Below, piece after piece: positions 1 to 46,664 of a stretch of 46,664 nt of DNA. The notes under the pieces were generated by a model. That model made no database searches, was not told the origin of the DNA, and saw only the letters and a program-made list of their open reading frames with translations. A program made the translations under genes and the position numbers. Source of the stretch: Candidatus Zixiibacteriota bacterium (GTDB taxonomy: Bacteria; Zixibacteria; MSB-5A5; RBG-16-43-9); assembly GCA_022865345.1 (NCBI GenBank), contig JALHSU010000045.1, positions 1-46,664 of the forward strand. Reading direction: 5' to 3'. The stretch's first letter is position 1. Every line of letters starts with the position of its first letter.

Positions 1-1
1 T

Positions 2-481
2 TATGCCATGACCCAGAACAATCTCGGGAATGCATACAGAATCCTGGCAGAGGTTGAGGCTAAGGCTGAAAGCTGTAAAAAGGCAATCAAAGCCTGTGAG
101 GAAGCTCTTAAAGTCTATACTCTTAAACGTTTCCCTATGCAATATGCCGTGACCCAGAACAATCTCGGGAATGCATACAGAACCCTATCAGAGGTTGACG
201 CTAAAGCGTATAACTGCACAAAGGCAATCAAAGCCTGTGAGGAAGCTCTTAATGTCTATACTTTTGAACGCTTCTCAATGGATTATGCCATGACCCAGAA
301 CAATCTCGGGAATGCATACAGAACCCTGGCAGAGGTTGAGGCTAAGGCTGACAACTGTAAAAAGGCGATGAGAGCTTATGAAGAAGCACTTAAAGTATTT
401 ACTAAAGATGAATTTCCTGAAACTTACCCGTTAGTAGAGAGCAATCTTAGAAGATTAATTGATTTCTGTAAAAGTAAATGA
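2..481 (+). CDS. TPR-repeat protein, 3' part only
   Basis: The reading frame is open to the window edge, and the residues before the first ATG (Tyr-Ala) continue the repeat, so the gene starts outside the window. About three repeats of 47 residues are visible, each with 'TQNNLGNAYR.L.EVEAKA..C.KAI.A.EEALKVYT' spacing typical of tetratricopeptide-like helical hairpins. Such repeats are protein-interaction scaffolds; no catalytic domain is visible here. The units start at 8, 149 and 290, are 141 bp apart and stay very similar at the DNA level (the stretch from about 11 to 41 recurs almost unchanged), which suggests recent duplication. A TGA stop is at 479-481. The repeat type is clear; the cellular role is unknown. 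Confidence 0.8.
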   Translation, partial: YAMTQNNLGNAYRILAEVEAKAESCKKAIKACEEALKVYTLKRFPMQYAVTQNNLGNAYRTLSEVDAKAYNCTKAIKACEEALNVYTFERFSMDYAMTQNNLGNAYRTLAEVEAKADNCKKAMRAYEEALKVFTKDEFPETYPLVESNLRRLIDFCKSK

Positions 482-520
482 ATAACGACCTGCCAGACAA
501 AAAAGCAGATGACTATTTCC

Positions 521-599
521 GTCGGGTCAGGGGACACGACGGTCACGTGAGAAACTATTAAGTTAATCAAATTAAAAGGGCAGACACGGGGGTCTGCCC
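521..599. repeat. Intergenic palindromic repeats between convergent genes
   Basis: 521-546 is a slightly decayed copy of a CGTCGGGTCAGGGGACCCGA-type repeat also found at 8089 and 19831. 578-585 (GGGCAGAC) and 592-599 (GTCTGCCC) form an 8-bp hairpin. It lies between converging genes and could act as a bidirectional terminator, but no T-run follows on either side. Confidence 0.55.
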
Positions 600-613
600 C
601 CTACTCAATCCTG

Positions 614-2125
614 TTATGCGCAACCAACCTTGGGCACGGGACCGAGCTTGAAAAGATATGCTACCAGGTACACTACATCTGCAACTGTCACCTTGCAATC
701 CGCGTTCGCATCAGCTAATGTCAGGTCAGACGGCCTGGGACCTCTCTTGAAAAGAAAGTTTATCAGGAAGACCACGTCGGCTACAGTCACCAGCCCGTCG
801 TTATTCGCATCCCCATAAACGTTAGCCCCAGTTTTTACAAAGAAAAGTCCAGTCCTCTTTGCATCCCCCCTGTATAATGGCCAGTAAAGAAGGTTTTGAT
901 TATAAGAGCTGTTCCCCAATTCCCATACATAGACCAGCGAATCACCCTCACCAGCTACTAACTCTGCTTTGCCATCCCTGTCTAAGTCGCCCAGAGCTAA
1001 TGTGGAGTTAACCCAGTTGTTTAAAATAATGGGCCAGCCAGTAAGCAAAACACCGTTTTTATTCCAGGCGTAAATTCTACCCTCTGAAGTCCCGACCAAA
1101 ACCTCAGCCGAACTATCGTTGTTTATATCTGCTATTATGGGTGAGGAGATAATTTGACCTGTTACCTGAACTGGCCAGCCGGAAAGAAATGCCCCGTCTT
1201 TTTTTATCGCATAGACCTTGCCAGAATCGGTGCCTATCACCATGTCCTTAAATCCATCTCCATCCAGATCTCCGATTGCCGGAGAAGATAAGATCGATCC
1301 GACTAAGCTCTTTGGAAAGCCGGTAAGTGGACTTCCATTATTTTGTAAAACATATAGCTTTCCACCCAGATCACCAACTGCTATTTCCAATTTCCCATCA
1401 TCGTTCAGGTCGGCTAAAGCCGGAGAAGATAAATAGAAAGCATCTGTTCCAGTAAAGGGCCATCCGGAAACCAGAGTCCCATTTTTCTTGAAAGCATAAA
1501 CCTTGTGATCAGAACATGGTATTATGACTTCTCTGGCAGTATCCTGGTCAATATCCCCCAGAGCAGGAGAGGAAAAAATCGCCCCTTCAGTCTGGACTGG
1601 AAAACCAGACACTGGTGTGCCATCTCCGTTCCAGGCGTATAGTTTACCATCCAGCGAGCCAATCACTACTTCATCTTTTCCATCCTGGTCCAGATCACCT
1701 AAGGCTGGAGTGGAATAAAACATGTTTTCAGACGACACCGGAAAACCGGGGAGCAAAGTCCCGTTCCACTTCCAGGCATAAACTTTCATGTCCCAGGAGC
1801 CAATCACAACTTCTGAAACCCCATCTCCATCTAAATCTCCCAAAGCCGGAGAGGAAAAAAGTTTCCCTGCACACTGTTTTGGCCAACCAGGAACTAAACT
1901 GCCATCAGCTTTAAAAGCATATACCTTGTTATCGTATGAGCCTACCACTATCTCTAAATTCCCATCTGCGTCTATGTTGCCTATCACCGGGGAGGAAAAA
2001 ACCCTCTCCCCTGCTGATTTAGGCCAGCCGGTTTTAAGTGTAGGAACTCCAGATTGTGAAAAAGACTGTGAAGTCAAAATTAAAAAAAGACAAAGCAGTA
2101 TAATTGTTTGGGTTATCTTCAGCAT
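614..2125 (-). CDS. Secreted FG-GAP/VCBS-like repeat protein with dockerin-like C-terminus
   Basis: 503 residues. Residues 1-24 form a signal peptide (basic start, long hydrophobic core, SFSQS end). Residues about 28-410 hold eight repeats of roughly 46 residues, each with an Asp-rich loop such as GDLDGDG or GDLDQDG followed by E(V/I)VIGS..GK(V/L)YA(W/F). This is the calcium-binding FG-GAP/integrin-propeller pattern. Residues about 433-503 carry two dockerin-type halves (GDANNDG.VTVADVVFLINFLF and DANADCKVTVADVVYLVAYLF), ending in GCA. An AGGA about 9 nt upstream supports the ATG. I infer an extracellular or surface-anchored scaffold or adhesion protein; no enzymatic domain is visible. It resembles the next gene upstream (2255-3877) and is likely a paralogue. 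Confidence 0.85.
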   Translation of the reverse strand: MLKITQTIILLCLFLILTSQSFSQSGVPTLKTGWPKSAGERVFSSPVIGNIDADGNLEIVVGSYDNKVYAFKADGSLVPGWPKQCAGKLFSSPALGDLDGDGVSEVVIGSWDMKVYAWKWNGTLLPGFPVSSENMFYSTPALGDLDQDGKDEVVIGSLDGKLYAWNGDGTPVSGFPVQTEGAIFSSPALGDIDQDTAREVIIPCSDHKVYAFKKNGTLVSGWPFTGTDAFYLSSPALADLNDDGKLEIAVGDLGGKLYVLQNNGSPLTGFPKSLVGSILSSPAIGDLDGDGFKDMVIGTDSGKVYAIKKDGAFLSGWPVQVTGQIISSPIIADINNDSSAEVLVGTSEGRIYAWNKNGVLLTGWPIILNNWVNSTLALGDLDRDGKAELVAGEGDSLVYVWELGNSSYNQNLLYWPLYRGDAKRTGLFFVKTGANVYGDANNDGLVTVADVVFLINFLFKRGPRPSDLTLADANADCKVTVADVVYLVAYLFKLGPVPKVGCA

Positions 2126-2254
2126 ATTGTACGTCCTGATTTAGAATTTAGTCATCGAATACCTGCGTTACCCTTAAACGAGTTTGAGAGTGCCATCCCT
2201 CTTGTGTTTTCTTTTCATCTTCCTTTTTGCATCTTCCATTTTCCATTTTTTTAT

Positions 2255-3877
2255 TCATTTAGCACATCCAGATAAAGGCAGAGGTCCTCCCTTGAAAAGA
2301 TAATTCACCAGATAGACTATATCCGCGGTAGTTGTCTGGCAATCACGGTTAACATCGCCTGAGGCTAAAAAGTAAGGCTCAGGCCCTCCTTTAAAAAGAC
2401 AATTGACCAGAAAAACAACATCTGCGATTGTAACTTTATTATCCTGGTTTACGTCTCCCTTCACATACAACTGATTTTGATTGAAAAAAACGTAATTCTC
2501 CCGGTCCCAATTACTGACTGCCAGATCCTGTTTCAGTGAATATTTGTAATCGAATGAAACCTGAGAATCGGGAGCAACCTTAAAAGAAACCCAGCCTAAG
2601 GCTAAGCTATAGCAGTAGTCAGTTAAGGATAGAACATTACCGTCCGCCACTACCTTTTCCAGTTTATGAGCGGGATAGTGGCTCAAGTAGAAAACTTTTT
2701 TTGACCCGTCAGCCGGATGAGTCTCATTTTTTATTCTGACCAGACCATCTCCGTCCAAATCTGCCCAGACCATCTCCTCCACCACGCTTTCGTAAGCGAG
2801 ATTACAGGTCCAGGCAGGAGTTGTTCCCAAATTTCCCCCGCTATTTTCATACATCGTCGAATACCCCCACCACCTGCCAGCGGCTAAATCTTTATATCCA
2901 TCATTATTCACGTCGTAAAAGGATACTGCCGAACCATAACCATTGGTAGAGGAGACCCAATCAGGAATTGTATCTAAGATCCCGTTGTGATTCAGATAGA
3001 CTTCAAAATACCCGTTTCCGTATAGCTGGAAATTATTGGCTACAGCTAAGTCTAAATAACCGTCATTGTTCAAGTCTCCCCAGGCTAAGGTGTTCCCATC
3101 ATCTACGTTTTTAGACCTCCAGGAAGGAAAAGTTTCAATAGAGTCACCATAGTTTTTATATACCCTGATTCGTCCTTGTGAGCAGACAAAAGCTAAATCT
3201 AAATCCCCATCATTATCCACATCCCCCCAGTCCACATCATAGCATGCCCCGGAATCTCCAGAGACCCAGGAAGGAGTGGTCTCTAGGGCTCCGCTTTGAT
3301 TATAATAAATCCTATTCTTTTCGTTGAAATTGTTATAAGCCTCTCCGCAGGCAACTGCCAAATCCGGATACCCATCACCATCGGGATCTCCAAAAGCACA
3401 GGAGAAAGTATGCATCGAATCTGCAGACGACCAGATAGGTGAAGTGGAAAGAGAGCCGTTTACGTTGTCGTAAAGCTGAATAACTGTTTTCCCCCAGAAG
3501 GAGTTGATGTAGTTCGAGACTGCCAGCTCAGGATAACCATCCTTATCTATGTCCCCTAAAGCACAATGCCCGGAATATTCGGAATTAGCCGAGACCCAGC
3601 CAGCAGTGGTGTCTAACTTGCCATTATAATTGAAATAGACCAGATTAGGCTTTTTTGACATATCGTTCCCGTTCGAGATCACCAGGTCCAGAAACCCGTT
3701 CCCGTCAACATCCCCGAAAACCGCACCAGTAGAGTAATAATTTATCGAAGGTGCCCGCGACTCCAGAGAGCGCCAGGAAGGAGAGGTTTCCAGAGGTATG
3801 ACTGCAAAAACGGGCTGGAGGAAAAGGAGGAAACTCGCTATGATAACTGAATATCGATTCAACTGAAGCTTTAACAA
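2255..3877 (-). CDS. Secreted FG-GAP-like repeat protein with dockerin-like C-terminus
   Basis: I place the start at TTG (3875-3877): AAGGAG lies 5-6 nt upstream at 3883-3888, and this start gives a clean signal peptide (MLKLQLNRYSVIIASFLLF...). An in-frame ATG at 3899-3901 would put the Shine-Dalgarno site inside the gene. The product is 540 residues. Seven Asp-rich loops (GDVDGNG, GDIDKDG, GDPDGDG, GDVDNDG, GDLNNDG, YDVNNDG, ADLDGDG) separate W-rich strands, consistent with a seven-bladed propeller. A beta-rich linker of about 90 residues follows. The last 70 or so residues hold two dockerin-like repeats (GDVNQDN.VTIADVVFLVN, GDVNRDCQTTTADIVYLVN). Likely exported and calcium-binding; the ligand is unknown. 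Confidence 0.82.
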   Translation of the reverse strand: MLKLQLNRYSVIIASFLLFLQPVFAVIPLETSPSWRSLESRAPSINYYSTGAVFGDVDGNGFLDLVISNGNDMSKKPNLVYFNYNGKLDTTAGWVSANSEYSGHCALGDIDKDGYPELAVSNYINSFWGKTVIQLYDNVNGSLSTSPIWSSADSMHTFSCAFGDPDGDGYPDLAVACGEAYNNFNEKNRIYYNQSGALETTPSWVSGDSGACYDVDWGDVDNDGDLDLAFVCSQGRIRVYKNYGDSIETFPSWRSKNVDDGNTLAWGDLNNDGYLDLAVANNFQLYGNGYFEVYLNHNGILDTIPDWVSSTNGYGSAVSFYDVNNDGYKDLAAGRWWGYSTMYENSGGNLGTTPAWTCNLAYESVVEEMVWADLDGDGLVRIKNETHPADGSKKVFYLSHYPAHKLEKVVADGNVLSLTDYCYSLALGWVSFKVAPDSQVSFDYKYSLKQDLAVSNWDRENYVFFNQNQLYVKGDVNQDNKVTIADVVFLVNCLFKGGPEPYFLASGDVNRDCQTTTADIVYLVNYLFKGGPLPLSGCAK

Positions 3878-3912
3878 ATTATCTCCTTTTTGTTGGAACA
3901 TTTATAAACCAC

Positions 3913-4025
3913 AGACGCATTCAATGCGTCTTTACTGCTCTAAAAAAAAAACCATTTTGTAGGGGCGAGGTTTCCTCGCCCTTGTGCCTTACTGATTTGG
4001 GCTGGGGAACCCAACCCCTACAAAA
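3913..4025. repeat. Two palindromic elements upstream of the FG-GAP gene
   Basis: 3913-3931 is AGACGCAT, 3 nt, ATGCGTCT, a member of the GTAGAGACGCAT family (other copies at 11366, 20587 and 32620). 3955-3965 (TTTTGTAGGGG) and 4015-4025 (CCCCTACAAAA) are perfect 11-bp terminal inverted repeats around a 49-bp core that itself contains GCGAGG/CCTCGC. This is the longest-armed member of the GTAGGGG family in the window. Confidence 0.7.
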
Positions 4026-4030
4026 AACAA

Positions 4031-6865
4031 TTACTTTAAAAGAACCATCCTCTTTGAAATAGAATTATCCCCGACTTTCAATCTATAGAAATAAACCCCG
4101 CTGGCAACTTTTCTACCTGCATCGTCCTTCCCATCCCAGATTACCTTATAATTACCCGGCAGTCTATTTTCATCCACCAGAGTCTTGACTCTTTCCCCCT
4201 TGATATTATAGATAGTCAGGGTGGTGTGGAGTGGTCCCTTGAACGTTGAACCTTGAACCCTTAAACTGAAGGCAATGGAGGTTATGGGGTTAAAGGGATT
4301 CGGATAATTCTGCCCCAGATCAAAGGCCACTGGTCGAGTTGCTTCTTCTTCTTGAACACTGGTCTGCCTGTATTTTATCGTATTGGCGAAAATATCAAAC
4401 CCATCTCCGGGAGTCCGGTTATCTACCCAGGCAGTGTAAATATTGGGAGGGGATAAAGCCACATCCGGGCTGAAATGAAGAGCATTCGTCAGGTCATTGT
4501 CAACTACGGAGTTTCCTCCAGAAGGAAGACCTTCATTGAAGTAATAGACCTGAGAATAGATCTGCGGACTGCCGGAACGGTAGTCAGTCCAGACCACCAC
4601 GAAAAAGGTATCATCATCAATTGAGACCGAGGGTTCAGCCGGTGTTCCTGCAGGGTCGTTGACCAGAAAATTATTCCCCAGGGGAGTCCCTGAGCTGGAA
4701 TATCTCTGAGCATAAAGATTGTTCTTTGTTCCGTCAAGCTGAATCCAGGCAAGAACCATATTCCCCTTACTGTTCACGCTAAAATCAAAATCTCTCTGAA
4801 TTGCGTTCAAAGAATCAGTATAGGATGCGAAATTCGAGCCTGTCTTTCCGCCTGAGGAATTGTACCTCTGCAAATAGATTTTTTCCTGCGAGTTTCTTTT
4901 GTCATACCAGGCAACTGTAAAATTGCCTGAGCTGTCCATTCCTACTTTTGGATTCAGATGGTCAACAGCTTGCAGATCATCGTTCACCTTAAAACTGGTA
5001 TCAACCGGGCTGCCGCTGCTATTGTATGGACGGGCATAAATATTCTTTATTCCGGATTGGGTAACAGACCACGCTATTATCGATTTTCCATCATAGGATT
5101 TGGCGCAGGCTGGGGAATTATTCAGGGTCGTGGAGTTGTTCACCTGAAAATTGGTATCCACAGGATTACCTGAAGGATCGAATCTCTGGGCATAGATATT
5201 CAAGCCGGCTCTGAAATCCTGCCAGACTGCCAGTATGTTCCTGGAGCCGTCAGTTGCTAAATCAGGCTGGGCGCAGGGGGCAGAAGAGTTATTGGTATCA
5301 ACTCTCCGATCAGAAAAGATCAGATCCCCGAAACGGGAGTATTTTTTTAAATAGATGTCGCCATATCCATTTCTGTAATCAGTCCAGGCAAGGATGAAGT
5401 TCTTATCCAGGTCCTTCGCGATTGCTGGCTCGTTCTGTATAGCCCCGGTTGAATCGTCATTCAGTTTAAAATTCGTGCCTGAAAGAGTCCCGGAGATTAC
5501 CCTCTGAGAATAGATATCATAGCTTTTTCCTCTGTGATCGCTCCAGACTGAGGTAAAATCACCGTTCACTCTCACTGAAAGGGCTGGATTGTCTTTGAAT
5601 CCCTGCACCCCGTTGTCGCTCAGCTTGGTATTGGAGCCGATGGCTGTGCCTGTTGAGTCATATTTCTGGAAGTAAATCGCAGGCTCATTTCTGTAATCCC
5701 CCCAGACTATAGCATAATTTTTCATAGTGTCCGAATCGATTTTCGGCTCCCAGTGCTGAGCAGACCCGGTATCTGAGTTGACCTTAAATGGAGAAGTCTT
5801 GGGATTTCCTGAAGAATCAAAAAGTCGAGCATAGATGTTGACTTTTCCTCCCCTGGTGTCTACCCAAGTTATCATGAAGTCTCCGTTCACCCTCTTTGTC
5901 ATAGAAGGAGAATACTGATCTTCGCTCAGCGAATCTATGTTAGCTAAGACATTACCGCCTGCAGCAGCACCTGAGGAATCGTACCTCTGAAAATAGATAT
6001 CAGCATCTAAGTCTCGATAATCCTCCCAGGCAATTACAAATCGACCATTTTTGTCAAAAGAGACTGAAGGTGATTTGGGTGGAGCAATCCCGACCTGGCT
6101 GTTGACCTTGAAGCTCGGACCAAGAGGATTTCCAGAGGAATTGTATCTTCTGGCATAAAGATTATTTCCTGAGCTTATATCCACCCAGGCAGTTACAAAG
6201 CTTCCATCAGTGAAAGATTTCACTTTAGGTTCAAAAGCGCTGTTAGGAATATTGCTGTCGTTTATCCTGAAGGTATCCCCCGCAGTCGAAAGATCAGGAG
6301 AATATCTTTGACCATAGATGTTCAGCTCAGCACCATCCACCCAGACCAGGACGAGATTGCTGTCCAGTGTCCTGCAAATAGATGGCTCTAATTGATCCGT
6401 ATGCCGACTATCCGCAACAATTTTAAGATTAGTGCCAATTATTGTCCCTGATGAGTTGATTTTCTGGCTGAATATATCCCAGTCCCCGTTTCTCTCATCC
6501 TGCCACACGGTGACGAAGCTACCGTCTTTAAACAAAGCTATATCCGGCCTGCGCTGAGAAAAAGTGGCTGAATAGTTCTCTTCATTAACTCTGAAATCCC
6601 CGAGCAGTGAAGTAGCTTTGGAGTTTCCCGCAGGAAGCAAAGGAGAAACAGGTTTCAAACCTGCCCCTGCGAAATTATGGATGAATTCATCCTGATTCAA
6701 TCTTTGTCGTAAAATGTTCAGAGAGGTAAACCCTGAATTTTCCAGATTTGCCCTGCTTTCCAAAAGGGTTTTATAATAACTCGATTTACTGACCTCAGTA
6801 GTCCAGGCTGTTGAGGTGGAAAGCAAGAGAAGGATAAGAAAAAAGGCAAGGTTTAACTTTTTCAT
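4031..6865 (-). CDS. Large secreted repeat protein with FlgD/T9SS-type C-terminal domain
   Basis: 944 residues. Signal peptide at 1-21. From about residue 95 to 830 there are fourteen repeats of roughly 50 residues with the pattern 'W.D.R.G..(D/N)IY.QRY.SSG...G..FKVN'. Fourteen blades would fit two seven-bladed propellers (inference). Residues about 850-944 match the FlgD-like/type IX sorting domain: NYPNPFNP, IYNIKGERVKTLVD, WDGKDDAGRKVASGVYFYRL and a basic end. Such tails direct secretion across the outer membrane in Bacteroidetes; whether this host has a type IX system cannot be judged here. GGAG lies about 8 nt before the ATG, and a promoter lies at 6942-6969. The sorting domain contains a repeat-derived insertion (see 4239-4260). 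Confidence 0.85.
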   Translation of the reverse strand: MKKLNLAFFLILLLLSTSTAWTTEVSKSSYYKTLLESRANLENSGFTSLNILRQRLNQDEFIHNFAGAGLKPVSPLLPAGNSKATSLLGDFRVNEENYSATFSQRRPDIALFKDGSFVTVWQDERNGDWDIFSQKINSSGTIIGTNLKIVADSRHTDQLEPSICRTLDSNLVLVWVDGAELNIYGQRYSPDLSTAGDTFRINDSNIPNSAFEPKVKSFTDGSFVTAWVDISSGNNLYARRYNSSGNPLGPSFKVNSQVGIAPPKSPSVSFDKNGRFVIAWEDYRDLDADIYFQRYDSSGAAAGGNVLANIDSLSEDQYSPSMTKRVNGDFMITWVDTRGGKVNIYARLFDSSGNPKTSPFKVNSDTGSAQHWEPKIDSDTMKNYAIVWGDYRNEPAIYFQKYDSTGTAIGSNTKLSDNGVQGFKDNPALSVRVNGDFTSVWSDHRGKSYDIYSQRVISGTLSGTNFKLNDDSTGAIQNEPAIAKDLDKNFILAWTDYRNGYGDIYLKKYSRFGDLIFSDRRVDTNNSSAPCAQPDLATDGSRNILAVWQDFRAGLNIYAQRFDPSGNPVDTNFQVNNSTTLNNSPACAKSYDGKSIIAWSVTQSGIKNIYARPYNSSGSPVDTSFKVNDDLQAVDHLNPKVGMDSSGNFTVAWYDKRNSQEKIYLQRYNSSGGKTGSNFASYTDSLNAIQRDFDFSVNSKGNMVLAWIQLDGTKNNLYAQRYSSSGTPLGNNFLVNDPAGTPAEPSVSIDDDTFFVVVWTDYRSGSPQIYSQVYYFNEGLPSGGNSVVDNDLTNALHFSPDVALSPPNIYTAWVDNRTPGDGFDIFANTIKYRQTSVQEEEATRPVAFDLGQNYPNPFNPITSIAFSLRVQGSTFKGPLHTTLTIYNIKGERVKTLVDENRLPGNYKVIWDGKDDAGRKVASGVYFYRLKVGDNSISKRMVLLK
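4239..4260 (-). repeat. TTGAAC tandem repeat inside the sorting domain
   Basis: TTGAAC occurs three times at 7-bp spacing (plus-strand reading). It lies in frame in the FlgD-like domain, around residues 869-876, between the strand 'IAFSLR' and 'TLTIYN', and lengthens the loop between two otherwise adjacent conserved strands. Confidence 0.5.
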
Positions 6866-6941
6866 AATCTTCTCCTTTTTTTAATAGAGAAATCGGCTCT
6901 TTTCCACCGATTCTTAATTCAGAACTCCCCCTACCCATATA

Positions 6942-6969
6942 AATATACCCCTTTTTTGATTTACGTCAA
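6942..6969 (-). promoter_or_regulatory. Sigma-70-type promoter for the 944-residue secreted protein
   Basis: On the minus strand, TTGACG (6964-6969), a 16-bp spacer and TATATT (6942-6947). The -10 box lies about 77 bp before the ATG at 6865. Confidence 0.6.
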
Positions 6970-7081
6970 CCCCAAAATGGATATTGGAAGGCTCAAAATC
7001 TCGAAAAAAGTGCAAGGAGTACGGATGCTTCTCCCTCAAACAAGTTTGAGGGTGCCACCCTACCGTAGGTTTCAGAGGAAT

Positions 7082-7233
7082 GGGAGGGGACCCCCGTAGG
7101 GGATTTCGCTTAACTCAACAAGCCCCTCCCCTACTTTTCTTCGCTGCATCACCCTGCCGAGATCTCGTAGGGGCGTATTGCAGTTCGACCGGCTCACTGC
7201 TCTGAGCGAAGTCGAAGAGCAATACGCCCCTAC
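7082..7233. repeat. Two adjacent GTAGGGG-family elements
   Basis: 7082-7134 begins GGGAGGGGAC and ends CCCCTCCCCTAC, with a core containing 'ATTTCGC' and 'CTCAACAAG'; a near-copy lies at 22375-22428. 7167-7180 (GTAGGGGCGTATTG) pairs perfectly with 7220-7233. Its inner 'GGCTCACTGCTCTGAGC' core is shared with the element at 16039-16108. Confidence 0.7.
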
Positions 7234-7285
7234 TTTTAAAAAAACTGGAAGGCTGAAGCCTTCCGCTACGCTCGCTTGAAGGTTT

Positions 7286-7318
7286 TCATTCGTCATCCGT
7301 CATTCGTTATCCGTCATT
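7286..7318. repeat. TCATTCGTCATCCG tandem repeat at the end of rdgB
   Basis: Short tandem TCATTCG/TCATCCG units. A second copy is at 23352-23378, again next to a gene end. On the minus strand it overlaps the last codons and stop region of rdgB. Confidence 0.6.
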
Positions 7319-7959
7319 AATCTTTTTATTAACTCTTTTGCCTTTCTGAAAGCTATCCCTCTATGACTTACCCTGTTTTTTTCCTCCTGTGAAAGTTGGG
7401 CAAATGTCTTCCCCAATTCTGTGTCATAGAAAACCGGGTCATAACCAAAACCGTTTTTCCCGATTTCTTTGTCTGTGATAATTCCTTTGACTTTCCCTTC
7501 GACTATCCTTACGTCGTCTTGACTCAAAGCTAAAGCCACCACACATCTGAAAGCCGCGCCTCTCTTCTCCTCAGGAATCCCTTTCAAAAGACCCAGTAGT
7601 TTTACGTTATTATCTTTATATGTGCACCCCGGTCCTGCGAACCTGGCAGAAACTACTCCGGGAGCACCATTCAAAGCATCAACTTCCAGACCTGAATCGT
7701 CAGCTAATGCAGGTATTCCAGTAGCATTATATACTGCCACAGCTTTAATAATCGCGTTCTCCTGCATTGTTTTCCCGGTCTCTTCGACCTCAGGCACATT
7801 CGGGAAATCTTTCAAAGTGAGAATTTCTAACTTCTGAGCCGCAATATTAGTGCTTGTCAGGTCCCTCGACCTGGCAAGGTCATACTCTGTCGATTGAGAT
7901 AGAATTTTCTGGATCTCTTCTATCTTATGCTGATTGTGGGTAGCTAAGATTAGTTTCAT
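7300..7959 (-). CDS. rdgB: XTP/dITP pyrophosphatase (RdgB/HAM1 family)
   Basis: 219 residues, slightly longer than the usual ~200. It hydrolyses non-canonical purine triphosphates (dITP, XTP) to monophosphates in the cytoplasm, keeping them out of DNA. Family signatures: ATHNQHKIEEI at the N-terminus (nucleotide binding), LADDSGLEVDALNGAPGV with the metal-binding/catalytic Asp pair, FGYDPVF, and SHRGIAFRKA near the C-terminus. No strong Shine-Dalgarno is visible. The final residues (MTDNE) and stop come from the repeat at 7286-7318, so the C-terminus has probably been extended by it. Single gene between repeat clusters. Confidence 0.95.
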   Translation of the reverse strand: MKLILATHNQHKIEEIQKILSQSTEYDLARSRDLTSTNIAAQKLEILTLKDFPNVPEVEETGKTMQENAIIKAVAVYNATGIPALADDSGLEVDALNGAPGVVSARFAGPGCTYKDNNVKLLGLLKGIPEEKRGAAFRCVVALALSQDDVRIVEGKVKGIITDKEIGKNGFGYDPVFYDTELGKTFAQLSQEEKNRVSHRGIAFRKAKELIKRLMTDNE

Positions 7960-7978
7960 CTACGACTTTGCTGTGTTG

Positions 7979-8252
7979 GTAGGGGCGACCCGGCGGGTCG
8001 CCCCTACACCTTCAAACCTTTAAATCGGTAGAACAGACGTTCTTGTTTGTTCACTACCTCAGACTGAATTCCTTTTTCGTTTTTTTTTCGTCGGGTCAGG
8101 GGACCCGACGGGCACATTCTACCTGTCAGACAGGAATGTCTGACCTACCCTTGCACTTAGACCGTCATTGCGAGTCCGCCCGCAGGCGGACGAAGCAATC
8201 CATTCACTGTGGAGAGATTGCTTCGTCGGTCAAATGACCTCCTCGCAATGAC
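7979..8252. repeat. Repeat cluster between murI and rdgB
   Basis: Four elements in a row. 7979-7991 and 7995-8007 form a perfect 13-bp GTAGGGGCGACCC palindrome. 8089-8114 is the CGTCGGGTCAGGGGACCCGA repeat, followed by GTCAGACA/TGTCTGAC at 8125-8144; the same pair recurs in the same order at 19831-19885. 8164-8252 starts GTCATTGCGAG and ends CTCGCAATGAC, with CGAAGCAATC/GATTGCTTCG inside; that is the widespread 'GTCATTGCGAG' MITE-like repeat known from many bacterial genomes. No gene is seen between 7960 and 8287. Confidence 0.75.
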
Positions 8253-8287
8253 AGATTAAATTCTGTCAGGAGAAACGGTCACGGTTT

Positions 8288-9100
8288 TCAGTATTTGTTA
8301 ATATCTATCTTCTTAACCTCTTTGACCTTTTCCCCTAAAAATCTTTCGCTTATCTGGATAAACTTTTCGGGAAAATCCGAGACATAGAATCTGTATTCAG
8401 GTTCAGCATTAGCCGTATTCATCATATCCCTCTGTTCCAATATCCTTTTAACCTCCAGGGCTGTCTTCTCAGCCGAATCGATCAGGGTGACATTTTCGCC
8501 TATCACTTTCGAGATGACCTTTTTCAACAGAGGATAATGAGTGCATCCTAAGACCAAAGTGTCTATTTTCTGTTTTTTCAATGGAGTCAAATATTCCTGA
8601 GCAATCAAGTAAGTAGCTTTTTTATTAATGTAACCTTCCTCAGCTAAAGAGACAAAAAGAGGACAGGGATAGTCAAAGACTTTTATTTTTTTATCTATCC
8701 TCTGAATCGCCCTGGTATATGATTTTGAACGGATGGTCCCTGCAGTTCCTATCACCCCTATTCTTCCGCTTTTTGTGACTTTGACTGCAGCCCGGGAGCC
8801 AGGCTCGATTACCCCCATTAAGGGGAGCTGAAAAATCCTTTTCAGATAATCCAAAGCCACGGCTGAGGCGGTATTGCAGGCGACCACGATCAGCTTCACC
8901 CCCTGGGTGGAAAGAAAGCTGATGTTCTGGACGGAGAATTTTTTGACGATTTCGGCTGAGCGGGGTCCATAAGGGGTTCTGGCAGTGTCTCCGAAATAGA
9001 TGACGTTTTCTGAAGGAAGCTTTTTGAAAACTTCCTTTGCCACTGTCAGACCGCCCACACCTGAATCGAAGATTCCTATTGCTTTAGATCTAACTCTCAT
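8288..9100 (-). CDS. murI: Glutamate racemase
   Basis: 270 residues. Interconverts L- and D-glutamate, supplying D-Glu for peptidoglycan. Motifs: FDSGVGGLTV at the start (catalytic Asp-Ser), VVACNTASA (first catalytic Cys) and LVLGCTHYPLL (second catalytic Cys, with Thr-His). YFGDTARTPYG is also conserved. AAGGA lies just before the ATG, and the ATG overlaps the stop of the upstream amidase gene by 4 nt (ATGA), so the two are translationally coupled. The context (amidase, smpB) fits a small cell-wall operon. Confidence 0.95.
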   Translation of the reverse strand: MRVRSKAIGIFDSGVGGLTVAKEVFKKLPSENVIYFGDTARTPYGPRSAEIVKKFSVQNISFLSTQGVKLIVVACNTASAVALDYLKRIFQLPLMGVIEPGSRAAVKVTKSGRIGVIGTAGTIRSKSYTRAIQRIDKKIKVFDYPCPLFVSLAEEGYINKKATYLIAQEYLTPLKKQKIDTLVLGCTHYPLLKKVISKVIGENVTLIDSAEKTALEVKRILEQRDMMNTANAEPEYRFYVSDFPEKFIQISERFLGEKVKEVKKIDINKY

Positions 9101-10575
9101 TTTCCTTTGCCCTCATATTTATTTTTAAAATCTAAAATTCCCTGACAGATGGCCTCAGCTATCTTCTGCCGGAACGTGCTTTTATTTAAAAGTTTTTCTT
9201 CTTCAGGATTAGAGATAAAGGCAGTCTCCACTAAAACCGAAGGCATATAGGTTTTGTTCAACACGAAAAATCCTGCCTGATCAACCCCCCGGCTGGGTAT
9301 ATCCAGCCTCTGTTTCATCCGGTCATGTATGATCTGGGCTAAATCGCTTGACTCTTTTAAGAACTCTGTTTGCAGCATATCCATCAAAATGAAATTGAGC
9401 TCGGAGGTGTCGGCTGGAGCTCCTTTGGGACGCTCAAATAAAATGGCTGAATTCTCCAAAGCCTCAGCTGCCCGGGCTTCATCGTTTTTCGCCTGGGCTA
9501 AAAAATAGATCTCCGTGCCGGCGGCTGCCCTTCTCTTGGCAGCATTGGTATGAATGCTGATAAACAGATCCCCTCCTTTTTGATTGGCAAATAATGCCCT
9601 CTCTTCCAGAGGCATGAACTTGTCATCCCTTCTGGTGAGGTATACTTGCAAACCCTTTTGATTGGAGTTTTTCAGCAGGCTCTCCAGTCTCAAGGCTATA
9701 TCCAGCACAATATCTTTCTCCTTTGTTCCTTTGGGCCCAACTGCGCCGGAATTCTCTCCGCCATGCCCAGGGTCTATTATGATAATGTCAATCGGATTTT
9801 TTTCCGGTTCTTCGTTTTCCTGGGGGGAATGTTCGACTGTAGCCGTATCCTCTAAGGTTATCTGCAGGCGGTAAAGCCCATCCGGTGTGGATTTAAGGAA
9901 GTAATAAAGCTTGGGAAAATCCATGAAAAGCCTTAAGGAAAGCTGGGCTGAGCCCCCGGAGGCAGATTGAAATTGATAGGCTTTGCTCTCTAAGATTATG
10001 TCCGGTATCTTGAAATTTGAGAAGAAAAGGGTATCTATTTTCCCCTCTAAGAAATTTATTATCAGCCAGTTGTTCTCGCTTTTGAAAAGCTCATAATTAA
10101 GGGGCTGGGAAAGATATATCTCTATCAGCATCCCGTTTAGCTTCTGGCTGACCTTGAGATCCAGAATGTTATATTCCCCCTGTTTTTTTACAATTTCTTC
10201 CGGAGGCTCAATAGTTTCCAGAATAGGCCAGAAGGTTTTGAAAGGAAGAAAGACCTTGCCCTGTCTAAATTCAACCGGCAGGGTCAAGTTATAAATATCC
10301 TGATCTAAAATTATATATGGGGAGAAAAAAGTAAATTTAAATTGATGCTCTTTGACCTGCCAGAATACGATTTTGCCCATAGGTTCCCAGAAAAGCTCTC
10401 CTCCGTAAATCTTTTTTAGACCTGTAAGTTCGATATATTGATAATTGTTTATATCCAGACTTTCCAATTCATATTTCTGGTCACCTTTTTCTACGATGAT
10501 CGTGGAGCTGTAAGAAAAAGAATGAAGGTAAAACAAAAAGATGAACAACAGGATAACCTTAATTAGTTTAATCAC
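9097..10575 (-). CDS. N-acetylmuramoyl-L-alanine amidase (Amidase_3)
   Basis: 492 residues with a GTG start (10573-10575) preceded by AGGAGAGG. Residues 1-23 are a signal peptide. Residues about 28-125 resemble the copper-amine-oxidase-N/stalk fold; 130-240 look like an AMIN-type beta domain, which in relatives binds peptidoglycan; 262-485 form the catalytic domain. Zinc and catalytic residues are visible: IDPGHGG (His), [10 protein letters not shown] (Glu), SIHTNA (His) and [12 protein letters not shown] (catalytic Glu). It cleaves the amide bond between MurNAc and L-Ala in the periplasm, for example during daughter-cell separation. It overlaps both smpB (GTGA) and murI (ATGA). Confidence 0.92.
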
Positions 10576-11090
10576 TTATTCCTCTCCTTTAAAGCTCTTC
10601 TTAAAGCACGGTCTGCTTCTCTTTCGGCTATAGAGTTACGCCTGTCATACAGTTTTTTTCCCACTGCCAGGGCCAATTCAACTTTGGCGTAACTTCCTTT
10701 GAAATAGAGCCTGAGGGGGACAAGGGTTAACCCCTTTTCGACAACCCTACCCACTAATCTCCTTATCTGATTCCGATGCAGTAGAAGCTTCCTTGGTCTG
10801 GTCGGGTCCTGATTATACCTGTTCCCTTTTTCATACGGGCTGATATGCATATTCAGAAGAACTACTTCCTCTTTGTCTATTTTAGCATAAGAATCTTTCA
10901 GGTTCGCCTTACCTTCCCTTAATGCTTTTACCTCTGTCCCGCGAAGCACCATACCGGCTTCGTAGGTTTCGATTATATTATATTCATGCCGGGCTTTTCG
11001 GTTAGTGGCGATTATCTTTATCTCTTCTTTGTCGCTCACAGACCCTTTATCGGCTTTACGCTCGCGAATATTTTTCTCTTTTTTCTCCAT
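10572..11090 (-). CDS. smpB: SsrA-binding protein SmpB
   Basis: 172 residues from this ATG. SmpB binds tmRNA and brings it to stalled ribosomes. Conserved blocks: [63 protein letters not shown] and the basic tail [26 protein letters not shown]. The start is uncertain: the frame is open further upstream (ATG at 11144), this ATG lacks a clear Shine-Dalgarno, and a GTG at 11039 would give about 155 residues, the usual family length. The gene ends in a TGA overlapping the amidase start. The ssrA RNA gene was not seen in the window. Confidence 0.92.
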
Positions 11091-11173
11091 ACTGGATGAA
11101 TATATCAGAAGAATAAAAAAGTGGCAAGGGAAAAGTAGAGGCATATTGCCATATGCTCCTACGATAAGATTTT

Positions 11174-11390
11174 GTAGGGGAGCCCCTTGTGGGCTCCCGA
11201 AACCTGAGAGGGGACAAGCCCCTCCCCTACGACAGACAATGATGAAAAATAACTTGCAAAAAATTCCTAATAGGATAAATTATGTTAGACTCAGCAGGTA
11301 GTTCAGGCTTTGTTTTTTTGAAATATGGAAGGCTAAAGCCTTCCTCTACATAACCCCACGAGACGTAGAGACGCATAGCATGCGTCTCTA
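11174..11390. repeat. Palindromic elements upstream of the alcohol dehydrogenase gene
   Basis: 11174-11230 begins GTAGGGGAG and ends CTCCCCTAC, with an inner GAGCCC/GGGCTC hairpin. GGAAGGCT/AGCCTTCC lies near 11327-11344. 11366-11390 is TAGAGACGCAT, 3 nt, ATGCGTCTCTA. They fill the divergent region between smpB (minus) and the dehydrogenase (plus). Confidence 0.7.
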
Positions 11391-11409
11391 TAAATGAAAG
11401 ACAGGACTT

Positions 11410-12411
11410 ATGCAGGCAATGGTCCTGAAAAAACCAGGTAAAATCGAGGAAAACCCTCTTCAGTTCCAGGAAGTCCCGCACCCTGAAATTGGGCTTAAGG
11501 ATATTTTGGTTAGGGTACAGGCTTGCGGTATCTGTCATACTGACCTGCACACAGTCGAAGGGGAGCTTCCTTTGCCCAAATCACCTTTAATCCCTGGTCA
11601 TCAGATTGTCGGAACAGTTGAGAGAAAAGGAACTGAAGTCCGTCGTTTCAACCTTGGGGATAGGGCCGGAATCGCCTGGTTGAACTCAACCTGTGGAAGA
11701 TGTGAATTCTGCAGGAGTGGAGGAGAAAACCTGTGTGAACAGGCAAAATTCACCGGCTATCATTCAAACGGAGGGTATGCCGAATATACAGCAATCTCTG
11801 AAAATTTCGCTTATGCTGTTCCAGAAACCTTTTCGCCAACAGGGGCTGCCCCTTTACTCTGCGCGGGAATCATAGGGTATCGAGCATTGCGTCTTAGCGA
11901 AATCAAGCCCGGGCAAAGATTGGGCCTTTATGGTTTCGGCGCCTCAGCTCATATCGTCATCCAGATAGCTCTCTTTTGGAAATGTGAGGTCTTCGTTTTT
12001 ACCCGGAGCCCGGAGCATCAGAAATTAGCTTTAGATTTAGGTGCGGTCTGGGCAGGAAAAGCTGAGCAAATCCCCGAAAAGAAGCTTCACAGCTCAATTA
12101 TCTTTGCACCAGCAGGCGAATTAGTCCCACACGCTTTAAAAACTCTTGACCGTGGTGGGACACTTGCCTTAGCTGGAATCTATATGACTCCGATCCCGCA
12201 GTTGGACTATATGCAGCATTTATATTTTGAGAAGACGCTGAGAAGCGTGGCTAACAGCACTCGAAAAGATGGAAAGGAACTTCTCAAGCTCGCCTCAGAA
12301 ATCCCCATCCGCACACAGGTAACTGTTTTTCCCTTAAGGGAGGCAAATTGTGCTTTACGGTTGCTCAAACAGGGGAAGATAAACGGGGCAGGAGTGTTAG
12401 AGATTCCTTAG
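11410..12411 (+). CDS. Zinc-dependent alcohol dehydrogenase (MDR superfamily)
   Basis: 333 residues. Oxidises alcohols or reduces aldehydes with NAD(P); the physiological substrate is not evident. Residues 1-130 form the GroES-like domain: catalytic zinc ligands Cys39 (ACGICHTDLH) and His64 (PGHQIVG), structural zinc ligands Cys95, Cys98, Cys101 and Cys109. The Rossmann domain follows, with GLYGFGASA in place of the classical GxGxxG, a variant found in the AdhA-like subgroup. AGGA lies 3 nt before this ATG; an ATG at 11419 is the alternative start. A single gene flanked by repeats. Confidence 0.9.
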   Translation: MQAMVLKKPGKIEENPLQFQEVPHPEIGLKDILVRVQACGICHTDLHTVEGELPLPKSPLIPGHQIVGTVERKGTEVRRFNLGDRAGIAWLNSTCGRCEFCRSGGENLCEQAKFTGYHSNGGYAEYTAISENFAYAVPETFSPTGAAPLLCAGIIGYRALRLSEIKPGQRLGLYGFGASAHIVIQIALFWKCEVFVFTRSPEHQKLALDLGAVWAGKAEQIPEKKLHSSIIFAPAGELVPHALKTLDRGGTLALAGIYMTPIPQLDYMQHLYFEKTLRSVANSTRKDGKELLKLASEIPIRTQVTVFPLREANCALRLLKQGKINGAGVLEIP

Positions 12412-12491
12412 ACAGGTAGGGGCAATTTCCAAATGGATCCAAATGGACATGAATTGCCTCTCCAGAAAAACAATTATGATTTAATCAAATT

Positions 12492-12559
12492 GTAGGGGTT
12501 CAAAATTTTGAACCCCTACAGGAAACTGCTCATTCACTCGTCGGGTGCAGGACCCGACG
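12492..12559. repeat. GTAGGGG and CGTCGGGT palindromes
   Basis: 12492-12519 is a perfect palindrome with GTAGGGGTTCAAAA arms. 12539-12559 is CGTCGGGT, 5 nt, ACCCGACG. They lie between two converging genes, so one or both may end transcription. Confidence 0.65.
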
Positions 12560-12620
12560 CTACGGAGTATAGATCACTGGCCACTGACCACTGTTTTTCT
12601 TAATACTACAACTGAAGAAA

Positions 12621-13169
12621 TCAAACTTTTTCACCCGCTGAAGAGACCTTAGACTTGCCCTCGCCAGCAAGCTCGTTGACCAGAATGTTCACCATTTGAT
12701 TTCTGTTTTTCCTGGTCACCTCGAAGATTTTCACGTCTTCTCTTTTTTTAATCCGCTCTACGAATGGATGGTGCCCGAACATAACAGTGCCCAGCACCGG
12801 ATTCGGGGCATCCAGACATTCCAGGACCAGCTCCTGAAATCTTCTGGAGAAAAGCTCCATCTTTCCTATCTCGTCGATGACTATGATGCTGCTTCCTCTC
12901 AAGCACCTTTCCAGTTCCCGGGAGACGATCTTCTCAAAGCCGGTTACTGCAATGCCATAATTTCCCACCCGGTATTTGCTTCTCAGGTCTTTATGCGCTA
13001 AAGTCCCTTGCATTCCAAAAAGAGTTTCCACAGAAAAACCGACCCTGGTTTCTCCTTCTCTTACCTCTGTGGTGAAGAATCCACAGGTTGAGCGGTTCAA
13101 TTTCTCGATTACCTTTTTAATAATCGTAGTTTTACCAATGCCCGGTAATCCAGTCAAAAAAATGTTCAT
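12621..13169 (-). CDS. THEP1-family nucleoside-triphosphatase
   Basis: 182 residues. The family (NTPase_1, THEP1/AaTHEP1) hydrolyses NTPs in vitro; its role in the cell is unsettled. Walker A is GLPGIGKTT at residues 7-15; the Walker B-like strand is SIIVIDEIGKMELFS at about 94. GFFTTEVREG and GFEKI are further family blocks. The C-terminal 12 or so residues are low-complexity. The ATG has no clear Shine-Dalgarno but lies about 30 nt after a promoter at 13207-13236. It is monocistronic: downstream there are only repeats. Confidence 0.88.
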   Translation of the reverse strand: MNIFLTGLPGIGKTTIIKKVIEKLNRSTCGFFTTEVREGETRVGFSVETLFGMQGTLAHKDLRSKYRVGNYGIAVTGFEKIVSRELERCLRGSSIIVIDEIGKMELFSRRFQELVLECLDAPNPVLGTVMFGHHPFVERIKKREDVKIFEVTRKNRNQMVNILVNELAGEGKSKVSSAGEKV

Positions 13170-13206
13170 TTTATTTTTTGGTTTAAGGTTAATCCCAATT
13201 CTATAT

Positions 13207-13236
13207 TAATTACGCAAAACCCCGGGGTTATGTCAA
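13207..13236 (-). promoter_or_regulatory. Promoter with internal palindrome for the THEP1 gene
   Basis: On the minus strand, TTGACA (13231-13236), an 18-bp spacer and TAATTA (13207-13212). The spacer contains the perfect 12-bp palindrome AACCCCGGGGTT (13218-13229), well placed for a repressor operator. Confidence 0.45.
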
Positions 13237-13333
13237 ATCAAATTTTGAAATTTTCGCAAGAAAATTAGCTAATTATCAAGCGGACTTCGTCATGCTTGAT
13301 CTACATGATTACTTTGTTAGAGACAAATTTATT

Positions 13334-13360
13334 AGGTCAGGAGCCGGGGGCTCCTGACCT
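13334..13360. repeat. AGGTCAGGAGC hairpin
   Basis: AGGTCAGGAGC (13334-13344) pairs perfectly with GCTCCTGACCT (13350-13360) around a 5-nt loop. It is downstream of the ribbon-helix-helix gene and could serve as its terminator, although no U-run follows. Confidence 0.5.
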
Positions 13361-13403
13361 ACATTTCTTTGAGCGTTTGAGCCTTTAAGCATTTAAGCTT
13401 TTC

Positions 13404-13691
13404 TTACTTCTTAATCTCTTTTCCCTCGTTGTCGAGAGTCCCTTCATTCTCTTTCAGCTCTCTAACCTTTCTCCATCTCCTCAGGACCTGGATGTAATCC
13501 AGAAGCATCCTCTCCTCTGCCTCGGTCAGGCTTTCCAGTATCGGAATCCCGATCTTAATCAGAGTTCTAGTCACATCAGCCATAGTCCGGTCATACCTTT
13601 TCGCCAGTTGGCTTATCTTGTCTTTCAGCTCGTAGGAGATGAAGATGTTGATGCAGTGCTCTCCTTTTAGCTTAGCAGGCGAATTCTCCAT
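13404..13691 (-). CDS. Ribbon-helix-helix-like small protein
   Basis: 95 residues from the ATG at 13689-13691, chosen because AAGGAGG lies 4-5 nt upstream; the longer frame from 13715 would include that site. Residues about 13-55 (INIFISYELKDKISQLAKRYDRTMADVTRTLIK pattern) look like a beta-strand followed by two helices, as in CopG/Arc DNA-binding proteins. A charged helical tail follows. It lies 49 bp downstream of the sigma-like gene and probably shares its transcript. No toxin-like partner is next to it. Likely a DNA-binding regulator; the assignment to ribbon-helix-helix is by pattern only. Confidence 0.65.
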   Translation of the reverse strand: MENSPAKLKGEHCINIFISYELKDKISQLAKRYDRTMADVTRTLIKIGIPILESLTEAEERMLLDYIQVLRRWRKVRELKENEGTLDNEGKEIKK

Positions 13692-13710
13692 AAAACCTCC
13701 TTCATTTTTT

Positions 13711-13742
13711 GTCATTCTGATCCCCGTAGGGGAGAAGAATCT
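13711..13742. repeat. Partial GTCATTCTGA repeat between two regulator genes
   Basis: Starts GTCATTCTGA and ends GAAGAATCT, like the ends of the full element at 14523-14614, with CCCCGTAGGGG in the middle. Its right end overlaps the TAG stop of the gene at 13741-14388. Confidence 0.55.
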
Positions 13743-14388
13743 AAGTTTCCAAATTAACCATGTGTCTCTTTTGATGATTTATCATGGTCTGCGGAGTCTT
13801 AATCTCCAGATTGAACTCTTCCTTGAACGTTCGTAAAATCTTTTTCCAGGTCTCTTCCTCCTTCTTAGTTTTTATCAACTCATCTAATTTTTCCCTTTCC
13901 GGATGAGAGCAGATCAAGCACTTCCTTTCTGGGGAAATTTTAATCTTATACCGCTGGGACACGAATCCCTTCAGGATGAATTTAAGTTTTTCCAGGGCTG
14001 AACGGTGAATCCGCTCAAGCCGATCTTTGGTCTTGTTCATAATCTCTGAAATCTGGTCATAGCTTTTGCAGTCGAAATAAAAAAGCCTGATAAATTCTCT
14101 TTCAGCGTTCTCCAGCCTATCCAGGGAGTCCTCTACTTTTTCCTCTAACTCTACTTTTGCTTTTTCCTCCTTCATCCTCTCTATTAAGTCTGACTCCTCA
14201 GAGACTGATTCCGGCTCCTCCACCCCCTCGACCCAGTTCAAAGCCCGAATCCTCTTTCCCTTCTTCCTACCGTATCCTAAAGAACAAGCATAGTAATCTA
14301 CAAAATGGTCTTTCCTTCTTTTATCTTTATGCTGGTCCCCGGACAGGGGCAGATCAGCCGATTTGTCCCCAGTATTTTTCTTTTTCAT
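13741..14388 (-). CDS. Sigma-region-4-like HTH protein with a C-terminal CxxCxH module
   Basis: 215 residues from the ATG at 14386-14388, preceded by AGGAG; an upstream in-frame ATG at 14409 lacks one. Residues 1-60 are basic and unrecognised, 60-90 acidic. Residues about 92-140 (AEREFIRLFYFDCKSYDQISEIM...RIHRSALEKLKFIL) match sigma-70 region 4. The last part has CLICSHPEREKLDELI (Cys157, Cys160, His162) and ends with NHQKRH (His205, His209); this CxxCxHPxR plus terminal H-x3-H layout recurs in small putative DNA-binding proteins of mobile elements. There is no region 2, so it is not a complete sigma factor. Probably a transcription regulator; no exact family recognised. Confidence 0.6.
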   Translation of the reverse strand: MKKKNTGDKSADLPLSGDQHKDKRRKDHFVDYYACSLGYGRKKGKRIRALNWVEGVEEPESVSEESDLIERMKEEKAKVELEEKVEDSLDRLENAEREFIRLFYFDCKSYDQISEIMNKTKDRLERIHRSALEKLKFILKGFVSQRYKIKISPERKCLICSHPEREKLDELIKTKKEEETWKKILRTFKEEFNLEIKTPQTMINHQKRHMVNLET

Positions 14389-14407
14389 TGGCTCCTCCCT
14401 CTTCATC

Positions 14408-14429
14408 ATTTGTCTATCTCAGGACAAAT
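14408..14429. promoter_or_regulatory. Candidate operator before the sigma-like gene
   Basis: ATTTGTC (14408-14414), 8 nt, GACAAAT (14423-14429). This 7-bp inverted repeat lies 20 bp before the ATG, where an autoregulator could bind. Confidence 0.35.
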
Positions 14430-14522
14430 TAAAGGTGAGCCAATTTCTACACAGATGTTCTAAAAAGCAATCACATCAGTTTCACCTGATCTTCACATGT
14501 TAGTCACTTTAGTATTTTATAT

Positions 14523-14678
14523 GTCATTCTGAGGGAGTCCCCTACGGGGACGACCGAAGAATCTATCGAATCTATGCTTGAGATAGATTCTTCGTTCTTC
14601 GAACTCAGAATGACAGGAAGTGAGAGTTCACATAATTCTTGAGGATCCAGTAGGGGCAGGTTTCAAACCTGCCCCTAC
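14523..14678. repeat. GTCATTCTGAG element and GTAGGGGCAGG palindrome
   Basis: 14523-14614 begins GTCATTCTGAG and ends CTCAGAATGAC, with GAAGAATCTATC/GATAGATTCTTC inside: a 92-bp MITE-like repeat of a type found in many bacteria. 14650-14678 is a near-perfect palindrome with GTAGGGGCAGGTTT arms. Confidence 0.7.
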
Positions 14679-14731
14679 GCTCCTGATAGCAGGTCATCCA
14701 CACACGAATCAGAACAGGATTAAAAAAATAG

Positions 14732-14760
14732 TTGCCCTGACAAGAGCTAACTCTTATATT
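14732..14760 (+). promoter_or_regulatory. Promoter for the DUF5668-like/CPBP pair
   Basis: TTGCCC (14732-14737), 17 bp, TATATT (14755-14760), 45 bp before the ATG at 14805. Confidence 0.5.
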
Positions 14761-14804
14761 ATCCTAAATTTATTTTAGATAAATTTTCTTAAAAGGAGGA
14801 GAAA

Positions 14805-15044
14805 ATGGAGAAATCAACATCAGATGAAAAGTGGGATTCTGGCAGGGCTTTTGTGGGGATTATCATATTAGGTGTGGGCGTCATATTCCTTCTTTCTAAC
14901 TGGGGAATAATACCTTCTATGCATCACGCCTGGCCCTTAATCCTTATAGTAGTGGGATTAGCTTTCCTTTTTGGGGCGGGAAGAAAACACAAGTGTTCAT
15001 CCCAGCAGTCACCCAAGGATGAAGGACCCGGAACTCCCGTATGA
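14805..15044 (+). CDS. Small membrane protein, LiaI/LiaF-TM-like (DUF5668)
   Basis: 79 residues. An N-terminal polar stretch is followed by two membrane segments (about 16-33 and 44-60) separated by NWGIIPSMHHAWPLILI. The 'G.I.ILGVGVIFLL.N.G' and 'WPLILIVVGL..L' pattern is that of the LiaI-LiaF-like transmembrane region, often found in envelope-stress systems. AAGGAGG lies 5-6 nt before the ATG. Its TGA overlaps the start of the next gene (ATGA), so the two are coupled. The function of stand-alone members is not established. Confidence 0.75.
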   Translation: MEKSTSDEKWDSGRAFVGIIILGVGVIFLLSNWGIIPSMHHAWPLILIVVGLAFLFGAGRKHKCSSQQSPKDEGPGTPV

Positions 15045-15793
15045 TGGAAGAAAAGCAATCCTCTGTATCTGACGAAAGCCATATCCCGGATGAAACTTAT
15101 GCAAATAAAGGGATCCATCCAGGGAGGATTGGTTCAATCCTTCTGCTTTTTTTCCTTCTGATAATCTGGCCCCTTTCCTCTTATTTACTGATGAAGGAAC
15201 AGCAGCCCCAGTTGTCTGCCTCGGGTTTTGAGGGAATTAATCTATCGACCCAGATATATCTTCCTACCATACTTATCCAGCTTTTGGTATTCTTGTTGAT
15301 CGTCCTGGTATTACGTCTGGAAAGGGAGAGCTTTTCCAGCATTGGACTCAAGGGGTTCGACTTAAGAAATTTGCTGATAGGCGCTCTCTCCTGGTTCGGA
15401 ATGAGCTTGTTACTTCTGGTAGTGAGCTATCTACTGAGATCATACAATCTCTCTACACCGCCAGACGTGTTGAAGCTTCTACCTCGAACCGCCCCCCAGA
15501 AATTTCTCTGGATAATCATGGCACTGAGCGCTTCCCTGGCTGAGGAAAGCGCATTCAGAGGATTTGTCCTCACCCGCCTTAACCTTTATCTGAAGAACTG
15601 GTGGCTCACAATCCTTATCGCTTCAATATCTTTCAGCCTGGGACATCTTTATCAAGGCACAGCCGGAACGATCTTTGCAGGGATTTACGGAGTTCTCTTC
15701 TCTTTTCTATTCCTCTGGAGAAAGAGTCTGGCTCCATGTATGACCGCTCACTTTTTGCAGGATGTCACGCCCCTTTTTGCCCCGCTTTCTTAA
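15041..15793 (+). CDS. CPBP-family intramembrane metalloprotease
   Basis: 250 residues with about seven membrane segments. The three CPBP (Rce1/Abi) motifs are present: EESAFR (EExxxR) near residue 165, FSLGH (FxxxH) near 195, and AHFLQD (HxxxD/N) near 240. Members are membrane-embedded glutamate proteases; bacterial ones have been tied to bacteriocin immunity and protein maturation, but the substrate here is unknown. Translation is coupled to the upstream small membrane protein by a 4-nt overlap, which suggests a partnership. Confidence 0.88.
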   Translation: MMEEKQSSVSDESHIPDETYANKGIHPGRIGSILLLFFLLIIWPLSSYLLMKEQQPQLSASGFEGINLSTQIYLPTILIQLLVFLLIVLVLRLERESFSSIGLKGFDLRNLLIGALSWFGMSLLLLVVSYLLRSYNLSTPPDVLKLLPRTAPQKFLWIIMALSASLAEESAFRGFVLTRLNLYLKNWWLTILIASISFSLGHLYQGTAGTIFAGIYGVLFSFLFLWRKSLAPCMTAHFLQDVTPLFAPLS

Positions 15794-16148
15794 ATCCATT
15801 TGAAAAACCTGCATCACAGCTGATTATTACGATTAAGCGGATAAAACCGCACCTTGATTTATCCGCTTTGATAATCAGCTTAATCCGCTTCATCTGCTGT
15901 GAATCTGTGGTGGCTCCTAGCAAAGGACTTCACCCTGATTTCCGAGCGTAGTGCAAGGCTTTCATCCTTGCCTGACTTAACCTAAAAGGGCCAACCTACA
16001 AAAAAGCGGAGGTCTGAAGACCTCCGCTACATAAAAAAGTAGGGGGCAGGTTTCAGTTCGGTAGGCTCACTGCTCTGAGCAAAGTCGAAGAGCAAACCCA
16101 CCCCCTACAAAAAGACAGGACGATTAAACCACTAATTAATCTTTTCGG
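15794..16148. other. 355-bp convergent intergenic region filled with repeats, no gene
   Basis: 15817-15845 and 15858-15880 form a long imperfect inverted repeat (CAGCTGATTAT.../...ATAATCAGCTT). The flank 'TTAATCCGCTTCATCTGC' resembles a widespread bacterial intergenic repeat. 16006-16015 and 16018-16027 form a perfect 10-bp hairpin (GCGGAGGTCT). 16039-16108 is a GTAGGGGG...CCCCCTAC element whose 'GGCTCACTGCTCTGAGC' core is shared with 7167-7233. An open frame at 15601-15951 runs through this and the protease gene but is not credible. Confidence 0.65.
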
Positions 16149-17096
16149 TCAGCCAGAATAAAGCTTCTGCATCTTCTGAATCGTGTCTTTTATATTTTCT
16201 CTGAAATCCACAGGTTCCAAAACCTCTACCATCTCCCCGAAGCCCAAAATCCATCTGGAGATCTCTTCTGTTCCTTTTACTTTTACGGAATAAAGAAGCG
16301 CGCCGTCTTTCTCCTTAGTTATAATCTCAGAGGGATGGTGCGGTCCAGACTCGATCACCTTAGCTGCTTTGCCTAAAAATCTTAACTTGACTTCAGTTAG
16401 TTTACCCTGATAGATCTCCCAGCTATCCCTGAAAAATTCCTCTACTGAGAAATCAGATTTCCTCTCGAAATTCCTGTCAGTTAAGGTGACTTTTTTGATT
16501 CTGTTCAGCCTGAAAGTTCTTGTCTCTTGTCTGTAGTGACAGAATCCTAAAAGGTACCAGGAGTGACGTTTGAATACCAGGGCATATGGGTCTACGTCCC
16601 TTGTGCTCTTGCCCGATTCCAGAGATTCATAGTCTAATCCTACAGTTCTTTTGTTTAAAATAGACTGCTCGATCAGATTAAAGATCAAACCCAGCTTGGA
16701 GAAGTCCCCGGTTGTTTTGAGGTTTATTCTCAAAGGGTCTCCTAAGTCACCCAGCCTGTTTTTTACCTCCGGGCTTAAACTCGCATCTATTTTGGCTAAA
16801 ACCCTTTTGGCTGATTTCCCCAGAGGCGTGTTGACAGACATAGGAGACGAGTTCAAACCCAATTTCAAAAGTAGATACTCCTCCAATGAGAAATTCAAAG
16901 GTGGAAGAAAGGCATCTGTCAGAAGCTTGTAACCGTCATCAAAATAAATCGGAATGTTTGCTGACGACAGGGACATTATATCTCTATAAATCGTCCTCTC
17001 AGTAACCTCGCATTCTCTGGCTAAATCTGATGCTTTGAGATTATGTCTTGATCTGAGAAGATTAAGCAGATGAAGCAAACGGTCATATTTACTCAT
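16149..17096 (-). CDS. WYL-domain transcriptional regulator with N-terminal HTH
   Basis: 315 residues. Residues 1-60 are an HTH_11 helix-turn-helix (LLNLLRSRHNLKASDLARECEVTERTIYRDI). Residues about 140-205 form the WYL domain (VDPYALVFKRHSWYLLGFCHYRQETRTFRLNRI), which in relatives senses ligands or nucleic acids. A C-terminal WCX extension ends near 312 (SRWILGFGEMVEVLEP). GAGGG precedes the ATG. The YafY-like layout is complete. WYL regulators often repress DNA-damage or defence genes; no target operon is obvious here, since neighbours are single genes. Confidence 0.9.
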   Translation of the reverse strand: MSKYDRLLHLLNLLRSRHNLKASDLARECEVTERTIYRDIMSLSSANIPIYFDDGYKLLTDAFLPPLNFSLEEYLLLKLGLNSSPMSVNTPLGKSAKRVLAKIDASLSPEVKNRLGDLGDPLRINLKTTGDFSKLGLIFNLIEQSILNKRTVGLDYESLESGKSTRDVDPYALVFKRHSWYLLGFCHYRQETRTFRLNRIKKVTLTDRNFERKSDFSVEEFFRDSWEIYQGKLTEVKLRFLGKAAKVIESGPHHPSEIITKEKDGALLYSVKVKGTEEISRWILGFGEMVEVLEPVDFRENIKDTIQKMQKLYSG

Positions 17097-17188
17097 TTGC
17101 CCTCAAGTTCATATGCATAGTAAGTCCATTGTTTTCAGTGAATTAACTTCAATCCCTAAAGTCTTGGTTTATCCTGTCCTTACCTCTT

Positions 17189-17270
17189 GTAGCCGCAGAC
17201 TTTAGTCTGCGTCCTGTAGTTACTACGCAAGCTGAAGTCCTGGTAGCGGATCCGTAGGACTTGCGGCTAC
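17189..17270. repeat. 82-bp element with GTAGCCGCA ends
   Basis: Ends are GTAGCCGCA and TGCGGCTAC. Inside are GCAGACTTTAGTCTGC and a GGATCCGTAGGAC stretch. Lies between the citryl-CoA lyase-like gene and the WYL gene. Confidence 0.6.
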
Positions 17271-17298
17271 CTTCTTTATGTTTCAAAACCAGGTTGGA

Positions 17299-18066
17299 CT
17301 AAGGAATCCTCCTGGGCTTAGGACCATCATATTCGAAATCGGTATTCCCCAACCTCCTCATAGGTTTTTCCCTGGTAAGTTCTTCATAAGCATGGGCAAT
17401 TAGACCCGGCACCCTTGAGATGATGAAAAAACCCTTTCCCAATTTCCAGTCAAAACCCATATCCGAGATTACAGCCGCGATTGCCCCATCGACATTAAGT
17501 GGGAGTTTCTTGCCTGATCTCTCCTCTAATTTTTTCTCTATGACTTGAGCTAATTTCAAGTGTTTACCTGAAAAACCCAACTCCTGTGCCAGCTTAAAAA
17601 GCTCGACTGTACGTGGATCAGACTCGTGCAGGCGATGGCCATAACCAGGTATTCTCTTTTTTTTGACTGAATAATCATTCACTAATTCGGAAGCCAGAGA
17701 GCCGAGGTCTCCGTTCTTTTTTACCAGCTCCTGAAAAATCTTAGCACACTGTTCAATAGCCCCACCGTGTGAATCCCCAATGGTTAAAACCCCGCCTGCT
17801 ACCGCGGCGTTTAGGGGGTTACCACCGGAGATAACTGTCCTGGTAGCAAGAGAGGATGGCGGAGTAGCACCATGGTCGATGGAGGAGACTAAAATCGCCT
17901 CCATCATCTTGCTTTCTTTTGAATTGGGAAGTTCGCCTTTGAGGATGAGAAAGATTACCTGGCTAAAGGTAAGCTTTTCCATCAGCTCGGCTATATCATA
18001 TCCCCTGACCCCGATTTCCCCTTTTTTAATATCAGAAATAGAAGTTTTCCACCTCTCATCATTCAT
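17299..18066 (-). CDS. Short citrate-synthase-family protein, citryl-CoA lyase-like
   Basis: 255 residues. The start is the ATG at 18064-18066 with AGAGG about 8 nt upstream; an in-frame TTG two codons earlier is less likely. The protein is far shorter than citrate synthases (370-430) and matches the small domain arrangement of citryl-CoA lyases. Catalytic-type residues are present: His in GDSHGGAIEQ, His in PGYGHRLH, Asp in LNVDGAIAAV, plus ISRVPGLIAHAYEE. Citryl-CoA lyase splits citryl-CoA to acetyl-CoA and oxaloacetate in the reductive TCA cycle. Its partner, citryl-CoA synthetase, is not in the window, so the role is unproven. A promoter lies at 18116-18143. Confidence 0.8.
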   Translation of the reverse strand: MNDERWKTSISDIKKGEIGVRGYDIAELMEKLTFSQVIFLILKGELPNSKESKMMEAILVSSIDHGATPPSSLATRTVISGGNPLNAAVAGGVLTIGDSHGGAIEQCAKIFQELVKKNGDLGSLASELVNDYSVKKKRIPGYGHRLHESDPRTVELFKLAQELGFSGKHLKLAQVIEKKLEERSGKKLPLNVDGAIAAVISDMGFDWKLGKGFFIISRVPGLIAHAYEELTREKPMRRLGNTDFEYDGPKPRRIP

Positions 18067-18115
18067 ATGCAAAACCTCTTCTCAGGAATACTTTTTCGCC
18101 CGCCAGACTAAAAGT

Positions 18116-18143
18116 AAAATAAAGCTTTTAAAGGAATTGTCAA
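18116..18143 (-). promoter_or_regulatory. Promoter for the citryl-CoA lyase-like gene
   Basis: On the minus strand, TTGACA (18138-18143), 16 bp, TATTTT (18116-18121), about 50 bp before the ATG. It is divergent from the promoter at 18193-18220. Confidence 0.55.
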
Positions 18144-18192
18144 TTCATTTTTTGTAAAACGCTGGAGTCGATTTTCCCGAATCCGATTTGAC

Positions 18193-18220
18193 TTGACAAA
18201 AACGAATTTAACTCTATATA
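18193..18220 (+). promoter_or_regulatory. Promoter for the 161-residue hypothetical protein
   Basis: TTGACA (18193-18198), 16 bp, TATATA (18215-18220). The predicted transcript begins near 18227, giving a leader of only about 15 nt before the ATG at 18243. Confidence 0.6.
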
Positions 18221-18242
18221 TAAAAGTGAACCTGGAATAAAG

Positions 18243-18728
18243 ATGAGCTGGAAAGACAGATTACAAAAAATCAAGACCGAAGCCCAAACCTCCAGAGAAA
18301 GAAAAAAGGAGGAAGCTCTGGCTTTGCACAATCAGGTGAGCCTTCTGATAGATGCATCTGAGGATTTAGCCAGAGAGTTTGCCTCGGTAAGCAAGGCAAA
18401 AGTGCGACTATTGAATCAGAGACACAAGGAGATAGATGAAGTTACCGGGAAAAAGTATTACAGCGGGGGAGTTGTCCTGCAGGTTTTCAAACGAAAAAGT
18501 TCTATTTCTCACTGGCTTAAATCAGAAGAGCCTGAGGAAAAACTTATCTTTCAAGTCGAATTCCCTCATCCGGAAGCCATAAGAAGATTGGAAGGGTTTG
18601 AGGATAAAATAAAGATTTTATATTCACACACGGAAAAGGAGATTCCCCTGAAAGAATTCAGCCCTGAGGAATTAAAAACCCATTTGGAAGAAGCTTATTC
18701 CTATTTTCTTTCAAAGCTGAAAACATAA
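18243..18728 (+). CDS. Hypothetical cytoplasmic protein
   Basis: 161 residues; family not recognised. No signal peptide or membrane segment. Residues 1-60 are charged and helical, probably a coiled coil (KTEAQTSRERKKEEALALHN). Residues 60-160 are mixed alpha/beta, with a strand-rich part (YYSGGVVLQVFKR and KLIFQVEFPHPEAIRRL) and a helical end. The codon pattern and a good promoter support a real gene. The Shine-Dalgarno is weak. Downstream is a 106-bp gap before the WG-repeat gene, which may be co-transcribed. Confidence 0.7.
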   Translation: MSWKDRLQKIKTEAQTSRERKKEEALALHNQVSLLIDASEDLAREFASVSKAKVRLLNQRHKEIDEVTGKKYYSGGVVLQVFKRKSSISHWLKSEEPEEKLIFQVEFPHPEAIRRLEGFEDKIKILYSHTEKEIPLKEFSPEELKTHLEEAYSYFLSKLKT

Positions 18729-18834
18729 TATTCCCGGCATATGCGTTTAAAGTAAAAAGTCTGTATGACAATCAGTTTTTTCAGGGAAGCGCTCAAAACA
18801 ACTTGACAAATTTAATAATAGCTGGAGGTAATAA

Positions 18835-19788
18835 GTGAAAGCTAAAGATTCAAAACCTTTTTTTCATATTAGAAAAAACAGCAGGTATGGCTTTATCGAC
18901 AAAACCGGAAAGATGGTTATAAAGCCGGAGTTCGATTACGTAGGTCCTTTTTCTGAAGGGTTAGCAGTAGTCTGGATCGGAGATAAGGAAGGGTATTTAG
19001 ACAAAAAAGGAAAAGTGGTAATCGAGCCCATATTCGATGAGGCTGGAAATTTCTCTGACGGATTTGCCGCAGTCTGGTATCTCGGAAAATGGGGCTATGT
19101 TGACAGGAAAGGCAAATACTTGCTTGCCCCGGTTTTTGACTACGCTGTGGATTTCTCCGAGGGGCTGGCTGCCGTAGAAAGTGACGGGAAATCCGGCTAT
19201 GTCGACAAGAAGGGCAAGCTGGTCATCCCTCAGAAGTTCGATGAAGCTGGAGATTTTTCTGAAGGGTTGGCAAAGGTGATGGTCGGCAAAAAGTGGGGAT
19301 ATATTGACAAGAAGGGTAAGATTGTCATCCAGGAGAAGTTCGACGATGCGGGCGATTTTTCTGAAGAGTTAGCCAGGGTAAACATCGGTGGTGAGCTGCA
19401 TAAAGGCAAAGGAATCGTAATTGGCGGGAAATGGGGTTATATTAATAAGAACGGTGATTCGATTGTCAGTCCAAACTTTGACGAAGCAGGAGAATTTTCC
19501 GAAGGATTGGCAATAGTAAAGAGCGCAAGTAAATGGGGTTACATTGACAAACAGGGGAAGATGGCGATAAGAGCTCAGTTCAGCAATGCTAAAAATTTTT
19601 CCGAAGGACTGGCACCGGTGAGCAAAGGTAACCGATGGGGGTATATCGACCAGAGCGAAAAAGTGGTGATAAATTTCGAATTCGAGAAAGCTGAACCTTT
19701 TTTTGAAGATCTGGCTGAAGTCTGGATAGAAAACAAATACGGTTACATTGATAAGACTGGGAAATATATCTGGAAACCCACGGAGTGA
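18835..19788 (+). CDS. WG-repeat (KWG) protein
   Basis: 317 residues with a GTG start; GGAGGT lies 5 nt upstream. Eight to nine repeats of about 38-40 residues cover the whole protein, each 'KWGYIDKKGK.VI...FD.AGDFSEGLA.V'. This is the WG beta-hairpin repeat family, which is widespread and of largely unknown function, probably for binding. There is no signal peptide or membrane anchor, so a cytoplasmic location is inferred. The fifth repeat carries an insertion of about 10 residues (GGELHKGKGIVI). A TTGACA at 18803 has no convincing -10. Confidence 0.88.
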   Translation: MKAKDSKPFFHIRKNSRYGFIDKTGKMVIKPEFDYVGPFSEGLAVVWIGDKEGYLDKKGKVVIEPIFDEAGNFSDGFAAVWYLGKWGYVDRKGKYLLAPVFDYAVDFSEGLAAVESDGKSGYVDKKGKLVIPQKFDEAGDFSEGLAKVMVGKKWGYIDKKGKIVIQEKFDDAGDFSEELARVNIGGELHKGKGIVIGGKWGYINKNGDSIVSPNFDEAGEFSEGLAIVKSASKWGYIDKQGKMAIRAQFSNAKNFSEGLAPVSKGNRWGYIDQSEKVVINFEFEKAEPFFEDLAEVWIENKYGYIDKTGKYIWKPTE

Positions 19789-19830
19789 AGTCTGCTTGAT
19801 TTCGAGAGCAGGAATTTTTTTAGATTTCTC

Positions 19831-19940
19831 CATCGGGTCAGGGGACCCGACGGGCACGTAGGTAGGTCAGACATTCCTGTCTGACGTTTTGGTTTTCTGT
19901 AGGGGCGATCCGCCGCAGGCGGACTCGCCCAAAATTTCGC
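19831..19940. repeat. Composite repeat before the 4Fe-4S gene
   Basis: 19831-19857 is the CGGGTCAGGGGACCCG repeat, and 19866-19885 is GTCAGACATTCCTGTCTGAC. The same two follow each other at 8089-8144. A partial GTAGGGGCGATCC element with CCGCCGCAGGCGG follows near 19899-19930 and ends about 20 bp before the next start codon. Confidence 0.65.
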
Positions 19941-19950
19941 TGGAGATAAT

Positions 19951-20499
19951 ATGAGCCCACAGGATTTTACCATACATTACGTCTGCACCAGAGAAGAAGC
20001 AAAGGATCTGGTGACAAAATTTGAGAGATATTGGGTATCCAACTGCGGATGTAGGGAAGGCAGAGGAAAGTGCGATCGCTCGCGGATGGACGTCTGCCTG
20101 ATGTTCCGCGATGACTTTCCACCCACTGGTTCAGGCTTCAGGGAAATTACCCGAAAAGAAGTAGACGAGATTTTACAGGAAGCAGAAGACAAACATCTGG
20201 TAACCAGACCTTTCAGAAATGAAAAGAATATGGCTGAAACCGACGGCATCTGTTTCTGCTGTGATGACTGCTGCGGCTATTTTCTAAACCCGCAGGAAAA
20301 ATGTGACAAGGGAAAGCTGATCGAGAAAACCGACCGGGAAATATGCAACAACTGTGGTGATTGTGCCGATGCTTGCTACTTCAAGGCGAGACAAATGAAT
20401 TCCGAGGAGCTTCTTATAGACCAAGATAAATGTTACGGCTGTGGCTTGTGCCGGGATGTTTGTCCGTTGGAGTGCATTGAGATGGTGCAGAGATCGTAG
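19951..20499 (+). CDS. Cys-rich protein with two C-terminal [4Fe-4S] clusters
   Basis: 182 residues. GGAG precedes the ATG by 5-6 nt. The C-terminal 55 residues are a bacterial ferredoxin-type domain: Cys132, 135, 138, 142 (CNNCGDCADAC) and Cys161, 164, 167, 171 (CYGCGLCRDVC). Residues 30-50 have NCGCREGRGKCDRSRMDVCL, and 100-110 have CFCCDDCCGY. This N-terminal part resembles Cys-rich ferredoxin-like proteins from anaerobes and may bind a further cluster or metal. Likely an electron carrier; its partner is not evident. The TAG stop lies in a GTAGGGG repeat that begins at 20496. Confidence 0.8.
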   Translation: MSPQDFTIHYVCTREEAKDLVTKFERYWVSNCGCREGRGKCDRSRMDVCLMFRDDFPPTGSGFREITRKEVDEILQEAEDKHLVTRPFRNEKNMAETDGICFCCDDCCGYFLNPQEKCDKGKLIEKTDREICNNCGDCADACYFKARQMNSEELLIDQDKCYGCGLCRDVCPLECIEMVQRS

Positions 20500-20538
20500 G
20501 GGTTCAAATTTTTCAACCTGATGTCGATAATAGAATTT

Positions 20539-20671
20539 GTAGGGGCACGGCGTGCCGTGCCCCTACCGTACTCCGTAGCAAAAAAGAGAGACGCATCCGA
20601 TGCGTCTCTACGTTTTTAACCTTTCCCTTCCCTCTCCTTTCCTACGGATCCGTTTAGGAAAAAAGGAGAGG
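20539..20671. repeat. Three hairpins between the convergent 4Fe-4S and selenoprotein genes
   Basis: 20539-20566 is a perfect 28-bp palindrome (GTAGGGGCACGGCG arm). 20587-20609 is AGAGACGCAT, 3 nt, ATGCGTCTCT. 20631-20644 (CCTCTCCTTTCCTA) pairs with 20655-20671 (TAGGAA...GGAGAGG) around CGGATCCGTT; this last hairpin begins 7 bp after the stop of the selenoprotein gene and is a plausible terminator. Confidence 0.6.
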
Positions 20672-20678
20672 ATAATAA

Positions 20679-21329
20679 TCAAACCTCAGCCGCTTTCAAC
20701 ACCTCTGCAATAAAACTTTCCTCTGGCAAAGCTCCTTCAAAGCTGTGGGTTTCATTTATTACTACTTTGGGGACTGCATATACGTCATATTTATGCGAAA
20801 GATGTGGGAACTCACCTGCTTCTACCATATCTGCGGTGATAAAGCTGCTCTCTAAAGCTAACATCTGAGCCAGGCCAACTGCCTGGGGACAGTATGGTCA
20901 GGTCAGGGTGACGAAAACCTGAATGTGCACCGGCTTGTTGAGTTTCTGTAATTCCTTCTTGCTTTCTTCCAATAAGCCGGACTCACCTGAGGATACCATC
21001 CTCATAGCTTCCATCAAAGAGGTAAACTCATATCCAGCCGGGATCCCGTAGAATCTTATCCCGTAATCTTTTCCTGTCTCATCACACACTGCAATAGCCG
21101 GGATTTTATCGATCTTATACTCCTCAACCTTGTTCTTATCCAGGGTGAAATTATGTACCTCAACCTTTATCTTATCTGAAAGAGAGGCTATTTCCTCAGC
21201 TAATAGCCGATTTTCATTACAGTATTCGCATTCTATTTCCTGGGTGAAAACAATGAGCTTGACTTCATTCTTCAAACTTTGCAACTCGGTCTGGACATCT
21301 TTTTTAATCTCTTCACTAAGCAAAGCCAC
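20679..21329 (-). CDS. Probable selenoprotein: two-domain glutaredoxin/PDO-like with UPYC motif
   Basis: Read through the in-frame TGA at 20898-20900 as selenocysteine, the product has 216 residues, close to archaeal/bacterial protein disulfide oxidoreductases (about 220-230). Start is GTG with AAGGAGGG upstream. Domain 1 (about 1-115) has Cys34-E-Y-Cys37 and a KIPAIAV cis-Pro loop. Domain 2 has VFVTLT-U144-P-Y-Cys147-PQAV and a YAVPKVVI cis-Pro loop, and ends normally. In relatives the U position is Cys (TCPYC). A SECIS-like hairpin follows the UGA by 11 nt (20870-20886). Expected role: thiol-disulfide exchange in the cytoplasm. Alternative: a nonsense mutation or read error. sel genes are not in the window. 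Confidence 0.82.
20870..20886 (-). promoter_or_regulatory. SECIS-like stem-loop
   Basis: In the mRNA, CCAGGC-AGUUG-GCCUGG: a perfect 6-bp stem with a 5-nt loop that has G at its second position, starting 11 nt after the UGA. CUG below and CAG above can extend the stem after a small internal loop. Size (17 nt) and distance match the minimal SECIS of E. coli fdhF as I recall it. It lies within coding sequence, as bacterial SECIS elements do. Confidence 0.65.
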
Positions 21330-21343
21330 AATTCCCTCCTTAC

Positions 21344-21427
21344 TTAAAGTGTTACTTTAAACTAAGAAACTTAAGTTACTTAAGTTCCAAGCCACTTCAG
21401 TGGCGTGCCAGCCCTGACTAAAGTCAG
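21344..21427. promoter_or_regulatory. Palindromic motifs upstream of the selenoprotein gene
   Basis: 21344-21360 is TTAAAGT, 3 nt, ACTTTAA, immediately before the Shine-Dalgarno site. 21369-21385 holds ACTTAAGT twice, 9 bp apart. Further upstream are GCCACTTCAGTGGC (21391-21404) and CTGACTAAAGTCAG (21414-21427), probably repeats. The first two may be operators; no clear -35/-10 pair was found. Confidence 0.3.
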
Positions 21428-21446
21428 TTAGAACAGAACTCATACC

Positions 21447-22199
21447 CTACGGATTCACCACGACCAGAGTGACCCCAACGACCTCCCTTGCTCCCGCTTC
21501 TTTTAAGACCCTTGCACATTCCTTCAAAGTCGCACCAGTAGTCATAACATCGTCCACCAGGATTACCTTTTTTCCATGAAGGGCTGAATTATCTCGTACC
21601 ACAAAAGCACCTCTCACATTCCTCTCCCTTTCTTCAGGAGAAAGATGGGTCTGATCTTTCGTCTTCTTCTTCCTAATCAGGACCTTCTCTGCTAAGGGCA
21701 CAGAAATAGTTTTGGAGACCTCCTCAGCTAAGATTCTGCTCTGGTTATATCCCCTTTCCCTTTTTCTTGAGGGGTGCAAAGGAACCGGGATAATATAATC
21801 AAAACCTTTTGAAAATTCCTCTTTTTTCAGAATCTCTCCCAATCTCCTGCCAAGATTTTTGCCAATTGAGAATTTCCGGTTATATTTGAAATGATGAATC
21901 AAGGTTTGATAATAAGGGTCAAAAATCCCTAAGGACCTGTTTAAGCCGAGAGATGAAGATTGTGGACATTTTGGACATCTTCTCATCTCCTGGTCCAAAA
22001 AAGAACGGCAAATTGGGCAAAAGGGATGGGGCAGAATGTTAAGACTATCCCAGCAATTCCTGCAGACCAGGTTTTTTGGATAGGTATCGTCTTGCATCTC
22101 ATCTGAAGAGATTGATGAGTTACACAGCAGGCAGTGAGGAGGAAAGACAAAATCTAAAAGAGAATCTTTTAATCCTATAAAAGCATTTAAGAACTCCAT
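21447..22199 (-). CDS. comF: ComF-family phosphoribosyltransferase-like protein
   Basis: 250 residues. The N-terminus has zinc-finger pairs (CLLC, CRNC, CPIC, CPKCP) within residues 20-85, and the C-terminal part is a type I phosphoribosyltransferase fold with VILVDDVMTTGATLKECARVL (the PRPP-binding loop) at about 212-232 and VPLHPSRKRERGYNQS. In Gram-positives and Haemophilus this family (ComFC/GntX) is needed for DNA uptake, acting with ComFA; the enzymatic reaction is unknown. No other competence gene is nearby. GGAAG precedes the ATG. Confidence 0.9.
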   Translation of the reverse strand: MEFLNAFIGLKDSLLDFVFPPHCLLCNSSISSDEMQDDTYPKNLVCRNCWDSLNILPHPFCPICRSFLDQEMRRCPKCPQSSSLGLNRSLGIFDPYYQTLIHHFKYNRKFSIGKNLGRRLGEILKKEEFSKGFDYIIPVPLHPSRKRERGYNQSRILAEEVSKTISVPLAEKVLIRKKKTKDQTHLSPEERERNVRGAFVVRDNSALHGKKVILVDDVMTTGATLKECARVLKEAGAREVVGVTLVVVNP

Positions 22200-22248
22200 C
22201 TTCCTTCTTTTTTGGTAGCGTCAGGATTTATCCCTGACTGATTACATT

Positions 22249-22428
22249 CCCTCTCCTCCCAGGAGAGGGTTAGGGTGAGGTTTTTTTTGTCCAGCCATAA
22301 GCAAGGCACTTCTATAATCTCACAATCTACCTCGTCGGGCATAAAGCCCGACGCTACGAAAACTTAATGAAAACGGGAGGGGACCCCGCAAAGCGGGATT
22401 TCGCAAGCTCAACAAGCCCCTCCCCTAC
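22249..22428. repeat. Repeat cluster between lgt and comF
   Basis: 22249-22269 is CCCTCTCCT, 3 nt, AGGAGAGGG, followed by TTAGGGTGAGG, a widespread bacterial repeat. 22333-22353 is CGTCGGGC, 5 nt, GCCCGACG. 22375-22428 is a near-copy of the 7082-7134 element (GGGAGGGGAC...CCCCTCCCCTAC). A T-run follows the last on the plus strand, but no plus-strand gene reads into it. Confidence 0.65.
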
Positions 22429-22443
22429 GTTTTTTTTTTCACT

Positions 22444-23259
22444 TCATCCCGTCTTAACGCCAATTCTCTTGGACTTAAAATAAAACCACATCGAAAGCGA
22501 AACCAATAAAATCAAGAAGGATAAGACTTGGTTCATTGAAAACTGCACATTTCCGATGCGGGCTAAGACCATGCTCTCCTCGTAATATCTGAAAAAATCC
22601 ACCAGAAATCTCCAGGCAGAATAAAAAGAGAGCATCAGCCAGAAAGTGAATCCTTCGAAGTTCTTGAATCTCTCCAGGAAAATCAAGAGGAAAAAAATCA
22701 CAAATCCTGCCACGGACTCAAAGATCTGGGTTGGCAAAAGTTTAGTATTTTGAAAGAAATACCCGGCAAAAGAATCCGGCGGGAAGATAACTCCTAAAAA
22801 ACTGCTGGTGGGTTTTCCCGGACAGCATCCGTTAAGGAAACACCCAATCCGGGCAATCCCCAGACCTAAAGCAAAAGATGGAGAGACGATGTCAGCAACT
22901 TTCCAGAGAGGTAATTTCTTGTAGAAAAGGTAAACCAGTCCAGTTGCAACTGTAAGGACCACTCCGCCCATCATGGAAAGCCCCCCAATTCCTATCTCGC
23001 CTGAGCTTTGGAATGGATTGATCACATCCAGGAAGTGACCCTTGAACTCGTCTAAATGAAAAATCACGTAAAAAAATCTTGAACCGATAAGTGAGCTTAT
23101 TAAGACCAGCAAAGTCAAATCAAGGATTTTCTCAGGTTTTAACCCACGCTTTTTACCCCGGCTCAAAGCCAGCAAGGTGCCTGCTACAAAAGCCAGCACC
23201 AGCATTACCCCGTAGGATTTGATGGCAAAAGGTCCAATCTGGAAAAGGATTCGACACAT
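22444..23259 (-). CDS. lgt: Prolipoprotein diacylglyceryl transferase
   Basis: 271 residues with about seven membrane segments. Transfers diacylglycerol from phosphatidylglycerol to the lipobox Cys of preprolipoproteins in the inner membrane. Family blocks: SYGVMLVLAFVAG at the start, GGLSMMGG (the usual form is GGLSxHGG), GLGIARIGCFLNGCCPGKPT (essential Arg region; this CFLxGCCxGxPT variant is common outside Proteobacteria), LLPTQIFES and WRFLVDFFRYYE. The gene follows the rodA/mrdA/mre cluster on the same strand with a 133-bp repeat-bearing gap. Confidence 0.93.
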   Translation of the reverse strand: MCRILFQIGPFAIKSYGVMLVLAFVAGTLLALSRGKKRGLKPEKILDLTLLVLISSLIGSRFFYVIFHLDEFKGHFLDVINPFQSSGEIGIGGLSMMGGVVLTVATGLVYLFYKKLPLWKVADIVSPSFALGLGIARIGCFLNGCCPGKPTSSFLGVIFPPDSFAGYFFQNTKLLPTQIFESVAGFVIFFLLIFLERFKNFEGFTFWLMLSFYSAWRFLVDFFRYYEESMVLARIGNVQFSMNQVLSFLILLVSLSMWFYFKSKRIGVKTG

Positions 23260-23351
23260 AGATTAATCAATCAAGAGTTCAAGGATTCAAGTGAAAGGAA
23301 AACGACCTTTCAGAACAGCCAACACCCTCAGACCTTTTGAGTCTGTTATCG

Positions 23352-23378
23352 GTCATTCGTCATTCGCTATCCGTCATT
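23352..23378. repeat. Second copy of the GTCATTCGTCATTCG tandem repeat
   Basis: Matches the unit at 7286-7318 and lies just after the 3' end of rodA. Confidence 0.5.
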
Positions 23379-23392
23379 ACTTTTTTTATACG

Positions 23393-24616
23393 TCAATATT
23401 CTATCCATTTATAATGTATGGCTAAAAGGATGCTGATTGAAATCCAGCTTATAAGCAGAGACGATCCGCCGTAACTGGTCAGGGGGAAAGGGACTCCCGT
23501 AACGGGCAGAAGTCCCATAGCCATGCCTAAATTCACCATTCCCTGAAAAGCAAAAATCGAGGTGAGCCCGAAAGCCACATAACTGTTGAAACTGTTTCTG
23601 GACTTGGAAGCTATGGAAAGACCCCGAAAGATCAGATAAAAGAAAATAGCTAAAAAGATCAAAGACCCGATTAAGCCGAACTCCTCTCCCACTACCGAGA
23701 AGATAAAATCTGTATGCTGCATCGGCAGAAATGCTAATTTGGTCTGGGACCCGTGCAGAAATCCCTTGCCAAAAATTCCTCCTGAACCTATGGCTACTTT
23801 GGACTGAATTATCTGATAGCCAGCGCCTAAAGGGTCCCGATTCGGGTCTAGAAATACTAACACCCTGAGTTTCTGATAATCATGTAACCTATTCCAGATC
23901 AAAGGAGTGAGAATTCCAAATCCTAAATTTAATACCAGCACCCAGATGGAGAAGAAAAAGCCTGGCCTGAGAAGGTATAACATGTAGATTAAAAACAAAA
24001 AGAATATTCCCCAGGAGATCCAGTGGAAGCCAGCCACCAGACTTATCATAGGTGAGAAGATCAAAAGGATGAAAAGTAAAGGCACCTTAGCCCAGTAAAG
24101 CATAGAGAGGATTAAGGCTAAAAAAACCAGGGAAGTCCCTAAATCCGGCTGTTTTAAAACCAGAAGAAGCGGAACCACTCCTATGACTATGATCGTTCCG
24201 ATCCATAGAATCGATTCAAAAGAGCGCTTGGAATAAGCCAGATAGCGCGAGAGCGCAAAAACTGTGGCTATCTTTGCCCACTCAGAAGGTTGAAAGGTAA
24301 ACCCACTTAACTCAAACCAGCGGGTTGCACCCAGCCGGGTAGCCCCGATGAAAAGCACCGCTCCTAAAAGCAAGATAGCTGAGAGATAGTAGAGGTATGA
24401 GAAAATCTCATGCAGCCTTAAAGGCGTTATGAAGATAATTACCGCAACTATTAAAGATAAAAAGAGCCAGAATATCTGTTTTAAAAAAAGTCCCTTCTCA
24501 TTAAGAGTGGAATGTTTGGCGCTATAAATCAGGAGCACCCCTATTAAAGATAAAAGCAGGGCACAAGCTAAAAGCTTAAAATCGAATTCCTCGGTTTTCA
24601 GTCTGAAGAACTTCAT
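23393..24616 (-). CDS. rodA: Rod-shape SEDS glycosyltransferase RodA
   Basis: 407 residues, about ten membrane segments. RodA polymerises lipid II into glycan strands with PBP2 during cell elongation. SEDS blocks: FQPSEWAKIATVFALSRYLA, KQPDLGTSLVFL (catalytic Asp region), HDYQKLRVLVFLDPNRDPLGAGYQIIQSKVAIGSGGIFGKG, FLPMQHTDFIFSVVGEEFG, and GVPFPLTSYGGSSLLISW at the end. Only 3 nt separate it from the PBP2 gene upstream, so the two are co-transcribed. Confidence 0.95.
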   Translation of the reverse strand: MKFFRLKTEEFDFKLLACALLLSLIGVLLIYSAKHSTLNEKGLFLKQIFWLFLSLIVAVIIFITPLRLHEIFSYLYYLSAILLLGAVLFIGATRLGATRWFELSGFTFQPSEWAKIATVFALSRYLAYSKRSFESILWIGTIIVIGVVPLLLVLKQPDLGTSLVFLALILSMLYWAKVPLLFILLIFSPMISLVAGFHWISWGIFFLFLIYMLYLLRPGFFFSIWVLVLNLGFGILTPLIWNRLHDYQKLRVLVFLDPNRDPLGAGYQIIQSKVAIGSGGIFGKGFLHGSQTKLAFLPMQHTDFIFSVVGEEFGLIGSLIFLAIFFYLIFRGLSIASKSRNSFNSYVAFGLTSIFAFQGMVNLGMAMGLLPVTGVPFPLTSYGGSSLLISWISISILLAIHYKWIEY

Positions 24617-24619
24617 TGC

Positions 24620-26437
24620 CTAATCGGTTTGAAAATTACTCTCTTTTTCACCGCTCGATTCTGTGCTTATCCCTTTGAGATACCTCTCTATGATTCTCCT
24701 GGCGATTGGCGCAGCATAGGTACCACCGTGACCAGCCTGCTCCACTAAAACTGCCACGACTATCCTCGGATGATCAACCGGTGCAAAACCCACAAACCAG
24801 GCATGCTCCCTGCCATGCGGATTTTGCGCGGTTCCAGTTTTTCCCCCAACCACTATATCAGAGATGCGGGCTAAACCTCCTGTCCCGGAAGGGGAATTGA
24901 CCGTTTCAACCAACCCTTCTTTGAGAATCTCCAGGGTAGAATTTGAAAAAGGGAGATGAGACAAAACTGTCTTTCCTTTTGGAGTGGACCTTCCCTCTAC
25001 CGATCTTATTTCTTTCAGGAGATGTGGTTGGTAAACAGTTCCACCGTTAACCAGAGCGGAATAGAAGACGGCAAGTCCTAAGGGAGTGGTCAGAACCTCC
25101 CCCTGCCCTATTCCCAGATTTATCACCAGGTTTTTAATCCATCCCTCCTGCCCAAATCTTTTTTCGTAATAAGTCCGGCTGGGAATCATTCCCGCGATCT
25201 CGTCGGGAAGATCAACTTTGTATTTTTTATCCAGCCCGCACTGACGAGCATAATCGCTCCAGCGGTCAAGTCCCAACCTTAACGAGAGCTGATAAAAGTA
25301 GACGTCACAGGACTGGGCTATTGCCTGAATCAGATCCAGCCTGCCGTGCCCTTTAGGCTGCCAGCATTTGAAAATCCTGTTTCCAAAAAGGAAACCACCG
25401 TTGCAATAAGAAAAAGTGGTATTTCGATCTACGATTTTTGATTCCAGAGCTGCGCCTGCAGTTAACAGTTTATAAGTTGAACCAGGGGGGTAAGACCCCT
25501 GAATTGCCCGGTTGAGTAGAGGATGCGAAGGATCATTAACCAAGCCCTCCCAGGTGTCCTCATCCAGAAAAGAGCAGAACTGATTGGGGTCAAACCCGGG
25601 CTTGCTCACCAGAGTTAAAACTTCTCCATTTTGAGGATCCAGAGCCACCACTGCGCCGGCATTAAACATGCTCAGAGCCGATTCCGCTTCCACCTGAAGG
25701 TCAGAGTCAACGGTCAGAACCAGGTCAGAGCCTACCGTATAAGGTTGAGACTTCTTATCCTTCAGGGATCCCAAGATTTTTCCGCTCGCGCTTACCTCTA
25801 GGTAATTCATCCCATCCTCCCCTCTCAAGACCTCATCATACTGTTTTTCCAGGCCGTCCTTCCCTATGTTGCTCCCTAAAGTCAGTCCTTTTTCCCTCGA
25901 ATCGTCCATTTCTTTTTGCGAGACCTCGCCCACGTATCCGAAAAGATGACCTGACCAGTAAAGCGGTGGGTAACTTCTCACTTTTTCTACCTGATAGCTG
26001 ACCCCGGGCAACTCCTCATTCTGTTCCTCTAAAATGCAAATAGTTTTGAAATCAAGATCTTTCAACAATTTTATGGGCGTGTATTTGTTAACCCAGCCGG
26101 CTCTTATTTTTTCTTCAAGAAAATCCTCGTCCAGATTCAAAATTAGAGAGATTTTCTTGACTACTGACTTTATATCCTGAACTTGAGAAGGGATCAAAAA
26201 AAGGGCATAGGAAGTGCGGTTAGTAACCATTCTCTTTCCGTTACGGTCCAGGATCAACCCCCGGGGTGCGGGGACAGAGACCAGCCTTACCCTATTCTCC
26301 TCAGATACCTGGCGATAATAAGAAAAACTGATAACCTGTAGATAAAATAATCTTAAGGTCAGGATAAAAGCCAAGAATCCCACCAGATAAAAAGTGAGTT
26401 TTTCCCGGTTACAATCTAAGATTCCAGTTCTGGTCAT
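24620..26437 (-). CDS. mrdA: Penicillin-binding protein 2 (transpeptidase)
   Basis: 605 residues. A single membrane anchor at about 15-35, the pedestal/dimerisation domain (55-235) with RGLILDRNG, and the transpeptidase domain (245-590). Active site: Ser320-T-Y-Lys323 (PPGSTYK), Ser376-C-Asp378 (SCDVYF, the SxD form seen in PBP2s) and KTGTAQNPHG near 535. It cross-links peptidoglycan in the periplasm for elongation, as the partner of RodA encoded 3 nt downstream. The C-terminal 15 residues are polar. Confidence 0.95.
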   Translation of the reverse strand: MTRTGILDCNREKLTFYLVGFLAFILTLRLFYLQVISFSYYRQVSEENRVRLVSVPAPRGLILDRNGKRMVTNRTSYALFLIPSQVQDIKSVVKKISLILNLDEDFLEEKIRAGWVNKYTPIKLLKDLDFKTICILEEQNEELPGVSYQVEKVRSYPPLYWSGHLFGYVGEVSQKEMDDSREKGLTLGSNIGKDGLEKQYDEVLRGEDGMNYLEVSASGKILGSLKDKKSQPYTVGSDLVLTVDSDLQVEAESALSMFNAGAVVALDPQNGEVLTLVSKPGFDPNQFCSFLDEDTWEGLVNDPSHPLLNRAIQGSYPPGSTYKLLTAGAALESKIVDRNTTFSYCNGGFLFGNRIFKCWQPKGHGRLDLIQAIAQSCDVYFYQLSLRLGLDRWSDYARQCGLDKKYKVDLPDEIAGMIPSRTYYEKRFGQEGWIKNLVINLGIGQGEVLTTPLGLAVFYSALVNGGTVYQPHLLKEIRSVEGRSTPKGKTVLSHLPFSNSTLEILKEGLVETVNSPSGTGGLARISDIVVGGKTGTAQNPHGREHAWFVGFAPVDHPRIVVAVLVEQAGHGGTYAAPIARRIIERYLKGISTESSGEKESNFQTD

Positions 26438-26452
26438 ACCACGGTTGAGAAA

Positions 26453-26962
26453 CTAAGTCGTGACAATTTTAGCTTTACGGATTTGAAGATACCATAAAAA
26501 TATCAATCCCACCAAGGCTGTATAAAGCCCGGAGAGCAGGCTATAATTAAAAAAAATAGAAAAAGCATAGCTCAGATTTAATCCGCTCGAAAAAAAATAA
26601 TAAACCAGATCGTTAAAGAGCAGGCTGAAGAAGACCACCACTCCTTTGGTAAGACTGCTTTCTAAATACAGATTATCCTTGAAATTTCCGACCAGGTACC
26701 CCAGACAGGTTTTAATGAAAGCCCCCAACCCCAGAAAAGAAGGGTTGGCCAGATCTAATAAAAACCCAACCAGAAATCCAAATATCGCTCCGGAAACTGG
26801 GCCCTGGGTTAGAGCTACGAAAACCAGAATGAGTAAAGGCAAATCCAGACTTATCTTTTGAATTGTTAAAAGCCCGGAGAATAAAGACTGGTAGATTATT
26901 ACTATCAGAATCAAAAGGAGCATTCTGGCTGCTTTTGACAAGTTCAGGTTACGGATGGGCAT
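26453..26962 (-). CDS. mreD: Rod-shape determining protein MreD
   Basis: 169 residues, five or six membrane segments and little soluble sequence. MreD is an inner-membrane part of the elongasome. LILVFVALTQGPVSGAIFGFLVGFLLDLANPSFLGLGAF is the typical MreD core. It lies between mreC (12 bp upstream) and mrdA (15 bp downstream) in the canonical order. The family is poorly conserved, so the position adds much of the confidence. Confidence 0.9.
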   Translation of the reverse strand: MPIRNLNLSKAARMLLLILIVIIYQSLFSGLLTIQKISLDLPLLILVFVALTQGPVSGAIFGFLVGFLLDLANPSFLGLGAFIKTCLGYLVGNFKDNLYLESSLTKGVVVFFSLLFNDLVYYFFSSGLNLSYAFSIFFNYSLLSGLYTALVGLIFLWYLQIRKAKIVTT

Positions 26963-26974
26963 TTTTAGTATCCA

Positions 26975-27793
26975 TTATTTTTGAGTTAAGGTTTTAATTA
27001 TAAAAAGCTCTTCTAACCGCGTAAAATTGACCGCGGGCTTAAGGGTTATGACTTTAAAAACGGAATCTCTTTCCGGTGATACTCTGTATACCTGGCCAAT
27101 TTTCAAACCCTCAGGGAATATCTCGCCTAAGCCGGAGGAATAAATTTCGTCGCCGGGTTTGACATCCTCTTCTAAAGGAATGTTGTCTAAGTTTAACCTG
27201 ATTCCTCCTTTTGACCTTACGATCCCCTGGACCCTGCTTCTGGAGTCTAAAGCCGGCACCCTGCAATTGGGATGGTAGAGCAACTGAACTACTGATTTTC
27301 TCATCAGGACCTCGCTTACCCTGCCGATCAGCCCGTCCATATTGATTACCGGCATCCCCTTTTTTATTCCATCTTTCTCCCCTAAATTTATCCAGATCGT
27401 ACTGGGAAATCTTCCCGGTTCGGTTGAGACGATCTCTGCGGGAATAAGTTGATAGGTGCTCCCAGACTCGAATTCCAACATCTGCCTTAATCTTTGGTTC
27501 TCCTTGCTCTCCTCTTGTAGCTGGATGTTTTCCAGGGTCAGCCTGGTTACTTTTTCATTCAGAACTCTATTGGCCTGATGGACATTGTATAATTCGTCTA
27601 CCCGCCTGGCTATAGAATTAAAGGGAGCGTAGGTAAAACTGAAAATTACCTCGGAAAGACTTTTTTTGACCTTGATAGGCAATAAGAACAAAAGTAAGGA
27701 TAAAGACAGAAAAAGGAAAAAGGTGGCAGAGCTTTTCTCTTTTAAGAATGACCCTCTTCCGCGAGTCAAGATGTTAAATGATAAAAATGGCAT
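26975..27793 (-). CDS. mreC: Rod-shape determining protein MreC
   Basis: 272 residues from the ATG at 27791-27793, which has AGGGG/AGGAG just upstream; an ATG at 27832 would add 13 residues. A membrane anchor at about 26-44 is followed by a coiled coil (NRVLNEKVTRLTLENIQLQEESKENQRLR pattern) and the beta-rich periplasmic domain (ARVI/WINLGEKDGIKKGMPVI, LIGRVSEV, VQLLYHPNCRVPA, GDEIYSSGLGEIFPEGL). MreC links the MreB cytoskeleton to PBP2. No mreB is found upstream, where ptsN and accA lie instead. Confidence 0.93.
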   Translation of the reverse strand: MPFLSFNILTRGRGSFLKEKSSATFFLFLSLSLLLFLLPIKVKKSLSEVIFSFTYAPFNSIARRVDELYNVHQANRVLNEKVTRLTLENIQLQEESKENQRLRQMLEFESGSTYQLIPAEIVSTEPGRFPSTIWINLGEKDGIKKGMPVINMDGLIGRVSEVLMRKSVVQLLYHPNCRVPALDSRSRVQGIVRSKGGIRLNLDNIPLEEDVKPGDEIYSSGLGEIFPEGLKIGQVYRVSPERDSVFKVITLKPAVNFTRLEELFIIKTLTQK

Positions 27794-27974
27794 CTCCTCC
27801 CCTCTGGAGAAAAACTTGTCATTCCCAAACACTCAGAGGTCCTCATAGTTCCTTGGGACCTGTTGCACAGTTCATGGCCGTTTTAACAGCATTTTATCTG
27901 CCCCTCTTATAATACTCGACTAAAATCTCTTTAATTATTAGACCTCTCAAGTGATTTCTGGAAATTTATTATTA

Positions 27975-28427
27975 TCACTCCACCGAGTCCAAAAGCTCCA
28001 AGAGTTCCTTGGGATTTGAGATTTTCATCAAAACATCACGATTTTTTTCACTTTTCATAAGATAGGAAAGACGAGCCATAACGTTGAGATGGGCGCCGAT
28101 TGCATCTTCAGGTGCCGCTATCAGGAAAAAAAGGTGAACCGGCTTTTTATCCATTGCGTCGAAATCAATACCGGTTTTAGAGCGACCAAAGGCGATTACT
28201 ATCCCCTTGATGGCTTTGGTCTTGGCATGGGGAAAGGCAACTCCATAACCCACGCCGGTGGTGACTAATTTCTCTCGCTCCAGCACCGCCTTAAGAACCT
28301 CGTCTTTATCCTTGACCAGTTTCGACCTGGAGGCTATATTTACCAACTCCTCTATGATCTCATTTTTCGTCTTCCCTTTAAGATCAAAAGAAATCAAGTC
28401 CTCTGCACAGAATTTAGAAAGCTTCAT
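27975..28427 (-). CDS. ptsN: PTS EIIA-type protein (PtsN-like, fructose/nitrogen family)
   Basis: 150 residues, one PTS_EIIA_2 domain. The phosphorylatable residue is His67 in GVGYGVAFPHAKT. Other blocks: SFDLKGKTKNEIIEEL, VKAVLEREKLVTTGVG-like, VHLFFLIAAPEDAIGAHLNVMARLSYLM. AAGGAGGT lies just before the ATG. Stand-alone EIIA proteins of this type are regulatory, adjusting potassium or nitrogen responses rather than transporting sugar. No EIIB/EIIC is nearby, which fits. Confidence 0.85.
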   Translation of the reverse strand: MKLSKFCAEDLISFDLKGKTKNEIIEELVNIASRSKLVKDKDEVLKAVLEREKLVTTGVGYGVAFPHAKTKAIKGIVIAFGRSKTGIDFDAMDKKPVHLFFLIAAPEDAIGAHLNVMARLSYLMKSEKNRDVLMKISNPKELLELLDSVE

Positions 28428-28533
28428 CCTTTACCTCCTTTTGATATTCTTCTTTTCGACTGCCCGGCATTCTCAGTAAGAATCACCGGACTTAAACTGG
28501 ATCATGACCTTATCCAGCTTTTCAGCAAACTCC

Positions 28534-29538
28534 TTATCCGATATTCTCAGACGCTTCTCCTCTTTCCGGCAGATGGTATTCCTCAGTGGAGAATACGCCC
28601 ATTCTTCTGAATTTTTCAATTCTTTTCTGCAGAAGCTCTTCTGTTCCCAGTTTCATAAGCTCGTCTAAGTCTTTAATGATCTCTTTTTTTAGAATATCCG
28701 CTGCTTCTTTCGGATTTCGATGCGCCCCACCCACCGGCTCAGGCACAATCTTGTCTATGACTTTTAGCTCCTTTAAGTCAAAGGAGGATAACTTCAGGGC
28801 TTCTGCTGCCAGGGGAGCTTTGGAGCTGTCTCTCCACAAAATGGCAGAGCATCCTTCCGGAGAGATGACCGAATACCAGGAGTTCTCTAACATCAGCACC
28901 CGGTCTCCGATCCCTATTCCCAAAGCACCCCCGCTTGCTCCCTCTCCGACTATATTTATGGTGATGGGGACTTTTAATCTGAACATCTCTCTTAAATTTC
29001 TGGCGATGGCTTCTGCCTGTCCTCTTTCTTCGGCTCCAATTCCTGGAAAGGCTCCAGGAGTATCTACCAGGATGATAATGGGCTTGCCGGAGCGGGAGGC
29101 AAGCTGCATCAATCTTAAAGCCTTACGATAACCCTCTGGGTGCATCATCCCGAAGTTTCGATAAAGCTTCTGCTTGGTGTCTCTGCCTTTCTGCTGACCA
29201 ATGAACATGACTGCTCGACCATCGATTTTGCCAAATCCAGCCACTACCGCTTTATCATCTGCAAATCCCCTGTCTCCATGCAGCTCCACGAAGTCGGTAC
29301 TTATCAAATTGATATAATCTAAACTGTGGGGCCGGAGTGGATGTCGGGCTAACTGGACCCTTTGCCAGCGAGTAAGATTAGAATATATATCCCGCAGCAA
29401 TCTATCCTTGCGCTTTTCCAATAGTTGTATCTCCCGGGTAAGTTCCAGACTTTCGCCAGAGGCGAAATCTTTCATGTCCTGGATCCTCTTCTCCAGATCC
29501 AGGACCGGTTTTTCGAAATCTAAATATTGTCCGTTCAT
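28534..29538 (-). CDS. accA: Acetyl-CoA carboxylase carboxyltransferase, alpha subunit
   Basis: 334 residues. With AccD it moves the carboxyl group from biotin to acetyl-CoA to give malonyl-CoA, the first step of fatty-acid synthesis. Blocks: [14 protein letters not shown] at the start, [76 protein letters not shown] and [33 protein letters not shown]. The C-terminus is polar. accD is not in the window. A second reading frame stays open beyond the 3' end (see findings). Confidence 0.97.
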
Positions 29539-29564
29539 CTTTTTGAATATTATCCTTTAACCGG

Positions 29565-30620
29565 CTACTTTTTTTTTACTTGATCAGTCATCCCTATCCG
29601 GAACAGGTAAAATGCCAGGATCAAAACCAGTATCCCTAAAAAGGATAGCAGAAAAGAAAAAACCAGTTTATTCTCCCGGACAAGAATAGCCCAGGTTATT
29701 ATGGTTAATATAATGGAAACAATATAAAAAATCCAGATGGTTAATTTCTTACTTAGCCCTTTTTCCAGCAGGAAATGAAAAAGATGCCTCTTATCAGCAT
29801 GATAAAACCTTTTATTGTTTAAAGTTCTCCTGAAAAACGAAAAGAAAGTCTCAAATATTGGTAATCCCAGGGCTAAGAGGGGAATGAAAAGTGCCAGGGC
29901 GGTGTAGCTTTTAATCGGACAGATTACCCCCTCCGCCGCAAAGATGTATCCTAAATATTGAGAACCAGAATCTCCCATAAAAATCCTGGCTGGAGGGTAA
30001 TTATATCGTAAAAAGCCCAGACAGGCACCTATGACGCCTAAAGAGATAAAGGAGATGAGCTTCACCTCCAGGAAAATCCCCACACCCAAAAGAGCTAAGG
30101 AGGCGATTACCGACAGGCCGGCCGCCAGCCCGTCCAGCCCATCTATCAAATTAAAGGCATTGATGATCAAAAGACACCAGACAAACGTGACCGGGTAAGA
30201 GAAGAACCCAAGACTCACTGCCTTGAAAAAAGGAATGTAAAGCAGATTGATTCTCAATCCGAACAGGATTAAGACCAAAACCGCCAGCGATTGTAAAAGG
30301 AGCTTCCACCTGGGCCTTAGGTTTTTGAGGTCATCATAAATTCCGGTGGCGAAAATTATAACCCCTCCCAAAGTAAAACCGGCAAGGTATCTCAGGTCAG
30401 ATGAAAGTATCGTTCGTTCCCAGATTAAGGCCGTCCAGAAAACCAGGTTAAATGATAAGAATATGGCGATCCCTCCCAGGGTAGGAGTTGGATTCAGGTG
30501 AATCTTCCTGTGGTTCGGATAATCCAAGAGCTGGTACTTCAGACTGAAATTCTTGACCAGAAACGTAAGAAGTAAGCCCAAACTGAACGAAAAAGTTAGG
30601 ATGAAAATATACTGATCCAA
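29565..30620 (-). CDS. MraY/WecA/TagO-type undecaprenyl-phosphate sugar-1-phosphate transferase
   Basis: 351 residues; TTG start with AGGAG five nt upstream. About eleven membrane segments. It transfers a HexNAc-1-P from UDP-sugar to undecaprenyl phosphate, starting a lipid-linked glycan. Motifs: DYPNHRKIHLNPTPTLGGIAIFL, GIYDDLKNLRP (DD motif), NAFNLIDGLDGLAAGL, FMGDSGSQYLGY and the cytoplasmic HADKRHLFHFLL. WecA is the nearest named type, as MraY lacks the HADKRHL form. Position at the downstream end of the glycan operon fits initiation of a surface polysaccharide. Confidence 0.9.
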   Translation of the reverse strand: MDQYIFILTFSFSLGLLLTFLVKNFSLKYQLLDYPNHRKIHLNPTPTLGGIAIFLSFNLVFWTALIWERTILSSDLRYLAGFTLGGVIIFATGIYDDLKNLRPRWKLLLQSLAVLVLILFGLRINLLYIPFFKAVSLGFFSYPVTFVWCLLIINAFNLIDGLDGLAAGLSVIASLALLGVGIFLEVKLISFISLGVIGACLGFLRYNYPPARIFMGDSGSQYLGYIFAAEGVICPIKSYTALALFIPLLALGLPIFETFFSFFRRTLNNKRFYHADKRHLFHFLLEKGLSKKLTIWIFYIVSIILTIITWAILVRENKLVFSFLLSFLGILVLILAFYLFRIGMTDQVKKK

Positions 30621-30649
30621 CTTAACTCCTGTGAATCTGGAATATGATC

Positions 30650-31582
30650 CTATTTCTTTTTAAATGTCCCAGGTAAGCTGAAGACAAAAGATAAGAAAAT
30701 CAATCGCCCGAGCAAAGAAAGATAAACCAGAAGCCTGAAGACAGGATTTGGATGATAGTGTTTCTTAAAAAAATAATACATACTGCGGTGATGTTCCAGC
30801 TTAGCTCGCAAAGGATTTAAGGAAGTAGACCCCGCGAGCTGGTGGGTCACAGTCAAAAAGGGAAAGTAGAATACCTTCCAGCCGTTTTTCTTTGCTCTTA
30901 AACAAAGGTCTGTATCCTCGCAGAACATAAAAAAGTTTTCATCCAGAAGTCCTATTTCTCCCAGCATCTTCCTTCGGGCAAAAAGACAGGAGCCGGACAC
31001 CCAGTCCACCTCTTTTATCCCGGTTCGGTCTAAATCTTTGAGCAGATACTTCCGGGATAAGGAATTGTGCGGAAACAGGCGATTGAGAACCGATTGAGAG
31101 GAGGAGATGGAGGTAAGGAGGTCAGGGAAAGAGCGGCAGGAATAAAGCAATTCGCCTTTTTCGTCAATCATTCTTGGACCACAGATTCCAGCCTCTGGAT
31201 TTTCGTCCATAAACTTGAGCAACTGGTTTATTTTCCCCTCTGTGATTTTCGTATCCGGGTTAAGCAAAAGCAGGTATTTCCCCTGGCTTTCTCTTATCCC
31301 CTGGTTAGCGGCTTTGGAAAAACCTGAGTTCCACTCATTTTCTATCAGGTTGACCTGTGGGAAGTTCTCTCTGACCCAAGGGACTGTATCATCCTTAGAA
31401 GAGTTATCAATTAACCAGATTTCAAGCCTTAAATTATTTTTTGTATTGTAAATTGAATCCAAACATACTTTTAAGAATCTTTTTGCCCTGTAGTTTACGA
31501 TTATGATTGAAAGGTCAAGTTGATTACCAGAGTGTAGGGGCACGGCATGCCGTGCCCCTGCACTTTTTTCCCTATTATTCAT
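30650..31582 (-). CDS. Family 2 glycosyltransferase (rhamnosyltransferase-like)
   Basis: 310 residues. The GT2 domain starts at about residue 24 (LSIIIVNYRAKRFLKVCLDSI), with LIDNSSKDDT, LLLNPDTKI (DxD-like), GPRMIDEKGELLYSCRSFPD and VSGSCLFARRKMLGEIGLLDENFFMFCEDTDLCLRAK; this is the WbbL/RfbN-like subgroup, which often adds rhamnose. The C-terminal 30 residues are hydrophobic. The ATG overlaps the previous stop (ATGA), so this start is preferred. Residues 8-17 are encoded by a GTAGGGG-type palindrome (31534-31561) and have no counterpart in the family. Confidence 0.88.
   Translation of the reverse strand: MNNREKSAGARHAVPLHSGNQLDLSIIIVNYRAKRFLKVCLDSIYNTKNNLRLEIWLIDNSSKDDTVPWVRENFPQVNLIENEWNSGFSKAANQGIRESQGKYLLLLNPDTKITEGKINQLLKFMDENPEAGICGPRMIDEKGELLYSCRSFPDLLTSISSSQSVLNRLFPHNSLSRKYLLKDLDRTGIKEVDWVSGSCLFARRKMLGEIGLLDENFFMFCEDTDLCLRAKKNGWKVFYFPFLTVTHQLAGSTSLNPLRAKLEHHRSMYYFFKKHYHPNPVFRLLVYLSLLGRLIFLSFVFSLPGTFKKK
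31534..31561. repeat. GTAGGGG-family palindrome inside a GT2 gene
   Basis: GTAGGGGCACGGCA arm with an inverted copy; the last bases are CCCCTGC instead of CCCCTAC. Nearly identical to 20539-20566, which is intergenic. In frame, it encodes residues 8-17 (AGARHAVPLH). Confidence 0.75.
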
Positions 31583-32292
31583 ACTCTTCCCAAAATACTC
31601 AGGATCCTAAGCTTCCAGACCATCCAGATAGCTTCCCGCACTATCTTTTTGGACATCTTTGATTCGCCCGCTCTGCGGTCCACGAAGATAATCGGTATCT
31701 CCTTGATTTTGAAACCTTTTTTCCAGGCGCGGAAGCTCATCTCTATCTGGAAAGCGTAACCATTGGAGTGGATATTATCCAGGCCAATCTTCTCCAGGAC
31801 TTCCCTTTTGAAACATTTAAAACCACCGGTGGAATCTCTCACCGGAAGCCCGGTGACCCAGCGGGCATAAACATTCGCGAAATAGGAAAGAAGCAAGCGG
31901 GTTATGGGCCAGTTGACAACATTGACTCCCCTGATATAGCGCGAGCCTAAAACCAGGTCCGAATCTTTTATAGCTTTAAGAAAATCTGGTATATAACTGG
32001 GGTCATGCGAGAAGTCTGAGTCCATCTCGAAGATATAATCGTAGCCATTTTGCAGGGCATAGTCGAACCCTGCTATATAGGCAGTGCCCAGCCCTGATTT
32101 TTTCTCCCTTTTGATAAGTTTTATTCTGGGATTCGAGGCTTTAAGCTCTTCCACTAATTTACCGGTTCCGTCAGGAGAGTTGTCATCCACCACTAAGACT
32201 TCTATTCCCTGATCTTGTTTTAAAACCAGAGGAAGGATCGTGCCGATGTTCTCTTTTTCGTTGTAGGTTGGTATTATGACTAAGATTTTCAT
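31579..32292 (-). CDS. Polyprenol-phosphate mannosyltransferase-like GT2 (DPM1/Ppm1 type)
   Basis: 237 residues with no membrane segment, as in the soluble DPM1 type. Motifs: VIIPTYNEKENI, VVDDNSPDGT, MDSDFSHDP (metal-binding DxD-like), GSRYIRG, RDSTGGFKCFKREVLE, YAFQIEMSFRA and GESKMSKKIVREA. The family moves a sugar (usually mannose or glucose) from NDP-sugar to polyprenyl phosphate, feeding GT-C enzymes in the membrane. The gene overlaps both neighbours by 4 nt, and the upstream gene encodes the GT-C-like YfhO protein, a probable user of its product. Confidence 0.9.
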   Translation of the reverse strand: MKILVIIPTYNEKENIGTILPLVLKQDQGIEVLVVDDNSPDGTGKLVEELKASNPRIKLIKREKKSGLGTAYIAGFDYALQNGYDYIFEMDSDFSHDPSYIPDFLKAIKDSDLVLGSRYIRGVNVVNWPITRLLLSYFANVYARWVTGLPVRDSTGGFKCFKREVLEKIGLDNIHSNGYAFQIEMSFRAWKKGFKIKEIPIIFVDRRAGESKMSKKIVREAIWMVWKLRILSILGRV

Positions 32293-34736
32293 TCTTCTTT
32301 CAACTCTCCTTTTTTTCCAGAAAGAGTTTTCACTCCCAGAACTCCCAATATAAAAAGATAAAACAGCCCTGTCAATATACTGCTGGTTTTACCTATATTA
32401 TATGGCTTCGAGTTGTAGACCAGCTCGATCTTATGTTTCCCTTTCTCTAAGGGAATTGCCCGGAAGATATAGTCTGCGGTATAGATTTTGGTCTCCTTGC
32501 CATCAACCAGTGCTTTCCAGGCAGGATAGGCATTCTCAGACAGAACCAATAAGCCGGGCTTATCTGTCTCAGCCTCAACTGTCAGAGAGTTTATTTTATT
32601 TTCAGTAACTCTGGCTGGCGTAGAGACGCATAGCGATGCGTCTCTACAAGATTCGATTCCCGGTTCTTCCTCTAGGACAATAGAGCCTCGATAATCAAAG
32701 TCCGGCTCTTTCAATCGCTGTAAAATCTTATCTTTGTCTTTAATGACCTCATATTTGTAAACCATCCTTGCCCTTGGCAGGTAATTTGAATTTCGGTATA
32801 GGTTCTTATCCCCTGCTTTCAAGACCAGTTTATACTTAGAGGTATCAGGAAAAACACCTCTGAACAGGAGATATTTCACGTTCAGGAGGTCTGGCTTTGG
32901 ACCAAACAGGAAGTCCAAATACCTCTGACCGTATTCAGCTTGAGTTCTGGCGCTTTCCAGATAGCTTTTCTCAGTGAAGTCGTCATACCTCTTAAGCTCG
33001 TTCCCGTGGTAGCCAAACGCTTCGTCGATTCCATAAAGGGCTAAGAAATTGCTCATCGGGTAGGTGCCTGGAATGACTAAAGCTCTATATGGCTCCTTGT
33101 CCTGCTTAAGGTAATCGATGGCCTGGTCTTTCTGGAAATAGGTCTGGTAATCGAAATTCTGGATGAATTTTGCATCCCATCTCCACAGGTCTAAAAATAG
33201 AAGTGCACCGATCCAGAAAAGGAAATAGCTTCTCTTTAACTTCCCCTGAAGATACAAATAGATCCCTGCAACGACTCCACCCACCAGAAGGAAGCTAATC
33301 CAGAACCCTCTGGTGATATTGGGCAGATTCAAAAGCATTATATCTTTTTTCTGAGCAGGGATATCAGAGTAAAGAATCCCATTCCACAAAGAGAGTAGCC
33401 CACTTCCAGCTACACTGAAAAGAATAGCAAAGCCAAAGAAAATAAGAACCACAACTAAAAGAAGTTTATTAATTTTTTTCTTGTCCTTTAAATCTTTAAC
33501 TCTCTGCAGAATCTTCTCCAGCCCGAAAAGAGCCATAACCAGGACCGAGAAAACCAGCAGGAAAAGTATCAGCCCGGGTGCACGAAAGCTTTTCACCTGA
33601 GGAACAAAATAGTAGAAAAGTCTGAACAAAGGCGTATGTGCGCCCAGGGAATAGATCAAAGCCAATAACCCCAGACCGGAGAAAAACCAGATTTTACGAT
33701 TACGAACCAGTACCAAAGCTATGATGGCAAAAAGCAAGGGGACAATTCCCCCATAATCGCTGTTTATCTTGAAAGGATTTCTTCCCCAGTAACTACTTTC
33801 GGTTTCCAGATTCAACCCGGTAAACTCCGGCACGAACTGCGAGACCAGCTCCTCAGGATGAAAAGACCAGGAGGTAGAATATTCATACCCTTTACCGCCC
33901 TCTGCTCTGGGAGAATATTTATTAACGTAGATATAAGGCGGGAGTATCTGCACCAGAGACAATGCTATTCCTAAAACGAGCGCGACCAAAAAATAGCTCA
34001 CAGGTTTTATCAACCGGGTAATTTTTTTATTATCCTTATAATCCCAGATTAAACTCACCAGAAAATAAAGCCCCAAGCTCCACATGGCAAAATAAGCTAA
34101 TTGGGGATGATTGGCTAAAATCAAAAGCCCGATTGTGCCGCCGAAAAGGATAAATTGGATAAGTTTTCTGGACCTGAGGCTTTTTTCAAGGAAAAGGAAA
34201 TTTAAGGGCAAAAGACTGGTGACATACATCCTGCCGTCGTGTCCGGCATAGACCCAGGAAACCAAATTAGCTGAGAACATATAGGCTAAAGCTCCGATTA
34301 TGGAGACACCCCGGCTGAACCCGAGGGTGCGCATGCAGTAGAAAGTGAAAATTCCTGCAAAGAAAATCGTCAAAACCAGCTTCCAGCCTAATGCTTTGTA
34401 TAGAGGCAGGATGAACTGCAGGATTGCCAGGGGATAAAAGGTGTCACCGTGCATGGCATCCACATATGGCATTCCGCCAAAAATAAAAGGATCCCAGAGG
34501 ATCAATGAATGATGAGTTTTAAAATAATCCACGTAAAGCTGACGCATAAACACCCCGGCTTCAATGGTGTCGCTTCCGTAAAGCATCTGGTAAGAAAAGA
34601 TAAATTCCCTGAACATAATGACAGTCAGAACGGCAAACAGAATAAAAGGAAGATATTTGAATATCTTGTTTTCCTGGTTTATTCTGACTTTTATCTCTGC
34701 CTCTTTTGGTTTTTCTTTCTTTTCCTTCTTTTTCAT
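32289..34736 (-). CDS. YfhO-family membrane protein (GT-C-like)
   Basis: 815 residues from the ATG at 34734-34736 with AAGGA five nt upstream; a TTG start at 34766 has none. About 12-13 membrane segments. 'YGSDTIEAGVFMRQLYVDYFKTHHSLILWDPFIFGGMPYVDAMHGDTFYPL' matches the YfhO first outer loop, followed by a periplasmic C-terminal domain with RNSNYLPRARMVYKYE. YfhO proteins are predicted GT-C glycosyltransferases; a role in glycosylating teichoic or lipoteichoic acids is described in Firmicutes. Residues about 697-706 come from a palindromic repeat. Coupled to the GT2 gene downstream. Confidence 0.88.
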   Translation of the reverse strand: MKKKEKKEKPKEAEIKVRINQENKIFKYLPFILFAVLTVIMFREFIFSYQMLYGSDTIEAGVFMRQLYVDYFKTHHSLILWDPFIFGGMPYVDAMHGDTFYPLAILQFILPLYKALGWKLVLTIFFAGIFTFYCMRTLGFSRGVSIIGALAYMFSANLVSWVYAGHDGRMYVTSLLPLNFLFLEKSLRSRKLIQFILFGGTIGLLILANHPQLAYFAMWSLGLYFLVSLIWDYKDNKKITRLIKPVSYFLVALVLGIALSLVQILPPYIYVNKYSPRAEGGKGYEYSTSWSFHPEELVSQFVPEFTGLNLETESSYWGRNPFKINSDYGGIVPLLFAIIALVLVRNRKIWFFSGLGLLALIYSLGAHTPLFRLFYYFVPQVKSFRAPGLILFLLVFSVLVMALFGLEKILQRVKDLKDKKKINKLLLVVVLIFFGFAILFSVAGSGLLSLWNGILYSDIPAQKKDIMLLNLPNITRGFWISFLLVGGVVAGIYLYLQGKLKRSYFLFWIGALLFLDLWRWDAKFIQNFDYQTYFQKDQAIDYLKQDKEPYRALVIPGTYPMSNFLALYGIDEAFGYHGNELKRYDDFTEKSYLESARTQAEYGQRYLDFLFGPKPDLLNVKYLLFRGVFPDTSKYKLVLKAGDKNLYRNSNYLPRARMVYKYEVIKDKDKILQRLKEPDFDYRGSIVLEEEPGIESCRDASLCVSTPARVTENKINSLTVEAETDKPGLLVLSENAYPAWKALVDGKETKIYTADYIFRAIPLEKGKHKIELVYNSKPYNIGKTSSILTGLFYLFILGVLGVKTLSGKKGELKEE
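32620..32647. repeat. GTAGAGACGCAT palindrome inside the YfhO gene
   Basis: GTAGAGACGCAT (32620-32631), 4 nt, ATGCGTCTCTAC (32636-32647). The same family is intergenic at 3913, 11366 and 20587. It is in frame in a loop of the C-terminal domain (SCRDASLCVSTP). Confidence 0.75.
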
Positions 34737-34775
34737 AAAATTCCTTTTCCTATCAAGAGTTCTCAAAATTTGTAT

Positions 34776-34877
34776 TTGGAGTGCCGACCTTTTCTATGGA
34801 TCCGTTTCAGGACAGGTTTGCCAAAACCCCCTCTTTTCAGGTCAGATTAAGGGTAAAGCTAAAGCTTTACACTCCAG
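34776..34877. repeat. About 100-bp element with TGGAGTG/CACTCCA ends
   Basis: Left end TTGGAGTG, right end CACTCCAG, with GTAAAGCT, 2 nt, AGCTTTAC (34853-34870) next to the right end. The inside has GGATCCGTTTCAGGAC. Related elements are at 42643-42753 and 45053-45147. Confidence 0.55.
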
Positions 34878-34911
34878 CCTAAAAAATCGCACACCTGTTA
34901 AAAAACTCAAC

Positions 34912-35808
34912 TCAAAACCTCCAGGCAACCAAAAGTCCTGAGAGCTCAACTGCGGTCATCCATAATCTTGAAAGCAGGGCAATTAGAGTAGCCACAGGCA
35001 AAGGGAAGTAGCTGGAAAGATAATAGACTAAAATCCCCTCCCTCACCCCTAAACCTCCCGGTACGAATATGCTCAAAAATCCTATGATATACGAAAAGGC
35101 GAAAATCGAGGTTAAAAAGGGCCAATTGCTTAAAGGGGAATCGGTTAAAGACATTATGAAGATGTTGAAGGCAACTCCATAGACTCCCCAGGCTAACATA
35201 AAAAGAAGGGTAAAAAACAGGTTTTCCTTGAAATTCAAATTAATCTTTACAGGTTCCTTTTTCAGCTTTTTTAATCCCCAATTCAAAATCTTCTCCATCA
35301 CCCGTGGATATAAAGATATGACAAAAACCAAAATCAGAGGTAAATAATAAAGCTTGGACATCCCGCTTAAAAACTTCGTTCCTGAAAGGATGAGAACCAG
35401 GATCAACCCGCCAATGATATTCAGAAGTTGATTTAGAATAGCTGAGCTCAGCGTGGCCGCCTTGGGGATCCCTTCCTTTTCGCACATATAGACCATCCCC
35501 ATCACTGACCAAATTTTTCCAGGGACATATTTCCCTAAGTTAGAATAGAACCAGATCTTGAATGCTTTTTTAAAAGGTAGCTTGGAAGACAATTTTTGGA
35601 GCAAGCTTCTCCAGATCTGGATAAAAAAAAGAAAATTCAAAAACACTAATCCAAAGGAGACGGCCAACAGACCATATTTAAACTGCCATTGATATAAAGA
35701 GACCACCCGCCAGTTTTCATAGACATATCTTATGAAGAAAAAAAGGATGACTGCGACTATAAAAAATTTTAAAAAAACTTTTATAACTTTTGTTTCCAAT
35801 TTGGCCAT
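34912..35808 (-). CDS. Flippase-like integral membrane protein (LPG-synthase TM / AglD-like)
   Basis: 298 residues, about eight membrane segments. Block 'GKYVPGKIWSVMGMVYMCEKEGIPKAATLSSAILNQLLNIIGG' and 'GFLSIFVPGGLGVREGILVYYLSS' identify the lysylphosphatidylglycerol-synthase transmembrane family (UPF0104). AglD and related proteins act in lipid-linked glycan pathways; a flippase role is a proposal, not proven. There is no catalytic LPG-synthase domain. Within the glycan operon, 34 bp after a GT4 gene. The start is an ATG without a visible Shine-Dalgarno. Confidence 0.85.
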   Translation of the reverse strand: MAKLETKVIKVFLKFFIVAVILFFFIRYVYENWRVVSLYQWQFKYGLLAVSFGLVFLNFLFFIQIWRSLLQKLSSKLPFKKAFKIWFYSNLGKYVPGKIWSVMGMVYMCEKEGIPKAATLSSAILNQLLNIIGGLILVLILSGTKFLSGMSKLYYLPLILVFVISLYPRVMEKILNWGLKKLKKEPVKINLNFKENLFFTLLFMLAWGVYGVAFNIFIMSLTDSPLSNWPFLTSIFAFSYIIGFLSIFVPGGLGVREGILVYYLSSYFPLPVATLIALLSRLWMTAVELSGLLVAWRF

Positions 35809-35842
35809 TCAAATTATAGATGGTCTGCTACCACAAATATTC

Positions 35843-37039
35843 TTATTTTAACCTCTGATAAATCCCTTTAAGTTTTCCCGCTGTAGCCTTGGGAGTGAAA
35901 TTCTCTTGGGCAAATCTATATCCTCCCTCCGCCATTCTATTTTCCAAATCTTCATCCCAAAGATAACGTTTTATCGCCATAGCCAGAGCGCAGGGATCCT
36001 TCTCTGGAATTAGAAGGCCAGTCTTCTCATTCTGTACGATATCGACAATGCCACCTGACCCTGTCCCAATCACCGGAACCCTGCAGGACATCGCCTCTAA
36101 GAGAACCAATCCTAATCCCTCAGCCTCCATCTTCCAATCGGTTATAGAAGGAAGAACGAAGATTTCGCAGGCATTGTAATGATAGACCAGCTCGTTTTGA
36201 GGAAGATTAGAAATGAAATCGACGTTCTCATCCAATCCTAATAAATCAGCTAATTTTTTCAATCTTCTCTCTTCCGGTCCTTCACCGATAATTTTCAATT
36301 TAAACTTTTGTCCATCTTCTTTCAACTTGGCGCAGGCTTCTAAAAGGTAGTCATAACCCTTTCTCTGAATTAGCCGCCCGATGCTTAGGATGCTTCCCTT
36401 TTCGACCTTTTTCTCTTTCAAAGGGAAAAATTTCTTATCATCGAAAGGCATAGGAAAAACGAAAATCTTATCCCCTCTAATTTTCAACTCCTTGATGAGA
36501 AGATGTTTTAAATAGCTTGAGACTGCAGTCGAAAACTCAGCCTTCCTGAAGATTAATGAAGCAAATGACAATAACCATCTGAATTTGCGCAATATAAAAA
36601 CATCCGAACCATGGGTGGTTAAAATTATTTTAACCGGAGCAAAAAAAGATGTAAGATATCCTATTACGCCTGCAGGCACCCACCAGTGGCAATGAATAAA
36701 TTTAATCTTATTTTTCTCGACAATCCTCAATGTATAAAAAAAGAAAGCCAAGAAGAAGAAAATGAAAAGAAACTTGTTGGAAAAGTGACGAAGGACCTGC
36801 TCATGCATGTCTCCTCGATAAGCTAAATTTTCATATCTCGTAAAGCAATATCTAAATCTGTAGATCTTCAGATCATCTATTTCCTCATATTCTTTTAATC
36901 CCTTTTGGTGGGGCGCTAAGACGAAAACTTCATAATCCTGCGTTAATTCCTTCATCAGGGTGTAGATAAACTGTCCAGCTAGGTCCTCCTTGAATCGAAT
37001 AAAATTATGAGTTAAGACCAAAATCTTTTCTCTTGGCAT
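35843..37039 (-). CDS. Family 4 glycosyltransferase
   Basis: 398 residues, GT-B fold. N-terminal half (acceptor domain): THNFIRFKEDLAGQFIYTLMKELT, HCHWWVPAGVIGYL, TTHGSDVF. C-terminal half (donor domain): GSILSIGRLIQRKGYDYLLEA, KIIGEGPEERRL, VDFISNLPQNELVYHYNACEIFVLPS and EGLGLVLLEAMSCRVPVIGTGSGGIVDIV with the EX7E motif typical of retaining GT4 enzymes. Adds a sugar in the cytoplasm to a growing lipid-linked or surface glycan; donor and acceptor unknown. Confidence 0.92.
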   Translation of the reverse strand: MPREKILVLTHNFIRFKEDLAGQFIYTLMKELTQDYEVFVLAPHQKGLKEYEEIDDLKIYRFRYCFTRYENLAYRGDMHEQVLRHFSNKFLFIFFFLAFFFYTLRIVEKNKIKFIHCHWWVPAGVIGYLTSFFAPVKIILTTHGSDVFILRKFRWLLSFASLIFRKAEFSTAVSSYLKHLLIKELKIRGDKIFVFPMPFDDKKFFPLKEKKVEKGSILSIGRLIQRKGYDYLLEACAKLKEDGQKFKLKIIGEGPEERRLKKLADLLGLDENVDFISNLPQNELVYHYNACEIFVLPSITDWKMEAEGLGLVLLEAMSCRVPVIGTGSGGIVDIVQNEKTGLLIPEKDPCALAMAIKRYLWDEDLENRMAEGGYRFAQENFTPKATAGKLKGIYQRLK

Positions 37040-37070
37040 AAAATTTCTTAGTTCCTAACCTTCTTATTAT

Positions 37071-38003
37071 CTATTCTCTGTTCTTTTTTAAGCTTTCTAC
37101 CTCTTCTCTTAAGCTGACAATCGCTTCAGCTAAAAACCCTAAGGCGAAAAGTGAAATCCCGGACAAGACTAAAAGGATGACCAGATATAAAATGGGTCTG
37201 AACCCTTCATGCATAATTATCCTCAGGTAAATAGCTAAAAGACCTGCCAGTACCCCCAAGAGCACCATGATCAAACCTAAGGAGCCGAAAAGGAGCATCG
37301 GCTTGCGCATAAAGGAGACCTGAAATTTTACGCTGAAAAGGTCTAAAACCCCGATTGGAATTCTCCAGATGCCGAATTTTGATTTACCATACTTTCTGGG
37401 ATAAAGAGGAATTCTGACCTCATCCACTCTGAACCCTTTTTCCGCTGCCATTACCACCATATACCTGTGCCAGTCTTTTCTCAAGGGCAAGTCTTCCAGC
37501 ACCTCTTTCCTGAAAGCCTTGACGCTGTTAAGGTCATGCACTTTGATTTTAAAGAGCCATCTGGACAGAATATTGTAGAGAAAGGAGACAAAAGCCTTCA
37601 ATCCATAACTTCCCTTTTTCCAGCCGGTTACAATGTCATTCCCCTCATTCATTTTCTGAATAAACTTCGGAATATCCTCTGGCATATATTGCAGATCTGC
37701 AGGCCAAAAAAGATAGATGTCGCCTTTGGCGTTGTCGAAACCTCTTTGCAAGGCAGAAGTCAACCCCTGATGGGTTTTAGTAGTAAGGGCTTTCAAAAAA
37801 GGATATTTTTTTTCGCTCTCCCTGGCAAGCTCATAGGTCTTATCTGTGGAGCCGTCATCCACTAACAGGACCTCCCCTTCCAATTTGGATTCCCGGAACA
37901 TCTTCTCAAAATTCTCCAGTAGTGGAGGGATATTCTCCTCCTCATTATAAGCCGGCACTACAATGGAGATTTTATAGTCGTTTTCTTTTCTGTTATCAGC
38001 CAT
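37071..38003 (-). CDS. GT2 polyprenyl-phosphate sugar transferase with C-terminal membrane pair (GtrB-like)
   Basis: 310 residues from the ATG at 38001-38003. I prefer this over the ATG at 38016-38018, because the promoter -10 (38020-38025) abuts that ATG and transcription would start after it. GT2 motifs: IVVPAYNEEENIPPLL, LVDDGSTDKT, WPADLQYMPEDI (Asp-rich site with Trp-Pro before it), VHDLNSVKAFRKEVLEDL, PRKYGKSKFGIWR. Two membrane segments follow near 235-295, then a short tail. This is the GtrB/DPM layout for making polyprenyl-P-sugar. The transcript would be almost leaderless. Confidence 0.85.
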   Translation of the reverse strand: MADNRKENDYKISIVVPAYNEEENIPPLLENFEKMFRESKLEGEVLLVDDGSTDKTYELARESEKKYPFLKALTTKTHQGLTSALQRGFDNAKGDIYLFWPADLQYMPEDIPKFIQKMNEGNDIVTGWKKGSYGLKAFVSFLYNILSRWLFKIKVHDLNSVKAFRKEVLEDLPLRKDWHRYMVVMAAEKGFRVDEVRIPLYPRKYGKSKFGIWRIPIGVLDLFSVKFQVSFMRKPMLLFGSLGLIMVLLGVLAGLLAIYLRIIMHEGFRPILYLVILLVLSGISLFALGFLAEAIVSLREEVESLKKNRE

Positions 38004-38019
38004 ATTCGAATTTTTCATT

Positions 38020-38047
38020 AATATATCTCTAAAATCACAAAAGTCAA
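38020..38047 (-). promoter_or_regulatory. Promoter overlapping the upstream-most start of the GT2 gene
   Basis: On the minus strand, TTGACT (38042-38047), 16 bp, TATATT (38020-38025). The first ATG of the frame lies 2 nt after the -10 box; predicted transcription starts near 38012. Confidence 0.6.
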
Positions 38048-38115
38048 TCTAAAACCCTCTTTGGATATAGCGTAAATTTTCCGAACCAAATCCATAGCAG
38101 ATGCAGAGAAATCTT

Positions 38116-39972
38116 TTATTGTTTAGGAAGTTGATACAAAAGCAGAGGCTTGTTATACTGTGTCCGAACTGGATATTCCTTCAACAAAACTGCTTTAGAC
38201 ATCAGCTCCGGGTAGGTTTGGTGAAAATATTTGTCCTCCCATCCATCCTTGGAGATTAATATATGTGTAGGTCTGAACCTCTCAATCACCTTATCCTTAT
38301 TGGCGAAATCCTGCATCATTATTGCATAATGCGGGGTCTCTAAACTCAAAGTGGCCGCCCAGGGACCAGCAATTATGCTCCCCCTGGGAAGTGAACTTAA
38401 ATCCTTAGATATATCCGGAAGATCATAAGTCAGGTTTTCGGTCCAGGCTGAATACTGCTTCAAGTTGCTGAAGGTAACTAAGAAGAGCACCAGGATTAAA
38501 AGAATACCTTTCAGCCCGGTGGATAAAGCAAATCCTTCTCTGAGTTTCCTAAGCCTCGAAAGCCCTATCAAAGCGCCCAAGACTATTAAAGCCAGGATTA
38601 TTGATCTTCCCATCAGGGCAGAATAGTCCTGCATCAAACCAAAAGCCCCTTGAAACCAGCCATTCGGGTCTGAGGAGAAAGAAGAGACAATTCCGTAGAA
38701 GCTTTGATAATTCACCAGTATATGTAAGCTGACGCTATAATAGATACCGTAAATGAAAACGACCAGTATCAGAAATTGTAAAATTAATCTCAGAGGATTC
38801 ATGCCACTCGAAATCCTGAGCTTTTGCGCCTGGATTAACTTTTCCACAAAAAAACCAGCCAGTATGCACAAAGGCGAAACCAGTAGCAACTGATAGCGGA
38901 TCGGATGGTAATTGGGATAAGAGAGGAAAAAGATTCCCCAAATGGCCCAGCAAACGCTGACAAATTCCATCGAAGCACCAGATTTGATCTTCTCCCCTAT
39001 ATTCCTGACCCAGTAGAGAATATACAGAAAGGAGAGAATGAAAATAAAGAAAAGCCTGGGAAAGAGCTTATCACTTATCCCCAGGGTGATAATGCTCCTA
39101 AGATAAACGCCCAAATTCGCCGCATTCCCGGCTGGAGATTTGAGCGCACCTGCCTGAATATATCCGATCACAGCACTTTTATATGGCAGCAAAACTAAAA
39201 GTAGCCAGATTATCCCTCCTCCTGCCAATCCCAGAACAAAATAGGATAAGCTCTGCCAGAGTTTTTTCTTTTTCTCCTCTTTTTCCATCCAGATCCAGCG
39301 GACAAACTCCAGAAACATAATGGCTAAAAAGAAAAGCCCGGAGATTTTGACAAAGAGAACCGCTAAAACGAAAGTGAATCCGCTCAAAAGAAAATATAAT
39401 CTTTTATCCTTCCCTAACTGCAGAAAAAACAGAGAAAGCAAAAGAAAGAAAAGCAGACTGGTCTCCTCCAGTGCCAGGCGGTTGTGCATAACGTAGATAT
39501 AGGCAATCGATAAGAAGAAGGAGGAAAATACCGCAGAGTAAATGCTCTTTTCTCTTTTGAGTAAAAAGAAAACCAGAAGGATCGAGCCTAAGCTGGACAG
39601 AACCGGAAGGACTCTTATCTGAATAAATCCTGTTCCGAAAAGCTTGAATATGAAAAAGTAAATTACGGATAGAAGCGAGGAGATCCCCATCCGGAAGAAA
39701 TCATCCATCTTCCATTGACCGAACAATACTTTATCCCGGGCATTTATGGCAATAGCTCCCTCATCCGTGTAAAGGCTTAAGCTCCAGGACAGATCCATCG
39801 GAGGATCAGCAGAAAGATGAGAAAACCTCAAGTACGCGCCTAAAAGGACTATGACCCCTAAAAGTATATAAAGAAAAGGTGGCTTGAATCCGCCTGAGGC
39901 GGACTCCAGAAAGGGTTTATTTTTCCTTATCTCAGGTACTTCTGCTTTTTTGTCTTTCTTTTTCTTGCCCAT
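38116..39972 (-). CDS. GT39/PMT-like membrane glycosyltransferase
   Basis: 618 residues. A basic cytoplasmic N-terminus is followed by about eleven to twelve membrane segments. The first outer loop has 'DPPMDLSWSLSLYTDEGAIAINARDKVLFGQW', with the acidic DEG at the position of the GT-C catalytic Asp; 'YVMHNRLALEETSLLFF' matches the ArnT/PMT pattern. The enzyme probably moves a sugar from polyprenyl phosphate to a glycan or protein on the periplasmic side. Residues about 24-28 lie in a TCCGCCTGAGGCGGA palindrome (39889-39903). Three nt separate it from the GT2 gene upstream, a likely source of its lipid-sugar donor. Confidence 0.83.
   Translation of the reverse strand: MGKKKKDKKAEVPEIRKNKPFLESASGGFKPPFLYILLGVIVLLGAYLRFSHLSADPPMDLSWSLSLYTDEGAIAINARDKVLFGQWKMDDFFRMGISSLLSVIYFFIFKLFGTGFIQIRVLPVLSSLGSILLVFFLLKREKSIYSAVFSSFFLSIAYIYVMHNRLALEETSLLFFLLLSLFFLQLGKDKRLYFLLSGFTFVLAVLFVKISGLFFLAIMFLEFVRWIWMEKEEKKKKLWQSLSYFVLGLAGGGIIWLLLVLLPYKSAVIGYIQAGALKSPAGNAANLGVYLRSIITLGISDKLFPRLFFIFILSFLYILYWVRNIGEKIKSGASMEFVSVCWAIWGIFFLSYPNYHPIRYQLLLVSPLCILAGFFVEKLIQAQKLRISSGMNPLRLILQFLILVVFIYGIYYSVSLHILVNYQSFYGIVSSFSSDPNGWFQGAFGLMQDYSALMGRSIILALIVLGALIGLSRLRKLREGFALSTGLKGILLILVLFLVTFSNLKQYSAWTENLTYDLPDISKDLSSLPRGSIIAGPWAATLSLETPHYAIMMQDFANKDKVIERFRPTHILISKDGWEDKYFHQTYPELMSKAVLLKEYPVRTQYNKPLLLYQLPKQ
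39889..39903. repeat. TCCGCCTGAGGCGGA palindrome inside the GT39-like gene
   Basis: A perfect 7-bp arm palindrome that resembles inner parts of intergenic repeats at 8171-8190 and 19908-19930. In frame near the N-terminus, before the first membrane segment. Confidence 0.5.
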
Positions 39973-39975
39973 AAT

Positions 39976-40713
39976 TTAAGGTCTGAAAAGTTTGGAATGA
40001 ATGATCCCCAGACGGTCAAAGGCGAATTTGAACACCGTCCAGAGCGTCTTCAGACCATAGATTAAGGAGACTTTGAAATTGACCGAGGATGCTTCTTTGA
40101 AATATTTGGTGCTCACCGGAATCTCTACAATTCTTTGTTTAAAAGCTACGGCTTGGGCTATTATCTGGGAGTCGAACACAAAATCGTTGGAGTTGCGCAA
40201 AAAGGGAACTTTTTCTAAAAAACTCCGACTGTAAGCCCGGTAACCAGTATGCATCTCTGAGAGCTTCTGACCCAAAATCAAGTTCTCGACCCCAGTCAGA
40301 AATCTATTGGCTAAGAACTTATACAAAGGCATCCCTCCCTTTAGTGCCCCTCCTTTTTGCTTAAGCCTTGAACCTAACACGAAGTCTGCCTTGCCTTCTT
40401 TGATAGGCTCGATGATCTGCGGTATCAGTCGCGGGTCATACTGCCCGTCCGGATGAAGCATCACCACGATGTCTGCCCCATCCCTCAGAGCTTCCATATA
40501 ACAGGTCTTCTGGTTTCCTCCGTACCCCACATTATGCGGATGCCGGACAACCTTCAGATGAAAGTCTAAGGCGATCTTGACTGTCTCATCCCGGCTGGCA
40601 TCATCTACTAACAGAACCTCATCTACGACTTCTGAAGGGATGCTCTGATAGGTGAAAGATAAAGTTCGCGCCGCATTATAGGCTGGCATCACCACAACTA
40701 CTTTAGGCTTCAT
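39976..40713 (-). CDS. GT2 polyprenyl-phosphate sugar transferase (DPM1-like)
   Basis: 245 residues, no clear membrane segment. Motifs: VVMPAYNAARTLSFTYQSI, LVDDASRDET, MLHPDGQYDP (Asp-rich metal site), GSRLKQKGGALKGGMPLYKFLANR, EMHTGYRAYSRSFLEKVP, VFDSQIIAQAVAFKQRIVEIPV. The 'KQKGGALKGGMPLYKF' block is typical of a bacterial DPM1-like subgroup near surface-glycan genes. Third such enzyme in this locus, next to a GT-C gene that may use its product. 10 bp after the upstream methyltransferase gene. Confidence 0.9.
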   Translation of the reverse strand: MKPKVVVVMPAYNAARTLSFTYQSIPSEVVDEVLLVDDASRDETVKIALDFHLKVVRHPHNVGYGGNQKTCYMEALRDGADIVVMLHPDGQYDPRLIPQIIEPIKEGKADFVLGSRLKQKGGALKGGMPLYKFLANRFLTGVENLILGQKLSEMHTGYRAYSRSFLEKVPFLRNSNDFVFDSQIIAQAVAFKQRIVEIPVSTKYFKEASSVNFKVSLIYGLKTLWTVFKFAFDRLGIIHSKLFRP

Positions 40714-40723
40714 AATTAACGAC

Positions 40724-41692
40724 TCATATCCTTTTTGAAAGATGGGACTTCTTGATACTCCAGAAGCCCATTATATCTCCGGAGCCGAAAAGACTTTCCC
40801 CTATAGAAAATAGCAATATCGGTAAAAAAAGAAAAATGGCTACGCTCAGATGAACGATCAATCTGCTTTTTTGCAGGTTGGAGAATTTTCTCATCTCCGG
40901 AGCTTTGATTATTTCAAAGAGTAGATTTCTACTCTTAAAAATCATATTCAAACTGCTCTGTAGAAGAACATAAGGGGCATATTCTAAAGAGAATCTATTT
41001 TTTTTAACCACTTTAACCCCAGCCTGAGATAACATCCGGGTTATGGTTCCTGGTGTGAAATGATACAGGTGTCGAGGCAGGTCCCAGCCAAACCATTTCT
41101 CCCTGAAAATATCGATCAGAAAGTTGCCCGCATTAGGAAGTTCAAGAATCAAAACCCCTTTTCTGGTCAAAATACGGCTGATCTCTCGTAAATAAGCTAA
41201 CGGGTCAGGCACGTGTTCCAGCACGTGTGCTAAAATGACCAGGTCGAAAGAGCCCTCTTCAAATCTGGTTTCTAACAGATCCTTCTCCAGTATTCTCAGC
41301 CCGAAAGTCTTGCGCGCATACTCAGCGGCATTTCTGGACAGCTGGGTACCTGTGCAATTCCATCCCCATTTTTTCAAAAAATGAAGGGTGATTCCCCTTC
41401 CGCAACCCACATCCAGCACCCTCCCCGGCTTGAAGAGCTTTTTGATTCTGTATGCTCTTGCCCAGCGAAAAAGGTAAACCGCCTCTTCCAATAAGCTCCC
41501 AAATCTCTGGCTTCTCTTTTTACCATAAAATTCGTCTTGATAAGCCAACACTAACTCTTCTCTGGTGGGGAAAGGGTCAGTCACCAAAAGACCGCAATTC
41601 TGGCACTTAAGAATACCTCTTTTCTCTTCAGGAAAACCATTCAGGTATACAGCAAAATTGTCCTGTCCACACAGATTACAAGTCCTGCTCAT
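40724..41692 (-). CDS. SAM-dependent methyltransferase with N-terminal zinc-binding motif
   Basis: 322 residues. Residues 5-35 have two CxxC pairs (CNLCG and CQNCG), likely a zinc ribbon. Residues about 85-195 are a class I methyltransferase fold: VLDVGCGRGITLHFL (motif I), LVILAHVLEHVPDP (motif IV region), YLREISRILTRKGVLILELPN. A C-terminal hydrophobic segment (about 290-312) may anchor it to the membrane. This CxxC-plus-methyltransferase type is common in sugar and O-antigen loci. GGAG precedes the ATG. Substrate unknown, probably a sugar or glycan end. Confidence 0.87.
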   Translation of the reverse strand: MSRTCNLCGQDNFAVYLNGFPEEKRGILKCQNCGLLVTDPFPTREELVLAYQDEFYGKKRSQRFGSLLEEAVYLFRWARAYRIKKLFKPGRVLDVGCGRGITLHFLKKWGWNCTGTQLSRNAAEYARKTFGLRILEKDLLETRFEEGSFDLVILAHVLEHVPDPLAYLREISRILTRKGVLILELPNAGNFLIDIFREKWFGWDLPRHLYHFTPGTITRMLSQAGVKVVKKNRFSLEYAPYVLLQSSLNMIFKSRNLLFEIIKAPEMRKFSNLQKSRLIVHLSVAIFLFLPILLFSIGESLFGSGDIMGFWSIKKSHLSKRI

Positions 41693-41723
41693 CCGTTCTC
41701 CAGAAGATCATCTACACAACTGG

Positions 41724-42482
41724 TTACCTTTCAGTGGAAACTTTCTGTGCCAGAATGAGTGCCTCGTGTCCTAAATTTGTTCTCCTGAAACGCCGCTGGA
41801 GAAAAAAAACCGGCTTCCACCAGATTTTCCAGTTTACAATAAAGGTCATCCTGCCGATGTCCCAGGCATCATTCAGGGTGCTTATCTTTGTAAGTTCCTC
41901 TTTTTCCTGGCTGCGTTTTAAGCTTTTGTCTTTGAGCAGCCACGTGTAAAGCCTGCGCATAAGCCAGAAAACCGGAAAGGTAAAATCCCAGTACTCCTTG
42001 ACCTCAAAACCAGCCCGGGACAGCAAATCCTTAATCTCCTGACGGTCGTATCTTCTGTAATGACCGTAAAACTTATCATCCCATCTCCATTCCTTCTTGT
42101 TCGTCGGCACTGAAATGATCAAATACCCTCCGCCTACCCGGGTAGACAGATTCTGACTCAGTACAGAAAGCAGTTCACTGTCTTTTTCTACGTGCTCAAG
42201 CACATCCCACAAGATTATGGTGGAGTAAGATCCGCGTTCGCTAAACACATCCCTCCGTTCTATCCTGACATCTGAAAAGGGCTGTAAATTCCGTTCGGCA
42301 ATGCTAATTGCCTCCGGCGAGAAGTCGATCCCTTTACCATTCCACCCTTTGCGCGCCAAATGTAATACGACATCTCCCCCACCGCAGCCAGCATCTAAGA
42401 ACGGCGGTTTAAGCTTATACTTGACAATTAACTCATCCAGAAGGGAGAACATATAATCTTTCATCGGTTGAAAATTCGCCAT
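41724..42482 (-). CDS. Class I SAM-dependent methyltransferase
   Basis: 252 residues. PFLDAGCGGGDVVLHLARKG (motif I, SAM binding), GKGIDFSPEAISIAERNL (motif II) and STIILWDVLEHVEKDSELL (motif IV) define the fold. After residue 160 the sequence is basic and aromatic-rich (FPVFWLMRRLYTWLLKDK), which may associate with the membrane. First gene after the promoter at 42588-42615 and likely the head of a run that ends at 38116. Weak GGTGA before the ATG. Confidence 0.87.
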   Translation of the reverse strand: MANFQPMKDYMFSLLDELIVKYKLKPPFLDAGCGGGDVVLHLARKGWNGKGIDFSPEAISIAERNLQPFSDVRIERRDVFSERGSYSTIILWDVLEHVEKDSELLSVLSQNLSTRVGGGYLIISVPTNKKEWRWDDKFYGHYRRYDRQEIKDLLSRAGFEVKEYWDFTFPVFWLMRRLYTWLLKDKSLKRSQEKEELTKISTLNDAWDIGRMTFIVNWKIWWKPVFFLQRRFRRTNLGHEALILAQKVSTER

Positions 42483-42587
42483 GAAATCACCGATTAATCC
42501 TCTTCCCCTTCTCTAAAACTTGTTTTAAGGGAGCTTACTGAAAGAAAACAATTGAATTTGACCAATGTCGATATCATCTCCGCCATT

Positions 42588-42615
42588 ATAATATTAACTA
42601 AAGAGATAAAGTCAA
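42588..42615 (-). promoter_or_regulatory. Promoter for the 42482-to-38116 gene run
   Basis: On the minus strand, TTGACT (42610-42615), 16 bp, TATTAT (42588-42593); a TATAAT overlaps at 42585-42590 with 19-bp spacing. Confidence 0.55.
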
Positions 42616-42642
42616 CCTAAAAGTTCTGGCAGGTAGCATGAT

Positions 42643-42753
42643 CTGGAGTATAAACCCTCAGGTTTGTAATTAAAGCGAAGGGCATCCCCAAACTCGTTGA
42701 AAGTGAATCAAGTCACTTGAGATTAAAATAAAAGCTAAAGCTTTACACTCCAG
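42643..42753. repeat. 111-bp element with CTGGAGTATAAA / TTTACACTCCAG ends
   Basis: Imperfect 12-bp terminal inverted repeats; inside the right end is AAAGCTAAAGCTTTA. Same family as 34776-34877 and 45053-45147. Confidence 0.65.
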
Positions 42754-42840
42754 TTGAAAATTACATTCAGGATTTATGCTATACTTGCTAAAGTATGAAT
42801 GGGTTGATACCCTTGTGATCCGACAGGATTCACTTTTCTT

Positions 42841-43863
42841 TCAAGCAGAGTCTATTTCATTCTCAATTATAGTCTCAGGATCTCTTTCTGCTACTTTTAA
42901 AGAGAAATGCTCGTGCCTAAGATAAACCAAACCTAAGACCGTAATCGGGATGTACTGGCAGGCGTGCAGTACGATGGAAAAAGGGAGCGAGAAATCTTTG
43001 TCATACCCAAAGAGACCTAAGGCGATCACCGTGAAGAACTGTATGGTGCCCACATAGCCTGGAGATGAAGGAATCATCACTCCTAAGGTCACGATGACCA
43101 TCAGGATCAAAGATGCCTGCGGTGGTGGATGAATTCCGAAAGCTAAAAAGACCAGGTAGTTGCTGATTCCGCTTCCTACCCACAGGATCAAAGACCAGAG
43201 TAAGATCCATCCGGTTCTTTTTACGTCCCTGAAAACCCTCACCCCGCTGGAGAATTTCTGCAGTATGCCCTCTGCTTTTTCTGAGAATTTCCCGGGTATA
43301 ATTCTCAACAGTTTCTGGAAAAACTTCAAAGTAGGCTCTGGTTTAAGCTCCAGTAAAATCAATATTAAGAATAGCAACAAATTAGCGATTAAGGTTAGAT
43401 TGGCTCCCTTTCTGACCAGCTCCCCTACTTTCTCTGAGGAGCGGGAAAAGGGATAAAAAAGCAGGGTTAGCCAGAGGATTAAAAGCAGGGCAAAACCGTC
43501 GAAAACCCTTTCCATAACGATGGTGGCAAAAGAAGCGCTTCTGGAGATATTCTCTTTGGTGCCCAGTGAATAAGCCCTGACAACTTCGCCTAATCTGACC
43601 GGAAGAACGTTGTTAGCCATAAAACCTATCATAGCAGAGGAGAATAGACTGTAGACCCCGACTTTTTTTATCGGGTCGACCATAAACTTCCAGCGATAAG
43701 CCCTGACCCACATCAATACAACTACTGCCAGCATAAAAAGGAGCAGGTAAAAGAAGTTTACACCTTTTAGAGCACTCCACAGCGCATGATAGTTCACCCC
43801 TCGGAAAGCAAAATATAGAAATATTATACTGATGATCAGCCCTATCAGGAATCTTTTCTTCAA
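42841..43863 (-). CDS. Flippase-like integral membrane protein (LPG-synthase TM / AglD-like)
   Basis: 340 residues; TTG start with AAGGA five nt upstream. About eight membrane segments. 'VGVYSLFSSAMIGFMANNVLPVRLGEVVRAYSLGTKENISRSASFATIVMERVFDGFALL' and 'VMIPSSPGYVGTIQFFTVIALGLFGYD' are clear UPF0104/LPG_synthase_TM blocks, better conserved than in the paralogue at 34912. It lies 22 bp downstream of a GT4 gene. A role in moving or handling lipid-linked sugars is inferred from the family and context. Confidence 0.88.
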   Translation of the reverse strand: MKKRFLIGLIISIIFLYFAFRGVNYHALWSALKGVNFFYLLLFMLAVVVLMWVRAYRWKFMVDPIKKVGVYSLFSSAMIGFMANNVLPVRLGEVVRAYSLGTKENISRSASFATIVMERVFDGFALLLILWLTLLFYPFSRSSEKVGELVRKGANLTLIANLLLFLILILLELKPEPTLKFFQKLLRIIPGKFSEKAEGILQKFSSGVRVFRDVKRTGWILLWSLILWVGSGISNYLVFLAFGIHPPPQASLILMVIVTLGVMIPSSPGYVGTIQFFTVIALGLFGYDKDFSLPFSIVLHACQYIPITVLGLVYLRHEHFSLKVAERDPETIIENEIDSA

Positions 43864-43885
43864 CTTCTTCCTTTCTTCTCCCTTA

Positions 43886-45013
43886 TTACGGCTTGGAATT
43901 GCTACGGTTCTCGACCACGTCCTGCAGCAGCGCTTCCACCTCTGAAGCTACTTTGTCCCAGCTAAAATTATTTGCCCAGAGAATACCCTCTCTGGAGAAT
44001 CTCTCCCTCAGTTCGTTATCCGTGATAATTCTGATGATTTTATCAGCCAGGTCTTGTTCATCTCCATACCTGAACAGGAATCCGGTTTTTCCTGGAAGTA
44101 CTGATTCTCTCAAACCGGGCACATCACTGGCTATGGCTGGCGTTCCGCAGGCGTTTGCCTCTATATTAGTCAGACCCCAACCCTCTTTTATAGAGGGGTA
44201 GACTGTGACCCAGGCACGGTGGAGCCACTCTACTTTGATCTGGCTATCGACAAATCCGGTGAAAACGATTCTGTCCTGCAATCCCAAATTCCGCGCCAGA
44301 TTTTGAAGCTCAGGCTTGTAATCGCCCTCCCCGACAATCACCAGTCTTGCCTCTGGAACCTTATCTAATACCAATGGTAGAGCCTTGATCAGAAGGTCGA
44401 CGCTCTTATACTTCTTCAGCCTGCCCAAGTAAAGAACAGTTGGAGAAGGATCTTTTGTTAGATACGGATTGATTTTAAACAGTTGATGGTCAATCCCGCA
44501 ATAGATTACCTTAATCCTTTCTTCCGGAATACCTCTTTTCAAAAGCTCTTCTTTGGTGCTTTCAGATACGGCTAAGAATCTCTTGTTTCTATACAGCCAT
44601 GGAACGCTTCTTTCTGAAAGGAAAACATAGGTTCCAAAAACCGGATTTACCTCTCTGAAGATGGCTTTATCGAAGAAATGATGAACGATGACTAAAAGCG
44701 GAAGGTTGTGCCAGAAGTGAGAATAAAAGGGGAGCTTATTTATGTCCTCTATTACCAAATCCCACTTTTCCCGCTTTAATATTTTTCTTACCTCCCAGAA
44801 AGCAGAGAAGTTGAAGACAAACCAGGAGCCCTTTCTTATGATTCTTATCCCGTCGATTTCCTCATATTCTTTTGCCCCGGCATAATGCGAGCAGAGTAAA
44901 GTTACGTTATGACCCTTTTGCACTATCCGCCTGAAGATCTCGTGAAAATGAATCTCCGCCCCACCTGCTCTGGGATTGGAAAGGTCCTGCCAGTTTATCG
45001 CGAGTATTTGCAA
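43886..45013 (-). CDS. Family 4 glycosyltransferase
   Basis: 375 residues; TTG start (45011-45013), chosen because the family begins here ('M.IL.INW.D..NPRAGGAE') and an in-frame stop lies just upstream; no clear Shine-Dalgarno. N-terminal domain with RAGGAEIHFHEIFRRIVQKGHNVTLL; donor domain with VLYLGRLKKYKSVDLLIKAL, VIVGEGDYKPEL, IVFTGFVDSQIKVEWLHRAWVTVYPSIKEGWGLTNIEANACGTPAIAS (EX7E). A retaining GT-B enzyme in the cytoplasm; donor unknown. 22 bp ahead of the AglD-like gene. Confidence 0.92.
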   Translation of the reverse strand: MQILAINWQDLSNPRAGGAEIHFHEIFRRIVQKGHNVTLLCSHYAGAKEYEEIDGIRIIRKGSWFVFNFSAFWEVRKILKREKWDLVIEDINKLPFYSHFWHNLPLLVIVHHFFDKAIFREVNPVFGTYVFLSERSVPWLYRNKRFLAVSESTKEELLKRGIPEERIKVIYCGIDHQLFKINPYLTKDPSPTVLYLGRLKKYKSVDLLIKALPLVLDKVPEARLVIVGEGDYKPELQNLARNLGLQDRIVFTGFVDSQIKVEWLHRAWVTVYPSIKEGWGLTNIEANACGTPAIASDVPGLRESVLPGKTGFLFRYGDEQDLADKIIRIITDNELRERFSREGILWANNFSWDKVASEVEALLQDVVENRSNSKP

Positions 45014-45052
45014 GTTCGTTCTATTTTTTGACGCTTATGAGAGGCACCCATT

Positions 45053-45147
45053 CTGGAGTGTAAAGCCGTCAAGGTCTTGTCTGCAGGATCCTGGCGAAGA
45101 CTTGAGCTTTACCTAATTCTTGATAAACCTGAAGGTTTATACTCCAG
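45053..45147. repeat. 95-bp element with CTGGAGTGTAAAG / TTTATACTCCAG ends
   Basis: Imperfect terminal inverted repeats. Contains AAACCTGAAGGTTT next to the right end. Third member of the family found only in the glycan locus. Confidence 0.65.
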
Positions 45148-45202
45148 AGTCTCTCCCGATGCTGCTTTTTTTAAATTGTATTATCCTCTAATCTTCACTT
45201 TA

Positions 45203-46664
45203 TTATCTTGGGAATGTAAATCCCGGCTTGGTGATCTGGCCGAGTAAAGCGGCAGAGGAGTCATCTTCTGGATTTTTAACCAGCCAATCCCTTAACAGTT
45301 TTTCAAGCGTATTTCTGTCCTGCTTCAAATAATAGGTTGCCTCAAGAAACTTAAAAGCCGGCACATATTTAGGATTTAAGGAAAGAATCTTATACATAAC
45401 TTCAATAGCCTGGTCTTCCTTTCCAGTATTTTTAAGGGTAAATCCTAAGTTGAAATAAAGTCTCTCTTTCTCTATCCCTTTAGAGTTCTGAATAAACTCG
45501 TAAGCCTTTTGTGTCTCACCTGACTGCCCGTATACCTGGACTATGAAGGCATAGGGTTGCCAGTTCTGAGGCAGAATTTCGATATTCTTCTCTGCAATCT
45601 GGATTGCTCTTTCATATTCCCTGGCCCGCCTTAAGGTGTCAGCCAGATTAAGAAAAATTCCGGAATAGTTGACCGTCATATTTTCTTCATTCCAATCCTT
45701 ATAGACTTCAGGATCAGAAAGACCTCTGAATTTCATCTTCTGCAGAAGGATTTCCTCAGTTTTCTGGACATTGACTGTCTTGCCCTCTTTGGGAACTACC
45801 AGATAAACCATTCCCTCCATCCTCAGATGGTCATCTATAGACTCCCCTTTATAGACCCGATTGTCCGGAGAAACGGTGGTAGAGAAATAGACCGGATATT
45901 TCCAACGGTTAGTCTCCAGGATACTGATGATCATCTGGTCCTGAACCCTTAATACCTTGCCGTTCGGCAGTTGAACCAGGTTCATGTTTTCCAACTGGTG
46001 GTCAGTGAAACTCAGAGGTACCCCCCGGATATTCTTCTGCTGTCTCATATACCAGTCGGTATTGGCTAAGCTTAAATTCACAACCCTTACATCTGTTCTG
46101 ACCTTTTCCACCTGCTGCAAAAACCATAAAGGAAAGGTATCATTGTCTCCATTAGTAAACAGAATGGCATCTTTATCACATGAGTTCAGGATATTATATC
46201 CATAATCATAAGGAATGAAATTATTCCTGCGATTGGCAGGCGAATGGAGCCCGCTATTCAAGGGCATCAAAGGCGCTAAAAGAAAAATAGCTGAAGCACC
46301 ATAAACCAGACTTCTGCTCCCTAACTTGCCTAACTTCGTAAAAGCTTCGCCCAGATAACTTATGAGTCTGGAAATCCCCAAACCCATTAGCAGGGCAAAA
46401 AAGACGAATGCCGGGGTGAAAAAATAGTCTCTGTCCCTGACTTCCAAACGCTCGAACTCCCCGGTCACTGGATTAGTTCTGGTACCATCGCCGAAATTCA
46501 AATATAAAATCAGCCCCACTGAAGAGATTAATACCAGGAAAAGGAGCATCCAGCCAATACCCTTAACTCTTCTTATCGACTCTACTACCCCTAATAGACC
46601 CAAAAGCACCGGGATGAACCATAAGCTCTTGTCCAGATACTGCTCCCGGAAAATTCCCCAGAAA
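45203..46664 (-). CDS. DUF2723 (TMEM260-like) membrane protein with TPR tail, N-terminus outside window
   Basis: The frame is open to the window edge, with family-like residues (FWGIFREQYLDKSLWF) before the GTG at 46607-46609, so the gene starts upstream. About 486 residues are seen. Three membrane segments are followed by a soluble region: VRDRDYFFTPAFVFFALLMGLG, IPYDYGYNILNSCDKDAILFTNGDNDTFPLWFLQQVEKVRTDVRVVNLSLAN, as in DUF2723 proteins. The last 170 or so residues look like TPR repeats. Human TMEM260 is a protein O-mannosyltransferase, so a GT-C role using polyprenyl-P-sugar is plausible here. Confidence 0.88.
   Translation of the reverse strand, partial: FWGIFREQYLDKSLWFIPVLLGLLGVVESIRRVKGIGWMLLFLVLISSVGLILYLNFGDGTRTNPVTGEFERLEVRDRDYFFTPAFVFFALLMGLGISRLISYLGEAFTKLGKLGSRSLVYGASAIFLLAPLMPLNSGLHSPANRRNNFIPYDYGYNILNSCDKDAILFTNGDNDTFPLWFLQQVEKVRTDVRVVNLSLANTDWYMRQQKNIRGVPLSFTDHQLENMNLVQLPNGKVLRVQDQMIISILETNRWKYPVYFSTTVSPDNRVYKGESIDDHLRMEGMVYLVVPKEGKTVNVQKTEEILLQKMKFRGLSDPEVYKDWNEENMTVNYSGIFLNLADTLRRAREYERAIQIAEKNIEILPQNWQPYAFIVQVYGQSGETQKAYEFIQNSKGIEKERLYFNLGFTLKNTGKEDQAIEVMYKILSLNPKYVPAFKFLEATYYLKQDRNTLEKLLRDWLVKNPEDDSSAALLGQITKPGFTFPR

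Follow-up and report, generated by a model that had tools for sequence, protein, structure and literature searches.

In hyperthermophilic archaea, the protein disulfide oxidoreductase (PDO) acts as the reductant of peroxiredoxins. The C-terminal site of the Sulfolobus PDO is fundamental to its thiol-transferase activity, and the chain TrxR-PDO-Bcp is known (PMC7465337). Versions of this enzyme family with selenocysteine (Sec) have been listed in publications for some twenty years: a 2006 survey listed the family in Carboxydothermus hydrogenoformans and Symbiobacterium thermophilum (PMC1794560), and two reviews, of 2022 and 2026, count it among the predicted selenoproteins (PMC9312934, PMC13188914). 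Selenoproteome surveys label it "homolog of AhpF N-terminal domain (Grx-like domain protein)", with a UxxC motif, e.g., ABB15282.1 (PMC13188914, PMC9312934). The corresponding protein family model, TIGR02187 (protein disulfide oxidoreductase), bears the NCBI name PDO_seleno_TRX. Here, we analyse a gene of this family in a Zixibacteria MAG (2.86 Mb, 275 contigs), where it lies on the contig that makes up the window, i.e., the whole stretch of 46,664 nucleotides under analysis (contig C45). A previous annotation made from the letters of the window, hereafter the sequence-only reading, had described it as a probable new selenoprotein. At the level of the family this novelty does not hold: because the family is already in the surveys, the gene is an added member of a known selenoprotein family, and only its occurrence in the Zixibacteria lineage is new. 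Our full-text literature search for Zixibacteria together with selenocysteine found no selenoprotein survey and no earlier report for the phylum. Selenocysteine use is now documented in the Zixibacteria, and the general picture of what selenoproteins are is unchanged by this PDO.

The assignment to the family is clear. The protein scores 288.3 bits against TIGR02187, above the curated cut-off of 185 and across the whole model (model positions 2-209 of 209, residues 6-213), and both of its Trx-fold domains contain a site of the CxxC type (C34-E-Y-C37 and U144-P-Y-C147). The PDOs of Pyrococcus, 1j08 (E 8e-51) and 1a8l (E 2.5e-47), align with it over residues 2-213, nearly the full length. The models of the AhpF N-terminal domain TIGR03143 and TIGR03140 also match, PDO being the best match by far. 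When TGA is translated as U, the frame running from 21329 to 20679 reads ...HIQVFVTLT-U-PYC-PQAV...YAVPKVVI...AAEV-stop, in which YAVPKVVI is the cis-Pro loop, and the GTG start is preceded by AAGGAGGG. There is one in-frame UGA, with no other stop or frameshift inside the gene, and it is followed by 72 sense codons before the frame closes at a regular UGA stop. Homologues from the same genus share this end point, and more distant ones stop a few to a dozen residues away at most, so this last UGA is the true stop. The translation thus bears out what the sequence-only reading had described, namely a UGA at the first Cys of the second CxxC, a CEYC motif in the first domain, and 72 further codons with a normal end. 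Its coordinates for the gene are also correct; the strand, which it had left unstated, is the minus strand (Table 1).

Table 1. Positions of the PDO gene, its functional sites, and the adjacent genes in the window.
Feature	Position	Strand	Remark
Gene of the Sec-containing protein disulfide oxidoreductase (TIGR02187), Sec predicted	20679..21329	minus	216 residues and UGA stop; start GTG at 21329-21327
N-terminal active site Cys-Glu-Tyr-Cys, residues 34-37	21219..21230	minus	from the translation
In-frame UGA; predicted Sec144 at the start of the C-terminal U-P-Y-C	20898..20900	minus	UGA or Cys here in 24/24 homologues
SECIS-like hairpin CCAGGC-AGUUG-GCCUGG	20870..20886	minus	-9.9 kcal/mol; P ~0.003 against synonymous recoding
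4Fe-4S ferredoxin domain protein, convergent neighbour	19951..20499	plus	no sign of a link to the PDO
ComFC-like phosphoribosyltransferase with double zinc ribbon, neighbour	21447..22199	minus	no sign of a functional link to the PDO

The ferredoxin and PDO genes converge on an intergenic region that contains a near-perfect inverted repeat, GTAGGGGCACGGCGTGCCGTGCCCCTAC (20539-20566), directly followed by a second hairpin, agacgcatccgatgcgtct; together they are perhaps a repeat element or terminators. Further along, a plus-strand gene at 18835-19788 encodes a protein built of eight WG repeats.

Standard-code calling at this locus yields only a 143-aa ORF, which is what one expects if the UGA is a real stop that left either a nonsense-mutation pseudogene or a truncated one-domain protein. 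The homologues argue strongly against this. In the genomes searched, 24 of them cover the codon of residue 144: 13, including the gene described here, have TGA, and the remaining 11 have TGT or TGC, i.e., the UGA or Cys that the sequence-only reading had proposed to look for at this site. All 13 TGA codons fall on one identical codon and all come from the phylum, three of them from genomes of the same genus (the separate assemblies G001 and G002, and this one). Over the 71 codons downstream of the UGA, the comparison with G002 shows 16 synonymous and no nonsynonymous changes, and the comparison with G001 shows 17 synonymous and one nonsynonymous change, which shows that this downstream part is translated and that purifying selection acts on it. 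Stops and frameshifts scattered downstream in sister genomes would have spoken for decay; the sister genomes share the UGA and are otherwise undisrupted in this gene. Given this codon-level conservation, a real stop is in practice refuted, and we consider it extremely improbable. Standard gene callers would split the gene, and the Sec reading corrects the gene model. The same comparisons bear on whether the UGA stands for a TGC or TGT that was misread in sequencing or assembly, an explanation that the fragmentation of the MAG into 275 contigs might invite. TGC or TGT in the reads is unlikely given that three separate assemblies from the genus agree on this UGA; ten further genomes beyond G001 and G002 have UGA at the same codon, and a matching hairpin lies downstream of it. 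Hence, we give an error hardly any credence.

This hairpin has a 6-bp stem, and its apical loop, AGUUG (20880-20876), follows the UGA at a distance of 17 nt. As a null model we recoded the same peptide synonymously 2000 times, with weights from the GC3 of the gene, and asked for a stem with the apical loop at the given place; an equally strong stem arose in 0.3% of the recodings for this gene. The recoding value is at most 2.4% in 12 of the 13 Sec genes, and below 1% in most of them, while the stem of the thirteenth (L026) is made mostly of wobble pairs. Of the 11 Cys genes, nine are without such a stem, L023 has a partial one, and L022 has kept it. The six stem pairs are kept in 100% of cells in eight Sec genes (at most 52% with the partner slid) and in 57% of cells in nine Cys genes. 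For covariation in the Sec set, the shuffle control is weak, with 57 of 500 shuffles reaching the observed level, because most changes in the stem are one-sided. A G in the apical loop is a criterion for bacterial SECIS elements (PMC1088965), and the loop is AGUUG here versus GGU in most Sec relatives. Family f19 (L051, L053, L054, and L055) has a different stem at the same place, of up to 8 bp with a GGU triloop; the apical GGU lies at the same distance from the UGA as elsewhere, in another pairing register. The Rfam search of the gene region returned nothing relevant.

The genome also encodes the machinery for selenocysteine. Contig C178 carries, in this order, tRNA-Sec (selC, anticodon UCA), selD, selA, and the beginning of selB, which is cut off by the contig end; a C-terminal piece of SelB lies at the end of contig C240, such that SelB is present only as fragments on two short contigs. 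The four genes that the sequence-only reading had named as markers to be sought in the same genome are thus all detected. SelD (L037, 4732-5763, plus strand) is itself a selenoprotein: its SSG-UGA-AAK reads SSG-U-AAKCSP, the known Sec site of this enzyme. With a SelD that has its own Sec site, the genome probably has at least one selenoprotein besides the PDO. The read-through of UGA in both genes examined, PDO and SelD, could also be produced by a genome-wide reassignment of the codon, e.g., to Trp or Gly, instead of recoding to Sec. This is very hard to sustain, since both sites are known Sec sites (SGUAAK in SelD, UPYC in PDO), UGA also terminates the PDO gene, the neighbouring genes are open under table 11, and selC and selA are in the genome. 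Tested as a bacterial selenoprotein, the PDO therefore presents an in-frame UGA paired with Cys in homologues (13 Sec, 11 Cys), the sel genes (selA, partial selB, selC, and selD), and, shortly after the UGA, a hairpin with a small G-containing apical loop. Together with the purifying selection after the UGA, these lines of evidence strongly support that the protein is a genuine selenoprotein with a predicted Sec144, and hence the central claim of the sequence-only reading that the UGA encodes Sec.

The distribution of Sec and Cys among the homologues provides information on how the site has changed in the phylum. Mapped on the tree of the 24 sequences, Sec and Cys require six changes of state, of which at least four are forced by well-supported branches. 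SelA has a match in 19 of the 19 genomes tested, Cys-type genomes included (18 above the cut-off), and is thus uninformative for telling Sec from Cys versions. The Cys gene L022 (G007; codon at 1915, minus strand) still has the SECIS-like hairpin (P ~0.003), in which a double change from G-C to A-U is common to it and to L026 (G009), a Sec gene of the same genus. Judging from the sequences, L022 likely represents a recent change from Sec to Cys. L026 has an upstream in-frame TAA as well as its weak hairpin, and may be decaying or misassembled. There is about an even chance, in our estimate, that Sec and Cys have interconverted repeatedly within genera of Zixibacteria despite the presence of SelA, with the hairpin decaying after a switch to Cys (one Cys gene retaining it) and, in one family, rebuilt in the other register without a change in the distance of the apical GGU. 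If true, the PDO family would be a small natural experiment on selenoprotein gain and loss. Closely related Sec and Cys genes with the hairpin intact, fossil, or lost are a useful set for the study of Sec/Cys exchange. The plasmid search found only relatives below 60% identity.

The best explanation of the whole, which we hold with very high confidence, is a PDO with a Sec-Pro-Tyr-Cys C-terminal site and a thiol-disulfide role, for which we infer both the incorporation of Sec at UGA144 and the electron partner. SelB with Sec-tRNA would decode the UGA, aided by the hairpin just downstream, and the product, with its two thioredoxin folds, is probably cytosolic. The selenolate of Sec144 would attack substrate disulfides, the resolving Cys147 would then close an intramolecular selenenylsulfide, and a thioredoxin-reductase-like flavoenzyme would probably re-reduce it. 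The genome does have a thioredoxin-reductase-like gene, split into pieces that lie at the ends of contigs C125 and C202. The Sec lies in the C-terminal site, the one that is fundamental in the Sulfolobus PDO. Two Sec homologues have an N-terminal site minus one Cys, GQFC in L026 and CQYY in L056 (G132), with U-P-[YH]-C kept in both; this loss fits a C-terminal site that is the main active site. The enzyme may serve as a general thiol-disulfide reductase/isomerase or, by analogy with the PDO of hyperthermophilic archaea, as a reductant of peroxiredoxins. No reductase or peroxiredoxin partner adjoins the PDO gene among the genes scanned in the window neighbours and the flanks of relatives, the latter containing only unrelated genes; the gene stands alone, and its electron partner is therefore an inferred one. 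A variant of the role, with the Sec reading unchanged, would make the Sec protein an electron carrier within an AhpF/peroxiredoxin system instead of a general PDO/isomerase. The matches to the AhpF N-terminal domain models point this way, as does a Bathyarchaeota relative (L050, 1-2000), which fuses a PDO-like and a thioredoxin-reductase-like domain in an AhpF-like arrangement and has lost the N-terminal CxxC. We regard this carrier role as rather doubtful, given that the gene stands alone without an adjacent reductase or peroxiredoxin and that PDO is by far its best match.

How the Zixibacteria PDO compares with known systems can be summarised on three levels. It shares TIGR02187 over the full length and the UxxC motif with the selenoproteins described as homologues of the AhpF N-terminal domain (ABB15282.1). 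Those belong to another phylum, and the likeness stands at the level of family model and motif. Sec-containing glutaredoxin and thioredoxin, as far as the citation of Kim et al. 2011 and 2015 in PMC13188914 describes them, likewise have Sec in the UxxC of a Trx-like fold but are small, single-domain proteins, unlike the two-domain PDO. Finally, the Pyrococcus PDO (1a8l, 1j08) and the other solved PDOs have, as here, two tandem thioredoxin folds with an active site in each, the second of the CPYC type; the Pyrococcus enzyme comes from a hyperthermophile and has Cys where the Zixibacteria protein has its predicted Sec.
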